A stretch of DNA of 64,000 nucleotides. Origin: Falseniella ignava CCUG 37419 (GTDB lineage Bacteria > Bacillota > Bacilli > Lactobacillales > Aerococcaceae). How positions within the stretch are numbered: position 1 is the stretch's first letter; each line of letters starts with the position of its first letter. The DNA lies in the NCBI RefSeq assembly GCF_000301055.1, contig NZ_JH932300.1, forward strand, positions 322,118-386,117, read 5' to 3'. The position numbers and the translations under genes were made by a program. Of this stretch, positions 1 through 64,000 are shown one piece after another. The notes under the pieces were generated by a model. That model saw nothing but the letters and a program-made list of their open reading frames with translations. It searched no databases and was not told the origin of the DNA.

Positions 1-252
1 GTTCGCTAAACCAAAGTAAGAGTTTGATTGGTCTGGCACGGGGTTCGCCAAACCAAAGTAAGTGCTTGATTGGTCTGGCACGGTGTTCGCCAAACCAAAG
101 TAAGTGTTTGATTAGTCTGGCTTTAGGGTTACCAAACCAAATTAAGTGTTCGATTAGTCTGGCACGGTATTTGCCAAACCAAAGTCTGGGTTTTATTAGT
201 CTAACCCCGCTCTCGCCAAGCCAAACCTGCTGTTGATTAATATCTCTTCTTT
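1..252. repeat. 42-bp tandem array 1 (six units, continues past window edge)
   Basis: Six units repeat with an exact 42-bp period: the CCAA(A/G)CC core starts at 6, 48, 90, 132, 174 and 216. Each unit holds a forward half-site GCCAAACCAAA and an inverted half-site ATTGGTCTGGC about 22 bp later, so half-sites alternate in direction roughly every 21 bp. Units 1-3 are nearly identical; units 4-6 decay toward the right. The array begins at base 1, so its left end is not visible. The open frame across it exists only because 42 is a multiple of three; I do not regard it as coding. Confidence 0.9.
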
Positions 253-417
253 CTCCCCACCCCAATCCCGCTTACTCAGCCCCTCCACACCGGCACTTTG
301 TCTAATCAAGCGTGATGCACCCACAATATTCAAGCGGCATTGGTAGAACTCTCTAGCGTAAATGAGGACAAAATGGTAAGATATCAGATATACGATATGA
401 ATGAAAGGAGCGATAGG

Positions 418-1548
418 ATGGCTCAGCGACATCTACCTGGCTCAACGATTGGTATTATCGGCTCTAGTCTGTCGGCGGCCGTCTTAGCGCAAACAGCAGG
501 GCGGCTCGGTTACCGAGTGGCGAGTCTCGTTACTGAGGAGCAGAACCCAGTGCGGCAGCATGCCTTGTGGCAGACTGTGGTTGAAGATTATGAAGATGAG
601 GCGTTAAAATACTTTGGCGCGCGTGTTGATTTGGCAATTCCTGAAAAGGGAATCCTATCTAACCAAGCACTACGCGTGTTGAATCAGCACACTGATTTGC
701 CGATGTCTGACGACTTGATGGCGATTACAACAGATCGTCTGATTGAAAAAGTTTACCTAGATACCCATCATGTCTTAGTGGCGCCGTTCTCGATGGTCAC
801 CAATATGACCGACTTGAAAGAGGCGGTCGAATATATCGGCTATCCTTGCGTCTTAAAAGCTACGCAGCGTCATATTGCGAAAGCAGACGACCACGTAATT
901 CTGTATAGCGAGAATGATTTCAATTTAGCAGAAGCTAAATTGGCTCAAACAACTTGTTTACTTGAAGCTTGGATTCCGGCTGAAAAACAAGTGTCGCTCA
1001 TTGTCATACGCAATGAGCGTGGTGAAATTTTGATCTATCCACCATTTGATATTCGTCATGAAGGGATGCCAGTTGCCCGTCAAGTAGCCTACCCAGCGCA
1101 ATTGATGCGTCCGGTGGAAGAAGAAATGCGACGTATCGCTTATCATCTTGCCAACCAGCTGAATTTACGTGGATCGCTCACTTTGAAATTCTTAGTGACG
1201 TCTGCGGGGGTTATGTACGTTAACCAAGCTAGTATTGGAATGAATGAAGAATCGATGTTCACGATTGGGACGATGAGTGTGTCGCATTATGAAGCGACCT
1301 TGCGGGCGATGTTTGACATGGCGCTACCCAGCTTGACGCTCAATCATCCGGCTGGTATCGCGTTACCACTTACCGCAATCGATACGGATAAGTTGATGAT
1401 TCAGTACTTAACACGAACGGATTGGGGATTTGCGATTTTCCCATCAAATTCATTACATCAGCCGATTCAAGGATACGTCAATGTGACGGGAGACTCGCTT
1501 GAATCGTGTCGCCGTCAAATTGAAGCAACAGAATTATTATTAAACTAA
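418..1548 (+). CDS. PurK-like ATP-grasp protein, probably catalytically altered
   Basis: The 376-residue product follows the fold order of N5-carboxyaminoimidazole ribonucleotide synthase (PurK): an N-terminal pre-ATP-grasp domain (IGIIGSS), a central ATP-grasp domain (YPCVLKAT; WIPAEKQVSLIVIRN) and a C-terminal domain. The start at 418 is chosen for the AAGGAG at 405-410; an upstream in-frame ATG at 340 lacks one. Several PurK signatures are missing. The GGGQLGRM loop reads GSSLSAAV, the glycine-rich GGYDGKG lid reads RHIAKADDH, and the metal-binding NEIAPRPHNSGH stretch reads NQASIGMNEESM. No other purine gene is near; pcrA and ligA follow. I infer a PurK paralogue with a changed role or no activity. 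A sequence-divergent but active enzyme remains possible. Confidence 0.75.
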   Translation: MAQRHLPGSTIGIIGSSLSAAVLAQTAGRLGYRVASLVTEEQNPVRQHALWQTVVEDYEDEALKYFGARVDLAIPEKGILSNQALRVLNQHTDLPMSDDLMAITTDRLIEKVYLDTHHVLVAPFSMVTNMTDLKEAVEYIGYPCVLKATQRHIAKADDHVILYSENDFNLAEAKLAQTTCLLEAWIPAEKQVSLIVIRNERGEILIYPPFDIRHEGMPVARQVAYPAQLMRPVEEEMRRIAYHLANQLNLRGSLTLKFLVTSAGVMYVNQASIGMNEESMFTIGTMSVSHYEATLRAMFDMALPSLTLNHPAGIALPLTAIDTDKLMIQYLTRTDWGFAIFPSNSLHQPIQGYVNVTGDSLESCRRQIEATELLLN

Positions 1549-1676
1549 TTAAATGAACAGATGGAGAGTAAAGCGAATCACTTCACGAAGTGAAAATTTT
1601 ATTCTCCATTTCGTTGTCAAGAGGAATGTTACGGCGTGACAATTCACGTCAGCCAGTATTAGTAAAGGAGAATAAG

Positions 1677-3980
1677 ATGTCACGATTAATGGACAGCATC
1701 AATCGATTAAATGATCTACAACGACAAGCTGTGATGACGACCGAAGGGCCGCTACTCATTGCGGCAGGTGCTGGGAGCGGTAAGACGCGTGTCTTAACGC
1801 ACCGAATTGCGTATTTAATCGCTTATCAAGATGTGAACCCTTGGAATATTTTAGCAATTACGTTTACCAATAAGGCCGCGAGCGAAATGGGCACACGGGT
1901 GGAGCAACTCGTTGGAGAAGGTGCCGAATCCATCTGGGTTGCGACCTTCCATGCGATGTGTGCGCGAATTTTACGGCGAGAATATCACCATATTGGTTAT
2001 GACCGTAACTTTACAATTATTGATGCTGGGGAGCAGCAGACCGTGATGAAGCAGGTTCTAAAAGATCTCAATCTAGATTCCAAACGCTATCACCCCAAAG
2101 AAATGCTCAGCCTGATTGATCAAGCAAAAAACAAAGGGCAAACACCGGAACAATACGCCGAGGAGGCAGTCGGTTATTTAGCGGATATTTATTCACAAGT
2201 CTACCGGGGCTATCAGAAGCGCTTGAAGCAGAGTAATGCGATGGATTTTAACGATTTAATTATGCTGACCAACCAACTTTTTGCGGAACAACCTGAGGTG
2301 TTGGCTTTCTATCAACGGAAGTTCCAATATATCCATGTCGACGAGTACCAAGATACGAACGAGAGTCAGTACCAATTGATTCGTTATTTAGCCGGAGGTA
2401 TCTTGCAAAATATTTGTGTGGTCGGGGATGCGGACCAAAGTATTTACGGTTGGCGTGGTGCTAATATGGAAAATATTCTAAACTTTGAACGTGACTTCAA
2501 AGACGCACAAGTCATCCTGCTTGAACAAAATTATCGTTCGACCCAGCCGATTCTCAAAGCAGCCAACTCGGTTATCCAAAACAACCCACATCGTCAACCG
2601 AAGCAACTGTGGAGTGAGCGTGAATCTGACGAAAAAATCCGCTACTACCAAGCGGAGACGGATGTCGAGGAATCTCGCTATGTGATTCAACAAATTATGG
2701 AAGCCAAAGAGGATCAAGGGTTGGAATACCGTGACTTTGCGATTCTATATCGGACTCAAGCGCAGTCGCGTGCGCTCGAAGAAGCATTGATGCGAGTGAA
2801 CCTGCCTTATAAAGTTGTCGGCGGGACCAAGTTCTACGCCCGTAAAGAAATTCAAGATACGTTAGCGTATTTACGCCTCATTGATAATCCAGCTGATAAT
2901 TTAAGTTTCTTAAGGATTGTTAATGTCCCTAAACGAGGTATTGGCGCGACCACAGTTGAGCGACTGACAGAATTTGCAGCGTCAATTGACATGAGCTTAT
3001 TCGAATCGATTTCGCGTTTGAGCTATTCGAACTTATCGAAAGCGACCCAGGAGAAATTAGTCGACTTTGCGAATATGGTAGAGCAGTGGCACCGTCAGGC
3101 GGAGTTTTTAACGCTAAGTGAGCTGATTGAGGCGGTCTGGCAAGCGGCTGGCTACCAAGAAAGTCTTAAGCTAGAAGGTACCATTGAAGCGGAAGCCAGA
3201 TTGGATAACTTAAATGAATTTCTATCGGTCGCTCATGAATACGATGAACTCGAGAATGCCGATTTTTTAGAACGCGACCCTGATTATTTGGCGCAATCGG
3301 AACGAGAAGGAGAAGCCAATGCGACTTCAACCGAAGCAACGCCGAAGCAACGTCTGCGATTCTTTTTAACGGATTTATCCTTAATGACCGATGCAGCTGA
3401 AAATGAGACGGAAAACCAAGTCACTTTGATGACACTCCATGCTGCCAAAGGATTGGAGTTCCCTTATGTCTTTATGGTAGGGATGGAAGAGGGGTTGTTT
3501 CCAATCCGTCGTGCGTTGGAAGACCCAAGTGAGGTTGAAGAAGAACGTCGTCTCGCTTATGTTGGGATGACTCGAGCAGAAGATCGGTTATTTTTAACTT
3601 CGACACGCCGTCGTCTGTTGTATGGTAATTATCAATATAATGAACCAAGTCGCTTTATCGATGAGATTGACAGCCAATATCTACAACACGTTGGCAGTAG
3701 CTTCCAATCAACAGTATTAGGGCAAAACACTTCAAGACGCAGATCGATTGGTCCACGCCGGAAAACACCGACTCGCGCAGAAATTCGTCAACGTGTCCAA
3801 CAAAATCAAAGTCAAACTTGGACTGTCGGTGACAAAGTCAGTCATAAAGCATGGGGGCAAGGTACGATTGTGGCAATTAAAGATGAGGGCAGTGACCAAC
3901 AACTGAGTATTGCCTTTGAATCTCAAGGTATCAAACAACTACTAGGTTCGTTAGCACCGATTGAGCCCCTTGATGAATAG
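1677..3980 (+). CDS. pcrA: ATP-dependent DNA helicase PcrA (UvrD/Rep family)
   Basis: This is a superfamily 1A 3'-5' DNA helicase of 767 residues, the usual size. Visible motifs are Walker A GAGSGKT (about residues 31-37), FTNKAASEM (Ia), DEYQDTN (II), VGDADQSIYGWRGA (III), QNYRST (IV), TLHAAKGLEF (V) and RLAYVGMTRA (VI). The C-terminal tail has the basic and Tudor-like stretch typical of PcrA (WTVGDKVSHKAWGQGTIV). The start at 1677 has AAAGGAG seven bases upstream; the 29 extra in-frame codons before it have no ribosome site. PcrA acts in repair, plasmid replication and removal of RecA or stalled polymerase. ligA follows about 95 bp downstream, the common Firmicutes order. Confidence 0.97.
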   Translation: MSRLMDSINRLNDLQRQAVMTTEGPLLIAAGAGSGKTRVLTHRIAYLIAYQDVNPWNILAITFTNKAASEMGTRVEQLVGEGAESIWVATFHAMCARILRREYHHIGYDRNFTIIDAGEQQTVMKQVLKDLNLDSKRYHPKEMLSLIDQAKNKGQTPEQYAEEAVGYLADIYSQVYRGYQKRLKQSNAMDFNDLIMLTNQLFAEQPEVLAFYQRKFQYIHVDEYQDTNESQYQLIRYLAGGILQNICVVGDADQSIYGWRGANMENILNFERDFKDAQVILLEQNYRSTQPILKAANSVIQNNPHRQPKQLWSERESDEKIRYYQAETDVEESRYVIQQIMEAKEDQGLEYRDFAILYRTQAQSRALEEALMRVNLPYKVVGGTKFYARKEIQDTLAYLRLIDNPADNLSFLRIVNVPKRGIGATTVERLTEFAASIDMSLFESISRLSYSNLSKATQEKLVDFANMVEQWHRQAEFLTLSELIEAVWQAAGYQESLKLEGTIEAEARLDNLNEFLSVAHEYDELENADFLERDPDYLAQSEREGEANATSTEATPKQRLRFFLTDLSLMTDAAENETENQVTLMTLHAAKGLEFPYVFMVGMEEGLFPIRRALEDPSEVEEERRLAYVGMTRAEDRLFLTSTRRRLLYGNYQYNEPSRFIDEIDSQYLQHVGSSFQSTVLGQNTSRRRSIGPRRKTPTRAEIRQRVQQNQSQTWTVGDKVSHKAWGQGTIVAIKDEGSDQQLSIAFESQGIKQLLGSLAPIEPLDE

Positions 3981-4019
3981 TATCATCAGATAATAGTTAA
4001 GTATTCACGCTAAAAGTGT

Positions 4020-4025
4020 TATAAT
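4020..4025 (+). promoter_or_regulatory. extended -10 promoter for ligA operon
   Basis: TGTTATAAT carries a perfect TATAAT preceded by TG-N, the extended -10 form; no good -35 is evident. A half-site GTTGGTAGAA like those of the 42-bp arrays lies just downstream at 4042-4051. The ligA ribosome site follows at about 4061. Confidence 0.6.
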
Positions 4026-4056
4026 TGCTTAGAAACAATTTGTTGGTAGAACTTGA

Positions 4057-6096
<2,040 letters not shown>

Positions 6097-6099
6097 ACT

Positions 6100-7356
6100 A
6101 TGAAGCAAACAATGAAACCATTTCTCTTGAGTGCAGTCATCCTTTTACTAGCCGGCTGCTTAGGAGATATTTCCAACGAAGTGGATGAAGGTCGTACCGA
6201 ATATCAACCGAATCAGGTCGATGTTCAGACAACCACAAATCAATTAGCGAATAACTATTATCGCGCAGCCATTGTGGATGGTAAGTATCAACCTTCAAGC
6301 TCTGCGAGTACTTATTACGCAGTAAATTCTGCGCGCAATATTCGAGCCCTTGAAGACGGACTTCTTCGAATGAGTCAAAGTATTTTTCCAACGGATCAAT
6401 ACTTTATGCGAGAAGGGCAAGTCATTGGTCGAGAAACCTTAACAAGCTGGGTTGGGCGTGAATCTGAGACTAATCCAGAAGGATTAAACCCTGCTTTACC
6501 AGAAATTGAGTCGATTGCTGAAGAAACGAGTGAACTCAATATGGAAGAAGCGACATTAGAAGATGGTTCACCGGCAAATGAATTAAACGAAGCAGCCAAC
6601 TTAGAGACGACAACAACTGAAGTAGACTCTCAAGTAACGGACGTAGCGCCAACGCCAGTTTATTTATCACAAATAATGGAAAAGAATTTATTGGTAGAGA
6701 CGGAAGAAGGTTATAGCCTGAGCGGCATTGTTATCGGACTGGCAATGAACAGTGTCTATGAATATCAAGATTCGGAAGGGGTTATTCATACTCAAGAAAT
6801 CTCCGTTGGTGAGATGCGTGAGCGTGGACGTCAATTGGCCAATATTATTGTCGGTCGTTTGCGTAATAGTCAAGACTTGCGTTCAGTTCCGATTGCGGTT
6901 GGTATCTTCCGGAATGCGCCAAATGAAGAAATCGTCGGAGGTACATTCTTACTGGATGGTATCTCACGCGAAGGCAACTCGGTGACAGACTGGACAGAAA
7001 TTAATGAATATCGAATCGCTTTACCGATTTTAAATCCGCAAGATGGAGATGAACAATTCAGTTACTTTGATAATTTCCGTCAACAAATTGTTAATTTCTT
7101 CCCGAATTTAAACGGTATTGTTGGCGAAGCGCTCTATATTAATGATGGTCTTGCTGCGCTACACATTGAAATTGTGACGCAGTTCTACCAAAAATCAGAA
7201 ATTATTGCACTCGAGCAACATATTACTGATGTTGCCCAATCAACCCTACCTGGTGGTATTGAAATAGAAATAAAAATTACCTCGGATGTCGGCGTTGAAG
7301 GGTATGTCGGTCGACCTGCTGGGGCAACTCAGTTCGAAAGTCATGTATTTAATTAG
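6100..7356 (+). CDS. camS: CamS-family sex pheromone lipoprotein
   Basis: The 418-residue lipoprotein has a signal peptide ending in the lipobox LLAGC (about residues 17-21), then an acidic, Thr/Glu-rich linker (about 140-185) and the CamS domain (for example YSLSGIVIGLAMNSVYEY, GGIEIEIKI). In staphylococci and enterococci the cleaved signal peptide of such proteins acts as a pheromone for conjugative plasmids, and the mature domain is surface-anchored with unknown role. The gene sits between ligA and gatC, its conserved place in Firmicutes. ATG at 6100 has only a weak GTGAG site; a second ATG at 6112 is possible. Confidence 0.93.
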   Translation: MKQTMKPFLLSAVILLLAGCLGDISNEVDEGRTEYQPNQVDVQTTTNQLANNYYRAAIVDGKYQPSSSASTYYAVNSARNIRALEDGLLRMSQSIFPTDQYFMREGQVIGRETLTSWVGRESETNPEGLNPALPEIESIAEETSELNMEEATLEDGSPANELNEAANLETTTTEVDSQVTDVAPTPVYLSQIMEKNLLVETEEGYSLSGIVIGLAMNSVYEYQDSEGVIHTQEISVGEMRERGRQLANIIVGRLRNSQDLRSVPIAVGIFRNAPNEEIVGGTFLLDGISREGNSVTDWTEINEYRIALPILNPQDGDEQFSYFDNFRQQIVNFFPNLNGIVGEALYINDGLAALHIEIVTQFYQKSEIIALEQHITDVAQSTLPGGIEIEIKITSDVGVEGYVGRPAGATQFESHVFN

Positions 7357-7367
7357 GAGGAATTGCG

Positions 7368-7664
7368 ATGGTACAAGAACAAGAAGTATTGAAGGTAGCC
7401 GAGTTATCGAAGTTGGCTTTTGATGCGAACGAAGTCGCTGGATTTATCGAAGATTTCAAAGAAATTCTCGATATGTTGGACTCGCTAGAAGAAGTGGATA
7501 CGAGCAACGTTAAACCAACGTATCACGGCAATCATCTGATGAATGTATACCGTGAAGATAAAGCGATCAAGAATGAGCACTACCAACAATTATTAAATAA
7601 TGCGCCGATGGTACAAGATGGCTACATTAAAGTGCCGGCCATTCTAGAGAGTCAGGAGGCATAA
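7368..7664 (+). CDS. gatC: Asp-tRNA(Asn)/Glu-tRNA(Gln) amidotransferase subunit C
   Basis: At 98 residues this matches GatC: N-terminal VLKVAELSKLAFDANE, then the linker LDSLEEVDTSNVKPTYH that wraps GatA. It stabilises the GatCAB complex, which converts misacylated Glu-tRNA(Gln) (and Asp-tRNA(Asn)) to the amidated form. TTAGGAGGAATT lies upstream. gatA begins three bases after the stop. Confidence 0.97.
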   Translation: MVQEQEVLKVAELSKLAFDANEVAGFIEDFKEILDMLDSLEEVDTSNVKPTYHGNHLMNVYREDKAIKNEHYQQLLNNAPMVQDGYIKVPAILESQEA

Positions 7665-7667
7665 GCG

Positions 7668-9125
7668 ATGACACAATTTCCTAAGACAATCGAAGCAATT
7701 CAAGCAGCGTTTAAAACAGGTGAATTGTCCAGTGTGGAGTTAGTCAACCATTACTTTGACCGCATTGAACAAGTAGATGACACGATTAACGCATTTATTA
7801 CGGTCGCTAAAGAGCAGGCTTTAGCGCAAGCTCAAGCAGCTGATGAGCGTGGCTACAGTGAAGATAGTCCTGTCTTAAATGGGGTACCTATTGGTATTAA
7901 AGACAATATCCTCACAGAAGGTATCGAGACGACCGCAGCGAGCCGCATGCTTGAAGGCTTTATCCCAACATACGATGCAACGGTCGTTAAAAAATTAAAA
8001 GATGCTGGGGCAGTTATTATCGGTAAGTTGAACCTAGATGAATTTGCCATGGGGGGATCGAATGAAACGTCTTATTATGGGCCGGTTCATAATCCATGGG
8101 ACACGAAACGTATACCAGGAGGCTCATCTGGAGGTTCAGCCGCAGCCGTTGCTGCCGGTATGGTTCCTGCGAGCTTAGGAACTGATACAGGTGGTAGTAT
8201 TCGCCAACCAGCCGCATTAAATGGTCTCGTTGGGGTTAAGCCAACTTACGGTGCAGTATCGCGGTATGGAGCGATTGCCTTTGGTTCAAGTTTCGACCAA
8301 GTGGGGCCATTAGCTTTAACGGTGAAAGACGCAGCACTAGTAACAAGTGTGATTGCAGGCCATGACGAACATGATATGACATCTTTTGAACAAAATGATA
8401 CAGATTATAGCACCAAGATTGGCCAATCGATTCAAGGGATGAAGATTGCGGTACCGAAAGAATTTCGTTCCGATGCGATTAACGAGGAAATTCGTAAACA
8501 AGTGGATGCAGCAATTGACTTCTACCGATCAGAAGGAGCGATTATTGAGGAAGTTTCAATGCCGAGCTTAGCCCATGGCGTGAACGTGTACTATATCTTA
8601 GCATCCGCGGAAGCAAGTTCGAACTTGCAACGTTATGATGGTGTTCGTTACGGTTACCGTTCACCAGATGCTCATACGAACGAAGAAGTTTATGTGCGCT
8701 CGCGTTCGGAAGGTTTTGGTAAAGAAGTGAAGCGCCGTATTATGATTGGAACATATAGTTTGGGTGTAAATAACTATGAACGTTTCTTTGAGAAGGCAGC
8801 GCGTATCCGAACATTAATTATTGAAGATTTCAAACGTGTCTTTGAATCTTATGATGTAGTGATAGGTCCTGTGACGACGAATACCGCTTATGAGTTAGGC
8901 AGCCAATTTGAAGATCCGATTGAGATGTATATGGCAGATTTACTGACCGTTCCTGCTAACTTAGCGGGTCTGCCTGCAATGTCGATTCCTGTAGGTTTAG
9001 ATCACTTGAATTTACCAATTGGAATGCAATTAATTGGCAAGCCACAAGATGAAGCAACTTTATTCCAGTTAGCTTATCATTTTGAACAAGCCCATGACTT
9101 TGCCGGTCAGCAAGCACCTTTGTAG
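7668..9125 (+). CDS. gatA: Asp-tRNA(Asn)/Glu-tRNA(Gln) amidotransferase subunit A
   Basis: The 485-residue amidase-signature enzyme releases ammonia from glutamine for transamidation by GatB. The Ser-cisSer-Lys triad is visible: Lys in GVPIGIKDNI, and the two serines in the amidase signature GGSSGGSAAAVAAG and GTDTGGSIRQPA. The length is standard. The gene is the second in gatC-gatA-gatB, with AGGAGG inside the end of gatC. Confidence 0.98.
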   Translation: MTQFPKTIEAIQAAFKTGELSSVELVNHYFDRIEQVDDTINAFITVAKEQALAQAQAADERGYSEDSPVLNGVPIGIKDNILTEGIETTAASRMLEGFIPTYDATVVKKLKDAGAVIIGKLNLDEFAMGGSNETSYYGPVHNPWDTKRIPGGSSGGSAAAVAAGMVPASLGTDTGGSIRQPAALNGLVGVKPTYGAVSRYGAIAFGSSFDQVGPLALTVKDAALVTSVIAGHDEHDMTSFEQNDTDYSTKIGQSIQGMKIAVPKEFRSDAINEEIRKQVDAAIDFYRSEGAIIEEVSMPSLAHGVNVYYILASAEASSNLQRYDGVRYGYRSPDAHTNEEVYVRSRSEGFGKEVKRRIMIGTYSLGVNNYERFFEKAARIRTLIIEDFKRVFESYDVVIGPVTTNTAYELGSQFEDPIEMYMADLLTVPANLAGLPAMSIPVGLDHLNLPIGMQLIGKPQDEATLFQLAYHFEQAHDFAGQQAPL

Positions 9126-9137
9126 GAGGTAAGAGGA

Positions 9138-10565
9138 ATGAATTTTGAAACGATTATCGGACTGGAAGTCCATGTTGAATTAAAGACAGAAGCCAAAATT
9201 TTTAGTACTTCACCTGCACACTTTGGAGCAGAGCCCAATAGTAATGCCAATGAGAAAGATTGGGCTTATCCAGGCGTCCTCCCTGTATTAAATAAAGGCG
9301 CTTTGGAATACGGAATGCGAGCGGCACTTGCGTTGCATTGTGAGATAGCTCGTGAAACGAGCTTTGACCGGAAGAATTACTTCTATCCGGACAACCCTTC
9401 TGCTTACCAAATTACGCAAAACTTTGAACCGATCGGCCAACACGGTTATTTGGATATTGAAGTTGAAGGTGAGACGAAGCGAATTCGTATTAACCGAATT
9501 CATTTAGAAGAAGACGCCGGTAAAAATACTCATGCGGACGATGGTTATTCCTATGTCGATTTAAACCGTCAAGGAACACCATTGGTTGAGATTGTAACCG
9601 AGGCTGATTTGCGTAGTCCTGATGAAGCGTATGCTTTCTTAGAAGCTTTGCGTGAAACCTTGCTCTTTACGGGTGTCTCAGATGTTCGGATGGAAGAAGG
9701 ATCCTTGCGTTGTGATGCCAATATCTCACTGCGTCCTTATGGAGCAGAGAAATTTGGAACGAAAGCCGAATTGAAAAACTTAAATAGTTTTAACTTTGTC
9801 CGTAAAGGATTAATTTATGAACAACAACGTCAAGCCAACTTAATTCGTAGTGGTGGCCAAGTAGCGCAAGAGACACGCCGTTATGACGAATCGAATAATA
9901 CTACCATTGCGATGCGTACGAAAGAAGGGGCAGCAGATTATCGCTACTTCCCAGAAGCGGATGTTCCACCGATTAAAATCTCACAAGAATGGATCGACCG
10001 AGTTCAGTCTGAAATTCCGGAAATGCCAGGAGAACGTCGTCGACGTTATGTTACAGAATACGGTCTTCCAGAATATGACGCACATGTCTTAACCTTAACG
10101 AAAGTAATGTCGGACTTCTTTGAGGAAACGATTCAAGCCGGAGCAGATCCTAAGCAAGCTTCGAACTGGTTAATGGGAGAAGTCTCAGCATACTTAAATA
10201 AAGCGCAAGTTGAGTTAGGAGATACTCAGTTAACACCACAAAACTTAGCGCAAATGATAGGTTTAATTGAAGATGGTACCATCTCAAGCAAGATTGCAAA
10301 ACAACTCTTCCAAGAACTAGTGACCAACGGTGGAGATGCCAATGAAGTCGTTGAAGCGAAAGGGATGGCTCAAATAAGTGACCCTGCGAAGTTAGAGCCG
10401 ATTGTCGATGCGGTCTTAGCGGATAATCAAGAGTCCATCGATGATTTCCATGCAGGTAAAGGACGTGCGATGGGCTACCTCGTTGGGCAAATTATGAAGC
10501 AAACCCAAGGGAAGGCCAACCCACAAACTGTTAACCAACTCTTAAGTCAGAAACTTAAAAAATAA
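9138..10565 (+). CDS. gatB: Asp-tRNA(Asn)/Glu-tRNA(Gln) amidotransferase subunit B
   Basis: The 475-residue GatB carries the kinase-like N-terminal domain ([17 protein letters not shown], the signature [10 protein letters not shown] and [11 protein letters not shown]) and the C-terminal YqeY-like tRNA-binding tail ([17 protein letters not shown]). It phosphorylates the misacylated tRNA side chain and amidates it with ammonia from GatA. It is the last gene before a strong terminator. Confidence 0.98.
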
Positions 10566-10571
10566 TTTTTT

Positions 10572-10609
10572 AGACTCCAATCGCTTTCAAAGTTCGATTG
10601 GAGTTTTTA
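10572..10609 (+). terminator. rho-independent terminator after gatB
   Basis: The inverted repeat ACTCCAATCG / CGATTGGAGT is followed by TTTTT, seven bases after the gatB stop. Confidence 0.9.
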
Positions 10610-10774
10610 GTTGAAATTATGCAGAATAGTTTAAATTTTAACTAAATTTATGTTAGTATGAATAAGTAAAATTTAAAATGTTAAAAAAGAATTATGAAAA
10701 TTTTATGAATTTTTACAAAATAAGTTAAATCTTTGGTATGCTAGGTAAGAGATTATGAAGAAAGAAGGGGTTGT

Positions 10775-12151
10775 GTGCGAAAAACTTTGGGAACGATTGT
10801 CGCATCGTTCATCATCGTCTTAGTAATTTATATGGCCGGGATTGGTTTTTATGCGGACCGTTTCGTTCCAATGACACAATTCTATCATATTGATATCAGC
10901 AATTTGACGATGGCTCAAGCTGAACAAAAAATTGAAAAAGAATTAGGGCAACGTCAATTTACTTTGACTGAAGCAGAAAAAACATTAGGTCAACTCGATT
11001 TGTCATCGATGGCGCCAACATTTAAAGTTGATAAAGAATTAAAAGAATTATTCTATCAACAAAATCCGAATGTATGGCTTTCAAAGCTTTTAGAACCTGA
11101 TCAAGCTGGAACGGAGCTTGAAGAGGTTGAACTCGATCAAGAAGCGCTCGTTGAACAATTGAAGAAGATAGGTATTGATAATACAAAGCGTGAACCAGTT
11201 CAAGAAGCTCAAATCAAATATGACAAGAAATCAGGCTATTATTCGGTTCCGGGGAAACGTGGGACAAAAGTCGATCCGCTGTTAATGAAAGAAGCGATTG
11301 CCCAAGCCATTATTGAAAATAAAGATTCAATCTCGTTAGAGTCAACGTATGAACGTCCCCTTAACGAAGGTAATTCCGAGGTGATTGACGAAGTGCTCGA
11401 TACAATCGATCGGATTGCTTCTGTTTCGATTACGTATGAGTTAGCTGGAGAAGAAATTACGATTCCGAAACAAGAAATTGAGAGCTGGCTATATTTTGGC
11501 GAAGGTAATGATTTAATTGTTGATGAAGAAGCCGTTCGAGCTTATTTAGTAGAACTTGATGATAAATATGCTACTTTTAATAAATATCGTGAATTTGAGT
11601 CTACTTGGCGCGGCGTGGTGACGGTTGAACCGGGCATTCTTGGCTGGGGCATCGATATTGAGACTGAAACGCGCAATCTTGTTAATGATGTGCAAAGTGG
11701 TCATGATGTAACTCGTACACCGGCTTTGGTTAGCGTCGGTAATTATGCAGGCCAAGCTGATGAAATTGGTCCAACTTATATTGAAATTGACTTAGCGAAT
11801 CAATATATGTTCTTATATGTGGACCACCAACTGGTCGTAGAAACGCCAATTGTATCAGGACAACCTGGTGCTGAAACGGTCCCAGGAGCGGGTGCGGTCA
11901 TCGAAATGTTGACGGACACGAAGTTACGTGGAACCAATCCTTTCTTAAATGTTGATTATGCAACACCGGTTAAATATTGGATTCGCTTCGATGATAAAGA
12001 CCAAGGAATCCACGATGCAAGCTGGCAGGGCGCATACGGTGGAGATGTCTGGACTTATGCCGGATCACTTGGCTGTATCAATACGCCACTCGATGCAGTC
12101 ATCACTATTTACAACTATGTAACTTACGGTACACCTGTAATTGTCTTTTAA
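10775..12151 (+). CDS. L,D-transpeptidase (YkuD) with PG-binding domain
   Basis: The 458-residue protein has one N-terminal membrane segment (about 7-27), an extracellular PG-binding-like region (about 35-310) and a C-terminal YkuD domain. The catalytic motif is present: His413 (GIHDASW) and Cys434 in SLGCINTP. Such enzymes make 3-3 peptidoglycan cross-links or attach proteins to the wall. The start is GTG at 10775 with GAAGGGG upstream. It stands alone between two terminators. Confidence 0.93.
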   Translation: MRKTLGTIVASFIIVLVIYMAGIGFYADRFVPMTQFYHIDISNLTMAQAEQKIEKELGQRQFTLTEAEKTLGQLDLSSMAPTFKVDKELKELFYQQNPNVWLSKLLEPDQAGTELEEVELDQEALVEQLKKIGIDNTKREPVQEAQIKYDKKSGYYSVPGKRGTKVDPLLMKEAIAQAIIENKDSISLESTYERPLNEGNSEVIDEVLDTIDRIASVSITYELAGEEITIPKQEIESWLYFGEGNDLIVDEEAVRAYLVELDDKYATFNKYREFESTWRGVVTVEPGILGWGIDIETETRNLVNDVQSGHDVTRTPALVSVGNYAGQADEIGPTYIEIDLANQYMFLYVDHQLVVETPIVSGQPGAETVPGAGAVIEMLTDTKLRGTNPFLNVDYATPVKYWIRFDDKDQGIHDASWQGAYGGDVWTYAGSLGCINTPLDAVITIYNYVTYGTPVIVF

Positions 12152-12158
12152 TATATAA

Positions 12159-12191
12159 TAGGTTGGACGATGTTCCAACCTGTTTTTTTTG
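12159..12191 (+). terminator. terminator after the L,D-transpeptidase
   Basis: AGGTTGGA and TCCAACCT pair around a short loop, followed by a run of eight T. Confidence 0.9.
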
Positions 12192-12223
12192 AAAGATGGG
12201 GAGATTATTTTGAAATAGGATTG

Positions 12224-12430
12224 ATTTACGAGAATCGGTATTGTAATCTCCAAACATTCGGATAAGATTGGTAGAACCGTGTTTCCATTCTTTAAACTTT
12301 TAGATAAGATTGGTACAACCGTGGTCCCATTCTCCAAACTTTCTGATAAGATTGGTAGAACTGTGGTCCCATTCTCCAAACTTTCAGATAAGATTTGTAC
12401 AACAATGGTCTTAATCTCCAAATTCTTGTT
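12224..12430. repeat. 42-bp tandem array 2 (about five units)
   Basis: The element TCTCCAAAC (or its variant) recurs at 12247, 12289, 12331, 12373 and 12415, exactly 42 bp apart. Between these sit inverted half-sites ATTGGTAGAA, so TTCTCCAAA and ATTGGTAGAA alternate every ~21 bp. The left edge carries a variant half-site ATTTACGAGAA at 12224. The array lies between the convergent L,D-transpeptidase and uvrC genes, after the first gene's terminator. Open frames across it arise from the multiple-of-three period. Confidence 0.92.
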
Positions 12431-12497
12431 CCACAAGGCCACTCCACAGTCAAAATTACCACATAACGACTTGGCATCAAGCTGTTCACCATCGCAA

Positions 12498-12540
12498 CAA
12501 AAAATCGCTCAAAGACTTCATGTCTTTGAGCGTATTTTTT
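12498..12540. terminator. bidirectional terminator at the end of uvrC
   Basis: CGCTCAAAGAC (12506-12516) pairs with GTCTTTGAGCG (12522-12532). A-tract on the left and T-tract on the right let it work both ways; it ends at the uvrC stop codon. Confidence 0.9.
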
Positions 12541-14350
12541 ATGAAGTAAGTTGCTCACGGAGTGTTTCTTGAACGCGCTCGGCGGTTTTTCGAGGCACAC
12601 CAATCAATTTGAATTCATCGAGGTCTGCATCGCGCATAGCAGGTAAATCTTTAAAGTGTTTTAACAATTTATTGCGAGTCTTCGGACCGACACCAGGGAC
12701 TTGATCTAAGATAGAGCCGAATTGTGACTTAGACCGGACCGAACGGTGATAAGTAATCGCGTAGCGGTGAACTTCCTCTTGAATTCGCTGCAACAATAGG
12801 AATGCTTGACTGTCATGTGGTAAGTCAATGATTTCCTCGCTGTAGCCATCTAACAAGTTTGCTGTTCGGTGTCGGTCATCTTTGACCATTCCTGCAACTG
12901 GGATGGATAGGCCGAGCTCATTTTCTAAGACATCTCGCGCAGCTCGAACTTGAATGAGTCCTCCATCCATTAAAATCAAATCCGGCAGCGGTTGATCTTC
13001 TTTAATGAGTCGCGTATAACGGCGGCGGATAATCTCTTGGGTCGAAGCGTACTCGTTAGCGCCTTCGACCGTTTTAATTCTAAATTTCCGGTATTGGCTC
13101 TTATCAGGTTGACCGTTGAAGTAGCTGACCATCCCAGAAACCGCATGAATTCCTTGAATATTAGAATGGTCAAACGACTCGATCCGTTCCGCGGAAACAA
13201 TATTTAAGGCTTCGGCGAGTTGAGTCGTCGCGATCGTCGTCCGCTGTTCATTTTGAGCAAATAAACGGAAACGCTCATCCAAAGCAATTCGACTATTCTT
13301 CTCGCAAAGTTCTAACATCGCCCGTTTCTTACCACGAAGCGGGGTAGTCACAGGAATTTCAAAGTAATCTTCGAGCAGGGCATGGTCAACTTGACTCGGT
13401 ACTAGGATGGATTTCGGTAAAAGTTGCTCTTGCTCAGTATAGAAGCGAGCGATAAAGGTTGTGACTTCTTGTTCAGGGTCTCCAACACACGGGAAAATCG
13501 CTGCTTTACGCTTTATTATGGAACCTTGACGCAACATAAAGACTTGGATCGACAGCCACCCTAAATCATAAGTATAGCCAAAGACATCCATATTGTCATA
13601 ACCTTGGCTCATAATCACTTGGCGCTCGACGGTTTTCTCAATATATTGAATTTGGTCGCGGTAATCTGCTGCTTGTTCAAATTCCAAATTTTCAGCAGCT
13701 CGCTCCATTTTATGAACGAGTTCACTTTTTATCTCGTTAACATCGCCATTAAAGAATCGTTTAATTTTTTGGATTTGGGTTTGGTATTCCTCAGGGCTGA
13801 CTTCGTGGTCACATGGACCAATACATTGTCCGAGGTGATAATAGAAGCAGGCTCGTTTTTCGGTCTTGCTGCAGCGTCTGAGCGGGTAGGCACGGTTCAA
13901 TAAATCCATCGTACTTGTTGCAGCATATACATTTGGGAAAGGACCAAAGTAAGTGGCGCCGTCCTTTTCCACTTGATTAACGATGATTAATTGTGGATCA
14001 CGTTCACTCGTAATTTTTAAGTACGGGTACATTGTCGAATCTTTGAGTCGAATATTGTAAATCGGCTTATATTCTTGAATCAGATTAATTTCCAGAATCA
14101 ACGCTTCCTTGTCACTGTTAGTGACAATCGTTTCGAAATTATGGATATCGGCCACTAATTTTGTAGTTTTCGTATCGTGCGCTCCACGAAAATACGACCG
14201 AACTCGATTACGTAAGTTTTTAGCTTTTCCTACATAAATAATTTGGTCGTGTTGATCTTTCATCATATAAATTCCCGGGAGGTCGGGTAGAAGTTGTAAT
14301 TTTTGTTCAATCCGTTGACGAACTTCAGGATTGGTGCTATAACCTGCCAT
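12539..14350 (-). CDS. uvrC: UvrABC excinuclease subunit C
   Basis: The 603-residue subunit makes both incisions in nucleotide excision repair. In order: GIY-YIG nuclease domain (PGIYMMKD, IIYVGKAK, about residues 24-100), the UvrB-interacting UVR motif (AAENLEFEQAADYRDQI, about 205-235), the RNase H-like nuclease domain (ESFDHSNIQG, LILMDGG) and C-terminal helix-hairpin-helix (LDQVPGVGPKTRNKLL). Its ATG overlaps the stop of the upstream small gene (TAATG), so translation is coupled. Confidence 0.98.
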   Translation of the reverse strand: MAGYSTNPEVRQRIEQKLQLLPDLPGIYMMKDQHDQIIYVGKAKNLRNRVRSYFRGAHDTKTTKLVADIHNFETIVTNSDKEALILEINLIQEYKPIYNIRLKDSTMYPYLKITSERDPQLIIVNQVEKDGATYFGPFPNVYAATSTMDLLNRAYPLRRCSKTEKRACFYYHLGQCIGPCDHEVSPEEYQTQIQKIKRFFNGDVNEIKSELVHKMERAAENLEFEQAADYRDQIQYIEKTVERQVIMSQGYDNMDVFGYTYDLGWLSIQVFMLRQGSIIKRKAAIFPCVGDPEQEVTTFIARFYTEQEQLLPKSILVPSQVDHALLEDYFEIPVTTPLRGKKRAMLELCEKNSRIALDERFRLFAQNEQRTTIATTQLAEALNIVSAERIESFDHSNIQGIHAVSGMVSYFNGQPDKSQYRKFRIKTVEGANEYASTQEIIRRRYTRLIKEDQPLPDLILMDGGLIQVRAARDVLENELGLSIPVAGMVKDDRHRTANLLDGYSEEIIDLPHDSQAFLLLQRIQEEVHRYAITYHRSVRSKSQFGSILDQVPGVGPKTRNKLLKHFKDLPAMRDADLDEFKLIGVPRKTAERVQETLREQLTS

Positions 14351-14676
14351 TATTCATCCTCCTTTCGATGAGGGTAGCGTAAATGGGGTGGATGGTCCAC
14401 TGCTGAGCGATTTGCTTGAATTTGGTTTGAAGTGTATCGTTCAATAACAAATTGTTGGCGGTTGTTGTAATGTCCATAGATTTGGATTAAATCACCGACA
14501 GCCACATCCATTAAGAAAGTGAGTGCTTGACGAGCAATAATGCAACGCACGATTTCCTCAGCTTCTGTGGATATTTCGACGTACACGAGCGTTGGATCCA
14601 TTGGTTTAATAATCTTGTAACGGGTGACGACCCCTGATAGTTGTTGTTTATTCGATTTAGAATGTGGCATCATCAT
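14350..14676 (-). CDS. small OB-fold-like protein coupled to uvrC
   Basis: The 108-residue product (start could be any of three leading Met codons; AGGAGGGATGATG lies upstream) is not one I recognise by name. Residues ~14-80 alternate beta-like strands (SGVVTRYKII, TLVYVEIST, VGDLIQIYGHY, QFVIERYT), the look of an OB fold that binds nucleic acid. Its stop overlaps the uvrC start by one base, so the two are made together. I infer a DNA- or RNA-binding helper, not proven. Confidence 0.7.
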   Translation of the reverse strand: MMMPHSKSNKQQLSGVVTRYKIIKPMDPTLVYVEISTEAEEIVRCIIARQALTFLMDVAVGDLIQIYGHYNNRQQFVIERYTSNQIQANRSAVDHPPHLRYPHRKEDE

Positions 14677-14785
14677 CCCTCCTTATACATTTATCTGCAT
14701 TATTAATTATACCATAGGTTGTCAATTTGCTTTGATTTTCTGATTACGAGAACATTCTCTCATGTATCCTCTTTCATGGATGTGT

Positions 14786-14791
14786 TATAAT
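14786..14791 (+). promoter_or_regulatory. extended -10 promoter for the M3 peptidase
   Basis: TGTTATAAT has TG-N before a perfect TATAAT, identical to the box before ligA. Upstream at 14743-14752 is ATTACGAGAA followed by CATTCTCTC, which resembles a pair of half-sites of the 42-bp arrays. Confidence 0.6.
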
Positions 14792-14821
14792 AAACTAAAC
14801 AATAAAAATGGAGGTTATGAG

Positions 14822-16522
14822 ATGAAATTTAAAGATTTTGAATATCAACGTCCGAACTTAGAACAACTTAAAGAGCAATATGGAAGCTTAATCCAATCGC
14901 TTCGTGAAGCGGATAGTGCATCAGCAGGATTGGATGTGATTAAGCAAATTCAATCACTCCAACGTGATATTGATACACAGTACACGCTAGTTTCAATTCG
15001 TCATTCGATTGATACGCGCGATGAATTTTATGAGAAAGAAAATGAATTTTGGGATGAAAATTTACCTTATATTAGTGAATATAATACTGAATATTATAAG
15101 GCAATCCTAGATTCACCTTACCTTGAAGACTTCAAAAAAGAACTTCCTGAAACGTTCTTTAAAATGATGGAAAATGATTTGAAAGTTTTCAGTCCGGAAA
15201 TTATTCCATTACTTCAACAAGAGAATAAATTATCTTCTGAATATTCTAAGCTTTTAGCTTCAGCAGAAATTGAATTCCAAGGCGAAACATATAACTTAAC
15301 GGGATTAAGTAAATTCTTTGAATCGCCAGACCGTGCAGTTCGTCAAGAAGTGAACCAATTATCGTGGAATTTCTTCCAAGAAAACTTGGAACAGCTCGAC
15401 CGAATCTATGATGAATTAGTGAAATTACGTCACAAAATGGCAGTTCAATTAGGCTTTAAAGACTATGTTGAGATGGGTTACGCACGAATGAATCGTTTAG
15501 ACTATACCCGTGAAGATGTAGAAGTATACCGCAAAGAAGTCTTAAAACATGTTGTTCCACTAGTCGAATATATTTACGAACGTCAAAGCAAACGTCTCGG
15601 TATCGACTCAATGAAAAACTACGACTTAGGCTTAAGTTTCTTATCAGGAAACCCAACACCGAAAGGGGATTCGGAAGAAATTATTGCGAATGCAAAACGT
15701 ATGTATAGCGAAATGTCACCTGAAACGAAAGAATATTTTGATTTCATGCTCGAGCATGATGTGATGGATTTAGAAACAAAACCTGGTAAACAAGGTGGCG
15801 CATACTGTACCTATATTCCGAATTACAAAGCCCCATTCTTATTTGCTAACTTTAATGGCACATCGAATGATGTGGACGTCCTAACACATGAAGCAGGGCA
15901 TGGTTTCCAAGTGTTTGAATCTCGTTGGATTGAAACACCTGAAGTAGTATGGCCAACATTTGAAACGTGTGAGATTCATTCAATGAGTATGGAATTTATG
16001 GCATGGCCATGGTTAGAGTTGTTCTTTAAAGAACAAACAACGAAGCAAAAATATGCTCACTTAGCGGGAACGGCTATTTTCCTACCATATGGTGTGCTAG
16101 TCGACCACTTCCAACATGAAGTTTACGAGCATCCTGAGATGACTCCAGAAGAGCGTCGTCTAAAATGGCGTGAACTTGAAAAACTATACAATCCATGGAA
16201 AGATTATGATGGAAACGAAGTTCTAGAAGGCGGTGCGTTCTGGATGCGTCAACACCATATTTACAACTCACCATTCTACTATATTGACTATACTTTAGCG
16301 CAAGTTTGTGCATTACAATTCTGGCAACGTGGTCAAATTATTCAAGATGATACGTTCTGGGAAGACTACTTAGCCATTTGTAAAGTAGGGGGAACGAAGT
16401 CCTTTACCCAAGTTGTTGAGTTAGCTAACTTGAAAGTACCTTTCCAAGAAGGTAGCTTAGAATCTGTCAGCCATGCGATTCGTGACTACTTAGAGCAAAT
16501 TCCTGAGTCTGAACTTGAATAG
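14822..16522 (+). CDS. M3 family oligoendopeptidase
   Basis: A zinc metallopeptidase of 566 residues, the length of the pepF/M3 subfamily. The metal site is LTHEAGHGFQVFE (HExxH), with the third ligand in the helix TFETCEIHSMSMEF. No signal peptide is visible, so it acts in the cytoplasm on short peptides. The ATG at 14822 has GGAGG ten bases upstream; an in-frame ATG at 14762 overlaps the promoter and is rejected. Confidence 0.95.
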   Translation: MKFKDFEYQRPNLEQLKEQYGSLIQSLREADSASAGLDVIKQIQSLQRDIDTQYTLVSIRHSIDTRDEFYEKENEFWDENLPYISEYNTEYYKAILDSPYLEDFKKELPETFFKMMENDLKVFSPEIIPLLQQENKLSSEYSKLLASAEIEFQGETYNLTGLSKFFESPDRAVRQEVNQLSWNFFQENLEQLDRIYDELVKLRHKMAVQLGFKDYVEMGYARMNRLDYTREDVEVYRKEVLKHVVPLVEYIYERQSKRLGIDSMKNYDLGLSFLSGNPTPKGDSEEIIANAKRMYSEMSPETKEYFDFMLEHDVMDLETKPGKQGGAYCTYIPNYKAPFLFANFNGTSNDVDVLTHEAGHGFQVFESRWIETPEVVWPTFETCEIHSMSMEFMAWPWLELFFKEQTTKQKYAHLAGTAIFLPYGVLVDHFQHEVYEHPEMTPEERRLKWRELEKLYNPWKDYDGNEVLEGGAFWMRQHHIYNSPFYYIDYTLAQVCALQFWQRGQIIQDDTFWEDYLAICKVGGTKSFTQVVELANLKVPFQEGSLESVSHAIRDYLEQIPESELE

Positions 16523-16531
16523 AGGCCAACC

Positions 16532-17551
16532 ATGATAAGAGTTGGAACAATCGGAACGTCTTGGATTACGGAACGCTTTATTGAAGCATGTCAACTGACC
16601 AATCAATACGAACTTCGAGCTGTCTATTCGCGCAACGCTTATCGTGCTAAAGACATTGCAACAGTTTATAAAGCAACATACTACTCGGATGAGTTGAATA
16701 ATTTACTCTTTGATCCGGAAATCGATTTAATCTATGTTGCTAGTCCAAACTCGCTGCATTATGAACATGCGATGCGTGCGATTAAAGCAGGCAAGCATGT
16801 AATTATCGAAAAACCGATGTTTACTTCAACCAAAGAATGGCACCAAGCCCATGCAGAAGCAGAACGCCTCGGAGTGAAAATTTTCGAAGCCGCTTTGCAT
16901 ATTCATAACCGTAATTACCAACGGATGAAGCAATGGGTACAAAAGAAATTGATGGATGCGGAACAACCGTTCTTGGGAGCAAACTTTAATATCGGTCAAT
17001 ATTCGAGCCGATATTTTGCTTATAATCATGCCTTAGAACAGCACCGTGAGCTCCCGAATGTCTTTACCTTGGAGTATGCTGGGGGTAGCTTGATGGATCT
17101 CGGTGTCTATCCAATCTATGTTGCAATGGACCTCTTTGGGTCGCCAGACTCATTGCGCTATAACGCACAAAAAGGGCCTAATGGCGTTGATTTATTCGGC
17201 CATATTTTACTTACTTATTCTGATTTTCAAGTGAATATTTTTGTGTCGAAAGCAGCCCATTCGACGTTGTCAAGCGAAATTTATATCGACGATGAGACCG
17301 TGGTTATTCATGATATTTCTCGCATATCTCAAGTCGACTTGGTGAATAAAGAGGGGCAAGTTGCCAATGTGATTAAATATCAGCCAGAGAATGTCATGTA
17401 TGATGAAGTGTTAAATTTTTCAGAAATCATTCGAAATCCGGACGATTTGCACCATCAACTTCAATATGAAGGTTGGAAGCAATTGAGTCTCCAAGTGGCA
17501 CAAACAATGGAGTTATTACGAAAGTCTGCCAATATCGTGTTTGATGTTTAA
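16532..17551 (+). CDS. Gfo/Idh/MocA family oxidoreductase
   Basis: The 339-residue protein has an N-terminal Rossmann nucleotide-binding fold (VGTIGTSWITERFIEA) and the family motif VIIEKPMF, whose Lys-Pro contacts cofactor and substrate. The second half is the C-terminal substrate domain (GGSLMDLGVYPIY). It starts ten bases after the M3 peptidase stop with a GAGG site, so they probably share a transcript. The substrate cannot be told from sequence; sugar or polyol derivatives are usual. Confidence 0.9.
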   Translation: MIRVGTIGTSWITERFIEACQLTNQYELRAVYSRNAYRAKDIATVYKATYYSDELNNLLFDPEIDLIYVASPNSLHYEHAMRAIKAGKHVIIEKPMFTSTKEWHQAHAEAERLGVKIFEAALHIHNRNYQRMKQWVQKKLMDAEQPFLGANFNIGQYSSRYFAYNHALEQHRELPNVFTLEYAGGSLMDLGVYPIYVAMDLFGSPDSLRYNAQKGPNGVDLFGHILLTYSDFQVNIFVSKAAHSTLSSEIYIDDETVVIHDISRISQVDLVNKEGQVANVIKYQPENVMYDEVLNFSEIIRNPDDLHHQLQYEGWKQLSLQVAQTMELLRKSANIVFDV

Positions 17552-17581
17552 CAATTAAAAAATATGTCCGATGTGTATCTT

Positions 17582-17610
17582 TTGCATAAAGTATAACTAA
17601 TTGATATAAT
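17582..17610 (+). promoter_or_regulatory. sigma-A promoter for the GlsB-type gene
   Basis: TTGCAT (17582-17587), a 17-bp spacer and TATAAT (17605-17610). Confidence 0.75.
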
Positions 17611-17653
17611 TATAGTTGTAACATATCTTTATTTTGTAAAGGAGTGTATTTAT

Positions 17654-17911
17654 ATGTTAAGTACAATTTGGTATCTAATCGTCGGAGGACTTATTGGGTG
17701 GATCGCAGGCTTAATTCTTGGCCGTGATATTCCTGGTGGCGTAATTGGAAACATTGTTGCAGGCTTAATTGGTTCATCTGTAGGTGGATATTTATTTAAA
17801 GATTTCGGCCCACAATTAGCTGGAATTGCGATTATACCTGCAATTTTAGGTGCGATTATTCTCGTATTGATCGTGTCATGGATTTTCAAATCCTCAAATA
17901 GACGTGCATAA
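17654..17911 (+). CDS. GlsB/YeaQ/YmgE family stress membrane protein
   Basis: An 85-residue protein made almost wholly of three hydrophobic segments with Gly-rich motifs (GGLIGWIAGLILGRD, IGNIVAGLIGSSVGGYL) typical of the transglycosylase-associated/GlsB family. Family members are induced by general or cell-envelope stress; the mechanism is not known. It has its own promoter, an AAAGGAG site and a terminator. Confidence 0.9.
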   Translation: MLSTIWYLIVGGLIGWIAGLILGRDIPGGVIGNIVAGLIGSSVGGYLFKDFGPQLAGIAIIPAILGAIILVLIVSWIFKSSNRRA

Positions 17912-17934
17912 TTTATCTTAAATTGTTCAAAATC

Positions 17935-17973
17935 AAACCCTTCAAGGATCTAGAAGTCCTTGAAGGGTTTTCT
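17935..17973 (+). terminator. terminator after the GlsB-type gene
   Basis: AACCCTTCAAGGA pairs with TCCTTGAAGGGTT around a short loop, then TTTCTT. Confidence 0.9.
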
Positions 17974-18011
17974 TATGTTTTATGAGTCTAAAGCTGGGAA
18001 TGTATGTTTGG

Positions 18012-18255
18012 TTCTCGTGACTTCTGTTTAAGAATACTAGAATGAGAGTGGTGTTCTCTATAACTTCGAACAAGTTTAGTAGAATGGGAGTGCTGTTCTC
18101 CAAAACTTTGAACAAGTTTAGTAGAATAGTAGTGTTGTTCTACAAAACTTCAGACAAATTTAGTAGAATACAGGTGCTGTTCTCCAAATTTCCACTCATG
18201 ATTAGTAGAATTTGTGTACTGTTCTGCAAATCCTAGTTCAAGATTACGAGAATGA
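18012..18255. repeat. 42-bp tandem array 3 (six units)
   Basis: The element TTCTC/TTCTA/TTCTG starts at 18012, 18054, 18096, 18138, 18180 and 18222, exactly 42 bp apart. Most units read TTCTCCAAAA (forward half-site) then TTTAGTAGAA (inverted half-site), again about 21 bp apart. Only the half-sites are kept; the linkers differ. The right edge ends with ATTACGAGAA (18243-18252), like the left-edge variant of array 2. It lies between the convergent GlsB-type and NERD genes, behind a terminator. Confidence 0.92.
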
Positions 18256-18299
18256 TCGATTGCTTGTCGCATTCCGTCATCTAGCCCGCCACATCCCAT

Positions 18300-19229
18300 C
18301 TATTTGTTTTTCAGTCTATGGTACAGACGCAACATATCTTCGAGGTATTCGCTTTCTGATACTTTGGCGTAATGTCCGTGATCAACTCTTATTAAAAGCT
18401 CTGACATCTGTTTTGATATCCAGTATTTATCGAGCTGTTTGTCGCACAGATTATAAACTTCTATTGGGCTGATAGTCTCTCGATCATATAATGAGCAACA
18501 TTCTGCAATAATATACTTCAGTGCTTCATGCTTCGTAATCTTGGCTGAACATTCTTGGCACTGGAAACTTTTGTATAGCTTGGTCATCTGAAAACTACCA
18601 CATTGATGACAATAAATGCCACGCCATAAATCTTTGACATTGAACGGATTAATCTTAAAGTGATTGTGCCAATCGTCAATTTGATATTTTCTTAAAACCT
18701 GATAAATCGAATGAGGGTCATAGTTGGCATGATTACAGTGATACTGCAGGCTTTGGAAATGCCTGCGTAGTTCATACCGCAATAAGATGGAAAGTTCTGA
18801 AGAGTTGTCCGATTTAAATGTTCCATAAGGATGGATCAGCACTAAGTGAGGAATAACTGGAATTCTTATGTTTTCTTTAATCAAAATATTTTTAAAAGAA
18901 TCACATGCCCGGTCGATTTGTTGCAGGGGATTATAATTTATATGGCGATCATTATAATAAATTTTCCCATCAATGAGCGAACAATCTGCATCATAATTTT
19001 TCACTTCATACAAATGAATCTGGTCAGGCATGATTAAGACCCCATCAACTTGAACAAAACCAGGTGTTTCAAAAATAAAGTCTTTTATAAAAAGTCCTTG
19101 ATTAGGGATAAACTGTTTAACAATCTGCAGAAAATCTTGCTCGCCTTCATACCCCATCACAAAATTATCAAGCCGATTCGTCTCATCACCACGAAAATAT
19201 CTTACCAAAAGTGTTTTAAGTTCTTTCAT
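18300..19229 (-). CDS. NERD-domain protein with C-terminal zinc ribbon
   Basis: The 309-residue protein starts with a nuclease-related (NERD) domain (about 25-140). The acid/lysine core of the PD-(D/E)XK fold is visible: GYEGE, QVDGVLI and YEVKNY. After it comes a four-cysteine ribbon (CHQCGS ... CQECSA, about 217-240) and a helical C-terminus. NERD proteins are predicted nucleases or DNA-processing factors; a defence or repair role is possible but unproven. GGAGG precedes the ATG. It has no operon partner and faces array 3. Confidence 0.8.
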   Translation of the reverse strand: MKELKTLLVRYFRGDETNRLDNFVMGYEGEQDFLQIVKQFIPNQGLFIKDFIFETPGFVQVDGVLIMPDQIHLYEVKNYDADCSLIDGKIYYNDRHINYNPLQQIDRACDSFKNILIKENIRIPVIPHLVLIHPYGTFKSDNSSELSILLRYELRRHFQSLQYHCNHANYDPHSIYQVLRKYQIDDWHNHFKINPFNVKDLWRGIYCHQCGSFQMTKLYKSFQCQECSAKITKHEALKYIIAECCSLYDRETISPIEVYNLCDKQLDKYWISKQMSELLIRVDHGHYAKVSESEYLEDMLRLYHRLKNK

Positions 19230-19381
19230 AATTTTACCTCCTTACTAATAGATACACACAAAAATTATTTTTTTAAAAATTCCATATAAAAAATAATTCA
19301 ACGCTTCCAATTCACTTTCAATTTGTTTATCCAACTAAAAGAGGGTATCATGGTAATTGAGAAAATAAGGTAGGTGTAACT

Positions 19382-20134
19382 ATGTTAACTTTAAAATCAA
19401 ATCGTGAAATTGAACAAATGACAGAATCAGGGCGTATTTTAGCGTCGATTCATGAACAACTGCGTGAACGTATAAAGCCGGGTGTAAGAACAAGAGACAT
19501 CGATAAATTTGTTCAACAGCAAATTGAATCCCATGGGGCGGTTGCTGCTCAAATCGGCTATCAAGGCTATGAATATGCAACTTGTATTAGTGTCAATGAT
19601 GAGATATGTCATGGTTTTCCATCAAATTATCGTCTGAAAGAAGGGGATGTTGTGAAGGTCGATTTCTGTGTCGACTTAAATGGAGCCATATCTGATAGTT
19701 GCTGGTGCTATGCAGTTGGAGAAGTGTCTCCTGAACATCAAGAATTGATGGAAGTGACCAAAGAGTGCCTCTATCGCGGTATTGAACAAGCTGTAGTAGG
19801 CAATCGTATTGGTGATATTGGGCATGCGATTCAAGAGTACGCAGAATCGAAAGGATTCGGTGTAGTCCGTGACTTTATCGGGCATGGCATCGGGCCAACG
19901 ATTCATGAAGAACCGCAAGTTCCGCACTATGGACTGGCTGGAAAAGGGCTTAGACTAAAAGAAGGTATGACGATTACGATTGAGCCGATGATTACTACTG
20001 GAACATGGAAGATGAAGATGGATTCGAATGGATGGACGGCTCGAACCCGTGATGGAGGTTATTGTGCACAGTACGAGCATTCGATTGCGATTACTGCTGA
20101 CGGACCAATCATTATGACGGAACAAGCTGACTAA
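19382..20134 (+). CDS. map: type I methionine aminopeptidase
   Basis: The 250-residue enzyme removes the initiator Met from nascent proteins with a di-metal centre. Ligands are visible: the Asp pair in DFCVDLNGAISD, the His in GHGIGPTIHEEP, and the C-terminal Glu residues in TIEPM and QYEHSIAI. ICHGFPSN contains the substrate His. The length and lack of extension fit the short type Ia form. Monocistronic, with a GTAGGTG-like site. Confidence 0.96.
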   Translation: MLTLKSNREIEQMTESGRILASIHEQLRERIKPGVRTRDIDKFVQQQIESHGAVAAQIGYQGYEYATCISVNDEICHGFPSNYRLKEGDVVKVDFCVDLNGAISDSCWCYAVGEVSPEHQELMEVTKECLYRGIEQAVVGNRIGDIGHAIQEYAESKGFGVVRDFIGHGIGPTIHEEPQVPHYGLAGKGLRLKEGMTITIEPMITTGTWKMKMDSNGWTARTRDGGYCAQYEHSIAITADGPIIMTEQAD

Positions 20135-20157
20135 CTTGTCAAGTAAAAAACATACAA

Positions 20158-20197
20158 AAACAGCTGTGGTAAGACAATTCTTAACCACAGCCTGTTT
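20158..20197. terminator. bidirectional terminator between map and galU
   Basis: CAGCTGTGGTAAG pairs with CTTAACCACAGCCTG between the convergent stops of map and galU. Confidence 0.8.
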
Positions 20198-20199
20198 AA

Positions 20200-21078
20200 T
20201 TATGCGTTTATTTTTTCAACGGTTTGTTGAATATATTCTTTAAGTTCATGAGAAATTTCTGGATGTGCCAGACCTTTCTCAACACTCATTTCTAAGAAAC
20301 CAAACTTACTTCCAATATCGTAACGTTTGCCACGATATTGATGCGCAAAGACGCGTTGGGTTTGATTCAAAATATCAATCGCATCGGTAAGTTGAATCTC
20401 ACCGCCAGCTCCGGCAGGCAACGTTTCTAAAATCGGAAAAATTTCAGGAGTTAATAAATAACGTCCAATAATCGCTAAGTTGCTCGGTGCGTCTTCTGGA
20501 GTAGGTTTTTCCACAAATTGACGGACATTGTACAACCCTGGAAGAAATTCTTGTTCGGGGTCAATAATGCCAAATTTCTGGGTATCTTCGTGCGGTACCT
20601 CCATTACTGCAATACTCGAACTTTGTGTATCTTGATAAATATCGATAAGTTGACGAGTTAATGGTACATCGCTTTCCATAATATCATCGCCGAGTAGGAC
20701 AACAAAGGGTTCATCTCCAGCAAAGGCTTTTGCAAGTAGTACCGCATGTCCTAAGCCTTTCGGATAAGGTTGGCGGACAAAGAGTAAGCTGACTTTTAAA
20801 TGATCTTGAACAATGGGGAGGAGTTCCTCTTGACCATGCTCCATTAAGTAGTGCTCTAACTCCATATTGGTGTCGAAGTGGTCTTCGATGGTCCGTTTAC
20901 TTTTTCCAGTAATAATCAAGATTTCTTCAATGCCCGATGCTGCTGCTTCTTCGACAATATACTGAATCGCTGGCTTATCGACAATCGGAAGCATTTCTTT
21001 CGGCATGGCTTTTGTAGCGGGGAGGAAACGCGTTCCCAGCCCTGCAGCTGGAATAACAGCTTTTTTAACTTTTTTCAT
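20200..21078 (-). CDS. galU: UTP-glucose-1-phosphate uridylyltransferase
   Basis: The 292-residue enzyme makes UDP-glucose. The nucleotidyltransferase signature [18 protein letters not shown] starts near residue 12, with later motifs [12 protein letters not shown] and GDDIM. UDP-glucose is the precursor for Ugd and GalE encoded nearby and for glycolipid anchors. It is the last gene of a minus-strand operon and begins three bases after the glycosyltransferase stop. Confidence 0.97.
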
Positions 21079-21081
21079 AAA

Positions 21082-22212
21082 CTAATTCACCTCTTGCTTC
21101 ACTTGTTGATATAGCGCTTGGTATTGTTGGGTAATATCGTCCCAATTAAACACCGATATTGCTTCTTGAGCACGTTTGGATAGTGTTGAATAATGGTCCG
21201 GATGGCAAATATAATCAACTGCTTGGTTAAAAGCAGCTTGATTTTTAGGTTGTACTGAAACGCCAATCGAATAATTTGGGAAGAAATTATCGAATCCTTC
21301 ACCTTGCGTATAGATTACCGGGAGGCCTTGACTCATCGCTTCAGCATACACCAAACCAAAGGTTTCTGGATAACTTAACATCGCATAAATATCCATCGAT
21401 CGATAGATTTCAGCCATTTCAGTTTGGTTTTTAGGACCTAAATAGGTCACGCATGAGTAACGTTGAAGTTTTTCTAATTCCTTATTATCCCATGGTGGCC
21501 CGATGACAAAGAGTTGAGCCGGTCTCACCGTCTGAGAGTAGGTCTTAACTAATTCAGCTAACTCGCAAAGTCGTTTAGTACGGATAATTTTACTTGTAAC
21601 TACCAGCTTAATTGGATCATGCCAACTCGAGTGAGGTTCTTCGGGTTGATTTTCATGCCAAAAGGTGTCAATTCCATTTGCAATGACGAGCGACTTGTCC
21701 CAAAGTTGTTGCTTCAAATGGTCCGGAATGTAACGCTCGAAAACTTCTTTTTGCGTGTTCTTTGAGATAAAAATAATTCGAGCGGCATGTTGCATTATCT
21801 TAATTCCGGTCGATCGCATCCACGGCATCCGTTGGAAAAAGGTTCGCAAATCCGCATTGCGGACAGCCACTATATAAGGCACTTGTTCGCGACGATGCAG
21901 TTGATAGGCGAGCCATCCGTTTGAAAATAGCGAGTGAGCATGAATTAAATCAAAGGACTGAATATTTGAAAAAGTCTGATTTAAATCACGTAAGATTAGC
22001 TGATGTTTCCAAGGGAATACCCAACGTGAAAGCTTCGGGTGATTGCGCCGGACCGTTGCATAATCTCCACGAACGGCGATGCGTTCTTCAGGGTATTCTT
22101 TTGCAATCGGAACATAGACATTGACTTCATTACCGAGTTCAAGTTGGCGTTGATATAAATTATGGAATAGGGGAGAGGTCGAATAATATGAATTAATATG
22201 TAAAATACGCAT
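21082..22212 (-). CDS. GT4 family glycosyltransferase
   Basis: At 376 residues with the two Rossmann halves of a GT-B enzyme: N-terminal MRILHINSYYS and the C-terminal donor site EKL...YLGPKNQTEMAEIYRSMDIYAMLSYPETFGLVYAEAM, containing the family's E-x7-E motif (ETFGLVYAE). It transfers a sugar from a nucleotide donor, probably at the membrane. It lies between a small membrane gene and galU; a role in glycolipid or wall polysaccharide synthesis is an inference. Confidence 0.92.
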   Translation of the reverse strand: MRILHINSYYSTSPLFHNLYQRQLELGNEVNVYVPIAKEYPEERIAVRGDYATVRRNHPKLSRWVFPWKHQLILRDLNQTFSNIQSFDLIHAHSLFSNGWLAYQLHRREQVPYIVAVRNADLRTFFQRMPWMRSTGIKIMQHAARIIFISKNTQKEVFERYIPDHLKQQLWDKSLVIANGIDTFWHENQPEEPHSSWHDPIKLVVTSKIIRTKRLCELAELVKTYSQTVRPAQLFVIGPPWDNKELEKLQRYSCVTYLGPKNQTEMAEIYRSMDIYAMLSYPETFGLVYAEAMSQGLPVIYTQGEGFDNFFPNYSIGVSVQPKNQAAFNQAVDYICHPDHYSTLSKRAQEAISVFNWDDITQQYQALYQQVKQEVN

Positions 22213-22220
22213 AGCAAGAC

Positions 22221-22439
22221 CTATTCTCCAATAAGGTTCGTTAATTTATCGATTTGACCTTCTAACTCTTCAACGCGCAATTCAAGCTGTTCCACCTGAC
22301 TTTGAAGTTCAGGGAAAGTTTCTTGCGAATCGTGGTTGGCAATTCCGAAAAAGTACATCACTAAATAGATGCAGATAAATAAGACAATAAAAGATAAGGT
22401 GATGACTAGCCAGCCACTTTTATCCATACGGCGATCCAT
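22221..22439 (-). CDS. small membrane protein with coiled coil (likely frameshifted C-terminal part)
   Basis: The 72-residue frame has one membrane segment (about residues 10-32) and a heptad-rich coiled coil (LQSQVEQLELRVEELEGQID, 45-64). It has no ribosome site of its own; its ATG is inside the run of seven A that ends the overlapping 26-codon frame, which does have AGGAGG. If one A were removed the two would join into a 92-residue protein. I think that joined product is the real gene. No family recognised. Confidence 0.65.
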   Translation of the reverse strand: MDRRMDKSGWLVITLSFIVLFICIYLVMYFFGIANHDSQETFPELQSQVEQLELRVEELEGQIDKLTNLIGE

Positions 22440-22500
22440 TTTTTTCGATGTGTTGCTTAATTTCTTCTGTTTGAGATTGCAGTAAGTTCGGCTCAGACAT
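22420..22500 (-). CDS. 26-codon frame overlapping the small membrane gene (likely its N-terminal part)
   Basis: This short frame begins with a strong AGGAGG site seven to eight bases before its ATG (22500) and reads MSEPNLLQSQTEEIKQHIEK before the A7 run; after it the frame ends GSPYG. It lies 15 bases after the flavodoxin stop, in the same operon. Either it is a real small peptide, or it is the 5' part of the 72-residue membrane protein cut off by a one-base change in the A run (22440-22446). Confidence 0.6.
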   Translation of the reverse strand: MSEPNLLQSQTEEIKQHIEKNGSPYG

Positions 22501-22515
22501 CTTGCTACCTCCTAA

Positions 22516-22974
22516 CTATGATGCCGTTGACTGATATGTTTCTACCAGTTGACGGGCAAAATGAACGAGACGTTCTGCATCTTCCTCTTCAGGATAAAGA
22601 TTGACTTTGACACCTTCAGCGCCACGGGAGGCTTGAGTTTGATCGAATCTCGCTTGGAAATCATCCACTTGCCCGCAGAAAGTAGGATAGAAAGTATCGC
22701 CTGAACCAAAGACACCATAGATTTTGCCGCTGAGGTTCAATTGAGCCATTTCTTCGTAAAACTCTTCAAACTCATCGGGAACAACGCCGTGGTCTCCGTA
22801 GGCATAACTTCCTAACACACAAATATCAAAAGATAAATAATCTTCAGGCATTGCATCGTATGCATGGAAAGTCGTCACTTCTACTCCTTGATTTTCTAAT
22901 TCTTCAGCAACAATATCACAACAAGCTTCTGTATTCCCTGTTAAACTTGAATAAACTATTAAAGCACGTACCAT
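22516..22974 (-). CDS. flavodoxin
   Basis: At 152 residues this is a short-chain flavodoxin. The FMN phosphate loop is YSSLTGNTEACC (residues 8-19), followed by the isoalloxazine loops GSYAYGDHGVVPDEF and GSGDTFYPTFCGQVDDF. It carries electrons in the cytoplasm. AGAGGAGTG lies upstream. It heads the operon flavodoxin, small membrane protein, GT4 and galU, a pairing whose logic is not obvious. Confidence 0.93.
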   Translation of the reverse strand: MVRALIVYSSLTGNTEACCDIVAEELENQGVEVTTFHAYDAMPEDYLSFDICVLGSYAYGDHGVVPDEFEEFYEEMAQLNLSGKIYGVFGSGDTFYPTFCGQVDDFQARFDQTQASRGAEGVKVNLYPEEEDAERLVHFARQLVETYQSTAS

Positions 22975-23098
22975 GATGCTTCACTCCTCTCTATACATTC
23001 ATCGTTATTATAGCAAAAAAAATTAAAAGCTAACAGTCGCGACGCTTTTTCGACATGAATTAGTAGAAGTCAGCATATTCATCAATAGCTAAATATGG

Positions 23099-23104
23099 TA
23101 TAAT
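23099..23104 (+). promoter_or_regulatory. extended -10 promoter for galE operon
   Basis: TGGTATAAT is a TG-N-TATAAT box. A single half-site ATTAGTAGAA, identical to the core of array 3, sits about 30 bp upstream at 23059-23068. Confidence 0.55.
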
Positions 23105-23140
23105 ACATAGGATAATTACATGGATAAGGAAGATCATAAG

Positions 23141-24160
23141 GTGACGATATTAGTAACAGGTGGAACAGGATATATCGGGAGTCATACGGTTGTTGAGTTA
23201 ATCGAAAATGATTACGATGTCGTGATTATTGATAACTTATCAAATAGTGACCCAGAAGTATTAGAACGGCTATATCAAATAACGAGGCAGCACGTTCCTT
23301 TTTATTATGGAGATATTCGTGATGCGAAAATATTAGATCAAATATTTAATGAACATACAATTGATGGGGTTATTCATTTTGCAGGATTAAAATCGGTCGG
23401 GGAGTCCGTTGAACAACCCATTGATTATTACCAAAATAATGTGGCAGGTTCCCTGACACTACTTGAAGTTATGCAAGCGCATGAGGTGGAGCGTATCGTT
23501 TATAGTTCATCAGCAACGGTATACGGTGCCCATAATCAATCTCCTCTCGATGAATCGATGCCCATCGGGGAAGCAACCAATCCCTATGGCTACAGTAAAA
23601 TTGTGGTCGAGCAAATGATTCATGATTTAGTCAAATCGAATCCAGTATGGAGTGCTGTGATGTTACGCTACTTTAATCCGATTGGTGCTCATCAGAGTGG
23701 GTTAATTGGTGAAGAACCAAGTGGTATTCCCGCAAATATTATGCCTTATTTGACTCAAGTTGCGATTGGGAAGTTACCGGTACTTCGAGTTTACGGCAAT
23801 GATTATTCAACACAAGATGGAACCGGCGTTCGGGACTATATTCATGTGGTCGATTTAGCAAAAGCTCATGTCAAAGCACTACAATATACGCAAGCCCAAT
23901 CAGGCTATCAAATTTATAATTTAGGAACGGGTAAAGGCTACTCGGTCTTAGAGCTTGTCCATACCTTTGAAGCGGTAACGGGGCAATCGATTCCTTTAGA
24001 ATATGTTGACCGTCGGGCCGGAGATTTAGCAGAAGTTTATGCCAATCCTGCTTTAGCAGCAAAAGAGCTCCATTGGCAAGCGCAATATAACTTAGAAGAT
24101 ATGTGCCGTGATAGTTGGCGCTGGCAGTCGCAAAATGTGACAGGCTATAAGGGGGATTAA
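23141..24160 (+). CDS. galE: UDP-glucose 4-epimerase
   Basis: The epimerase interconverts UDP-glucose and UDP-galactose. It has the NAD-binding GGTGYIGSH at its start, the Ser-Tyr-Lys triad (SSSATVYG, YGYSK) and the family length (339 residues from the GTG). I prefer the GTG at 23141, which follows AAGGAAG and begins VTILVTGGTGYIG as in other GalE; an in-frame ATG at 23120 has no ribosome site. The next gene starts one base after its stop, making it the first gene of the polysaccharide cluster. Confidence 0.95.
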   Translation: MTILVTGGTGYIGSHTVVELIENDYDVVIIDNLSNSDPEVLERLYQITRQHVPFYYGDIRDAKILDQIFNEHTIDGVIHFAGLKSVGESVEQPIDYYQNNVAGSLTLLEVMQAHEVERIVYSSSATVYGAHNQSPLDESMPIGEATNPYGYSKIVVEQMIHDLVKSNPVWSAVMLRYFNPIGAHQSGLIGEEPSGIPANIMPYLTQVAIGKLPVLRVYGNDYSTQDGTGVRDYIHVVDLAKAHVKALQYTQAQSGYQIYNLGTGKGYSVLELVHTFEAVTGQSIPLEYVDRRAGDLAEVYANPALAAKELHWQAQYNLEDMCRDSWRWQSQNVTGYKGD

Positions 24161-24161
24161 G

Positions 24162-25052
24162 ATGGCCAAATCATCTCATCCGATTCCGAAGGTGACGGTA
24201 ACTTATGGGCAACGTCCCAAGCGAAGTCGCCGTTGGCCAATTGGCTTATTAATCTTCATTGTTTTAATCTTTGTAGGTTTATCTTATGTCTTGTATTATC
24301 AACACCAAGTTGACAGGACTTATCGAGAGACCATCTATCAAGCGCATTCAGAAACGGAATCGGATAGGTTACAAGGACCAATTGCCTTGATTGCTTTAAA
24401 TAATCAAATTCAACAAGGCGTAACGCAAGAGAATGTTGCGTGGTTGAATATTATCACGCTAGACGCCACTGAACCGCAGGTCAATCAACTTGTGATGCCG
24501 TTAGATTTATATCATCTACCATCGCAAAGTTGGTTATTTGATTATGGACGCCAGGGCGTTGGACGAGGTATTGATCAGTTGATTGATGCGCAAGTAGCAA
24601 TACAACATCAGATTACCGTGCGGTTAAATCGGTTGCGTCCGTTGTTAGATTTGGTAGGGCCGATTGATATTATTTTGCCAAATGAAATAACAATTGCAGA
24701 GCGAACATTTCCTGCTCAACAGACAATCACATTAACACCATTAGAAATGGATCAGTTGTTGAGCCGTTCAACGGGTCAGGATTATCAGCACCTCTATCAA
24801 ATTCAGCAAACTATCATCCAAGAATTATTTACGACAATCCAATCTAGAGCGTATCGTTTGAAGTGGGTTGAAATTTTAAACTGCTTAAAAGAAGCGGTTG
24901 TTACCGATATTCCATTTAATAACCGATACTTATGGTCGATTCAACACTATCATTGGGAGACTGAATTTCTAAGTGATCGAGTGAATATTCGCTATAATGC
25001 AGAAGAAAATCGGTATGAATGGGAAGAATCATTACAGGAAGTCATACAATAG
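24162..25052 (+). CDS. LCP-like (LytR-CpsA-Psr) membrane protein lacking key residues
   Basis: The 296-residue protein has a short basic cytoplasmic N-terminus, one membrane segment (about 25-46) and an extracellular domain whose order resembles LCP phosphotransferases. RLNRLRPLLDLVGPIDIILP matches the LCP stretch F-x-LVDALGGVDVDVP, and VMPLDLYHLP sits where SIPRDTY is expected. The conserved Arg/Asp residues are absent: the PRD motif reads PLD and the RSDT motif reads ENVA. LCP enzymes attach polymers to peptidoglycan; this copy probably cannot. It overlaps the galE operon and precedes ugd. Confidence 0.65.
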   Translation: MAKSSHPIPKVTVTYGQRPKRSRRWPIGLLIFIVLIFVGLSYVLYYQHQVDRTYRETIYQAHSETESDRLQGPIALIALNNQIQQGVTQENVAWLNIITLDATEPQVNQLVMPLDLYHLPSQSWLFDYGRQGVGRGIDQLIDAQVAIQHQITVRLNRLRPLLDLVGPIDIILPNEITIAERTFPAQQTITLTPLEMDQLLSRSTGQDYQHLYQIQQTIIQELFTTIQSRAYRLKWVEILNCLKEAVVTDIPFNNRYLWSIQHYHWETEFLSDRVNIRYNAEENRYEWEESLQEVIQ

Positions 25053-25084
25053 ATACAGCAATAGTCATTAAGAAGGGAATAAAA

Positions 25085-26251
25085 ATGAAAGTTACAGTGG
25101 TAGGCGTTGGGTATGTAGGATTAGCCAATGCGTTATTATTAGCACAACACCATTCAGTCACTGCGTTAGATATCAATCCAGACATTGTCAAAATGCTTAA
25201 TCAAAAGCAAAGTCATCTGCAAGATAAAGAAATTGAATCCTTTATTCAGCAGGACCAGCTAGATTTCAAAGCAACGACTGATCGCCAAGCAGCGTATAAA
25301 GATGCTGAAATGGTCGTCATTGCGACACCAACCAATTACGATGAAACGAATAACTTCTTCGATACATCTTCTGTGGACGCGGTGATCGATGAGGTAGTTC
25401 AATTAGGTAGAAATATCCCAATTGTCATCAAGTCCACCGTGCCTGTAGGTTACACGCAATCGAAGCATCGACAATATCCAGCTGAAACCATTATATTTTC
25501 ACCAGAATTTCTACGAGAAGGTAAAGCACTTTATGATAATCTCTATCCTTCACGGATTATTGTGAGTGATGAAGGAGAGGCAGCGAATCAATTTGCCCAA
25601 ATGTTAGTCGAAGGTGCGGAGAAATCTCCAATAGAGGTCTTGCAGATGCCTGCGACCGAAGCCGAAGCTGTAAAATTATTTGCTAATACATATTTAGCGA
25701 TGCGCGTGGCGTTCTTTAATGAATTAGATACTTACGCGCAAGTTAGAGGGTTGGACACCCAATCGATTATCGAAGGTGTAGGACTTGATCCGCGTATCGG
25801 CCAACATTATAATAATCCATCTTTCGGTTACGGAGGGTATTGTCTTCCAAAAGATACGAAACAACTTTTAGCGAACTTTAAAGATGTACCGAATGAATTA
25901 GTTCGAGCGATTGTTCAATCGAATGATACACGGAAGCAATTTATAACGCAGTCTATTCTTGAACTGAACCCTACAACGGTGGGAGTCTATCGGCTGACGA
26001 TGAAGCAAGGGTCAGATAACTTTAGAGAATCAGCTGTTCAAAGTGTGATGAAGCAACTGAAGCAAGCAGAGGTTCAAGTGATTATTTATGAACCTACAAT
26101 TGATGAAGACTATTATTTAGACTACCAATGTATGGCAGACTTAGAGCAATTTAAACAACAATCGGATGTAATTATTACGAATCGATACCATCAAGATTTA
26201 CAAGATGTGTTGGCAAAGGTGTATACCCGTGATATTTATAACGAGAATTAG
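25085..26251 (+). CDS. ugd: UDP-glucose 6-dehydrogenase
   Basis: The 388-residue enzyme oxidises UDP-glucose to UDP-glucuronate with NAD+. The NAD loop is VVGVGYVGLANA; the active-site Cys is in FGYGGYCLPKDT; the Lys-containing EAEAVKLFANTYLAMRVAF helix is intact. The start at 25085 has GAAGGGA upstream; extra in-frame codons before it overlap the previous gene and are rejected. It supplies uronic acid for the polysaccharide made by the downstream genes. Confidence 0.96.
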   Translation: MKVTVVGVGYVGLANALLLAQHHSVTALDINPDIVKMLNQKQSHLQDKEIESFIQQDQLDFKATTDRQAAYKDAEMVVIATPTNYDETNNFFDTSSVDAVIDEVVQLGRNIPIVIKSTVPVGYTQSKHRQYPAETIIFSPEFLREGKALYDNLYPSRIIVSDEGEAANQFAQMLVEGAEKSPIEVLQMPATEAEAVKLFANTYLAMRVAFFNELDTYAQVRGLDTQSIIEGVGLDPRIGQHYNNPSFGYGGYCLPKDTKQLLANFKDVPNELVRAIVQSNDTRKQFITQSILELNPTTVGVYRLTMKQGSDNFRESAVQSVMKQLKQAEVQVIIYEPTIDEDYYLDYQCMADLEQFKQQSDVIITNRYHQDLQDVLAKVYTRDIYNEN

Positions 26252-26257
26252 TCAGAG

Positions 26258-26296
26258 ACAATACTCACTATTGGCTAATAGTGGGTATTGTTTTGT
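26258..26296 (+). terminator. terminator or attenuator after ugd
   Basis: CAATACTCACTAT pairs with ATAGTGGGTATTG, followed by TTTT. It separates the galE-LCP-ugd part from the glycosyltransferase part of the cluster; no clear promoter follows, so partial read-through is likely. Confidence 0.75.
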
Positions 26297-26313
26297 GTAA
26301 GGGGAATAGGAAG

Positions 26314-27465
26314 ATGAAGCGAGTGAACCAAGTCAGAATACTGCATATTATGAGCTCTTATGGTGGAGGCATCTCGACGTTTATTCATAATTTAGCAACT
26401 GAGATGTCGAAGTATCATATTGTCTTTGATGTAGTTACTTACAGTGACTGTCCAGAACATTTTGTCAAAGCAATTCGTCAGACAGGTGGCGATGTTTATC
26501 AGCTGAAAAACCCAAAGAAATCGGGTTGGTCAGCGTTCAAACATTCGATAAGTCGGGTATTAAAGCTTTATGACTATCAGGTTGTTCATTGCCATATTAC
26601 AGGTTATCGAGCGGGAATCTATTGGAGTATGGTCCGACGTTTTAGTCCTCAGAGTAAATTTGTGATTCATGCGCATTATATCGCGACAATGCCTGAACAT
26701 CCGGTGAAACGGATTGGATACTTTATGACACAACAACTGAATCGGTCGTTAAGTGACCTCTATGTCGGTTGTAGTTATCAAGCGATTGAGTCGATTTTTG
26801 GCTATCAAGTGTCTAAATCACAAGGTATTATTATTCCAAATAGTATTGATGAGTCGAAATTTCTTTACTCAAAAGAACAATATCAAACATTGCGAGAACA
26901 ATGGCGTGGTTATTTTGACATTGAATCAGATCAGTATGTGACCGGTCAAATTGGTCGATTAGCTAAAATAAAAAATCACAAACTGACATTGCAAATTGCA
27001 CAACTTGCTAAAGAAAAGCATCTGCCATATCGCTTTATTTTCTTTGGTCAAGGTCCAATGGAGTCAGAGTTAAAGATGATGATTGAAGAATATCAGCTCG
27101 AAAAAATCGTAATTTTAGCAGGTCGATATGAGCAAATGGATCAAATCTTCCCGATGCTTGATGCGACGATTCTCCCTTCCTTTAATGAAGGACTGGGTAC
27201 CGTGGCCATTGAGAGTCAAGCAGGAGGGATACCGGTTGTTTTATCAGAAAATGTGCCAGCTGAAGCGGATTTAGGGATGGGGCTAGTTTATCGTCAAAAT
27301 TTAACTGCCCCGATTGAATTCTGGCTTGAAAGCTTACAAACTGCCATGACACATCAACCCGTTCCAGTTGAAGAACGAAGTTATGCTCTGACTCGTAGTA
27401 AATATACAAATCACCAAGCTGCTCGTGTATATGCGAGTTCCATTGCGGGTGTTATTAAGATATAG
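26314..27465 (+). CDS. GT4 family glycosyltransferase (polysaccharide cluster)
   Basis: The 383-residue GT-B enzyme begins QVRILHIMSSYGGGISTFIHNLA, the usual acceptor-domain start, and has the donor-site region FFGQGPMESELK and ILPSFNEGLGTVAIESQAGG (E-x7-E motif). The start at 26314 follows AAGGGGAATAGG; codons before it overlap the terminator. It should add one sugar of the repeat unit on the cytoplasmic face of the membrane. Confidence 0.93.
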   Translation: MKRVNQVRILHIMSSYGGGISTFIHNLATEMSKYHIVFDVVTYSDCPEHFVKAIRQTGGDVYQLKNPKKSGWSAFKHSISRVLKLYDYQVVHCHITGYRAGIYWSMVRRFSPQSKFVIHAHYIATMPEHPVKRIGYFMTQQLNRSLSDLYVGCSYQAIESIFGYQVSKSQGIIIPNSIDESKFLYSKEQYQTLREQWRGYFDIESDQYVTGQIGRLAKIKNHKLTLQIAQLAKEKHLPYRFIFFGQGPMESELKMMIEEYQLEKIVILAGRYEQMDQIFPMLDATILPSFNEGLGTVAIESQAGGIPVVLSENVPAEADLGMGLVYRQNLTAPIEFWLESLQTAMTHQPVPVEERSYALTRSKYTNHQAARVYASSIAGVIKI

Positions 27466-27473
27466 GTGAGATT

Positions 27474-28892
27474 ATGAAACACTTTATTAAACGATTGGCT
27501 GGGTTTAGTTTAGGCCCAATTTTAGGTGCAGCGATTTCTTTTATCTTATTTCCAATTTTTATAAATTTATTACCTGTCGGAGAATATGGTCGTGCGGGTG
27601 GTTTTCAAAGCTTGCTCGTTCAATTACCTACGTTTATTTATTTAGGATTAGACCAGGCTTATACGCGGGAATTTAACCATCACGAAGATAAGAAATATTT
27701 GATTCAGCAAGCAATGTTACCATCCTTAGCGATGGGGGCACTTGTAACTTTGGTCATGTCATTTTTTGCTCGACCGATTGCTCAGTGGAGCTTAGGGAAT
27801 GGGGATTATTACTATATCGTGATTGCATCCATGGGCTGGGTTATTATTACTATTATTGAACGTTTTGTTCAATTACATATTCGAATGGAAGAGCGTGCCC
27901 TTGAATATTCTTTATTTACTTTAAGTATTAAAATAGGAATCTTTATTGCGACGCTAGGATTGATTTTCCTAGGTATTCGTGACTTCCGTGTCGTTATTTA
28001 TGGTCTATTACTAGGGACGATATTAGCGGATAGTATTTTGTTTTATCGCTACCGCCATTTACTTGATTTTAGAGGATATAATTTTGATTCCTCTCTGATT
28101 CGTCAATTATTTTCTTTTGGCTTGCCAATTATGATGGCTGTTTCGCTCAGTGCATTATTGAATTTGATGGATATTATCTTTTTACAAAGCTATTCTGATT
28201 TTCGTAACTTAGGGATTTATAAAGCGGGGAGTCAGCTCGCGGCAATTTTAGGTATTATGAAGACCGCGTTTACGAGTTTCTGGATACCAACAGCCTACCG
28301 CTGGTATCACGAAGAGCGCGATATTAAGCACTATGCTTATATTAGTGACTTGATTTTGATGTTTATGTCACTGATATATTTTGGGTTACTGTTATTAAAG
28401 TATCCAATTACGTTTGTGCTTAATCCGAGTCGAGAATATCTTGAGTTAATGTATATTGTGGGGTTATTGGCTTTTCCGCACTTAATGTATACACTTTCTG
28501 AAACAACAACGCTAGGTATTGTGTTCTCGAAACGTACCGGATATAACGTTGTGGTGAGTTTGCTTTCGTTAATCGTCAGTGCAACTTTAAACGGTCTTTT
28601 AACGCCAACATTCGGTTATCGTGGAGCTGCAGTGGCTTCGTCGGTCGCTTACTTTGTTTTCTACTTAGCTCGAACTTACTTCTCATGGCGAACAGGATTT
28701 TACTTTAGCCAAGTGAAGCAATTATCCGTTGCGACACTGATGCTCATCGCTGGGATCATGAATTTATATGAACGTCCGTCAATATTATTGTGGACGGCAC
28801 TTTTTGCAGTAGTTGCACTCGTTATTCAGATTCCTACATTTAAGACAACCTATCAAATATATCAAGCACCTGATGAGTGGGATTTTACATAA
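27474..28892 (+). CDS. polysaccharide flippase, Wzx-like (MOP family)
   Basis: The 472-residue protein has about 12-14 hydrophobic segments and the typical N-terminus of the family (LAGFSLGPILGAAISFILFPIF). Members flip lipid-linked repeat units across the membrane. It lies between a glycosyltransferase and the polymerase, the classic Wzx position. RBS: ATAGGTGAG before the ATG. Confidence 0.92.
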   Translation: MKHFIKRLAGFSLGPILGAAISFILFPIFINLLPVGEYGRAGGFQSLLVQLPTFIYLGLDQAYTREFNHHEDKKYLIQQAMLPSLAMGALVTLVMSFFARPIAQWSLGNGDYYYIVIASMGWVIITIIERFVQLHIRMEERALEYSLFTLSIKIGIFIATLGLIFLGIRDFRVVIYGLLLGTILADSILFYRYRHLLDFRGYNFDSSLIRQLFSFGLPIMMAVSLSALLNLMDIIFLQSYSDFRNLGIYKAGSQLAAILGIMKTAFTSFWIPTAYRWYHEERDIKHYAYISDLILMFMSLIYFGLLLLKYPITFVLNPSREYLELMYIVGLLAFPHLMYTLSETTTLGIVFSKRTGYNVVVSLLSLIVSATLNGLLTPTFGYRGAAVASSVAYFVFYLARTYFSWRTGFYFSQVKQLSVATLMLIAGIMNLYERPSILLWTALFAVVALVIQIPTFKTTYQIYQAPDEWDFT

Positions 28893-28905
28893 AAGGAGGG
28901 ATTGA

Positions 28906-30213
28906 ATGCGTCGTTATGTTCTAATGATGGCCATGATGGTATTTTTAGGGACTGAAATTTTAGCGTTATCCACGCCTGTGGGACAATTGACACTATATCG
29001 ACTCATGGCATTAGGCTGCTGGCCGATCTTACTGTATAGTACGATCATCGATTCTCGGCAAATTAAGATTGACGTTAACAATCCCGCTTGGCTCCATCCA
29101 CTAGTTTATTTAATTTGGTTAATTTGGGGTCTTTTTTCTGGGCTTTGGGCGGGCTCGTTCAAACACTGGGTTCAAGCCTCTTTTCTACTTTTAGTAGGCG
29201 TCTCAAGTGTGTGGGCACTTGTTTTATGGATTGAGAATCGATTCGACTGGAACAAATTGGCGCGAAGTATTTGGTGGATGATGACAGGACTCTTATTATG
29301 GGGGCTATTCGAAGTCTTTACAAATACATACTTACTAGCAGATTTGAGTAAGTTAGACCCTTATAATCAGTTTGCGCTAGGATGGACACGACGAATCCCG
29401 GTCACTATTTTCACCAATCAAAATGATTATGCCACAATGTTAATTGCGTACATATCCTTAACAGTTGTCCGATGCATTCAAACCAAACAGCCCTGGTGGA
29501 AAGTTCTATATCTCGTCTACCTATTATTAACGGGCTTATTAATTTTTCTCACGGATTCCCGTATGATTTTACTCAGTACGCTGCTTTACTTTATTATTTT
29601 ATGGCTACTTGAATATCGGATTGATTATAGTGCCAAGCAAATTATCAAGCTGGCTGTACTTGCAGGCTTTATATTGGCAGGAGTCATTATTATTACACCT
29701 AGCTTTAGAGAGAAAGTCATGCATTTGATTCATATTGTGGGACCGAGTATGAATACGGGGGATTCTCGCCGTATGAATCTTTGGCGGAACGGCTTAGTCT
29801 TATTTTCCCAGAGCTTAGGCCTTGGAGTTGGTGCTGGTAATATTGAATATCAGATGCAAATGCAACCTTTTCTCCCAGTGGATGGATTTACCAATATTCA
29901 TAATTGGTGGTTAGAAATTTTAGTCTCATATGGAGCTATTACTTTTGTATTTTATGTATTTAGTTACGGGATGATGCTTCGTCAATTATTTGAATTGCGT
30001 AATTGGCAGCCTGTTAGGAGGCGGCAGATAACCAATGTTTTTATTGCATTTTTAATTGTTTATATTTTTGCTAGTATTACCAGTGCAAATAATATAAAGA
30101 TTGAATGGCATTGGGTGTATTTTGGTCTTATCATCAGTTATCTTCGCATTGAATATCAACATTATCGAAATGAAAAAGAGGGATATTATGAACTTATCAA
30201 CCATATTGCGTGA
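28906..30213 (+). CDS. O-antigen ligase/polymerase family protein (Wzy-like)
   Basis: The 435-residue protein has about ten to eleven membrane segments with a long external loop (about residues 265-330) holding the Wzy_C/O-antigen-ligase features (RRMNLWRNGLVLF, GVGAGNIEYQ, HNWWLEILVSYG). Such proteins polymerise or ligate lipid-linked glycans at the outer membrane face. AAAGGAGGG precedes the ATG. The start of the next gene lies within its last 26 bases. Confidence 0.9.
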   Translation: MRRYVLMMAMMVFLGTEILALSTPVGQLTLYRLMALGCWPILLYSTIIDSRQIKIDVNNPAWLHPLVYLIWLIWGLFSGLWAGSFKHWVQASFLLLVGVSSVWALVLWIENRFDWNKLARSIWWMMTGLLLWGLFEVFTNTYLLADLSKLDPYNQFALGWTRRIPVTIFTNQNDYATMLIAYISLTVVRCIQTKQPWWKVLYLVYLLLTGLLIFLTDSRMILLSTLLYFIILWLLEYRIDYSAKQIIKLAVLAGFILAGVIIITPSFREKVMHLIHIVGPSMNTGDSRRMNLWRNGLVLFSQSLGLGVGAGNIEYQMQMQPFLPVDGFTNIHNWWLEILVSYGAITFVFYVFSYGMMLRQLFELRNWQPVRRRQITNVFIAFLIVYIFASITSANNIKIEWHWVYFGLIISYLRIEYQHYRNEKEGYYELINHIA

Positions 30214-31246
30214 ATTTTGGCGAATGCTACGAGATCATATATTAATAGTTGTCCTTAGCTCACTACTAATTGGTGGTCTCAGTGTATTTTTTCGTTATCA
30301 AATTACCAATTATCGCTTAAGTGAAATTAAAGAACCTATCAATCATTTAACACAAGTTTATCAGCAACAACCCGCTACGTTCAAAGCAATTGTGCTAGTA
30401 GAAGACGGACAACTGTTTAATAACGCATATGCCTATGACGAGCTATTTAGTACGCCAACAGTCGTTTCACAAATTGAATCGTTGACACAAGTTGATATTG
30501 CTCGTACATTAGATAGCGAACGACAAGTAGAGTTGTATAAAAATTATGCCTTCCGAGGAGGCGTTGCAGCATTGCGCGACTCAGCTTCGGGTGTTTTTAC
30601 GTTTCGTTTCTTAGTTGGTAAAACAGCAGAAGAAAATTTAGCGGTCGCGAATGCTTATTACGATTTACTTCAAAATCAACCAGATATTCTTGATGCAGGG
30701 CAGCGAGTAACACTCCTAAGTGAGCCGGAAATTTTAGAATTAGATAATATCGATGAATTATCGATTGTACCTACTATCGAAACATTGAATATCTATCGTT
30801 CGACCCGCGCTAAACCTTTAATCTTGTACGGAGTATTAGGAATTTTATTAGGAGCAATCTTAGCTTTTGGCGTCATGTTATTAAAACGATTATTTAGTGA
30901 AAAAATTCAATACGCATTTGAATATTCATGGGAATTATCGGATCGACATGAACTTCTTTCATGGCGTGATTTTGATCATGCGCGCCAAGTGGAGTCTTTT
31001 CAATATCCAAGGGTTACTCAACGTTGGATTTTCGATCAAATTGGCAACTTGTTTGAAACGGATTCGTTCTCCTCAGAAAGTCATTATCTTACAGATTTCG
31101 GTCAATTAATCCAATTAGCGGATGCGCCAGATGAAATAATGATCATAATCCAAGCAGGACAGACGGATAAAGCATGGTATCGTCGGGTACGTGAATTAAC
31201 CGAACGTTACCACTGTCCCATTCGAATTCTACAACTAAATCCTTAG
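30188..31246 (+). CDS. Wzz-like chain-length protein with cytoplasmic C-terminal domain
   Basis: The 352-residue protein has two membrane segments (about 16-38 and 205-228) around an extracellular domain, as in Wzz/CapA chain-length regulators. A ~125-residue cytoplasmic tail follows. Its end, EIMIIIQAGQTDKAWYRRVR, resembles the last strands of CapB/Wzc-type tyrosine kinases, but no Walker A motif or tyrosine cluster is present. The start at 30188 has AAAGAGGG and overlaps the polymerase gene; ATG 30170 is an alternative. It should set polymer length together with the Wzy-like protein. Confidence 0.75.
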   Translation: MNLSTILREFWRMLRDHILIVVLSSLLIGGLSVFFRYQITNYRLSEIKEPINHLTQVYQQQPATFKAIVLVEDGQLFNNAYAYDELFSTPTVVSQIESLTQVDIARTLDSERQVELYKNYAFRGGVAALRDSASGVFTFRFLVGKTAEENLAVANAYYDLLQNQPDILDAGQRVTLLSEPEILELDNIDELSIVPTIETLNIYRSTRAKPLILYGVLGILLGAILAFGVMLLKRLFSEKIQYAFEYSWELSDRHELLSWRDFDHARQVESFQYPRVTQRWIFDQIGNLFETDSFSSESHYLTDFGQLIQLADAPDEIMIIIQAGQTDKAWYRRVRELTERYHCPIRILQLNP

Positions 31247-31258
31247 GAGGTATTACAG

Positions 31259-32020
31259 ATGGATTATAAGAGTGGTTTGATTTCAATTATTACACCTGTC
31301 TATAATAGTGCAGACTTAATTCAATCCACCATTGATTCAATTCAGCTACAGACTTACCCTCAATGGGAATTATTTTTAGTCAATGATGCGAGTCAAGATG
31401 ATTCACTTGCAATTTGTCAAGCTTACGCTGAAGCGGATGAAAGAATTAAAGTGATTGATTTATCGGTTAATCAAGGTGCGGCTGTAGCACGTAATACGGG
31501 TCTAGAGCAGGCGCAGGGAGAATATATTGCATTTGTAGATAGTGACGACGTATGGTCACCTGAAAAGTTAGAACGCCAGCTTAAATTTATGCAAGAGCAT
31601 CACTATGGTTTTACTTATACAGGGCTGGCTCGGATGAATTTATCAGGTGAAATCATACAAGATTCAGTTCCGATACCACTCAAGACGAGTTACCGCCAAC
31701 TTTTAAAGAACACTGCGATTGCATGTTCAACTGTCATGATCAATCGACAAATAGTGGGAGATTTCCGAATGCCAAATTTACGCCGTGGGCAAGACACGGC
31801 GACGTGGTTAATGTTAATGCGCGAACGGAATATTGAAGCTTATGGTCTTGATAAAGTATTAAATTATTATCGTCAAGTGCCGGGGTCGATTTCTAGCAAT
31901 CGATGGACCGCTTTAAAACGGACATGGCATTTATATCGTAATGTCGAAAAACTTCCTCTCTTTCAAGCCATCTATTACTTTATCTGGTACGGATTCAATG
32001 CAGTTCGTCGCCGGTTATAG
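31259..32020 (+). CDS. GT2 family glycosyltransferase
   Basis: The 253-residue enzyme is a single-domain GT-A fold: ISIITPVYNSADLIQSTIDS, nucleotide-binding NDASQDDSL and the DxD motif FVDSDDVW. Such enzymes (as in RfaG/EpsE-like clusters) add a sugar to the lipid-linked unit. AGGAGG precedes the ATG. It closes the polysaccharide cluster; the following gene starts ~45 bp later with its own ribosome site. Confidence 0.94.
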   Translation: MDYKSGLISIITPVYNSADLIQSTIDSIQLQTYPQWELFLVNDASQDDSLAICQAYAEADERIKVIDLSVNQGAAVARNTGLEQAQGEYIAFVDSDDVWSPEKLERQLKFMQEHHYGFTYTGLARMNLSGEIIQDSVPIPLKTSYRQLLKNTAIACSTVMINRQIVGDFRMPNLRRGQDTATWLMLMRERNIEAYGLDKVLNYYRQVPGSISSNRWTALKRTWHLYRNVEKLPLFQAIYYFIWYGFNAVRRRL

Positions 32021-32065
32021 TAGACTATAGATAAGATACTGGAATTGATAGAAAGGATGAACAGA

Positions 32066-33025
32066 ATGTTAGTAAGTTTAATCGAACCTTTGAGTGTTCC
32101 TAAAGAGCTGATTGAAGCGTTAGCGCAGCCAATCAAAGAATCGGGGCACCAGTTTACTTGTTATGATTCTAAGTGGGCAGATGAGGAAGAGTTATTAAGC
32201 CGTACGGATGGCGCAGATATTATTATGTTAGCTAATACACCCATTAGCGAGGAAGTGATTGCGCGCAATCCAAATTTAAAATTAATTAATGTGGCCTTTA
32301 CAGGGGTGGACCATGTGCCTGTTAAACAGGCTGATGAAAAGGGGATTAAAGTTTGTAATGCAGCAGGGTATGCGAATACAGCCGTCGCAGAGCTAGCAAT
32401 TGCCATGACACTTAGTTTGTACCGAGAGATTGGACCGAGTGAACGCGATTTAAGAATGGCTGAGAATTACCCTGGAGCGATTATCGGACAGGAAATTCGT
32501 GGCAAGACTGTGGGTATTATTGGTACGGGATTAATTGGTATGGAGACAGCACGACTTTTCAAAGCGTTTGGCGCAAACCTACTTGGTTATGATCAAGTTG
32601 AAAATGCTGAAGCCAAAGAAATCGGTATGACATATGGGACGCTCGGTGAAGTCCTACAACAAAGTGATATCGTCTCACTTCATCTACCACTTAATGACTC
32701 GACACGCCATATTATTAATGCCGAAAAGCTTCGTCAGATGAAGTCATCGGCAATATTAATTAATATTGCAAGAGGTCCGATTATTAAAATGGATGATTTA
32801 GTTGAAGCGTTAAAGAATGGTCAGATTGTTGGAGCAGGATTGGATGTCTATGATACTGAGCCACCTTTATCAGCTGATGCGCCAATATTTGAAGCACCAA
32901 ATGTCGTCTTAACTCCCCATATCGGTTATTATACGAAAGAAGCCATGGCACATCGTGCACGCATTGCTTTCGATAATACAATGAATTTTATAAATGAAGA
33001 GCCAAGTAATTTAGTTCAACCATAA
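32066..33025 (+). CDS. D-2-hydroxyacid dehydrogenase
   Basis: The 319-residue NAD-dependent enzyme has the internal Rossmann fold (KTVGIIGTGLIGMETARLF) and the catalytic Arg-Glu-His set (NIARGPIIKMDDL, DVYDTEPP, TPHIGYYT). It could be a D-lactate, phosphoglycerate or hydroxyisocaproate dehydrogenase; substrate cannot be fixed. ATG at 32066 is preferred because of AGAAAGGA upstream; ATG 32057 and TTG 32045 are possible. No link to the polysaccharide genes is evident. Confidence 0.88.
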   Translation: MLVSLIEPLSVPKELIEALAQPIKESGHQFTCYDSKWADEEELLSRTDGADIIMLANTPISEEVIARNPNLKLINVAFTGVDHVPVKQADEKGIKVCNAAGYANTAVAELAIAMTLSLYREIGPSERDLRMAENYPGAIIGQEIRGKTVGIIGTGLIGMETARLFKAFGANLLGYDQVENAEAKEIGMTYGTLGEVLQQSDIVSLHLPLNDSTRHIINAEKLRQMKSSAILINIARGPIIKMDDLVEALKNGQIVGAGLDVYDTEPPLSADAPIFEAPNVVLTPHIGYYTKEAMAHRARIAFDNTMNFINEEPSNLVQP

Positions 33026-33026
33026 A

Positions 33027-33086
33027 AAATAACATACTCAATTTCTACAGCTTTATATGCCGTTGAAGTTGGGTATGTTATTCTTT
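33027..33086. terminator. bidirectional terminator between the dehydrogenase and the ThrE genes
   Basis: AATAACATAC pairs with GTATGTTATT across a ~30-base loop, with A/T tracts on both sides; convergent genes flank it. Confidence 0.75.
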
Positions 33087-33092
33087 ATCTTA

Positions 33093-33551
33093 CTATTTGT
33101 TTGCAATGATTCGATGGCGGTGGTTGATAATTTTAACGATAATTTCGACCATTGAGTCGACGAAGAAGACACCTACCGCAATAATACCAGCGATTGATAA
33201 AGTATCGATGAGGTAGTGTTGCGACTGGACGTAATCTAATTGAATAAAGGAAAGGGCCATCCGATACATTGAAGTTCCAGGTACATAAAGGAAGAAAGAT
33301 GGAATTAAAAAAATTGTGACCGGTGCTTTATATTTTCTCGCAAAAATATGAGCTGCGACCGTGAAAAATATACAGGCAATTAAATATGCGGGATAACTTC
33401 CATAACGTCCTTGTGCATATAAAAATACCATATAACTTAAGGCTCCGATGATGCTCGCCCGGAAGATAAAAAATCTAGGAATTTCGAAAGTAACCCCGGC
33501 CGCCATTGAAGCACATAGGGCACCTATCAATTGAGTAAAGACTGCAATCAT
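33093..33551 (-). CDS. threonine/serine exporter, small subunit (YjjB/DUF3815)
   Basis: The 152-residue protein has four membrane segments and matches the C-terminal half of ThrE (threonine/serine exporter). It overlaps the upstream larger subunit by four bases (ATGA), so both are coupled. Together they form the split ThrE exporter that moves threonine or serine out of the cell. Key residues such as the conserved Arg/Lys in the middle (FARKYKAP) are present. Confidence 0.88.
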   Translation of the reverse strand: MIAVFTQLIGALCASMAAGVTFEIPRFFIFRASIIGALSYMVFLYAQGRYGSYPAYLIACIFFTVAAHIFARKYKAPVTIFLIPSFFLYVPGTSMYRMALSFIQLDYVQSQHYLIDTLSIAGIIAVGVFFVDSMVEIIVKIINHRHRIIANK

Positions 33552-34330
33552 CGTAACACCCCTCTAAAGATAAAAATTCCCAGTACAACACCAATTGCAA
33601 GACTGATGGCCGTAACTAAAGCGGCTGAAATAAAAGCGACCCCCGATAAATAATCCCCTTTTAGCATATCGCGAATTCCATTGGTCACAAGCGTTCCAGG
33701 ATAAAGAGGCATCAATCCAGCAATAATTACTAAGTCCGGCGAATACCACCCCGGTGCTAATCGGTCTATACCGTGGGCAACAAGCGCAATACTTAAAGTG
33801 GTGACGGAACCCCGTATAAATTCATTAAGCCCTAATTTTTTATGAAGCATACGAGAGAACATAACAATCGTACCGACTAAAGAGGATGCTAAAATATCAA
33901 CCAGTCCACCGCCCAATAACATTGTAAAACTCATTACGAGAAAAATATTGGCAATATCTTTGTTGAATTCACTATATTCAGCTCGATCGATTTCGACTAA
34001 TTTATCATAAGCTTGATAAATATCGATTTGTCCACTTGTTAATTGACGGGAGACATTGTTCACTTTATAAATTCGTCCTAAACGATTGCTAAAGTTGTGA
34101 ACTCTCGTTACCATAGTAATAGGAATCATGTTATTATCGTGGTCTGCCAAAGTAAGATACAGCCCCGTGTTATTAGTACTGACCTCAGCCACCGGCAACC
34201 CACTTGCCAACAAGAAGTGGCGTGCCGTTTCTTCCACTCGGTAACTTTCTGCTCGAGATTCAAGTAGGATCTTACCAGCGAGCTCAGCGGTTCGTGCGTA
34301 AATCATATATTGTTGTGTCAAATTCGCCAC
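33548..34330 (-). CDS. threonine/serine exporter, large subunit (YjjP/DUF1212)
   Basis: The 260-residue protein has a soluble N-terminal part with the family motif SRAESYRVEETARHFLLASG, then five membrane segments. It is the N-terminal half of ThrE; with the downstream YjjB it completes the exporter. RBS: GGAGGTGG. It is divergent from recX, with ~100 bp between. Confidence 0.9.
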   Translation of the reverse strand: MANLTQQYMIYARTAELAGKILLESRAESYRVEETARHFLLASGLPVAEVSTNNTGLYLTLADHDNNMIPITMVTRVHNFSNRLGRIYKVNNVSRQLTSGQIDIYQAYDKLVEIDRAEYSEFNKDIANIFLVMSFTMLLGGGLVDILASSLVGTIVMFSRMLHKKLGLNEFIRGSVTTLSIALVAHGIDRLAPGWYSPDLVIIAGLMPLYPGTLVTNGIRDMLKGDYLSGVAFISAALVTAISLAIGVVLGIFIFRGVLR

Positions 34331-34429
34331 CTCCAGTCCATTAATAATAGTATCATATCAGAAAATGATGCGGGTTTGAAGTGGCTCCTTAAGCTATCGA
34401 GATGTTTAATATATATAGAAGGAGTAAGC

Positions 34430-35254
34430 ATGAAAATAACGAAGATTGAACCTCAAAAAAATAATCATGAGCGTTATTCAATTTATGTTGATGAGGAATT
34501 TTATGTTGGAATCCATGAAGAAGTCTTAATTCAAATGGGACTGTACCAAGGACAGACAGTGACCCAAGCACAACTCGATCAATTAACGCATCATGAAAAA
34601 GAACATAAAGTAATTGATAAGGCATTGAATTATTTAAGTTACGGCTTACGTTCGATTTCTGAGATGCGCAAGTATTTAATGCAACAGTCCTTTGAATTAG
34701 AACATATCGAAGCGACTATTGAACGGACGATTGAAAAATTAATTCAAATGAATTATTTAAATGATGAAGAATACGCTAAAAGCTATGTGCGTACTGCTGC
34801 AAACCTTAATCGAAAAGGACCGCGAAAAATTCATCAAGAATTAAAGCAGCGGGGTGTCAGTGAGTCCCATATTATGACCGGGCTTGATGAATATCCAATG
34901 ACGCAACAATTGGAAAATGCATTCGACTTAGCTGAAAAATATTGTCGCAGTAAAACAAAATATCCTCCAGCAATGTTAAAAAATAAGTTGTATCAATATT
35001 TATTACAAAAAGGCTTCGCTAGAGAAGTTATTCAAGAATCCATTGATCAAGTTGAATTTTCGAGCAATCCCGAAGAACAATATGATCGTCTAAATCGAGA
35101 AGGAGAACGCTTATTGCGTCGTCATCAACGTAAATATACTGGATATGAGCTCCAACACCGTGTATCCAGCGGGCTTTACAGCAAAGGATATGATTATGAT
35201 TTAATCCAACAATGGCTATTAGATAAGGAGGAGGCTTTTGAAGAGCAACGCTAA
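34430..35254 (+). CDS. recX: regulatory protein RecX
   Basis: The 274-residue protein, long-form RecX as in bacilli, is built of repeated helix bundles (ALNYLSYGLRSISEMRKYLMQ; NRKGPRKIHQELKQRGV). It binds the RecA filament and limits its recombination and SOS activity. The start at 34430 follows AGAAGGAG. mutY starts inside its last codons. Confidence 0.94.
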   Translation: MKITKIEPQKNNHERYSIYVDEEFYVGIHEEVLIQMGLYQGQTVTQAQLDQLTHHEKEHKVIDKALNYLSYGLRSISEMRKYLMQQSFELEHIEATIERTIEKLIQMNYLNDEEYAKSYVRTAANLNRKGPRKIHQELKQRGVSESHIMTGLDEYPMTQQLENAFDLAEKYCRSKTKYPPAMLKNKLYQYLLQKGFAREVIQESIDQVEFSSNPEEQYDRLNREGERLLRRHQRKYTGYELQHRVSSGLYSKGYDYDLIQQWLLDKEEAFEEQR

Positions 35255-36398
35255 ACAACAATTGATTGAACAGTACCCACTGAATTGGTCTGAAGCCAAA
35301 ATCCAATCTTTTCGTGAACAATTATTAGGGTGGTATGACCAACATCAACGTGACTTGCCGTGGCGTCGAACGGATAATCCTTATTATATTTGGGTTAGCG
35401 AGATTATGTTGCAGCAAACACAAGTTGATACGGTGAAACCATATTATGAACGTTTTATTGAGACGTTGCCGACGATTGAAGCATTGGCTACTGCCAGTGA
35501 AGCGGAGTTGTTGTCGCTATGGCAAGGACTGGGATATTATTCACGTGTCCGTAATATGCAAGTCGCTGCACAACAAGTAATGTCGGATTATGATGGACAG
35601 ATGCCTAAGACAATAGAAGGACTTTTATCCTTGAAAGGAATAGGGCCCTACACTGCTGGGGCCGTCGGCAGCATCGCTTTTGGGCTAGTAGAACCCGCTA
35701 TCGATGGCAACGTGATGCGTATTATGAGTCGTTTATTTGAGATAGATCAAGATATAACATTAACGAGTACGCGAAAACTAATGGCTGCATACTTATACCA
35801 ATTGATTGATCCAGAGCGGCCTGGAGATTTTAACCAAGCCTTAATGGATATTGGCGCAACCATTATGACGCCGACGAATTATGAGCCACTTGAAAGTCCA
35901 TTGTTAGATTTTGATCAATCGTATCACAATGGAACGGCACATTTATTTCCGATTAAAGCGAAAAAAGTTAAAGTGATCCCACAAATGAAATTTGCCTATG
36001 CGATTCGAAATGTTGAAGGAGAATACTTAGTGCGGCAACATACAGAAGATGAGTTACTTCATGGATTGTGGCATTTTCCCATGGCTGATGTTGAGATGGT
36101 CATGGAAGGTGTGACTCAGCATGAGTTATTGGAACCACTGTTGGACCAATATCCTGAAATTACTGAATCACTCTTGCGACAAGCACAATTGATTCAATTT
36201 AATGGTGATCAGTTACAAGCACCTACCATTATCCATCAATTTAGTCATCGCAAGTGGACGGTTACCCTTGTAGAAGTCGCATTAAACAATTCAGCAATAT
36301 CCAATTTTGAATCATTAAAATGGGCAAGTATGGCTCAAATGACTGAATTACCTTTGTCCACCTTACAGCAAAAATTAATGCAACAAATAAAATCATAA
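35238..36398 (+). CDS. mutY: A/G-specific adenine glycosylase MutY lacking the iron-sulfur cluster
   Basis: The 386-residue glycosylase removes adenine opposite 8-oxoG. Catalytic Glu55 (WVSEIMLQQTQ) and Asp156 (PAIDGNV) and the helix-hairpin-helix GIGPYTAGAVG are intact, with a C-terminal NUDIX-like 8-oxoG recognition domain (about 245-380). The four cysteines that bind [4Fe-4S] in most MutY are replaced by Met210, Pro217, Ser220 and Asp226. Start is TTG at 35238 behind AAGGAGGAGG, within recX. Clusterless MutY is known in some Lactobacillales. Confidence 0.94.
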   Translation: MKSNAKQQLIEQYPLNWSEAKIQSFREQLLGWYDQHQRDLPWRRTDNPYYIWVSEIMLQQTQVDTVKPYYERFIETLPTIEALATASEAELLSLWQGLGYYSRVRNMQVAAQQVMSDYDGQMPKTIEGLLSLKGIGPYTAGAVGSIAFGLVEPAIDGNVMRIMSRLFEIDQDITLTSTRKLMAAYLYQLIDPERPGDFNQALMDIGATIMTPTNYEPLESPLLDFDQSYHNGTAHLFPIKAKKVKVIPQMKFAYAIRNVEGEYLVRQHTEDELLHGLWHFPMADVEMVMEGVTQHELLEPLLDQYPEITESLLRQAQLIQFNGDQLQAPTIIHQFSHRKWTVTLVEVALNNSAISNFESLKWASMAQMTELPLSTLQQKLMQQIKS

Positions 36399-36436
36399 TA
36401 AAAGCTTTATCACCTTTCAAAATAATTAGGGTATGA

Positions 36437-36442
36437 TATAAT
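36437..36442 (+). promoter_or_regulatory. extended -10 promoter for ntdP
   Basis: TGATATAAT is a TG-N-TATAAT box, 61 bp before the ntdP start. Confidence 0.55.
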
Positions 36443-36502
36443 GTTTGACGAAGTGAATTTGGCGGATAAAATATCTCGCCTTTAACGAAAGTAGGTTAGG
36501 TG

Positions 36503-37057
36503 ATGAAGCAACCTCGTGAAGGAGAATTCATCACTATTAAAAGTTATAAACACGATGGTTCGCTGCACCGTACTTGGAGAGACAATATGGTGTTGAAGAC
36601 AAGTGAAAATTCATTGATCGCATGCAATGATCACACACTTGTAATTGAATCGGATGGACGACGCTGGGTTACTCGAGAAGTCGCTTTAGTATACTACCAT
36701 AAGCATTTCTGGTTTAACATCATTGCTATGCTGCGTAAACGCGGCGTGACCTATTATTGCAACTTGGCCTCACCTTATGTGATGGATAGAGAAGCATTAA
36801 AGTATATAGACTATGATTTGGATATTAAGGTATTTCCGGATGGAGAAAAACGCTTATTAGATTTGGATGAATATGAACTACATGGTAGAAAATACCATTA
36901 CTCGAATGAAATTGATACAATCATTAAAGATCAAATCCAAGAGTTAGTACGTTGGATAGAAGAGGAACGTGGTCCTTTTTCACCAAGTTTTATCGATATA
37001 TGGTATAAGCGTTATTGCCAGCTGACCCATGAGCGAGCGAATCGTCTAACTAAATAG
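36503..37057 (+). CDS. ntdP: nucleoside tri- and diphosphatase NtdP (DUF402)
   Basis: The 184-residue protein matches the DUF402/YgaC family of nucleoside tri- and diphosphatases: [33 protein letters not shown] and [17 protein letters not shown]. The last two carry the conserved acidic, metal-binding residues. ATG at 36503 follows TAGGTT; the GTG just before it is an alternative. Confidence 0.92.
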
Positions 37058-37073
37058 TGTGAATTCACAGTAT

Positions 37074-37112
37074 TGAAGCTAATACGTTAGTATTGGCTTT
37101 TTTGTTTTTTAA
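37074..37112 (+). terminator. terminator after ntdP
   Basis: AGCTAATAC pairs with GTATTGGCT, followed by TTTTTTG. Confidence 0.8.
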
Positions 37113-37144
37113 AAAAGCGTTATAATAAGATTGAGGTGAGAAGG

Positions 37145-37690
37145 ATGAATTTAAATGAATTAGAAAATACTTGGCGTGAAATCGTTCAAGATGTCCTTAA
37201 TCAACTGAATCCACAGCCAGGGCAAGGGTTTGTGTTAGGGTGTAGTACAAGTGAAGTGATGGGCGAACGAATTGGAAAAGGATCTAATGCCGATGTGGGA
37301 GAAATGATTATTCGTGTTCTTTTAGCAGCCTTGAAGGAACGCGAAATGTTTTTATGTGTTCAAGGATGTGAACATATTAATCGAAGTCTGGTGGTAGAGA
37401 GAGCCGATGCGATTCAACATGGCTGGGAAATTGTCAATGTAGTGCCAGCAATGCATGCCGGAGGCGCTGCCTCGGTCGCTGCTTATAATCAATTTGATGA
37501 TCCAGTTAATGTTGAACATGTCTGTGTATCGGGTGGGATTGATGTTGGTGACACATTTATCGGGATGCACGTTCAGCATGTTCAAGTCCCTGTTCGTCCA
37601 ACCATTAAAGAGCTAGGTGGCGCTCATGTAACAGCATTACGCAATCGTCCTAAATATATTGGGGGTCCTCGTGCGCAGTACGAGAAATAA
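37145..37690 (+). CDS. TIGR01440/DUF436 family protein (YwlG-like)
   Basis: The 181-residue protein matches the YwlG family of unknown function. Recognisable blocks are GCSTSEVMGERIGKGSN, CVQGCEHINRSLVVER, AMHAGGAASVAAY and the end PVRPTIKELGGAHVTALR-NRPKYIGGPRA. Location in the cytoplasm is inferred from the lack of a signal. Start ATG at 37145 follows GAGGTGAGAAGG; a GTG nine bases earlier is in frame. Confidence 0.9.
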   Translation: MNLNELENTWREIVQDVLNQLNPQPGQGFVLGCSTSEVMGERIGKGSNADVGEMIIRVLLAALKEREMFLCVQGCEHINRSLVVERADAIQHGWEIVNVVPAMHAGGAASVAAYNQFDDPVNVEHVCVSGGIDVGDTFIGMHVQHVQVPVRPTIKELGGAHVTALRNRPKYIGGPRAQYEK

Positions 37691-37692
37691 TT

Positions 37693-37732
37693 TCTGAAAG
37701 AATTACTCGTTATTGGGTAATTCTTTTTTGCT
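37693..37732 (+). terminator. terminator after the DUF436 gene
   Basis: GAATTAC pairs with GTAATTC across a ten-base loop, then TTTTTT. Confidence 0.8.
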
Positions 37733-37783
37733 TGAATTCATATAAGGACTACCATAAAATGAAATGAAAGTGAGGTGAAAGCG

Positions 37784-39280
37784 TTGCAAAAACAATTTAT
37801 TATGGCGATTGATCAAGGAACGACGAGCAGTCGAGCCGTCATCGTCAATCATCAAGGGGAGATTGTTGCCGTTGCGCAAGAAGAATTCTCTCAATACTAC
37901 CCAGAAAATGGCTGGGTAGAACACGATCCATTAGAAATTTGGCAAAGTGTGCAAAATGTTATTTCAAGGGTGCTGATTACAAGTAATCTTCAACCCCATC
38001 AAATTGCAGCGATTGGGATTACTAATCAACGCGAGACAACGGTTGTATGGGACCGTCAGAGTGGTAAACCCATCTATCCAGCGATTGTGTGGCAATCCCG
38101 TCAGACAGAAGCCATCTCGAATCAACTGATTGAAGCAGGTTACGAAGCACTCATTCAATCGAAAACGGGATTGAAGGTGGATCCATACTTTTCTGCAACA
38201 AAGATTCGATGGATTTTGGATAAAGTGCCTGATGCTCAAGCTAAAGCCGAGGCAGGAGAGTTATGTTTTGGTACAATTGATACATGGCTAATTTATCAAT
38301 TAACCGAAGGTAAAGTCTTTGCAACGGATGTTACGAATGCCGCTCGGACGATGTTATATAATATTAAAACGCTCGAGTGGGATGAAGAGTTGTTGGAGAT
38401 ATTTAATATTCCTAAGGTCATGTTACCGGAAGTTAAGTCTAATTCAGAAATCTTTGGTTATACGCAGACCTATCATTTTTATGGGGAACAAATCCCTATC
38501 GCAGGCGTAGCCGGGGATCAACAAGCTGCATTGTTCGGACAACAGGCCTTTGAGCCTGGCACAGTAAAGAATACATACGGTACGGGGTCATTTGTTATGA
38601 TGAATATCGGTCAGCAAATGCAATTATCTGAACATAATCTCGTTACGACGATTGCTTATCAATTACAGGATAATACCTATTATGCACTTGAAGGTTCGAT
38701 ATTTATTACGGGCGCAGGGATTCAATGGCTACGTGATGGATTGGAATTATTTGAAAAAGCGAGTGACTCAGAAGCATTAGCAATGCAATCGCATGAACGT
38801 GATGACTTATATATCGTGCCTGCTTTTACTGGGATGGGTGCCCCATACTGGAATACACAGGTTCGTGGGGCAATCTATGGCATTGATCGTGGGACGAATC
38901 GAGCTGATTTTGCTAAAGCGATGCTTCAAGCGATCGCTTATCAGTCACGCGATGTAGTGGATACGATGATGAAAGATACTAATCTCGATGTCACAGTCTT
39001 AAAAGCCGACGGTGGCGCGGCTAAAAACAATTATTTGATGCAATTTCAAGCAGATATATTAGGAATTCCGGTTCGAAGAAGTGTCCAGTTGGAAACAACC
39101 GCTTTAGGTGTTGCTTATATGGCAGGATTGACGGTAGGCTATTGGGATTCATTGGATCAATTACCAAGCGGGATTGAGCAGTCGGCTTTATTGCAACCGA
39201 AGATGGCTGAAGAGACCCGTCAACGCTTATTCGCTGGCTGGCAAAGAGCTGTCCAAAGTACCATTCAATATAGTGAGTAA
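37784..39280 (+). CDS. glpK: glycerol kinase
   Basis: The ~498-residue FGGY kinase phosphorylates glycerol to glycerol 3-phosphate. It begins [15 protein letters not shown] and has [12 protein letters not shown] and the ATP-site [12 protein letters not shown]. The activation loop [16 protein letters not shown] contains the His that HPr phosphorylates in enterococcal GlpK, so control by the phosphotransferase system is likely. TTG at 37784 has AAGTGAGG eight bases upstream; GTG 37775 and ATG 37802 are alternatives. glpF and glpO are not nearby. Confidence 0.96.
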
Positions 39281-39300
39281 CCCTCTAGAAAGGAAAAATC

Positions 39301-40218
39301 ATGAAGCAAATACAAATTGGAAAAAGTAACTTAAAGGCAAGTACGGTAGCGTTAGGCTGCTGGCGTATGCAACATAAAACCGTTGAAGAAGCGACAGAAC
39401 TCATTGAAACGGCGCACCAAGTCGGTATTAATTATTTTGACCATGCAGATATTTATGGTGACGGAAAATCGGAGGAAATTTTTGGTCAAGCACTCAAAAA
39501 GAGTTCGATTCACCGGGATCAAATTTTAATTCAATCGAAGGTGGGAATTTGTAGCGGCTATTATGATCATTCCAAAGAGCATATTCTCTCTTCAGTCGAT
39601 CAAATATTATCGCGGCTCCAAGTTGATTTTCTCGATGTTTTATTATTACATCGTCCAGATACGTTGATGGAGGCTGAAGAAGTTGCTGCGGCATTTGATC
39701 ATTTATATCAAACAGGAAAAGTTAGACATTTTGGTGTATCCAATTATAGTGCAGGGCAAATTGAATATTTAAAAACTGCGGTTGAGCGACCGTTAGAAAT
39801 TAATCAAGTTGAGTTTGGGCCGGCCTATACTTCTTTAATTGATCAACAATTTAATGTCAATCTAGTGAATGAAGCATCGGTTGATCGCGGTGGTGATTTG
39901 CTAAACTATAGTCGAATTCACCAAATGACGTTGCAGCCTTGGTCACCGTTCCACGTCAATTTACAAGAGGGACTCTTTATGAAGCATCCGGACTACCAAC
40001 AATTAACGGAGACGTTAACGCGTTGTGCTGATCAGTACGGTGTATCCTTTGAAGCGATGGTTATTGCTTGGATATTGCGTCATCCTGCTCAGATGCAACC
40101 GCTGGTAGGATCGATGAATCCAGCGCGTGTTGAAGCCATTGCTAAAGTAAGCGAAGTTCAATTAACCCGTCCAGAATGGTACGAAATTTATCGAAGTACC
40201 GGTAAGAAATTACCTTAA
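39301..40218 (+). CDS. aldo/keto reductase
   Basis: The 305-residue NADPH-dependent reductase has a TIM-barrel with the catalytic Asp-Tyr-Lys-His set: FDHADIYGDGKSE (Asp, Tyr), Lys in IQSKVGI and His in LLLHRPDTLM. It resembles the YdhF/oxidoreductase subfamily that reduces sugars or aldehydes; substrate unknown. AGAAAGGA precedes the ATG, 20 bases after glpK, so co-transcription with glpK is likely. Confidence 0.93.
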   Translation: MKQIQIGKSNLKASTVALGCWRMQHKTVEEATELIETAHQVGINYFDHADIYGDGKSEEIFGQALKKSSIHRDQILIQSKVGICSGYYDHSKEHILSSVDQILSRLQVDFLDVLLLHRPDTLMEAEEVAAAFDHLYQTGKVRHFGVSNYSAGQIEYLKTAVERPLEINQVEFGPAYTSLIDQQFNVNLVNEASVDRGGDLLNYSRIHQMTLQPWSPFHVNLQEGLFMKHPDYQQLTETLTRCADQYGVSFEAMVIAWILRHPAQMQPLVGSMNPARVEAIAKVSEVQLTRPEWYEIYRSTGKKLP

Positions 40219-40259
40219 TAAAGTGATATAAATTTGGTGAAAGAAAAGGAGAATAAATC

Positions 40260-40724
40260 ATGGCAAAAGTTGAAAGTTTTAGTCTAGATCATAACGCAGT
40301 AAAAGCTCCCTATATTCGGTTAGCAGGTGTTGAAGTTTCTGAAGAGGGATCGCGCATTGAAAAGTACGATATTCGCTTCATCCAACCGAATCAAGATGCA
40401 CTCCCAACGGCAGCGGTTCACACTTTGGAACATTTTTTAGCAATTCATCTACGTGATGAATTGAAAGGTGTGATTGATATTTCGCCAATGGGGTGTCGCA
40501 CCGGTTTTTACTTAGTGATTTGGGACGAACATTCGGTTCAGGAAATTCAACAAGCTGTTCAAAATGTGTTGAAAATTGTGACTGAAGCGGATCACGTTGA
40601 AGCAACTACCGCAAAAGAATGTGGTAATTATCGCGATCATTCACTTTTTAGTGCAAAAATCTATGCTCAGCAAGTGTTAGATCAACAAATTAGTTTAGAC
40701 CCATTTGAGCGAATTTTTAAATAA
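40260..40724 (+). CDS. luxS: S-ribosylhomocysteine lyase LuxS
   Basis: The 154-residue enzyme cleaves S-ribosylhomocysteine to homocysteine and DPD, the precursor of the AI-2 signal. Zinc ligands His54 and His58 (HTLEH) and Cys121 (KECGNY), and catalytic Cys79 (GCRTGFY), are all present. AAGGAG precedes the ATG. It lies 42 bp after the reductase and is followed by an S9 peptidase after 12 bases. Confidence 0.98.
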   Translation: MAKVESFSLDHNAVKAPYIRLAGVEVSEEGSRIEKYDIRFIQPNQDALPTAAVHTLEHFLAIHLRDELKGVIDISPMGCRTGFYLVIWDEHSVQEIQQAVQNVLKIVTEADHVEATTAKECGNYRDHSLFSAKIYAQQVLDQQISLDPFERIFK

Positions 40725-40736
40725 GCGGAGGAAACG

Positions 40737-42707
40737 ATGAAATTAGTTGATATACAAGCACTCGAACAACTAAAAAGTGTGAGCAACCCGATTCAAGTTG
40801 GTAAATTAATATTCTTTATTGAAACAGAACTTCAAATGGATTCCAATCATTATGTTCAAACGATTAAAAGTTACCATACAGAGACGGAAGAAGTAAAAGT
40901 GTGGAGCCCTGGTGGAACTGTCAATCAACATTTAACTTTAAGTACTGATCAACGATATTTATTCTTTATCTCAAATCACACTGAAGATAAAAAAGCACAA
41001 TTATTCCGCATGTCTCTCGAAGGAGGTGCTGCAGAGCAGTTAACGAAAGTACCGAAAGGCATTAGTCATTACTTACAGGCAAATGACCACTCCATTTATT
41101 ACCAATGGAGTGAAGCAACTCAAGATAAAGAGGGTGCTGAACAGGCTGAAAAATCAGAAAAACCGGAAGCAGTCATCGTTGAAGACCTAACATATAAAGC
41201 CGATGGCGCAGGTTATCTTGAATATGATAAAGCGTACTACTTATCGAATTTAGACCTAAATTCACTAAAATCCGAGCAAATAATGGAACGGTCTAAACCG
41301 TTTAAAGTTAATTTTGTAGCTCGAGATGAGAACTATCTTCTATGGTTTGAAAGCCGTAGCTACCACGATGAATGGCAGCTTGGAGAGAATTTATATCGGC
41401 ACAATCTTTCAAATGGAGAAGATACATTAATTGCGATTCCACCAAAGAAAGGCTCAATATCATTTGTAAGTGCGAATCCGAGTCAAACAGATTTACTCAT
41501 GATTGCAAATACGTTTGACTATGCTTTTGTGACGCTTCCAGTATTGTATCGCTATGAAGTTGCTACGGGTCAGTTAACTGCTATTAACCCTGAATTTGAT
41601 CATTATATTGGGGACATTATTGTGGCAGATTTCCAACAAAATAAAGAAGAGTTTCCCATTGAATGGCTCGATGATGAAGCATTTTTATTTATTGTCACAG
41701 CGCAAGGGCGAACCGATCTCTATCGAGGAGATATTGCGGGGAATTACCATTGTCTACTAGACCAGCCGTTACATCTCACAGGTGGTAATATTTGTCCTGG
41801 TAGCAAGGAAATATCAGTGACGTATTCATCAGTATCTTTGCCGAGTGCCTTAGGAAAGTTTGATATTGAAGAACGAACACTGACATTAGTTTATGATCCG
41901 AACGCTACGACAGAATATCATTATCAAGCAGCTGAAGAAATTAATTATACTGATTCAACCGGACAGCCGATATATGGTTGGTATTTACCTCCAGTAGAGG
42001 AGAGTAGCGCTAACGAGAAGTCACATCCAGCGATCTTATATATTCATGGTGGACCACAAGTTTGTTATGGAGAAACATTCTTCCATGAAATGCAATATTT
42101 TGCTGCTCAAGGGTATGGTGTGATGATGCTCAATCCACGCGGATCGAATGGTTATGGACAAGCGCATGTCGCTTCAATTTTAGGTGATTATGGTAATGTG
42201 GATTATCAAGATTTGATGACAGGATTAGATTACGTGCTTGAACAACATCCTGAAATTGATCAATCCCATTTGTATGTAGCAGGAGGCAGTTATGGTGGTT
42301 TTATGACCAACTGGATTGTAGGCCATACCGATCGTTTCCGTGCGGCATGTACGCAACGTTGCATCAGTAATTGGATTAGCTTCTATGGAACGAGTGATAT
42401 TGGCGCTTTCTTTGTAGAGTGCCAACTTGAGCGTGATCTATCGGATAGTGAAGGATTGTGGAATTTATCGCCATTGAAGTACGCTCACCAATCAAAAACG
42501 CCACTATTAATTCTCCATGGTCGAGAGGATTATCGCTGTCCACTTGAACAAGCCCAGCAAATGTATATTGCTATGAAGAAAAAGGGAATTGATACGAAGA
42601 TGATTGAATTTCCATCTTCTAGCCATGGACTTTCGCGCAATGGACTACCTAATTTGCGAGTGGCTCGCATTCAAGCTATCAAAGATTGGTTCAAAAAACA
42701 TTCATAA
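40737..42707 (+). CDS. S9 family prolyl oligopeptidase-type peptidase
   Basis: The 656-residue protein has an N-terminal beta-propeller-like region and a C-terminal alpha/beta-hydrolase domain (from ~400). The catalytic triad is visible: Ser in AGGSYGGFMTNW, Asp in HGREDYRCP and His in SSSHGLS. The N-terminal propeller limits entry to short peptides. No signal peptide, so it acts in the cytoplasm. GGAGGAAACG precedes the ATG; it follows luxS closely. Confidence 0.94.
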   Translation: MKLVDIQALEQLKSVSNPIQVGKLIFFIETELQMDSNHYVQTIKSYHTETEEVKVWSPGGTVNQHLTLSTDQRYLFFISNHTEDKKAQLFRMSLEGGAAEQLTKVPKGISHYLQANDHSIYYQWSEATQDKEGAEQAEKSEKPEAVIVEDLTYKADGAGYLEYDKAYYLSNLDLNSLKSEQIMERSKPFKVNFVARDENYLLWFESRSYHDEWQLGENLYRHNLSNGEDTLIAIPPKKGSISFVSANPSQTDLLMIANTFDYAFVTLPVLYRYEVATGQLTAINPEFDHYIGDIIVADFQQNKEEFPIEWLDDEAFLFIVTAQGRTDLYRGDIAGNYHCLLDQPLHLTGGNICPGSKEISVTYSSVSLPSALGKFDIEERTLTLVYDPNATTEYHYQAAEEINYTDSTGQPIYGWYLPPVEESSANEKSHPAILYIHGGPQVCYGETFFHEMQYFAAQGYGVMMLNPRGSNGYGQAHVASILGDYGNVDYQDLMTGLDYVLEQHPEIDQSHLYVAGGSYGGFMTNWIVGHTDRFRAACTQRCISNWISFYGTSDIGAFFVECQLERDLSDSEGLWNLSPLKYAHQSKTPLLILHGREDYRCPLEQAQQMYIAMKKKGIDTKMIEFPSSSHGLSRNGLPNLRVARIQAIKDWFKKHS

Positions 42708-42820
42708 TATGTTTTAATTAAAATCTATTTTTAACTGCCATTTCTTTCGTTGTCCTATTTCGACACTTCTAAAATAATATTAAAAACGAAAAAATATTTT
42801 AATCAAAATATAATAAAGTG

Positions 42821-42848
42821 TTGAAAAAAATTAAAACTTTTGTACAAT
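42821..42848 (+). promoter_or_regulatory. sigma-A promoter for the 177-residue secreted protein
   Basis: TTGAAA (42821-42826), a 16-bp spacer and TACAAT (42843-42848). Confidence 0.65.
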
Positions 42849-42909
42849 GGAGATAGTATCGAGCTAAGTACTGTGATTTTGCAAATGTTTTTAATAAAAG
42901 GAGGATAAA

Positions 42910-43443
42910 ATGAAAAAAATATTTTTAACCATCGTGTCTATCGTGTGGCTGTTACCTTCACAAAATATATTTGCTGAGGAAAATTATAAAGTCTATACAA
43001 CTTCAGACGAAAATGCGGTTATTGAACAAATTTTAATTTCAGAAGATTCATTAATCTTATCTTTTGCTGGAGGTGCTATAGGCGAAAAATTTATTGAGGT
43101 CATACCATACTTACAAATAGAAGACGAAGCGGCAATTAAAAATGCAAATCTAACAATGCCGCCAAGTCAACCGAATGGGTCTTTAGTTTCAAAGGCTAAG
43201 GAACTCGAAGAACAAGGTCTTGCGGATGGAGTAATTTATGATGAATTGTCTAAAATTTATGACCCAGTTCAATATGTTGTTAATAAAGATGGGGCGTTTA
43301 TTATAGAATTTAATGGAATTGATATCTATAATAAAGATAACGTTCTAAGAGTTAGATATAACAAAGTTGTTGTCATCGACGCACAAGTTGAAGATGATAA
43401 ATTAGTATTCGATAATATTGAATATACACTTGAAACCGAGTAA
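42910..43443 (+). CDS. secreted protein of unknown function
   Basis: The 177-residue product has a clear signal peptide (MKKIFLTIVSIVWLLPSQNIFAEE, cleavage after FA) and a mature acidic domain with no family I recognise. The middle contains PYLQIEDEAAIKNANLTMPP and a helix-rich stretch SKAKELEEQGLADGVIYDEL. There is no lipobox or wall anchor, so it is likely exported to the medium or held by contacts. It has its own promoter and terminator and an AAAGGAGG site; no operon partner gives a clue to role. Confidence 0.8.
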   Translation: MKKIFLTIVSIVWLLPSQNIFAEENYKVYTTSDENAVIEQILISEDSLILSFAGGAIGEKFIEVIPYLQIEDEAAIKNANLTMPPSQPNGSLVSKAKELEEQGLADGVIYDELSKIYDPVQYVVNKDGAFIIEFNGIDIYNKDNVLRVRYNKVVVIDAQVEDDKLVFDNIEYTLETE

Positions 43444-43449
43444 TAACTT

Positions 43450-43492
43450 AAAAAAACTCGCTTACCTTTCAAAAGAGGTAGACGAGTTTTTG
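43450..43492. terminator. bidirectional terminator, secreted protein / DUF368
   Basis: ACTCGCTTACCT and AGGTAGACGAGT pair between convergent genes, with A and T tracts on the two sides. Confidence 0.8.
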
Positions 43493-43493
43493 T

Positions 43494-44336
43494 TTACTTA
43501 TATTTTGCTTCCAGTTGCGTCATCCAGTGTCCCAGCGCAGTACCTAAGACTAACATTCCAACGCAAAAAGTATATTGTACCCAACCGAATGAGGCCGGAT
43601 AATGAGTAGGGATAATCATCAATGTTGAGGCAACGACGACTCCAAAAATAAAATGGAAGAAGAGCGTGTAATAATGGTTAAAGATCCATTCAATCAGCTT
43701 TGCTAAAGCGAGTAGAATAACAATGCCACCCAAACCGATCGGAATAATGACCGATAGATCAAAGTGTTTAAAACCATCGGACATCTTTTCGTAAAGTCCC
43801 ATATAGAGAATAAAATTAGACGGACTCAATCCCGGAATTAAAATACCTAAAGCAATTAATCCACCGCACACCATCCATGATATGAAATGAGCGGGAACTT
43901 CTTCAGTAAATAATTGATTCCCATAAAATAAAAGGGCCAGAGCAGCGATAAAAGCGATGATCGCTGTTAGATAACTTTGAGGTGTTCGGCCTTGACTGCC
44001 AGCTTCTTGCCAGAGTGCTGGAAGTGTACCAACGACCGCCCCAACAAAGAACCAGCTAACAATCGTTTGATAATTTTGCAGTAAGTAACTTACACCCCAT
44101 GCTAAAATTCCGATGCCAAATAATGCACCCAGTCCAATCGGTATAAAGAATAAGATGTTTTCTTTTAAATTTTTAAAGGGGTTCGCTAAAAACGTAATAA
44201 TTTGTTGGTAGACCCCAAAGATGGCTGCTAAAGCACCCCCACTTACTCCTGGGATAATAAAACCAGACCCGATAAACATTCCTTTGACAAAACGGAATAA
44301 CCAATTTTGTCCAGGGTGTTTCAGTTTTTGCTCCAT
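43494..44336 (-). CDS. DUF368 membrane protein
   Basis: The 280-residue protein has eight to nine membrane segments and the family motifs IPGVSGGALAAIFGVY and IPGLSPSNFILYMGLYE, seen twice as an inverted-topology duplication. Some members of this family are now known as flippases that return undecaprenyl phosphate to the inner membrane leaflet; that role is plausible here but is not shown. ATG at 44336 follows AAAGGAG; a TTG upstream is rejected. Confidence 0.9.
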   Translation of the reverse strand: MEQKLKHPGQNWLFRFVKGMFIGSGFIIPGVSGGALAAIFGVYQQIITFLANPFKNLKENILFFIPIGLGALFGIGILAWGVSYLLQNYQTIVSWFFVGAVVGTLPALWQEAGSQGRTPQSYLTAIIAFIAALALLFYGNQLFTEEVPAHFISWMVCGGLIALGILIPGLSPSNFILYMGLYEKMSDGFKHFDLSVIIPIGLGGIVILLALAKLIEWIFNHYYTLFFHFIFGVVVASTLMIIPTHYPASFGWVQYTFCVGMLVLGTALGHWMTQLEAKYK

Positions 44337-44475
44337 GATAGAAACTCCTTTATTCAAATTTTAATAACATCCGTATTATATCTTTTCTGAAAATTAAATC
44401 AATTTATTATTGTCTGGCGCAAATATTTGATACAATAAAATTAATATTTAGAGGATGGAAAGGGTTGAGTGATTA

Positions 44476-44730
44476 GTGAATCGATTATTTTATAGTGATA
44501 AGTGTCCTCAGACAGAACCTTTTATGGCCCAATTGGACCAACATCAAATTCCATATGAAGCCATTAATATTAATGAATCGATTGCGAATTTAAAGCAGTT
44601 TCTCCAATATCGTGATCAACGAAATGAGTTTGATGCGATCCGCCAAACCGCCGTCGGTGTTCCATTATTAATAGACTCATCGGACCACCTATATTTTGAT
44701 GTTCAACAAGCTGTTGAGCAGTTAGCATAG
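44476..44730 (+). CDS. glutaredoxin-like protein with single active-site Cys
   Basis: The 84-residue product has a thioredoxin-like fold start MNRLFYSDKCPQTEPF and the cis-Pro motif GVPLLIDSSD. The CxxC motif of glutaredoxins is reduced to one Cys (CPQT), so reduction by a two-cysteine mechanism is unlikely. Start is GTG at 44476; an in-frame stop upstream excludes earlier starts and GGAAAGGG is 11 bases away. It lies 15 bases before cdd. Confidence 0.75.
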   Translation: MNRLFYSDKCPQTEPFMAQLDQHQIPYEAININESIANLKQFLQYRDQRNEFDAIRQTAVGVPLLIDSSDHLYFDVQQAVEQLA

Positions 44731-44745
44731 ACATTAGGAGGGCTT

Positions 44746-45150
44746 ATGGAACAACACATAGTTGAATTGATGAATCAAGCTCGTGAAGCGATGACGCATT
44801 CTTATAGTCCTTATTCTAATTTCCCTGTGGGCTGTGCCATTCGAATGAAGGATGGAAAGATCTATACGGGAGTGAATATTGAGAATGTGTCATTTGGAGC
44901 GACGAACTGTGCGGAACGCAGTGCAATTTTTTCAGCGGTTAGTCAAGGATACCGACCTAAAAGCATTGAAAGTATTGCTGTAGCGGGACAAACAGAGGAT
45001 TTTTTATCGCCTTGTAGTATTTGTCGTCAAGTGATGGTTGAATTTTGTGATGCAGATACTCCGGTGTATTTGACGAGGCAGGATGGAACAATTTTAACAA
45101 CGACCGTTAGCGAATTAGTACCATTCGCATTTGATTCGATGGATATTTAA
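44746..45150 (+). CDS. cdd: cytidine deaminase
   Basis: The 134-residue zinc enzyme deaminates cytidine and deoxycytidine in pyrimidine salvage. Zinc ligands Cys55 (CAERSAIF, with Glu57 as proton donor), Cys90 and Cys93 (PCSICRQV) show the tetrameric type. AGGAGGG precedes the ATG. Confidence 0.97.
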   Translation: MEQHIVELMNQAREAMTHSYSPYSNFPVGCAIRMKDGKIYTGVNIENVSFGATNCAERSAIFSAVSQGYRPKSIESIAVAGQTEDFLSPCSICRQVMVEFCDADTPVYLTRQDGTILTTTVSELVPFAFDSMDI

Positions 45151-45171
45151 TAAAAGAAAGGGAGTAAGAAG

Positions 45172-45555
45172 ATGGCAGTAAAAATGTTACATGCATGTTA
45201 TCGCGTATTAGATTTAGAGGCGTCAAAGAAATTTTATATGGAGTTATTTGATTTAAAGGTTAATCGTGAAAAAGATTATCCAGAAGATAAATTTACTTTA
45301 TGTTATTTAATTGCCCCAGAGGGAGATTTTGAACTCGAGTTAACTTATAATTACGAGAGCGACCCTTATGTAATTGGGAATGGTTTTAGTCATCTAGCCA
45401 TCGGTGTGGATGACCTTGAAGCAACCTATGAGAAAGCTAAAGCCGCAGGTTATGAGATGACCGAATTCAAGAGTTTATCCGGTAGTGATAATAAATATTT
45501 CTTCGTAACGGATCCAGATGGGTACCGTGTGGAAGTTATGTCAAATAAGAAATAA
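45172..45555 (+). CDS. VOC family protein (glyoxalase I-like)
   Basis: The 127-residue protein matches lactoylglutathione lyase-like VOC proteins: MLHACYRVLDLEASKKFYMELF, ELELTYNYE, FSHLAIGVDDLE and DPDGYRVEVM. The usual metal ligands are partly visible (His4-like in LHACYRV, Glu in ELTYN and YRVEV). It could detoxify methylglyoxal; the substrate is unproven. RBS: AAAGGGAG. Confidence 0.9.
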   Translation: MAVKMLHACYRVLDLEASKKFYMELFDLKVNREKDYPEDKFTLCYLIAPEGDFELELTYNYESDPYVIGNGFSHLAIGVDDLEATYEKAKAAGYEMTEFKSLSGSDNKYFFVTDPDGYRVEVMSNKK

Positions 45556-45582
45556 ACTTAAATCGAACTGATCTTCATACGC

Positions 45583-45610
45583 TTGACAATCACTTCGATT
45601 CGTCTATAAT
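45583..45610 (+). promoter_or_regulatory. strong sigma-A promoter for the structured RNA
   Basis: Consensus TTGACA (45583-45588), a 16-bp spacer and consensus TATAAT (45605-45610), with no ribosome site or open frame following, as expected for a stable RNA gene. Confidence 0.85.
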
Positions 45611-45616
45611 GATTGT

Positions 45617-45822
45617 CATGCGATGAGTCGAATGACAATAGCTTATATTGTCCAATGCAAGCATCTGAGTTTAATCTCAAGTCAGGAAGACGATGCGTAT
45701 CAGCTTGCTGTGAACAATGCTGATCGATAATACCTTTTGGTATTGTTTTGCGATTCGAAAGGTTATGATTAACCTAAGAAGCCAGCGATTTACTCTGAGA
45801 AGAGTGATCGGCTGGTTTTTTT
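45617..45822 (+). ncRNA. ssrS: structured stable RNA, candidate 6S RNA
   Basis: A ~200-nt transcript from a near-perfect promoter to a strong terminator, with no coding frame. Foldings seen: a long closing stem (TCGAAT / ATTCGA and ACAATA / TATTGT), an inner stem (ATTGTCCAATGCAAGC with GCTTGCTGTGAACAAT), an apical stem (GCATC / GATGC) and a small hairpin on the 3' side (ATACCTTTTGGTAT). This rod with an internal bubble and 3' hairpin matches the 6S plan. A 5' hairpin (ATTGTCAT / ATGACAAT) competes with the closing stem. I cannot verify identity by sequence alone. Confidence 0.5.
45779..45822 (+). terminator. terminator of the structured RNA
   Basis: AGCCAGCGATTTACTCT pairs with AGAGTGATCGGCTGG, followed by a run of seven T. 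Confidence 0.85.
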
Positions 45823-45894
45823 CTGTCTTATCTTCTAAAATAATTCACAACTCAATGCTATAATACAATTACAATGATTAAAGGAGGGAAGCAG

Positions 45895-47979
45895 TTGAGA
45901 CGACATAATCGACCCTATCGTTTTAAGTACATGTGGACTTATTATCGAGGATGGAAATGGCTTATTTTTATCGGATTATTAGTTAGCTTAATGACATCCA
46001 GTTACTTAGTTTTTATTGCGAAGACTACCAGTGTATCGACACTACAAGATGCTTTGCGTTCTCAAACAACCCTCTACGCCTATGATGATACACAGGTAGG
46101 AAGTTATTCGTCACAAAAAGGATCTTATGTTGAATTGAGTGAGATTTCTCCACAAATGCGCCAATCTGTAGTGAGCGTAGAAGATAAACGATTTTATGAA
46201 CATAATGGGTTTGATACGCTCGGAATGGGACGTGCTTTTGTCCGGCTGTTGATTAACCGAAATGCCAGTGGTGGTGGAGGAAGTACGATTACTCAACAAA
46301 TTGTAAAAAATGCTTTCCTTAGCCTAGACCAAACCTTACAACGAAAGTTAAAGGAGTTCTTCCTTGCATTAGAAGTTGAGAAGCACTATTCAAAAGATCA
46401 AATACTTGAAATGTATTTGAATCATGCCTATTTTGGCAATGGAGTCTGGGGGGTAGAAGATGCCTCAATGAAGTATTTTGGGCATTCTGCGGCTACTTTA
46501 GATTGGAATGAAAGTGCCGTATTAACAGGGATTCTTAAAGGACCGTCCATCTATAATCCAATTGATGATTATGACGCAGCGATTGAGCGACGTAATGTAG
46601 TACTAAGTGTTCTGGCTAAAAATGGGACGATTACACCTGAAGATGAAGCATATCTAGATCAATCAGGTATCTACTTAGCAGATGCGTATAATTCTTATCA
46701 GCACCATCAATTTCCACAATATTTTGATGCGGTGATCGATGAGGCGATTGAGCGTGCTGATATTCCTGAACAAGAATTATTACGAAATGGCTATCGAATT
46801 TATACATATTTGAACCCAGCTTATCAACAAGTGATTGATCAAGCCTATGCGAATACTTGGGTTTTTCCTGATGATGGAAGCGGAGAACCGCTCGTTCAAA
46901 GTGCTAGTGTCGTAATTGATCCGAAAACAGGAGGTGTTGCCGCGCTTTATGGAGGACGAGGAGATTATGTGTTCCGAGGTTTTAACCGAGCGATCGATAT
47001 GCGCCGCTCTCCAGGATCGACCATTAAGCCATTAGCTGTCTATGTACCAGCTATTGAAGCGGGGTATCAAGTAGATACATTAGTTCCTGACGTAGTTCAA
47101 GGCTACGGTCCAGATCATTACGCACCCGAAAACTATAATCATTATACGGAACCGAGTGGCGAAACACCGTTGTATTATGCTTTAGCCCAAAGTAAAAATA
47201 CCTCCGCTGTTTATTTGATGGATAAACTTGGTATTGGTACATCGGTTAATAAATTGAAGCAATTTGGAATTACGATTGATCCAAAAGATGAAGCACTGAC
47301 ATTAGCTCTAGGAGCAATGCAAAAAGGAATTAGTCCATTGGAATTAGCAAATGCTTATAGTGCCTTTGCAAATCGAGGGATTCGCCTAGAAAGTGCCTTG
47401 ATTCGCCGTATTGAAGATACATCTGGGAAAGTTATTTATTCCAATGAGCGGCCTACGAAGCATATGGTAATGACGTCGAAAGTTGCCCTTGAGATGACCC
47501 GAATGATGCTTGATACTTATGGTGGGTATGGTACGGGTTACGGTGCGGGACCTGATTACGGTCAACTCGCTGGTAAAACTGGGAGTACAGAAGTAAGTGA
47601 GGGGAATATGTCTACACGTGACCGCTGGATGGTAGGTTACACGCCAGACTTTGTGATTGCGACATGGGTCGGATTAGATGAAGAAGGCGGTGTCTCGCTT
47701 GATGAATTAATGCCAAGTGGTCTAGGGAGTCTATTCAATGTCCAAACGACCGGCTTAATGAGTTATTCTAACCAAACACCGTTTCAAGTAACTGCTGCTT
47801 CGCAAGGTGGGGAAATACCTGAAGAAGTTGAATCGTCTGAAGGACACTGGGAAGATCAAGCGGATCAATTTCTTTCCCAAATGGGCGAGTGGTTTAGTGA
47901 GAATATTACAAAATTAATGGAACAACTTCAGTATGCGAGTGAAAATATCTCTGAAACCATTAAAAGTTTACTGAATTAA
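45895..47979 (+). CDS. class A penicillin-binding protein (PBP1A family)
   Basis: The 694-residue bifunctional enzyme polymerises and cross-links peptidoglycan. A membrane segment (about 24-45) precedes the GT51 domain (SVVSVEDKRFYEHNGFD, GGSTITQQIVKN) and the transpeptidase domain with SPGSTIKPLAVY (Ser-x-x-Lys), AQSKNTSAV (Ser-x-Asn) and GKTGSTEV (Lys-Thr-Gly). A helical tail follows. The start is TTG at 45895 behind GGAGGGAAGCAG; the ATG 45874 lies before that site and is rejected. Confidence 0.95.
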   Translation: MRRHNRPYRFKYMWTYYRGWKWLIFIGLLVSLMTSSYLVFIAKTTSVSTLQDALRSQTTLYAYDDTQVGSYSSQKGSYVELSEISPQMRQSVVSVEDKRFYEHNGFDTLGMGRAFVRLLINRNASGGGGSTITQQIVKNAFLSLDQTLQRKLKEFFLALEVEKHYSKDQILEMYLNHAYFGNGVWGVEDASMKYFGHSAATLDWNESAVLTGILKGPSIYNPIDDYDAAIERRNVVLSVLAKNGTITPEDEAYLDQSGIYLADAYNSYQHHQFPQYFDAVIDEAIERADIPEQELLRNGYRIYTYLNPAYQQVIDQAYANTWVFPDDGSGEPLVQSASVVIDPKTGGVAALYGGRGDYVFRGFNRAIDMRRSPGSTIKPLAVYVPAIEAGYQVDTLVPDVVQGYGPDHYAPENYNHYTEPSGETPLYYALAQSKNTSAVYLMDKLGIGTSVNKLKQFGITIDPKDEALTLALGAMQKGISPLELANAYSAFANRGIRLESALIRRIEDTSGKVIYSNERPTKHMVMTSKVALEMTRMMLDTYGGYGTGYGAGPDYGQLAGKTGSTEVSEGNMSTRDRWMVGYTPDFVIATWVGLDEEGGVSLDELMPSGLGSLFNVQTTGLMSYSNQTPFQVTAASQGGEIPEEVESSEGHWEDQADQFLSQMGEWFSENITKLMEQLQYASENISETIKSLLN

Positions 47980-48055
47980 CCTATTATCTCCTAGGATGAA
48001 TAGATAATTTATTAAAAAAATGATAAAATGAATAAAATGATAAAGGAGTGAGAGC

Positions 48056-48403
48056 ATGTCAGATACAAATATTTATGACACAGCCAATCAACTTGAAAGA
48101 GAGATTCGCGAATCGAGTCAATATAATGCGTTAAAAGAAGCATTTGAACGTATTCAAGCAAATGAGACTAGCAAGAAATTATTTGAAGAATTTAGCGAGT
48201 TGAATGTTAAGTTACAAAGCCAACAAGTGTCGGGTCAAGAGATGGAAGAGGCAGATTTAGAGAAAATCCAAGCTTTAACAGAGCAAGTAGGACTGGATGA
48301 ATTAATTAGTGATTTAATTCTTAAAGAACAACAAATGAGTTACTTAATTAATGATCTGAATCGCGTTATTACCCAACCATTAAGTGATTTATATCATAAA
48401 TAA
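48056..48403 (+). CDS. YlbF/YheA (DUF964) family protein
   Basis: The 115-residue all-helical protein has the family signature (AFERIQANETSKKLFEEFSEL and DLILKEQQMSYLINDLNRVI). In B. subtilis its relatives YlbF and YmcA form a complex that tunes RNase Y and development, while YheA is unstudied. It is alone before yhaO, and GAGTGAGAGC precedes the ATG. Confidence 0.88.
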   Translation: MSDTNIYDTANQLEREIRESSQYNALKEAFERIQANETSKKLFEEFSELNVKLQSQQVSGQEMEEADLEKIQALTEQVGLDELISDLILKEQQMSYLINDLNRVITQPLSDLYHK

Positions 48404-48490
48404 TTACCGATCTAACCAGAAAGCCAGCTGTCAGTGTCATTTATTCGACGAGCAGTTGGCTTTTATTATAATGAAAGGAGCGATAGCAAG

Positions 48491-49735
48491 GTGAAAATAA
48501 TCCATATTAGTGATTTACATTTGGACACCCCTTTTCAAGGGATGAGCCATACATCAAAATCAATTCATCGAGCGTTAATTCAAGCCCCTTATCAAGCCTT
48601 TGAATCATGCGTTAATTATGCGATTACGAATCAGATTGATGTTATGTTGATTACCGGAGATATTTATAATAGTCAGCGTCAAACAATTCAAGCTCAACGC
48701 TTCTTTAATCAACAGTTAGAGCGATTATTGCAAGAAGAAATTCAAGTTGTCTTCTGTCATGGTAACCACGATTTTATCCGTGAAGGGTATTCTCAGTTGC
48801 ACTACCCTGAGGGCATCCATCTCTTAAAAGATGAGAGCGTATCGAAAGTCCAATTAACTACTCGAAATGAAGAAACGTTGACGGTCTACGGCTTTAGTTA
48901 TTGTCATCAAGCATTAACGGAGCGGATGATCGATCAATTTCCAGTAAATCAAGACAATCGTTCGAATGTGATTGGACTCTTGCATGGGGCCTTGCAAACG
49001 AGTCATCCTCAACAAAACCGGTATGCTCCTTTCACACTGCAAGATTTAAAAGATAAACAATATAGCTATTTTGCTCTAGGTCACATTCATAAACCACAGA
49101 TACTATCTGAATTTCCACTCATTCAATATGCTGGAACGCCACAGGGACGTCACCGGAATGAAGTCGGAGCTCATGGATGTTATCTAATCGAGTTAGTCGA
49201 AGGCAGCGTTATTAAAAATGAATTTATCCCTCTGGCAGAAATTATTTGGGAAAATTGTGAAATTGAGTGTCCAGTTGATGCGTCTGCTAATGACTTGGTT
49301 GAATTGATTCGTGCTCAGTTGAATCAATATGAGCAACGTGCAATCGAAGAATCTGTCTCCTTTATTTTGACAGTCCATTTATTACAGTCACAACGGTTGA
49401 ATGCAGATCTCTGGCAACAAATTCAGCAAGGGGAGCTTTTCGAAGTGATTACAACTCGGATGAAAGGTGACCAGTTTGTACTTGTGAATCAATTTGAACT
49501 TGCTAATCTTCGGAATTTTAATGTGTTTGAATTTGATCAAGCATTGAAGGATCAATTTACAGAAGTAGAGCAGGCAATGTCTGAGGTATCAAATCGGAAG
49601 GAAGTTCTAGACGACTTCTTGGCGCATCCAATCGTTCGCCGTTATTTTAATCAAGAAGAATTATTGGAACTATCCGAAGATTATATTAATCATGCTAAAG
49701 AATTAATTGTTCAATCCGTTGGGATAGATCGATAA
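48491..49735 (+). CDS. yhaO: metallophosphoesterase YhaO (SbcD-like)
   Basis: The 414-residue calcineurin-type phosphoesterase has the metal motifs HISDLHLDTPF (D-x-H), LITGDIYN, CHGNHDF (GNHD), LLHGAL and LGHIHK. With YhaN it forms a pair like SbcD-SbcC, in which the phosphoesterase degrades or nicks DNA. Start GTG at 48491 has AAAGGAGCG upstream; the longer in-frame reading before it lacks a ribosome site. Followed by yhaN with 16 bases between. Confidence 0.92.
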   Translation: MKIIHISDLHLDTPFQGMSHTSKSIHRALIQAPYQAFESCVNYAITNQIDVMLITGDIYNSQRQTIQAQRFFNQQLERLLQEEIQVVFCHGNHDFIREGYSQLHYPEGIHLLKDESVSKVQLTTRNEETLTVYGFSYCHQALTERMIDQFPVNQDNRSNVIGLLHGALQTSHPQQNRYAPFTLQDLKDKQYSYFALGHIHKPQILSEFPLIQYAGTPQGRHRNEVGAHGCYLIELVEGSVIKNEFIPLAEIIWENCEIECPVDASANDLVELIRAQLNQYEQRAIEESVSFILTVHLLQSQRLNADLWQQIQQGELFEVITTRMKGDQFVLVNQFELANLRNFNVFEFDQALKDQFTEVEQAMSEVSNRKEVLDDFLAHPIVRRYFNQEELLELSEDYINHAKELIVQSVGIDR

Positions 49736-49751
49736 GGAGAGGAGGAGTTCG

Positions 49752-52538
49752 ATGATCATCGATAAAATTGATATCTATGGTTATGGAAAGTGGGTTAATC
49801 AACAATTTGAATTGAGTGAAGGGCTCCAACTCTTTGTGGGTGAGAATGAAGCGGGCAAATCCACCTTACAATCCTTTATTCGTTCTATTTTGTTTGGTTT
49901 TCCGACCCGCCATCGTCGAGTGAATCAACTCAATACTTATGAACCCAAAACAAGCGAAAAATATGGCGGTCGTCTTTTATTGAAAGAAACTACGGTGGGT
50001 GACGTATGGGTTGAAAGAACGCAATCGGGTGTGACTATTACTACCCCTGATGGACAAATTTTACCTGAGAGTCAACTTGATCAAATCTTGGCTGGACTCG
50101 ATGTTAACTTGTATGATAGCTTTTATTCATTTACATTAGCGAATTTACAAGAACTAGCGAATATTGGCTCGGACCAACTGAACGATTACTTTTTGGGGAT
50201 TGGTACATTAGGTAGTGATAAATTTATTGAGCTGGCAAATCATTTGGAGAAACAATCGACTCAGCTATATAAAAAAGGAGGGTCAGTTCCACCACTCAAT
50301 GTTCTGTTGAATGAATATGAAGAATTACAACAGCGTACGGCTCAATATGAAAGTCAAAACGATACTTATCAACAATTTATCGCCCAAAAACAACACGTTG
50401 AATTGCAAATCGAACAAAATATTGCAGCCATAAAAGAAGCAGAAATTGCCTTGCACCAATCGGAACAACTTCTGGCGATGTATCAAATTTATCAACGGTT
50501 AGTTAAAGTTCGAAAAGAATTGAGTGAATTGACTTATATCCCAATTACAAACACACTCAATACTGAATTGACTAATACGGAAGCGATGGTTGAACGGCTT
50601 CAAAATGAAAATGTAAGTCTTGCATCGCGACTCGAAGAACTACAGTCGCAATTAAAACAAGAAACTCGAATCGAATGGGCCAATAATCGGACGACAGAGC
50701 GAGAACAGTGGCTACAACTGACGATTCAAGCTAAAGAGGATTACAATAATTTAGAGAAGTTAGAAAGACAGTTGGTTGAGATTGAGCATCGCCTCAATCA
50801 GCTAGCTCAAAGAGGTCAATTCTATCCAGATAAGATTAATCAACAAAAAGCGATACCTTATGAAGAAGCAGAATCATTACTAAACCAGACTGCTGAGATA
50901 GAGCGACAAATTGACCGTATCGGCATTGAACGAAAACATTTTATTGATCAACGAAAAGATGTCCAAAATCAAATTGCTCAGCGCCAGCAACAGATTACAT
51001 ATTTTGAACATCAAGCCATAAATTTAAAAGAGCAATTGAAAGAAGTGACACGACCATCCGATTATTTAGTCGGATTGCTGATGCTATTGATAGGTGGTTT
51101 GATTTGGCTATATCATCAATTCCAACCACTCAACCAATTATTAAAGCGATCTGGGATCGGGTTAGTGGTTGCGGGCATTTTGATGATTTTCTATATTGCA
51201 TTTTCACACGCACGAAAACGCCAAGAGTATGATTTACAAGGAATTGACCAGTCGATAGTAACACTCGAACATGAGATCGAACATTTTGCACAACAGATGC
51301 AGCAATTATCGCTAACGATTAATGCGCGTGAAGATGAACAAAATCATAGCAAGCAACAATTGACAGAATTTAATCAACAAAAACGACATTGGTTAACGCA
51401 GCATGGTTTTTATCCTACAGCGGATTTAGAATTAATTGTTAAAACTAATCCCGTACAACAATATATTGATGAGAAGGAAAAGCAGTCTCAATTTCAAAAG
51501 GAAGCCGGTGGGTTACAAGCAAGATTAGCGAACTGGCTAGAAAAAATAACACCAATGCTTGAGCGCTTCCCTGCATCAAGTGCGCAATTGCGTGATTTGA
51601 TTCGACATGTTGAGACGATTGAGTCGAATTTACAACTTGTATTAAATAATTCACGGATTAATCTCGAACGTCAAACAGCAACACAAGAGTCAATCGATAT
51701 AAATATGCAAGAAATTGAACGTTTAAATCAATTTATCCAAGACGAATACCAAAAGTTGAATGTTGAAAACCGCAAAGAGTTTGATCAATTAATAGAACGT
51801 AATGAATATATTCGTTCATTAGAAGAGAAAGAACGACTTTATCTTGAACAAATTGGCGATAAGGAAGCACAACTCGAGCAAATTGGGGATCAAGCTTCAT
51901 TGGAAGAAATTATTGAACGCCATCAACGGAAATTACACAGCCTAAGAGATAGTATTGAACCACTGCAACATCAACGCGCTAATTGTGCAGTGGAAATTAA
52001 TAATTTAGAACAAGATGGGACGTATTCGGATTTATTACAACAGCTTGAAGATCAACGCGCAGCAATCATCGAATTGTATCAAGACTGGGCTACACGAAAA
52101 CTCAGTTCATCAATGATTGTTCAGACACTTAGACAAGGGTTAGATAATCCGATTGAAGAGATGAATGATTTAGCAAATCAAATCTTTAAGATTTTAAGCA
52201 ACCATCGATATGAACATATTCGTATTAATAAGCGCAATCTAAAAGTAGTAATGGCTACGGGAGATGTATTTGAGCCGCATGAACTTTCACAAGGAACATT
52301 AGAGCAACTTTATGTTTCGTTACGACTGGCCTTTATTCAAAGCGCAGTGACGATGATTCGGATGCCGATTATTATCGATGATGCCTTTGTTAATTTTGAT
52401 GAGACACGCCGATCCTATGCTTATGATGTCTTAAAACAAGTCGGGAAAAAACATCAAATCTTGTATTTTACTTTTGATAAAGCAGTTTGTGATCAATTTG
52501 AATCCGAACAAATAATCGATTTAGAGAAAATGAACTAG
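49752..52538 (+). CDS. yhaN: SMC/SbcC-like ATPase YhaN
   Basis: The 928-residue protein opens with IYGYGKWVNQQFELSEGLQLF and Walker A GENEAGKSTLQSF (about residues 31-43), then long coiled coils (about 190-420 and 480-790) with two hydrophobic segments at the centre (LVGLLMLLIGGLIWL, LVVAGILMIFYIAF). Signature ELSQGTLEQLYVSLRLAF and Walker B MPIIIDDAF follow. The coiled coils and membrane insertion fit YhaN. It partners YhaO and lies between it and yhaM. Confidence 0.94.
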   Translation: MIIDKIDIYGYGKWVNQQFELSEGLQLFVGENEAGKSTLQSFIRSILFGFPTRHRRVNQLNTYEPKTSEKYGGRLLLKETTVGDVWVERTQSGVTITTPDGQILPESQLDQILAGLDVNLYDSFYSFTLANLQELANIGSDQLNDYFLGIGTLGSDKFIELANHLEKQSTQLYKKGGSVPPLNVLLNEYEELQQRTAQYESQNDTYQQFIAQKQHVELQIEQNIAAIKEAEIALHQSEQLLAMYQIYQRLVKVRKELSELTYIPITNTLNTELTNTEAMVERLQNENVSLASRLEELQSQLKQETRIEWANNRTTEREQWLQLTIQAKEDYNNLEKLERQLVEIEHRLNQLAQRGQFYPDKINQQKAIPYEEAESLLNQTAEIERQIDRIGIERKHFIDQRKDVQNQIAQRQQQITYFEHQAINLKEQLKEVTRPSDYLVGLLMLLIGGLIWLYHQFQPLNQLLKRSGIGLVVAGILMIFYIAFSHARKRQEYDLQGIDQSIVTLEHEIEHFAQQMQQLSLTINAREDEQNHSKQQLTEFNQQKRHWLTQHGFYPTADLELIVKTNPVQQYIDEKEKQSQFQKEAGGLQARLANWLEKITPMLERFPASSAQLRDLIRHVETIESNLQLVLNNSRINLERQTATQESIDINMQEIERLNQFIQDEYQKLNVENRKEFDQLIERNEYIRSLEEKERLYLEQIGDKEAQLEQIGDQASLEEIIERHQRKLHSLRDSIEPLQHQRANCAVEINNLEQDGTYSDLLQQLEDQRAAIIELYQDWATRKLSSSMIVQTLRQGLDNPIEEMNDLANQIFKILSNHRYEHIRINKRNLKVVMATGDVFEPHELSQGTLEQLYVSLRLAFIQSAVTMIRMPIIIDDAFVNFDETRRSYAYDVLKQVGKKHQILYFTFDKAVCDQFESEQIIDLEKMN

Positions 52539-52547
52539 GAGGAAATT

Positions 52548-53495
52548 ATGCAACAATTAATGGACTATTCACATGGCGATGATATGGCTCTGTATGTTTT
52601 AATTAAGTCGGCGGATATTCGGACAGCCCGAAATGGCAATCCATTTATCGCTTTTCGTTTTCAAGATCGAAGTGGCTCGATGGACGGCATGTATTGGTCG
52701 GCAAGTGAACAAGAGATTAATCAATTCCAAGCTGGACATGTTGTCTATTTGAAAGGAAAACGGGATACTTATAATGGGTCTCCTCAAGTGAAGATTGAAG
52801 GGCTCCGACTGGCGGAGGTGGGGGAGCCGAACGATCCTACGATGTACGTAGAACGAGTCGCAATGAAGCGAGAGGAAGTTGAAGAGCAATTAGATCAAGC
52901 ACTTCTATTAATCCGTGACTCGAGTATTGCGCGCGTCGTTCGCCATATTGTTTCACGTGTGGGAGAAGATTTCTTTGCGTTTCCTGCCGCAAAGCGAAAC
53001 CACCATGCGATTGCAGGAGGTTTAAGTTTCCATACTTTAACTATGGTTCAAATCGGGAAGCAATTGTGTGAAATCTACCCTCAACTCAATCAAAGTTTAT
53101 TGATTGGGGGGATTATCTTACACGATCTAGGAAAAACCATTGAGCTAAGTGGGCCGATTTCAACGGAGTATACGTTGAAAGGACAATTAATCGGTCATAT
53201 TGTGATTATTAATGATTTAATCAATCAAGCGTGTTTAGATTTAGACATCGATGCAGACAGTGAATCAATTTTATTGTTGAAGCATTTGGTACTCGCTCAC
53301 CATGGTCAGCTAGATTATGGTAGTCCGGTAATGCCGCATATTCTTGAAGCAGAAGTGATTCACTATATTGATGATATGGATGCGAAAATTAATATGATTA
53401 CATCTGCTTTAGAGCATACCGAAAAAGGGGAGTTTTCAGCACAAATCTTCCCATTAGATCGCCGTTCTTTTTATCGGCCTAATTTGAATAAATAA
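52548..53495 (+). CDS. yhaM: 3'-5' exoribonuclease YhaM
   Basis: The 315-residue enzyme has an N-terminal OB-fold (DIRTARNGNPFIAFRFQDRSG) and an HD metal-dependent domain (GGLSFHTLTMV, ILHDLGKTIEL with His-Asp, LVLAHHGQLDYGSP). It trims short RNA 3' ends. The order yhaO-yhaN-yhaM is that of B. subtilis. AGGAGGAAATT precedes the ATG. Confidence 0.95.
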   Translation: MQQLMDYSHGDDMALYVLIKSADIRTARNGNPFIAFRFQDRSGSMDGMYWSASEQEINQFQAGHVVYLKGKRDTYNGSPQVKIEGLRLAEVGEPNDPTMYVERVAMKREEVEEQLDQALLLIRDSSIARVVRHIVSRVGEDFFAFPAAKRNHHAIAGGLSFHTLTMVQIGKQLCEIYPQLNQSLLIGGIILHDLGKTIELSGPISTEYTLKGQLIGHIVIINDLINQACLDLDIDADSESILLLKHLVLAHHGQLDYGSPVMPHILEAEVIHYIDDMDAKINMITSALEHTEKGEFSAQIFPLDRRSFYRPNLNK

Positions 53496-53497
53496 TA

Positions 53498-53539
53498 AAA
53501 ACTCTGGTTCCAATTTATTTCGGAACCAGAGTCTTTGTT
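53498..53539. terminator. bidirectional terminator between yhaM and prsA
   Basis: ACTCTGGTTCC (53502-53512) pairs with GGAACCAGAGT (53523-53533), with A- and T-tracts. Confidence 0.9.
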
Positions 53540-53540
53540 A

Positions 53541-54557
53541 TTATTCGCTTGCTTCGTTTTCTTCAGATTCAGCTTCTTCTTGTTCTTCTTCAGCGGCTTC
53601 AGTTTCAGTTTCTTCTTTGCTTTCGTCGCTGTTTTCAACTTTCTCTTCAGGCTCTTTTGTAAGTTCGATTAAGTCTGAGACCGCATCTTTGAGATCTTCA
53701 TCTTTAATTTCATACCCAGTATCGACTAACAATTGTCCAATAATTTTATAAGAGAATTGTGTGTCAGAGAATTTAGAAACAATGTATTGTTCTTTAACTT
53801 CTTCTTTAACTTCTTCAAATGGTTTTTTCTCACCATTATTGATTGCTTTAATGACGTGGTAACCGAATTGAGATTTAACAGGTGTTTCGGTCATTTTGCC
53901 ATTTTCAAGACCTTTTACAGCTTCTTCAAATTCAGAAACCATTTGTCCTGTTTTGAAAGGTTGTAGAAGTCCACCGTTAGAAGCAGTACCGTCTTTAGAA
54001 ATCTCACGAGCGACTGCATCAAATTCTTCGCCATCGTTGATACGTTGAATGGCTTCAAGAGCTTCTTCTTCTGTTTCGACCAAGATATGTTGAGCTTCCA
54101 TCATAGGAGCATATCCTTCATCATAATAAGCTTTAATTGCTTCGTCTGAGAGGTCGATATTTTTCTCAACTACATTTTGGAAGAGATTACGAACATAAAC
54201 TTGGTATCGATATTCTTCAATCGTTCCTAATTTTTGACTCACTAATAATTGTTTGAAGACATCTTCGCCACCAGCTTGTTCAATTTGTTCATTAACTTCT
54301 TCTTCGGCTGATTTTTTCAATTCTTCAGGATTGTCTGCATTTGCTTCTAAAATGGTTTCAAGAATTAAGGTACGCAAGGTAACTGGACCTGCTACTTTTT
54401 TCATTGCTTCGTAGAACTCATCTTTTGTAATCTGATGCTCGCCAACCGTTGCAATTGGATCTTCATTAGCTTGCACATAAGTTGGAATGCTAGCAGCGCC
54501 AATTAATAAGCTTGCTGATAAGGCGACAATTGATTGTTTAAGTAAAGATTTAGACAT
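53541..54557 (-). CDS. prsA: PrsA-type parvulin foldase, not a lipoprotein
   Basis: The 338-residue exported peptidyl-prolyl isomerase helps secreted proteins fold. It has a signal peptide (about 1-30, ending TYVQA-NED), an N-terminal chaperone region, the PpiC domain (AQHILVETEEEALEAI ... GLLQPFKTGQMVSEFEEAV ... SQFGYHVIKA) and an acidic Glu-rich tail. No Cys lies in or after the signal, so it lacks the lipobox that normally anchors PrsA. GGAGG before the ATG. Confidence 0.92.
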   Translation of the reverse strand: MSKSLLKQSIVALSASLLIGAASIPTYVQANEDPIATVGEHQITKDEFYEAMKKVAGPVTLRTLILETILEANADNPEELKKSAEEEVNEQIEQAGGEDVFKQLLVSQKLGTIEEYRYQVYVRNLFQNVVEKNIDLSDEAIKAYYDEGYAPMMEAQHILVETEEEALEAIQRINDGEEFDAVAREISKDGTASNGGLLQPFKTGQMVSEFEEAVKGLENGKMTETPVKSQFGYHVIKAINNGEKKPFEEVKEEVKEQYIVSKFSDTQFSYKIIGQLLVDTGYEIKDEDLKDAVSDLIELTKEPEEKVENSDESKEETETEAAEEEQEEAESEENEASE

Positions 54558-54640
54558 AAAATTCCTCCATAATTTTTTAGTACTTGTTCACTATAACATA
54601 ATCGCAGTTAAAAAAGACAGAGTTCATGTTAAAGTCATAT

Positions 54641-54991
54641 TTAATTCGCTGAATCATCAAAATTGATTGAATTAATTGAATTTTGTAATGTTTGAACGCG
54701 ATCTTGGACACGATTAATACGTGGTTGCGCCTCGCGTTGGAAGCGAGTAATTGAAGTTTGAATATCCTCAGTGGCTTCTTGAACACTGGCAATACCTTCA
54801 TGGGTTAATTTTTGAATGGCTATGCGCAAATGGTCCACTTTATATCGTAAGTCATTGACGTCTTCTGTCGTATTATCAATAAAGTACTTTAATTGTTGAC
54901 GTGTTTCTTTTCCAGAGGCAGGAGCATTAAGTAGCGTCACAATTCCACCAATGAGCCCTCCCCAAAAGATACCTGAACGAAATCTTTTCAT
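54641..54991 (-). CDS. YtxH/YhaH-like protein
   Basis: The 116-residue protein has an N-terminal hydrophobic stretch (FWGGLIGGIVTLLNAPASGKETR, matching the YtxH motif) and a long coiled-coil tail. YhaH and YtxH are general-stress proteins of unknown mechanism in B. subtilis; the gene stands between prsA and hit as there. RBS: AGAAAGAAGGATT. Confidence 0.85.
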   Translation of the reverse strand: MKRFRSGIFWGGLIGGIVTLLNAPASGKETRQQLKYFIDNTTEDVNDLRYKVDHLRIAIQKLTHEGIASVQEATEDIQTSITRFQREAQPRINRVQDRVQTLQNSINSINFDDSAN

Positions 54992-55011
54992 AATAATCCT
55001 TCTTTCTATGA

Positions 55012-55440
55012 CTACAGCTTGATTTGTTGGTTAATACGTTGTGCTCTTTCTTGGAATTCTTCTTGTGAATAGTCTTTTGAATGGTCTGTAAAGACAATTC
55101 CTAAACCATCTTCCGCATGGTAACGCGGAATAATATGCCAATGTGTGTGGAAGACACTTTGATAGGCAGTAGGTTCATTATTATTTAAAATATTAATACC
55201 TTTACAATCAGGAAATGTTTCTTTAATTGCACGTGCAATGACCGGTAATTTTTTAGCAACCAAACTAGCGATTTCATCATCGTATGCATAAATATCTTGT
55301 ACGTGTTTTTTTGGAATGACAAGCGTATGGCCAGGTGTGACTTGTGTAATATCTAAAAATGCTAAGATATTTTCATCTTCATAGACTTTAGCGCTTGGAA
55401 TCTCACCTTGAATAATTTTACAAAAAATACAATCAGACAT
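55012..55440 (-). CDS. hit: HIT family nucleotide-binding protein
   Basis: The 142-residue protein has the histidine triad HTHWHIIPRY and an N-terminal CIFCKIIQGEIPSAKVYED. HIT proteins hydrolyse nucleotide phosphoramidates such as adenosine 5'-phosphoramidate. The start ATG at 55440 has GAGGTATCAAG upstream. Gene order (prsA, yhaH, hit) mirrors that of bacilli. Confidence 0.96.
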   Translation of the reverse strand: MSDCIFCKIIQGEIPSAKVYEDENILAFLDITQVTPGHTLVIPKKHVQDIYAYDDEIASLVAKKLPVIARAIKETFPDCKGINILNNNEPTAYQSVFHTHWHIIPRYHAEDGLGIVFTDHSKDYSQEEFQERAQRINQQIKL

Positions 55441-55636
55441 CTTGATACCTCCATCTTATTGTTCCATCTTAGCTTAACATATTTTCTACAAGATGAATAC
55501 GATTTTGCGGTTAGCAATCTTCACAGAATCTCCATATTTGTATAATAAATTCACAAATTATTCCGTATTTTGCTACAATTATTGGATGCATAGTATGTTA
55601 TACTATGAACGTACAATGAAGAAAGCGAGGGATTCC

Positions 55637-56332
55637 ATGTTATTGCTTAAATCCAAAAAAATAATACGTTGTATCGTGAGTGTCATCTTTTTTATATGTG
55701 TTAGTTTCCTAATTATTAACAGCACAACAGGCACTACTATTAACGCGCAATCTGAGAATGATATCGATGCACCGACAGAATACCATGGGCCCGTCAATCC
55801 ATATACCCCATACGGACAGTATGTGAGCTATCAATATCAGATCAACGGATCTCAACCGATGATTCAAGACGTCATCCGTGAGTATCAACCTGATAGTAAC
55901 GGTATATTTCAAGTGGCAATGTTTACGGTAGAAAATAATAGCGCGATTTGTCAAGTTTATCAAATAAGAGATCAAGGTATCTATTTGTTAGCGTCATACG
56001 ATAATTATTATAATGTGGAAGATTTGCGTAATGCTCCAACGACTCTGAGTCAGACACCTGTGTTGGTTCTCCCTTCAAATATTCAAGAAGGAATGTCTTA
56101 TGCCTCGAGTGCCGATGGAACAAAAATTCGAACAGTAGTTGAGACATCGATGAACTACGAAATTAACGATGTAGCCTATCAAGATGTTGTGAAAATCGAA
56201 GAGGAAGACTTAACTCACTCAGATTATGTTACAAATTACTATTATGCTCCTGCATACGGGCTGATTGTTGTAGAACGAGTTAATCAAGCGGGCGAGAGTC
56301 AAATATTGCTTCAAATTATGTCGGCTCAGTAA
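55637..56332 (+). CDS. secreted or membrane-anchored protein of unknown function
   Basis: The 231-residue product has an N-terminal hydrophobic segment (about 9-33, IIRCIVSVIFFICVSFLII) followed by AxA-like sites, so it is exported or anchored. The mature part (YGQYVSYQYQINGSQPMI, VQ/VVKIEEED, YYYAPAYGLIVVER) looks beta-rich and fits the general form of lipoprotein-like DUF3108-type domains, but I do not recognise the family. The start at 55637 has AAAGCGAGG upstream; two earlier in-frame ATGs have none. Confidence 0.75.
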   Translation: MLLLKSKKIIRCIVSVIFFICVSFLIINSTTGTTINAQSENDIDAPTEYHGPVNPYTPYGQYVSYQYQINGSQPMIQDVIREYQPDSNGIFQVAMFTVENNSAICQVYQIRDQGIYLLASYDNYYNVEDLRNAPTTLSQTPVLVLPSNIQEGMSYASSADGTKIRTVVETSMNYEINDVAYQDVVKIEEEDLTHSDYVTNYYYAPAYGLIVVERVNQAGESQILLQIMSAQ

Positions 56333-56349
56333 CTGGAAATAAAAGAAAG

Positions 56350-56395
56350 AAAAACGGTGAAGATGCTATTAAATTAGCTTCTTCACCGTTTTTGA
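56350..56395. terminator. bidirectional terminator between the secreted protein and tRNA-Arg
   Basis: AAACGGTGAAG and CTTCACCGTTT form the stem, with T-runs on both strands. It serves the upstream gene on the plus strand and the tRNA on the minus strand. Confidence 0.85.
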
Positions 56396-56475
56396 ATTTT
56401 AAATAATACAACACACGAAATTTGAATTCACTTTGCACTCAACCTCGATATACGTTGATATATCATCATAATAAA

Positions 56476-56547
56476 CACCGCTGGAGGGAATCGAACCCCC
56501 ATTTTAAGAACCGGAATCTTACGTGATATCCATTACACTACAGCGGC
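56476..56547 (-). tRNA. tRNA-Arg(CCG)
   Basis: The minus strand reads as a 72-nt cloverleaf: acceptor GCCGCTG with CAGCGGT, anticodon stem TAAGA / TCTTA around loop TTCCGGT with anticodon CCG at 34-36, and T-arm GGGGTTCGATTCCCT. CCA is not encoded. It reads Arg codon CGG. Confidence 0.92.
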
Positions 56548-56911
56548 ATAACGATTTTATTATACCTAAATATATCTAAAAAATAAAGCGATTATAACGA
56601 GAAGCTTTGAAGTAAAGTGAAATATACATAGAATCAAAAGTGTAACAAGAGACGTACCCTATGAATAATTATACTATTAGGGAAAATTAAATTTTAATTG
56701 CCAATGATTTCGATCCGACATCTTATGCTCAAACAAGACCTGTTCGAAAGGTTTATTTAAACTTACCTGTTATCAAAATATTTATCAAACATGGTTGAAT
56801 GAGTAAAAAGGTATCGATAAATTTATTTAAATTAATGATTTGAATTAATTCTTTTTTTAAATAAGTAATGTTATAATGTAAGTGTTATCAAAATAAAAGG
56901 AGCTGACTTTT
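56548..56911. other. gap between tRNA-Arg and the acidic lipoprotein
   Basis: No open frame or repeat array is supported here. It holds a -10-like GGTATAAT on the minus strand behind the tRNA and TGTTATAAT at 56870-56878 before the lipoprotein; both are probable promoters. The rest is AT-rich without visible structure. Confidence 0.6.
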
Positions 56912-58687
56912 GTGAAGAAACATTTATTAAGAGGAACGTTGTTATTGTCAAGTGCTTTTGTTTTAGTCGCATGTAGTAGCCAGCCAGATAGTGAACAAAC
57001 CGTTGAAGAAGTCACTACAGTGATTGAAGAAACAACGGAAGAGCAAGAAGAATCGAGCGAGCCAGAAGCAACTACTGAAGAAGCTGAGGCATCAGAGGAT
57101 CAAGAGTCAACAGAAGAATCTGAAAAAGAATCTAAAGATGAATCTGAAGAATCAAAAGAATCTGAAAAATCAAAAGAATCTGAAGCAACCGAAGAAGAAT
57201 CTAAAGAAGAAACTAAAGAAGAATCAAAAGAATCTGAAGAAACCGAAGAAGAATCTAAAGAAGAAACTAAAGAAGAATCTAAAGATGAATCTGAAGAATC
57301 AAAAGAATCTGAAGAAACCGAAGAAGCATCAGAAGAATCTAAAGAGTCTAGCGAAGATTCGGATGAAACATCTTCGGAAGAAACCCTTGTACTAAATCAA
57401 CATGAACTTGCTGAATTTGATGGTCAGGGAGACAATAAGGCGTACATCGCTGTTAATGATGTAATTTATGATGTTACAGACCAAGAATTAAAAGACGGTC
57501 ATTATGGTGATTATAAAGTTGGGGTAAATACACTTTATAATGTTCTACTATTAGGCGAAGATGAAGCATTGAAAGATCTTCCAATTGTCGGCGTTTTAGA
57601 AATGGTGGAAGAAACTGAGGAACCAGCTGAAGAAGTTGCTGAAGAAGATAGTCAAGATGAGAACGAGGATCTGCCAGCAATTAACCAAGAAGAGTTAGCT
57701 AAATATGATGGGCAAGATGGACGTAAAGCTTATATTGGTGTCAATGATGTTATCTATGACGTTACGGATCAAGAATTAAAAGATGGTTATTATGGTGATT
57801 ATAAAGTTGGCGTTAATACTTTATATAATTCGTTATTACTAGGTGAAGATGAATCACTGAAAGATTTACCAGTGGTTGGCTCATTTGAGAAATTAGTAGC
57901 GTCAGAGGAAGAGGAAGCTGTCGATGAAAGTGATGAAGCCGAAGCACAACCGCTTCAAGATGGAACTTATATTGTAACGAGCTCACCAAATTCTAAAGAT
58001 GAAGTCATTGAACAGATGATTACAGTTGAAGAAGGTAAGATTACAGAAGCTGCTTTTAAAGTACTTCATGGTGAAGAAGAAGTTGCCCTCGATGAAGCAG
58101 AAGCTCAAATCGTTGAAACATTGACAAAACAATTCGTCGATCAAGGGGAATTGTTGCTGCCAAGCGAAGAAGGAACGCCATTTATTGCGTACCAATTGAT
58201 TGCAAATAGTGAAATTTTACGTACATTGGCACAACAAGGAATGAGTGAAATAATCAACCTTGATGAGGTAGAAATGAAAGATTCAGAATATGTCGTTAAA
58301 GATTCTTTCTATGAAGTGACCTTGAAAGTTGAAAATAATGAAGTGAAAGCATTGGAAATCTCATCAGTCTCAAATGAGGAGGATGCTGAAATCGTTGAGA
58401 AATTCATCGAAGAATTTATGGGTGTAAAAACATTAGACGAATTGACATATGTTGCGGCAGAAGATGAAGATGAAGAAACAGCACAACGCAATCAAGCAAT
58501 ATATGAACACCTGAAAGGGTTAGTAAATTATGCAATCAATTTATCTAAGGTTCAAACGATTATCAATCTTGACGGACCAGTTGAGGAAGTAGAGGAATCA
58601 TCAGAAGAAGCAGAAGAAACAGAAGAATTAGAAGAAACATCAGCTGAAGAATCTTCAGAATCAGAAGAAGAAACATCTGAAGAATAA
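56912..58687 (+). CDS. large acidic lipoprotein with two heme-less cytochrome b5-like repeats
   Basis: The 591-residue lipoprotein starts with a lipobox (LVAC, Cys21). Residues ~30-155 are Glu/Ser/Lys repeats, a spacer across the wall. Two near-identical cytochrome b5-like modules follow (161-229 and 257-325; core NDVIYDVTDQELKDG), lacking the heme His residues. Then comes an FMN-binding-like region (~348-445, DGTYIVTSSPN), an unknown domain (446-551) and an acidic tail. The start is GTG at 56912 behind AAAGGAG. An electron-transfer or surface role is an inference. Confidence 0.82.
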   Translation: MKKHLLRGTLLLSSAFVLVACSSQPDSEQTVEEVTTVIEETTEEQEESSEPEATTEEAEASEDQESTEESEKESKDESEESKESEKSKESEATEEESKEETKEESKESEETEEESKEETKEESKDESEESKESEETEEASEESKESSEDSDETSSEETLVLNQHELAEFDGQGDNKAYIAVNDVIYDVTDQELKDGHYGDYKVGVNTLYNVLLLGEDEALKDLPIVGVLEMVEETEEPAEEVAEEDSQDENEDLPAINQEELAKYDGQDGRKAYIGVNDVIYDVTDQELKDGYYGDYKVGVNTLYNSLLLGEDESLKDLPVVGSFEKLVASEEEEAVDESDEAEAQPLQDGTYIVTSSPNSKDEVIEQMITVEEGKITEAAFKVLHGEEEVALDEAEAQIVETLTKQFVDQGELLLPSEEGTPFIAYQLIANSEILRTLAQQGMSEIINLDEVEMKDSEYVVKDSFYEVTLKVENNEVKALEISSVSNEEDAEIVEKFIEEFMGVKTLDELTYVAAEDEDEETAQRNQAIYEHLKGLVNYAINLSKVQTIINLDGPVEEVEESSEEAEETEELEETSAEESSESEEETSEE

Positions 58688-58705
58688 TAAATTAATTTTC
58701 AATTA

Positions 58706-58752
58706 ATCTAAGAAACTTAGTAAAGTATTTCCTTTTCTAAGTTTCTTTTTGA
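58706..58752 (+). terminator. terminator after the acidic lipoprotein
   Basis: AAGAAACTTAG pairs with CTAAGTTTCTT, then TTT. Confidence 0.8.
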
Positions 58753-58870
58753 ATAAAAAGTAGCTTTTTTGTTGGTTTCTGCTAGATTTCTCTGTGAAAC
58801 TTTGGTAATATGGAGTATGTGCGAAAATACTTGGCATTGAAATGCAAAATATGAAGTAAGGAGTAAAGAT

Positions 58871-59491
58871 ATGAGTTTAAAAGCAGAATTAAGAACTCAA
58901 ACAGGTACAGGCGCAGCACGTAAAGCGCGTCGCGAAGGAATGATCCCTGTTTCGTTATATGGAAAAGATACTGAAGCTGTATCACTATTAATTAATCGTC
59001 GTGAATTTGAAGCGTTACTTAAAGCTGAAGGGACGAACGCGGTATTCGATGTTGAATACGATGGTAAGACCCAAAAAGTAATTTTACATGATTATGAACG
59101 CGCTGCTTTAAAAGATGAAGTATACAGTGTTGACTTGAACGCTATTTCAGCAGATCAAAAATTACAAGTTGAAGTACCACTTCACGCAGTGAATGTCGAT
59201 AGCGTTAAAGTTGGTATTGTAGAAGTTGTTATTAACGACATCTTAGTTGAAACGAAACCAGATTCAATTCCATCTCATTTTGAAATCGATGTAGAAGGAA
59301 TGGAAATTGGTGATACGAAGACGGTTGCGGACCTTGATAAACATGCAGGCGTTGAAGTATTATTAGATCCAGAAGAAGTGGTTATTACTGTATCTGCTCC
59401 AACTGAAGAAGCAGAACCAGTTGAAGATGACGAAGAAGCTCCAGAACCAGAAGTTATTGGTGAAGAAGCTGAAGAATCTGAAGAAGAATAA
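58871..59491 (+). CDS. rplY: ribosomal protein L25 / general stress protein Ctc
   Basis: The 206-residue protein has an N-terminal 5S rRNA-binding domain (AELRTQTGTGAARKARREGMIPVSLYG) and the C-terminal TL5 domain (about 95-180) ending in an acidic tail. The long form is known as Ctc in Firmicutes and may be stress-induced. AAGGAG precedes the ATG. Confidence 0.95.
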   Translation: MSLKAELRTQTGTGAARKARREGMIPVSLYGKDTEAVSLLINRREFEALLKAEGTNAVFDVEYDGKTQKVILHDYERAALKDEVYSVDLNAISADQKLQVEVPLHAVNVDSVKVGIVEVVINDILVETKPDSIPSHFEIDVEGMEIGDTKTVADLDKHAGVEVLLDPEEVVITVSAPTEEAEPVEDDEEAPEPEVIGEEAEESEEE

Positions 59492-59508
59492 TCATTATTA
59501 CAACGTTT

Positions 59509-59545
59509 TTAACCAACAAGTTTTTACTTGTTGGTTTTGTTATTT
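59509..59545 (+). terminator. terminator after rplY
   Basis: AACCAACAAG pairs with CTTGTTGGTT, then TTTGTT. Confidence 0.85.
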
Positions 59546-59560
59546 AGGAGGTTACTAAGC

Positions 59561-60091
59561 TTGATTAAGAACCATATTGTCTTATTTGAACCGGTGATGC
59601 CAGCTAATACAGGAAATATTGCTAGAACATGTGCTGCAACAAATAGCGCCTTGCATTTAATTCATCCGTTAGGATTTTCTACCGAGGACCGGATGTTAAA
59701 GCGAGCGGGATTGGATTACTGGGATAAAGTTGAAATCTATGAACACGATAATTTAGCAACTTTTATGAAAGATATTCAACCGGAACAACTTTTCTTAATT
59801 ACTAAATTTGCCCACCATATCTATAGTGAAGCTAATTTAGCTGATGAAACTTATCCCGACCAATATTTTATTTTTGGGAAAGAAACTACCGGATTACCGA
59901 TTGAGTTTATGGAGGCGCATGAAGAAAAAACATTGCGTATTCCGATGAATGACGAACATGTTCGCTCGTTAAATCTTTCAAATACGGCAAATATTATCTT
60001 ATTCGAAGCCTTAAGACAACAAAATTGGGCGAATCTTGAAACATATCATCAATATCGAGATACTGAAAAGGCTCAACAGCTAAAATGGTAA
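59561..60091 (+). CDS. trmL: tRNA (cytidine/uridine-34-2'-O)-methyltransferase TrmL
   Basis: The 176-residue SPOUT methyltransferase matches Trm[22 protein letters not shown] (cofactor and RNA site), [14 protein letters not shown] and [21 protein letters not shown] (deep trefoil knot). It methylates the wobble base of tRNA-Leu. The start is TTG at 59561 with AGGAGG nine bases before it. It ends ~8 bp before the serS promoter. Confidence 0.96.
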
Positions 60092-60098
60092 ATTAAGC

Positions 60099-60127
60099 TT
60101 GACTCACTTAAAAGATTAAATTATAAT
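60099..60127 (+). promoter_or_regulatory. sigma-A promoter for T-box-serS
   Basis: TTGACT (60099-60104), a 17-bp spacer and TATAAT (60122-60127). Confidence 0.85.
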
Positions 60128-60129
60128 GA

Positions 60130-60365
60130 GAAACAAAGAGAGATGACTAGTAATTATAGTGCAAACTTCAGCGAGATGATGGTAGGTGTGAATCATCGTT
60201 AGCCTGTAATGAATCCACATCTTATTCTGCCTATGAAAAACATCAAGTAGTGCCGGTCCCAGCCGTTATTGGTTAAGCGCAAGATTTATGATGAATCTTG
60301 AATTAGGGTGGTACCGCGACTGAACCTTTCGTCCCTTTCCAGGATGGAAGGTTCTTTTTATTATA
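60130..60365 (+). promoter_or_regulatory. T-box riboswitch, serine specific
   Basis: A classic T-box leader before serS. The conserved T-box AGGGTGGTACCGCG lies at 60305-60318. A terminator stem (AACCTT with AAGGTT, CGTCC with GGATG, 60326-60356) ends in a T-run. A possible specifier codon TCC (Ser), followed by A, is at 60214-60216. Uncharged tRNA-Ser should stabilise the antiterminator and allow serS transcription. Confidence 0.92.
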
Positions 60366-60382
60366 CAAAAGGAGGAAGTATT

Positions 60383-61684
60383 ATGCTGGATCGTAAATTT
60401 TTGAGAAATAATTATGAAGTAGCAAGTCAATTATTAAAAACGAGAGGTGTTGCTGGCGAAACGTTGGAAGAATATCGTCAATTAGATGTAGAACGTCGTG
60501 AATTACTAGTTCAAGTGGAAGAACTAAAACAATCACGAAATACCGCAAGTCAAGAAATTGCAGCTCTAAAACGTGAAAAACAAGATGCTACAGATAGAAT
60601 TGAACAAATGCAAGCTTTAGGTCAACAAATCGGCCAACTTGAACATCAATTATCCGAAGTAGAAGGTAAATTAGAACATATTGAACATCGCTTTCCAAAT
60701 GTACCGCATGAATCAACTCCTGTTGGAGAAGATGAAGACGATAATGTTGAGATTCGTCGTTGGGGTGAATTGCCACAATTTGACTTTGAACCGCTCAATC
60801 ATTGGGATATTGCTGAGAAATTAGGGATATTAGACTTCGAACGTGGTGGTAAGGTGGCAGGATCTCGTTTTGTTTATTATGTCGGTTTAGGGGCTCGTTT
60901 AGAGCGTGCCATCTACAACTTTATGCTCGATAAACACACAACTCAAAATGGTTACCAAGAAGTAATTCCACCTTATATCGTCAATGAGCAGGCGATGTTT
61001 GGAACGGGCCAATTCCCTAAATTTACTGAAGATGTCTTTCAATTAAATGACCACCGTGGTTTTACTTTAATCCCAACTGCGGAAGTGCCCCTAACCAATT
61101 ACTATTCAAATGAAATTATTCCTGAGGATGCTTTACCGATTAGATTAACGGCGCTATCTCCTTCATTCCGTTCAGAAGCAGGAAGTGCGGGGCGCGATAC
61201 ACGAGGACTTATCCGTATGCATCAATTCAACAAAGTGGAATTAGTGAAGTTGACCCATCCAAGTCAATCTTACCAAGAGTTGGAACTGATGACGCAAAAT
61301 GCAGAGGAAATTCTACAAGACTTAGGTATTCCTTATCGTACGATTGTGTTATGTACTGGGGATATGGGCTTCTCTGCTGCGAAGACTTATGATATTGAAG
61401 CTTGGATTCCAGGACAAGATCGATATCGCGAGATTAGTTCATGTTCTAACTGTGAAGACTTCCAAGCTCGCCGAGCTAAAATTCGTTTCCGTAATGAGGA
61501 CAAAAAGGTGGACTACGTGCATACACTCAATGGTTCTGGACTCGCAGTAGGGCGAACAGTTGTGGCCGTTTTAGAAAATTACCAACAAGCAGATGGCTCA
61601 GTGAAAATTCCAGACGTTTTAGTACCATATATGGGTGGAATTACTGAAATTACGGTAGACAACGCACGTTCAATTTATCGTTAA
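60383..61684 (+). CDS. serS: seryl-tRNA synthetase
   Basis: The 433-residue class II synthetase has the N-terminal coiled-coil arm (about 25-105) that grips the long variable arm of tRNA-Ser, and motif 2 and 3 regions ([60 protein letters not shown]). It charges tRNA-Ser. ATG at 60383 follows AAAGGAGG. Regulated by the T-box upstream. Confidence 0.98.
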
Positions 61685-61705
61685 GAAGATTGGAAACGCT
61701 ATTGA

Positions 61706-61751
61706 AATAGCCCTATCTATTTGACTTTATGCCAGTATAGATAGGGCTTTT
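61706..61751. terminator. terminator after serS, once shared with uppP
   Basis: AGCCCTATCTAT (61709-61720) pairs with ATAGATAGGGCT (61737-61748) and then TTTT. Its right arm is also the left end of the duplicated uppP segment, so in the parent sequence it probably served serS and uppP together. Confidence 0.8.
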
Positions 61752-61830
61752 GTAATGAAAAAATTTATTTGAAGAATATTTGGTAGGCAAGCAAAATAAT
61801 TCTAAAACGATCCGATAGATACCGAAAGAT
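61737..61830. repeat. duplicated uppP 3' end, left copy (decayed)
   Basis: This 94-bp segment matches 62733-62827, the real 3' end of uppP, with seven substitutions and one lost base (about 92% identity). It holds the last ~25 codons of uppP on the minus strand; the lost base breaks the frame. No start or body of the gene is present here. Together the copies bound a ~900-bp insert with two genes. Confidence 0.9.
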
Positions 61831-61862
61831 AAAATTCAAAATTAAAAATTTATCCAGATCTA

Positions 61863-61891
61863 TTGACAATAAAACTTGGCAGAAGTATAAT
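61863..61891 (+). promoter_or_regulatory. consensus promoter of the two-gene insert
   Basis: Perfect TTGACA (61863-61868), a 17-bp spacer and perfect TATAAT (61886-61891), the strongest promoter in the window. Confidence 0.85.
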
Positions 61892-61899
61892 TTAAATAC

Positions 61900-61911
61900 C
61901 AAGTATACTTG
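61900..61911. promoter_or_regulatory. palindromic operator CAAGTATACTTG
   Basis: A perfect 12-bp palindrome at about +1 to +14 of the promoter, right for blocking initiation. The XRE protein encoded 350 bp downstream in the same operon is the obvious candidate ligand. Confidence 0.7.
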
Positions 61912-61935
61912 TCAAAAGAAAGAAGGAGAATGAAT

Positions 61936-62253
61936 ATGAGACGAGAGGAAGTTCTAGCAAGAAGTCGAGAAGAGTATAAAAATCAAGATGAAATGATGGT
62001 TGATACCTTAAAAAAAGCTGGTGAAACATCCAGTCAAATTGGATTGGTTGTAGTTGCTATTCTATTTGGAATTGAAGCTTTTTTCTTTAATTCATTTAAT
62101 TATGGTATATTGAGCATTTATTTTAGCATCGAAGCAACGAGAGAACTGGTAAAGTATGTAAACTTAAAAGAAAGAAAACAACTGATGATGGGGATAATAA
62201 TGTCAATTATAGGGTTAGCTTTATTTGTGGCTCACCTCATAACTTTAAAGTAG
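61936..62253 (+). CDS. small membrane protein of the XRE pair (DUF6442-like)
   Basis: The 105-residue protein has a basic, charged N-terminus (MRREEVLARSREEYKNQDEM) and three hydrophobic segments (about 30-46, 48-62, 77-96). It matches the small membrane proteins commonly found beside short XRE regulators in Firmicutes; the function is not known. ATG 61936 with AAGGAG seven bases upstream is preferred over ATG 61930. It is the first gene of a two-gene operon. Confidence 0.75.
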   Translation: MRREEVLARSREEYKNQDEMMVDTLKKAGETSSQIGLVVVAILFGIEAFFFNSFNYGILSIYFSIEATRELVKYVNLKERKQLMMGIIMSIIGLALFVAHLITLK

Positions 62254-62262
62254 TGATAATTT

Positions 62263-62469
62263 ATGGATGATAAATTAGTTCTCAAAAATAATTTGAAAGA
62301 TGTCAGAAAAGAAAAAGGTTATTCGCAACAACAGCTTGCTGATGAAGTGGGTGTTTCAAGAAACACAATTAGTTCAATTGAAACTGGACAATTTAGTCCA
62401 ACTGCTAAGTTAGCTTTGATACTTTGCATCGCTTTAGAAATGAAATTTGAAGATCTTTTCTATTTTTAG
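62263..62469 (+). CDS. XRE-family transcriptional regulator
   Basis: A 68-residue helix-turn-helix protein: LKDVRKEKGYSQQQLADEVGVSRNTISSIETGQFSPTAKLAL contains the HTH at about 20-40 in the Cro/CI style. It lacks a dimerisation domain. It starts nine bases after the membrane gene and probably represses the common promoter through the CAAGTATACTTG palindrome. This pair resembles YgzD/DUF6442-type cassettes. Confidence 0.88.
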   Translation: MDDKLVLKNNLKDVRKEKGYSQQQLADEVGVSRNTISSIETGQFSPTAKLALILCIALEMKFEDLFYF

Positions 62470-62486
62470 GTGAATATAGTTAGACT

Positions 62487-62535
62487 GAAAATCTCCCTTC
62501 ATCAGAGACTATTATTTCTGGAAGGGAGATTTAAT
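62487..62535 (+). terminator. terminator after the XRE gene
   Basis: AAATCTCCCTTC (62489-62500) pairs with GAAGGGAGATTT (62521-62532). Confidence 0.85.
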
Positions 62536-62732
62536 ATTTAAGTGACAGTAGATGTTAATATCACATCGATTTTCCAAAAGGCTTATTTGCTCATTAATAG
62601 TTAGAAAAATTTTACACTCATATGTTTTCGCCTTTATAAAACAAAACGCTCCTAAGTGTGCTTGCAGAAGCAGAGGCCTAGGGGAGAAGTTATATATTTT
62701 ATAGTATATTGGGAACTAAAAATTCAACCAAC

Positions 62733-62827
62733 ATAGATAGGGCCTTTGTAATGGAAAAGTTTATTTGAAGAACATTTGGTAGGCAATCAAAATTATTCCT
62801 AAAACAATCCGATAGATACCGAAAGAT
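62733..62827. repeat. duplicated uppP 3' end, right copy (intact)
   Basis: The 95-bp partner of 61737-61830. It includes the last codons of uppP and half of the terminator stem (ATAGATAGGGC) that is complete only at the left copy. Confidence 0.9.
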
Positions 62828-63600
62828 TTGAAGTCATTGTGTTTAATATAGTTGAGTAAAAATTTAATGGAAATAATTGAAATTACAAATGCGACAAGCA
62901 ACCCTACTGCTAAATAAATGACTTCAGAAAGGGTGAGAGCAATACTCAATTTCAAGAATTTATAGGCAGTTGCCCCAAACATAGCAGGAATACTCAGAAA
63001 GAATGAGAATTCTGTAGCTAAGCTGCGTGAAGTTCCTTCTAATAGTCCTCCGATAATGGTGGAACCGGAGCGGGAAGTTCCAGGAATAATGGATAAAGCT
63101 TGATAGATTCCAATTTTGAAAGCTCTTGAGAAACTTAGTTCATTAAAATATCGGATTTGACGTTGATGTCGGCCCGTTTGGCGGTTCTCAATAAGAATAA
63201 AGATAATTCCATAGGCAATTAGCGCAATCGCAACAACGAAAATATTATAGAAATATTCATCCATATAGTCATTCAACGCGACACCTAAAATCGCTACCGG
63301 GATACTTGCAAAAGCAACCTTGAACCATAGCATCCAAGTATTTTTTTGTTGGGCAGGCGTTTTCCTTAAGCTAAAGGGATTTAATTTGCTAAAGTATAAA
63401 ATAACGACCGCTAGGATAGACCCGAGCTGTACAGCAACAAAAAAGAATTCAACAAATTCTGGACGAAGATTAAGTGTTAAGAAATCTTCCAATATAATCA
63501 TGTGCCCTGTACTACTAATCGGCAGCCATTCAGTAATGCCTTGAACGACGCTTAAAATAATTATTTTTAATAATTCAACGAGATCAATTAATTGTTCCAT
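62761..63600 (-). CDS. uppP: undecaprenyl-diphosphatase UppP (BacA)
   Basis: The 279-residue membrane protein recycles the undecaprenyl carrier by removing a phosphate on the outer side. The motifs EWLPISSTGHMII (residues 20-32) and GTSRSGSTI (about 171-179) form the active site. About seven to eight membrane segments are present. Undecaprenyl phosphate serves both the PBP and polysaccharide routes in this window. GGAGG-like site is weak (TGAGGCTCACCC). Confidence 0.96.
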   Translation of the reverse strand: MEQLIDLVELLKIIILSVVQGITEWLPISSTGHMIILEDFLTLNLRPEFVEFFFVAVQLGSILAVVILYFSKLNPFSLRKTPAQQKNTWMLWFKVAFASIPVAILGVALNDYMDEYFYNIFVVAIALIAYGIIFILIENRQTGRHQRQIRYFNELSFSRAFKIGIYQALSIIPGTSRSGSTIIGGLLEGTSRSLATEFSFFLSIPAMFGATAYKFLKLSIALTLSEVIYLAVGLLVAFVISIISIKFLLNYIKHNDFKSFGIYRIVLGIILIAYQMFFK

Positions 63601-63798
63601 TGGGTGAGCCTCATTTCACAAATAAGTTGGTATTATCTTATCATTTTTTTTTGCATTAATGAAGTATTCAAAGCAGATACTGAATGGTTAAGGTACTCTC
63701 ATTAAAATGTAACCGTATTCTTATTGGTTATTGGCGCAAGTCACTGTATTCTTAATATAAGTGAATATGTTACACTGGAGATAGATAGGAGGGGTAGA

Positions 63799-64000
63799 GT
63801 GAAAAATACAGACTCAACGCCAGAACGTAAAAAGTCGGAACGAGAACGTCTCGGAATGCCGGTAAGCTTTATTAATTCAAGAGCTTTAACGACGTTAACT
63901 ACGATCTTATTAATTTTATTAATTATCCTCGTATTTACTCAGGTAGCATATGTGTTTCAACCGATTTGGCTATTTATTCGGTTCGTTTCTTTTCCGATTA
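63799..64000 (+). CDS. AI-2E family transporter, 5' part (cut by window end)
   Basis: The 67 visible residues show a basic N-terminus (KNTDSTPERKKSERERLG) and the start of a membrane region (LTTLTTILLILLIILVFTQVAYVFQPIWLF), typical of the YdbI/PerM family of AI-2E exporters or permeases. The start is GTG at 63799 with GGAGGGG five bases before it. The rest lies past the window end, so the call rests only on the N-terminus. Confidence 0.7.
   Translation, partial: MKNTDSTPERKKSERERLGMPVSFINSRALTTLTTILLILLIILVFTQVAYVFQPIWLFIRFVSFPI

Follow-up and report, generated by a model that had tools for sequence, protein, structure and literature searches.

Helically phased arrays of inverted half-sites pair with predicted NERD-domain nucleases in Falseniella ignava and other Bacilli

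Three intergenic stretches in a 64-kb window of the Falseniella ignava genome (the window being the whole stretch of DNA analysed) are built of tandem 42-bp units carrying inverted half-sites, which raises the question of what these arrays are and what keeps their spacing. All are given on the forward strand: array 1 at positions 1–240, with about 5.5 units of 42 bp, array 2 at 12224–12430 and array 3 at 18012–18255, their half-sites being GCCAAACCAAA / ATTGGTCTGGC, TTCTCCAAA / ATTGGTAGAA and TTCTCCAAAAC / TTTAGTAGAA, respectively. TRF called repeats at 1–202, 12247–12422 and 18038–18188, and the self-match at a lag of 42 bp reached 0.81 in 150-bp windows; besides this lag and its double, the only signal that stands out in the window comes from a coding repeat near 57.1 kb. 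Together with the inspection of units (stacked, in the case of array 1), these results bear out the sequence-only reading that the three arrays share one architecture and differ in sequence, and the inverted half-sites are present in each of them as claimed. The units of array 2 start at 12248, 12290, 12332, 12374 and 12416 and those of array 3 at 18054, 18096, 18138, 18180 and 18222, so that the exact 42-bp period proposed earlier holds unit by unit in these two arrays. It does not hold genome-wide: longer arrays elsewhere in the genome show lags of 43/85/127 or 83/125 and therefore contain 1-bp indels, and related arrays with a period of 41 are also found there. Arrays 2 and 3 lie, as had been described, between convergent genes, each past a terminator-like hairpin (12157–12184 and 17935–17970, forward strand). 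Array 1 is upstream of a purK-like gene, not between convergent genes, and extends leftward past the window edge (C1:321.6–322.3k). A coding repeat (42 = 3 × 14) was rejected on account of the 1-bp indels, of the periods 31, 40, 41 and 52, which are not divisible by 3, and of the conservation of the inverted half-sites.

Array 3 is located directly 3′ of a gene on the reverse strand (18300–19229), whose stop codon is about 45 bp from the array. The product, which we call nuclease b, has 309 residues and comprises a NERD domain, a zinc ribbon and a C-terminal winged helix, as assigned from the open reading frame, Pfam, conservation and an AF2 model. This neighbouring gene, the matching of each array family to a single paralog and the ladder of periods, the latter two described below, were absent from the sequence-only reading. 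The NERD domain (PF08378) is detected at E 1e-11 with 45.7 bits, the curated Pfam cut-off being 22.1, and the profile matches 77/77 homologs. The residues of the predicted PD-(D/E)XK fold are E30, D62, E75 and K77, and the zinc-ribbon cysteines are C207, C210, C224 and C227; among 86 proteins D62, K77 and the four cysteines are invariant and position 75 is either E or D. The NERD/zinc-ribbon/winged-helix proteins are taken as predicted nucleases. In the AF2 model (mean pLDDT 93), residues 1–167 resemble the PD-(D/E)XK nucleases Cdn1, VC1899, Can2 and EndoMS (Z 8–9.7), and the C-terminal part, modelled alone with a pLDDT of 93.5, is akin to winged helices of the MarR, PadR and AspA type, at a modest Z of about 6. 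Foldseek against the PDB returned nothing under E 0.001 for the whole model or for the C-terminal part, and these fold assignments therefore rest on a second aligner. Searches for plasmid or phage carriage with the nuclease b protein gave no match at E 1e-10. A scan of genome contigs with a transpeptidase-like protein had no hits. Around the nuclease loci no partner gene recurs, the biggest group of homologous neighbours covering 7 of 81 loci.

The same genome encodes four paralogs of nuclease b, that is, five genes in total, and 5/5 have an array of period 41 or 42 immediately next to them, either on one side or on both. Families were assigned by aligning the unit consensuses circularly. Array 1 matches the arrays around the nuclease at C1:547k, as well as those at 313k, 314k and 576k, with z 11–27, and all of these go with that nuclease (family c); the array at 610k groups with the nuclease at 308k (family a), and array 2 matches array 3, beside nuclease b, with a z of 5.3 (family b), all z-scores being relative measures obtained from short repetitive sequence. 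The three arrays of the window, previously taken as a single family, thus fall into two: array 1 goes with the nuclease at C1:547k and arrays 2 and 3 with nuclease b, arrays 1 and 2 being unlinked to their own gene. The 5′ and 3′ arrays of a given gene match each other, no cross-matches between families were detected by circular consensus alignment in this genome, and arrays in stretches sampled away from the nuclease genes each fit one of the five families. Further unlinked arrays were located by BLAST for family a (C1 244k, 271k, 300k, 306k and 610k), family d (C1 290k and C2 607.6k) and family e (C2 340k, 539k, 607k and 614k, and C1 599k); this census combines pattern searches, BLAST and the sampling of stretches of the genome, and some arrays are partly masked as N. 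The pairing is also found in genome G035, where 12 of the 14 paralogs have an adjacent array and each array in the sampled stretches matches the array of a single nuclease (z 10–20, again a relative scale).

Arrays are not restricted to this stretch and were found in many genomes. Across Bacilli, an array lies within 1 kb of the gene at 100/122 full-length loci, which were gathered by protein similarity only and include some near-identical orthologs; the remaining 22/122 have no detectable array. The array threshold was reached in 89 of about 184 flanks closer than 1 kb, versus 4 of about 208 tiles 3–6 kb away. In a phylum search, arrays accompanied 13/13 full-length homologs versus 0/14 homologs containing only the NERD domain, and the array therefore goes with the C-terminal part of the protein. 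No array of period 40–43 or 50–53 was detected in 398 kb sampled from four genomes devoid of the gene, and about a dozen arrays were present in the stretches sampled from four genomes containing it. At 90 loci for which the side was scored, the array is only 3′ of the gene in 39 and only 5′ in 13. The number of gene copies ranges from 0 to 14 per genome. Proteins more than 80% identical have array sequence in common and those below 50% almost never do, which suggests that the sequence of the arrays turns over and their architecture stays.

Gene and arrays are also present or absent together among sibling species. At one locus of genus g19, beside the same gene, six genomes contain the nuclease gene with its arrays (G059, G065, G066, G067, G068 and G070), four contain neither (G060, G061, G062 and G064), one contains an array without the gene (G071) and one an array-like stretch from a different family (G069). 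This pattern could reflect loss instead of movement.

Regarding the spacing of the units, the base periods of arrays flanking the nuclease genes cluster at 20–21, 31, 40–43, 50–53 and 72 bp, with a period of 62 met in one sampled stretch. These values form a ladder in whole helical turns, in agreement with the phasing proposed from the first three arrays: in 114/122 flank arrays the period deviates by no more than 1.6 bp from a multiple (2–8) of the 10.35-bp turn, and among the remaining ones the periods 102 and 104 correspond to about ten turns. The 51–52 class belongs to one protein clade of 66 proteins, none of which has a period of 41–42, and the 41–42 class is found outside that clade. 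In G035, one family occurs in two forms, with a period of 41 bp in array L249 and of 51 bp in array L223; the arms, TATAACTTCRTATG / GGTATGAAGTTATA, are identical and one linker is extended from 6 to 16 bp. Periods in whole turns, together with two forms that differ by a 10-bp linker step, suggest that the proteins form a lattice on double-stranded DNA. Each unit spans an integral number of helical turns, and its length varies with the protein clade.

The arms of the units are better conserved than the linkers in most families. Information content in arms and linkers, respectively, is 1.64 and 0.83 bits in family c, 1.67 and 0.95 in family e, 1.58 and 1.00 in family d, 1.64 and 1.10 across the six sibling species of genus g19, and 1.56 and 1.13, 1.64 and 1.24, and 1.86 and 1.33 in the unit sets G035-31, G035-41 and G035-43. 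In these seven sets only 0–2 circular shifts equal the arm excess, so that 7/9 large unit sets are positive; with automatic arm choice, the excess is absent in family a and G035-51. Selection on the half-sites, as suggested earlier, is thus upheld for most of the larger families, but in array 2 or 3 taken alone the excess falls short of significance, being equalled by 5 or 6 of the 41 circular shifts. Per-unit conservation worked better than palindrome scoring of the consensus, by which most 51–52-bp arrays were not separable from shuffles; at the consensus level the inverted symmetry of the arms is weak in many of these arrays. Conserved mismatches between the arms are retained, and a single change usually disrupts a pair; family c has 40 pair breaks and 0 restoring double changes. 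On these substitution counts, pairing of the arms as such is not under selection.

The explanation that we favour, with a probability of roughly 0.7, is that the arrays are cognate DNA sites of the stand-alone NERD + zinc ribbon + winged helix nucleases, which would bind them as a phased lattice. It builds on what the sequences show directly: array families pair with genes, the units are helically phased and generally have conserved arms, the period depends on the clade, and gene and arrays are present or missing together. A dimer would bind each pair of inverted half-sites through the winged helix, and adjacent dimers would sit along the same face of the duplex and touch each other, so that, within this proposal, only whole-turn linkers would be tolerated. 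A protein tiling one face of the DNA was among the earlier suggestions and fits this proposal. The nuclease may also act on its own arrays or on neighbouring DNA, driving tandem growth and spread via recombination or gene conversion, a step that we put forward tentatively. The two-part module, composed of a nuclease gene and of adjoining and scattered arrays of inverted half-sites, is apparently undescribed so far. The system would be a REP/RAYT-like, probably selfish repeat family driven by a resident nuclease, with unrelated parts and double-stranded sites. To the wider view that this is a new class of gene–repeat module, in which a NERD/zinc-ribbon/winged-helix nuclease binds its own phased arrays as a lattice, spreads them in trans and changes its specificity fast, as a non-homologous counterpart of REP/RAYT, we give even odds.

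Other roles can be envisaged for a nuclease and its arrays. The protein might be a defence or toxin-like nuclease that represses its own gene, is kept harmless on the arrays, which would act as operators or decoys, and is released onto invading DNA. The adjoining position of arrays and gene fits this, as do the occurrence of NERD in defence proteins and weak matches to PglW, MkoA and MAD6. However, the excess of 3′-only over 5′-only arrays would be an odd placement for operators, many arrays are distant from any gene of the family, and no defence-type or antitoxin-like neighbour recurs around the nuclease loci, which makes such a role unlikely. Alternatively, by coating the arrays the proteins might provide markers for the nucleoid, for replication or for segregation, the nuclease fold serving for structure or repair. 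Relative to the strand with positive GC skew, nearly all arrays in F. ignava have the same orientation in both large contigs, and the winged-helix likeness includes the centromere-binding AspA. In G035, however, the orientation is not uniform; a chromosome-organising system would also be at odds with the patchy distribution among sibling species, the variable copy number, the intact catalytic residues and the fast turnover of array sequence, and we regard it as quite improbable.

Every unit could fold as a hairpin, and the tandem repeats adjoin a nuclease gene, which would agree with processed RNA hairpins, also contemplated in the sequence-only reading, or with an RNA antitoxin beside its nuclease. 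In type III toxin–antitoxin systems (ToxIN), tandem direct repeats work as an RNA antitoxin and immediately precede the toxin gene, which encodes an RNase. Most of the arrays described here lie on the 3′ side of a gene with a DNase fold or at a distance from one, and they are phased in DNA turns; type III toxin–antitoxin identity was rejected on the side counts (39/90 loci 3′-only, 13/90 5′-only), the inverted half-sites and the DNA-turn periods. The persistent arm mismatches, the great excess of pair-breaking over restoring changes, the steps of 10 bp between periods, the lack of any Rfam match over the arrays and the distance of some arrays from all family genes leave an RNA role very improbable. 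Finally, function-free tandem repeats can arise by slippage and homogenise with no tie to a nuclease. Such a neutral origin is scarcely credible given the contrast between full-length and NERD-only homologs, that between near and far flanks, the gene-less genomes without arrays, the one-to-one pairing of families and the dependence of period on clade.

The phased-lattice reading places the module next to REP/BIME elements, which form ‘REPtrons’ with RAYT (TnpA-REP) genes (PMC2817692, PMC8266576); a likeness to them with no relationship in sequence had been noted at the outset and is upheld. As in REPtrons, a nuclease gene is flanked by its own palindromic repeats (PMC2817692, PMC8266576), here a repeat family that is also dispersed in the genome; the repeats alternate in orientation, are intergenic, both clustered and dispersed, and each protein has its own family with which it co-evolves. 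RAYTs, however, are HUH/Y1 transposases whose substrate is single-stranded REP bearing a GTAG motif, whereas the protein here combines a NERD domain of the PD-(D/E)XK nuclease fold with a zinc ribbon and a winged helix, and its arrays are strictly periodic in whole turns. PF01797 (Y1/HUH, IS200/IS605-like transposase) is absent from the F. ignava genome, control genomes being positive. Membership in REP/RAYT was rejected because the Y1 transposase is absent and the protein fold is different.

Among NERD proteins (PF08378), SmdA of Staphylococcus aureus (PMC9040797), PglW and MAD6 share the domain but have different partners, such as a membrane helix or a kinase, and the 14 NERD-only homologs examined lack arrays. 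No paper tying NERD proteins to repeat arrays was found in open-licence full texts. A survey of CRISPR and interspaced repeats lists NERD as a putative CRISPR auxiliary gene and describes six non-CRISPR repeat systems (PMC10910872), with one of which the NERD module may overlap. Regular arrays tied to a nuclease gene recall CRISPR, but the linkers here are short and recur between units instead of being unique hypervariable spacers. CRISPR identity was rejected for lack of unique spacers between the repeats.

If the phased-lattice reading is true, the NERD domain, which is found both in defence proteins and in an essential division protein of staphylococci and is without a measured activity in the literature found, would gain a defined DNA partner. 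About 100 natural protein–DNA pairs with fast-changing specificity would then provide a resource for learning winged-helix recognition, and the arrays would be a clear example of helical phasing that evolution has maintained. The finding also suggests that REP/RAYT-like nuclease–repeat systems arose independently in Bacilli.

Arrays of tandem inverted half-sites (arms), each family of which is paired with one NERD-family nuclease gene, have counterparts in other genomes. A 42-bp-like array with half-sites ATTCCGTGGGA / TCCACGGAAT is located near uvrC in a genome of another genus, G058 (L017:3981-4400). In G069, a genome of the sibling-species genus g19, an array-like stretch of a different family (AAAAGATGGATA / TATCCATCTTTT; L262) is found between the g19 flank genes, at the site occupied in the sister species by the NERD module, composed of the nuclease gene and its arrays. 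The arms ATAACTTCGTAT / ATACGAAGTTAT of one G035 family (L249:1618-2095 and L223:7409-8490) closely resemble the arms of loxP, with which this family also has a short spacer in common; the likeness is possibly due to chance.

The window itself also contains two ordinary features, a tRNA gene (56476-56547) and a T-box leader (60129-60339). Elsewhere on C1, one of the two large contigs of Falseniella ignava, an IS3-like transposase ORF pair splits the reading frame of a P-type metal ATPase (L062:12607-16288; C1:317.6-321.3k). The array at C1:313k (L062:8081-8557) is built of higher-order repeats of three units (126 bp), whose copies are identical, a sign in the sequence that it may have grown recently by blocks of units.

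Across C1:244-610k and C2:340-614k, array loci of any one family are nearly all co-oriented, C1:280k being the single, weak exception, and on both large contigs they sit on the strand of positive GC skew. The array orientation hints at a link with the direction of replication.

Follow-up and report, generated by a model that had tools for sequence, protein, structure and literature searches.

A PplA-like lipoprotein of Falseniella ignava that lacks the flavin-attachment motif and carries two cytochrome b5-like modules

The gene described here, from Falseniella ignava CCUG 37419 (Aerococcaceae), is by gene order the orthologue of pplA, which encodes the flavoprotein of flavin-based extracellular electron transfer (FLEET), the counterpart of enterococcal Cad. 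The flavin-attachment motif has been lost from its product, partners of the pathway are missing from the genome, and two near-identical cytochrome b5-like modules with altered heme sites have been inserted into the protein. We consider it probable (roughly 0.6) that the product is now a cofactor-poor surface protein with a binding or scaffold role. The DNA analysed, referred to as the window, is a stretch of 64,000 nucleotides (assembly GCF_000301055.1, contig NZ_JH932300.1, positions 322,118 to 386,117 of the forward strand), and the features of the gene and its surroundings are as follows, in window coordinates.

56895..56902 (+): Shine-Dalgarno-like AAAAGGAG, read directly
56912..58687 (+): PplA-descendant gene, 591 aa, GTG start codon
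56912..56974 (+): lipoprotein signal peptide (residues 1-21) with lipobox LVAC at its end, read directly
56975..57376 (+): spacer rich in Glu/Ser/Lys/Thr (residues 22-155), shared within the family, read from the translation and relatives
57377..57622 (+): cytochrome b5-like module 1 (residues 156-237), with His42 near ligand site 1 and ligand site 2 lost
57623..57664 (+): acidic linker separating the modules, from the translation
57665..57910 (+): cytochrome b5-like module 2 (residues 252-333), with Tyr at both candidate ligand-1 positions and ligand site 2 lost
57950..58285 (+): first of the FMN-binding-type domains, its flavin-attachment motif lost, from profile against shuffles and model
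58169..58180 (+): EGTP in place of the [ST]GA[ST] of relatives, with Pro at the acceptor Thr/Ser position, from alignment
58274..58570 (+): second FMN-binding-type domain, from model and position only
58571..58684 (+): acidic Glu/Ser C-terminal tail, from the translation
58710..58747 (+): stem-loop resembling a terminator, with a T run after it, -14.1 kcal/mol, z -4.5
58871..59491 (+): gene for ribosomal protein L25, 67% to that of Ignavigranum, used as a synteny anchor
60308..61684 (+): serS, 73% to that of Ignavigranum, likewise a synteny anchor

The signal peptide with its lipobox reads MKKHLLRGTLLLSSAFVLVAC in the 591-residue frame and is followed by the Glu/Ser/Lys tract, so that the lipoprotein with a charged spacer proposed in an earlier, sequence-only reading is borne out. 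The spacer was discarded as a special feature because it is common to the PplA-like proteins of the family, a Glu/Ser spacer also being present in ordinary PplA-like lipoproteins of the Aerococcaceae; what is added in this protein is the pair of modules. The stem-loop at 58710..58747 does not figure in the list of a consensus terminator scan. The products of 58871..59491 and 60308..61684 are what we take to be L25 and SerS. The sole tRNA gene found in the window, tRNA-Arg (ccg), lies at 56475-56548 (-), and a secreted-looking protein of unassigned role is encoded at 55493-56332 (+), in a neighbourhood shared with relatives, in which it is 30-42% identical.

The assignment to PplA follows from gene order relative to the L25 gene. 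As in the window, L25 is immediately preceded by a gene for a PplA-like lipoprotein at loci L060, L063 (Facklamia languida), L064 and L065, and the same place is taken by a FLEET operon at L059 (Ignavigranum ruoffiae), L062, L068 (Fundicoccus ignavus) and L075 (Ruoffia tabacinasalis), where the genes before L25 are those for the PplA-like lipoprotein, Ndh2, a prenyl synthase, ApbE, a DHNA prenyltransferase, an EetA-like and an EetB-like protein. At the Facklamia lactis locus (L107) L25 follows about 1 kb downstream of the PplA-like gene and there are no FLEET genes, and the Globicatella locus (L061) has the FLEET operon and no L25 within the stretch taken. The upstream neighbours, presumably PrsA and HIT, together with the 55493 protein, are common to the window and L060, L062, L064 and L065. 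The families found at the Ignavigranum locus are Pyr_redox_2, polyprenyl_synt, FMN_bind (PplA), ApbE, DHNA polyprenyltransferase, Hpre_diP_synt_I and NusG_II, and we assume for the operon genes the names Ndh2, DmkA, DmkB, EetA and EetB; the first of these agree with how PMC7074142, in the part available to us, describes the cad locus. In other genera of the family, the gene at the same place encodes a lipoprotein that has a Glu/Ser/Thr spacer and either one or two FMN-type domains. This synteny excludes a wholly new family, and the earlier view that the protein stands apart from described ones is not supported. The protein resembles PplA/Cad (NF041941) in gene position, lipoprotein signal peptide, acidic spacer (in Aerococcaceae) and two FMN-binding-type domains, and differs from it in lacking [ST]GA[ST], in the two inserted modules and in a genome devoid of ApbE, UbiA and an Ndh2 orthologue. 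Close parallels are the PplA-like proteins of Facklamia languida and of two further genomes (G002 and G022), which share with it the locus, the missing motif and the missing FLEET genes at the locus, and which, unlike it, have no cytochrome b5 modules. PplA-like lipoproteins with neither flavinylation motif nor cytochrome b5 modules were seen at L060, L065 and L091.

The likeness of the two modules to cytochrome b5, which the sequence-only reading had recognized, is upheld by a two-module profile, which matched 6vz6 (E = 8.4e-8) and 6nzx (E = 4.8e-5) among PDB sequences. With PF00173 (Cyt-b5) the whole protein scores 25.0 bits against a cut-off of 23.7, and the modules alone stay below it, with 17.4 and 15.3. 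Structure prediction of the modules from a two-row alignment gave a mean pLDDT of 46.8, too low to show a pocket, and the putative cytochrome b5-like fold thus rests on sequence similarity. The combination with PplA is confined to one genome. When ORFs of at least 60 residues in 61 named PplA loci were scanned with the module profile, only the window matched; PF00173 matches occur in 19 of the 76 family genomes (in two, besides that of the window, only weakly), and outside the window they lie in separate proteins, as judged by ORF length and by the loci read. Across the order, matches to the window modules were found in 37 of 395 genomes, and apart from the window they lie in frames 80-314 residues long. 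Among these relatives, L005 and L007 (genomes G010 and G031) encode a secreted-looking protein with three cytochrome b5 modules and both His in all of them, and at L047 (G088) the same gene with its three modules is fragmented; short lipoprotein-like proteins, each with one bis-His module, are found at L002, L003, L013 and similar loci of one genus (g4), the genomes of which have one to three Pfam matches for cytochrome b5 each. The window modules are like these Firmicutes proteins (PF00173; 6vz6, 6nzx) in the YDVT core and in length, and like the three-module relatives in their tandem arrangement, whereas they are fused into a PplA-like lipoprotein, are 23-39% identical to the aligned relatives and have lost the second His that is kept in the proteins of 80-150 aa and in the three-module protein. 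Titles and abstract openings yielded no published description of a PplA with cytochrome b5 modules, which does not prove its absence from print, and no literature was found on 6vz6, 6nzx or Firmicutes cytochrome b5 modules.

The conserved His pair of the relatives is presumed to ligate heme by analogy with cytochrome b5. Both His columns are invariant in a hand-chosen alignment of 14 relatives, and the histidines of HxG and SPH are both present in 41 of 45 distinct module matches, the remaining four being the pieces of the broken gene at L047; this count covers the matches whose locus was retrieved, uses a loose pattern, and comes from a profile that included some of these matches as well as the window modules. 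Neither window module has two axial histidines. The position of the first presumed ligand His is occupied by module residue 42 in the HMMER alignment to 6vz6 (His in module 1, Tyr in module 2) and by Tyr43 of both modules in the MAFFT alignment. Neither module retains the second His, that of SPH in relatives, approximately GED replacing SPH and the next residue, and the conserved Trp and Gly of relatives are Leu and Asp at module positions 38 and 28. The earlier statement that both modules lack the heme-binding histidines thus holds for the ligand pair, which is missing in each, and goes too far for module 1, which may keep one (His42).

With His or Tyr at ligand position 1 in both modules, the protein could be a surface heme catcher that holds heme by one axial ligand per module (His42 or Tyr43 in module 1, Tyr in module 2) and hands it on. 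The precedent is PGRMC1, in the part of PMC4802085 available to us a protein of cytochrome b5 fold that lacks the two His and holds heme by Tyr113 alone. Like PGRMC1 and the MAPR proteins, the window modules are cytochrome b5-like, have no His pair and carry a Tyr near ligand position 1; however, the matches of the two-module profile to the MAPR-type entries 1t0g, 1j03 and 4x8y are weak and non-significant (E = 0.11-0.42), the altered residues at positions 38 and 28 and the unusable module model speak against the proposal, and heme binding by the modules is at best putative. We regard such a heme catcher as unlikely. It is likewise doubtful, although conceivable, that a flavin-dependent electron-export protein has been rebuilt as a surface receptor, in which the pocket of the modules would have been reshaped around a Tyr-rich core for a new ligand, possibly heme held by a single Tyr or His. 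If this were true, the protein would be a bacterial analogue of the MAPR receptors on a PplA chassis.

The two modules are identical at 59 of 82 residues and 174 of 246 nucleotides, and different codons are used at 29 of the 59 identical residues. The proportions of differing sites are 0.73 (pS) for synonymous and 0.17 (pN) for nonsynonymous positions (Jukes-Cantor dS 2.76, near saturation of the synonymous sites, and dN 0.197). When the 72 nucleotide changes were redistributed at random in 2000 trials, a mean of 36.8 and a maximum of 46 of the 82 residues stayed identical, and the likeness of the module proteins therefore exceeds chance; an assembly duplicate, as well as chance, is rejected because the synonymous sites differ between the modules. 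The tightest stretch, module residues 28-69, has 39 of 42 residues identical (pN 0.06 versus pS 0.62), and within the Tyr-rich core of 30 residues 28 are shared by the two copies. As pS in this centre is below that of residues 7-27 (pS 0.90, pN 0.22), partial gene conversion may explain part of the likeness. As previously proposed, selection has kept the two proteins alike, and the modules are under purifying selection, a constraint that is read from two copies in one gene, since a single genome has the architecture.

Conservation within the signal peptide was also considered. In Listeria, according to the part of PMC4379056 available to us, a peptide pheromone is cut from the PplA signal peptide and the mature protein is dispensable for pathogenesis. 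The window gene might accordingly be kept mainly for a signal peptide that yields a peptide of the cAD1/pPplA type, while the mature protein drifts. When 107 candidate signal peptides were scored against that of the window, the top 15 all came from PplA-like genes of relatives (three genomes are counted twice among them, and the rows were assigned to genes by eye). Over the 28 pairs of eight PplA-like genes of the family, the signal peptides are more alike (0.61) than the first FMN-type domains (0.40), whereas PrsA, the 55493 protein and FmnB, as controls, show the reverse. Such conservation is only suggestive of retention for a peptide, and it does not extend to 39 wider loci, where the PplA signal peptide (0.42) is less conserved than the domain (0.55) and exceeds it in 80 of 701 pairs, somewhat better than the FmnB control (0.33 versus 0.54; 36 of 720 pairs). 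In addition, purifying selection on the modules suggests that the mature part matters, and retention of the gene mainly for its signal peptide is therefore improbable.

The C-terminal region, 207 residues with two FMN-binding-type domains, precedes the acidic tail and is only 17-27% identical to 40 aligned relatives. A profile of the FMN domain was built from 84 motif-bearing domains of named loci, excluding the window, and the first domain scored 25.9 bits against it, the best of 1000 shuffles reaching 9.2; the second, at 2.4 bits, stayed within the range of the shuffles. Both domains are supported by the model computed from the alignment with the 40 relatives, which has a mean pLDDT of 91.9 and shows two sheet-plus-helix units, and by Foldseek, in which the best match was 3o6u (E = 1.8e-5) and the three matches with E < 0.001 all belong to chains of this entry (CPE2226 of Clostridium perfringens). 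The FMN-binding-like region seen in the sequence-only reading is in this way confirmed, the first domain by sequence and both by the model. No FMN_bind domain above the cut-off was found in the window genome, and with the NCBIfam PplA model (NF041941) the C-terminus scored 18.4 bits against a cut-off of 325; the PplA proteins of Ignavigranum (239.5 bits, with the motif) and Facklamia languida (153.9) also fall below it. Gly75 aligns with the invariant Gly of [ST]GA[ST], the window letters being EGTP with Pro at the acceptor position, and a [STA]GA[ST] motif is present in 60 of 61 named PplA-like ORFs.

The partners of the pathway are missing as well. The window genome contains no ApbE flavin transferase, which is present in 66 of 76 family genomes, no UbiA prenyltransferase, present in all 14 control genomes, and no cytochrome bd above the cut-off; no Ndh2 orthologue was found in it, the best candidate being a 449-residue frame with a 31% match over residues 6-113, and there are no FLEET genes at the window locus (EetA and EetB were sought in the window). 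The assembly is a 98% complete draft, and some of these absences could be assembly gaps. Among ten family genomes in which the PplA-like sequence was read by eye (G000, G002, G004, G020, G022, G027, G029, G031, G076 and G077), the motif is kept in six, all of them with ApbE; of the four motif-less genomes, that of the window and F. languida (G029) have no ApbE, and G002 and G022 carry it elsewhere, so that the losses of motif and ApbE do not always go together.

These results bear on the extracellular redox device that had been suggested from the sequence, in which modules and flavin-type domains would pass electrons by way of heme, non-covalent flavin or both. The ancestral functions of both parts are redox functions, and multi-flavinylated proteins with cytochrome domains exist (PMC8238504, in the part available to us). 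However, the attachment motif, ApbE, UbiA, an Ndh2 orthologue and a cytochrome bd above the cut-off are all absent, and at least one heme ligand is missing from each module, the second being gone from both. Ndh2 is required for extracellular electron transfer in Lactiplantibacillus plantarum according to the accessible part of PMC8837199, and a continued role in electron export is unlikely given the absence of flavin transferase, quinone prenyltransferase and Ndh2. A redox device is therefore very unlikely, and the modules may possibly bind a ligand of some kind. That the gene is a decaying remnant without function, as the loss of motif, partners and cofactor sites might suggest, is hardly credible in view of an open 591-codon frame that has a ribosome-binding site and a terminator-like hairpin, a pN far below pS between the modules and the compact, confident C-terminal model.

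A binding or scaffold role is the most likely one, because both redox parts have lost their cofactor sites and the added modules are constrained. We propose that a lineage within the Aerococcaceae lost the rest of the FLEET pathway and retained its pplA orthologue, the C-terminal FMN-binding-type domains of which would have kept their fold without the flavinylation site. Two copies of a Firmicutes cytochrome b5 module would have entered the protein after the spacer and ahead of the flavin-type domains, would have lost bis-His heme ligation and would then have come under purifying selection, although the order of these events is conjectural. The present protein would bind neither flavin nor six-coordinate heme, and would consist of a lipid anchor, an acidic stalk and two near-identical modules for the binding of a ligand or partner.

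Whether the PplA/Cad lipoprotein has a role beyond electron export and pheromone supply is a question posed in the title of PMC7074142. In the window genome a PplA orthologue has been kept without flavin transferase, quinone prenyltransferase, Ndh2 or attachment motif, and a pair of modules has been added to it. This genome thus presents a natural separation of PplA functions, and the protein offers a simple biochemical test case for whether a cytochrome b5 module can lose heme ligation and persist for another purpose.
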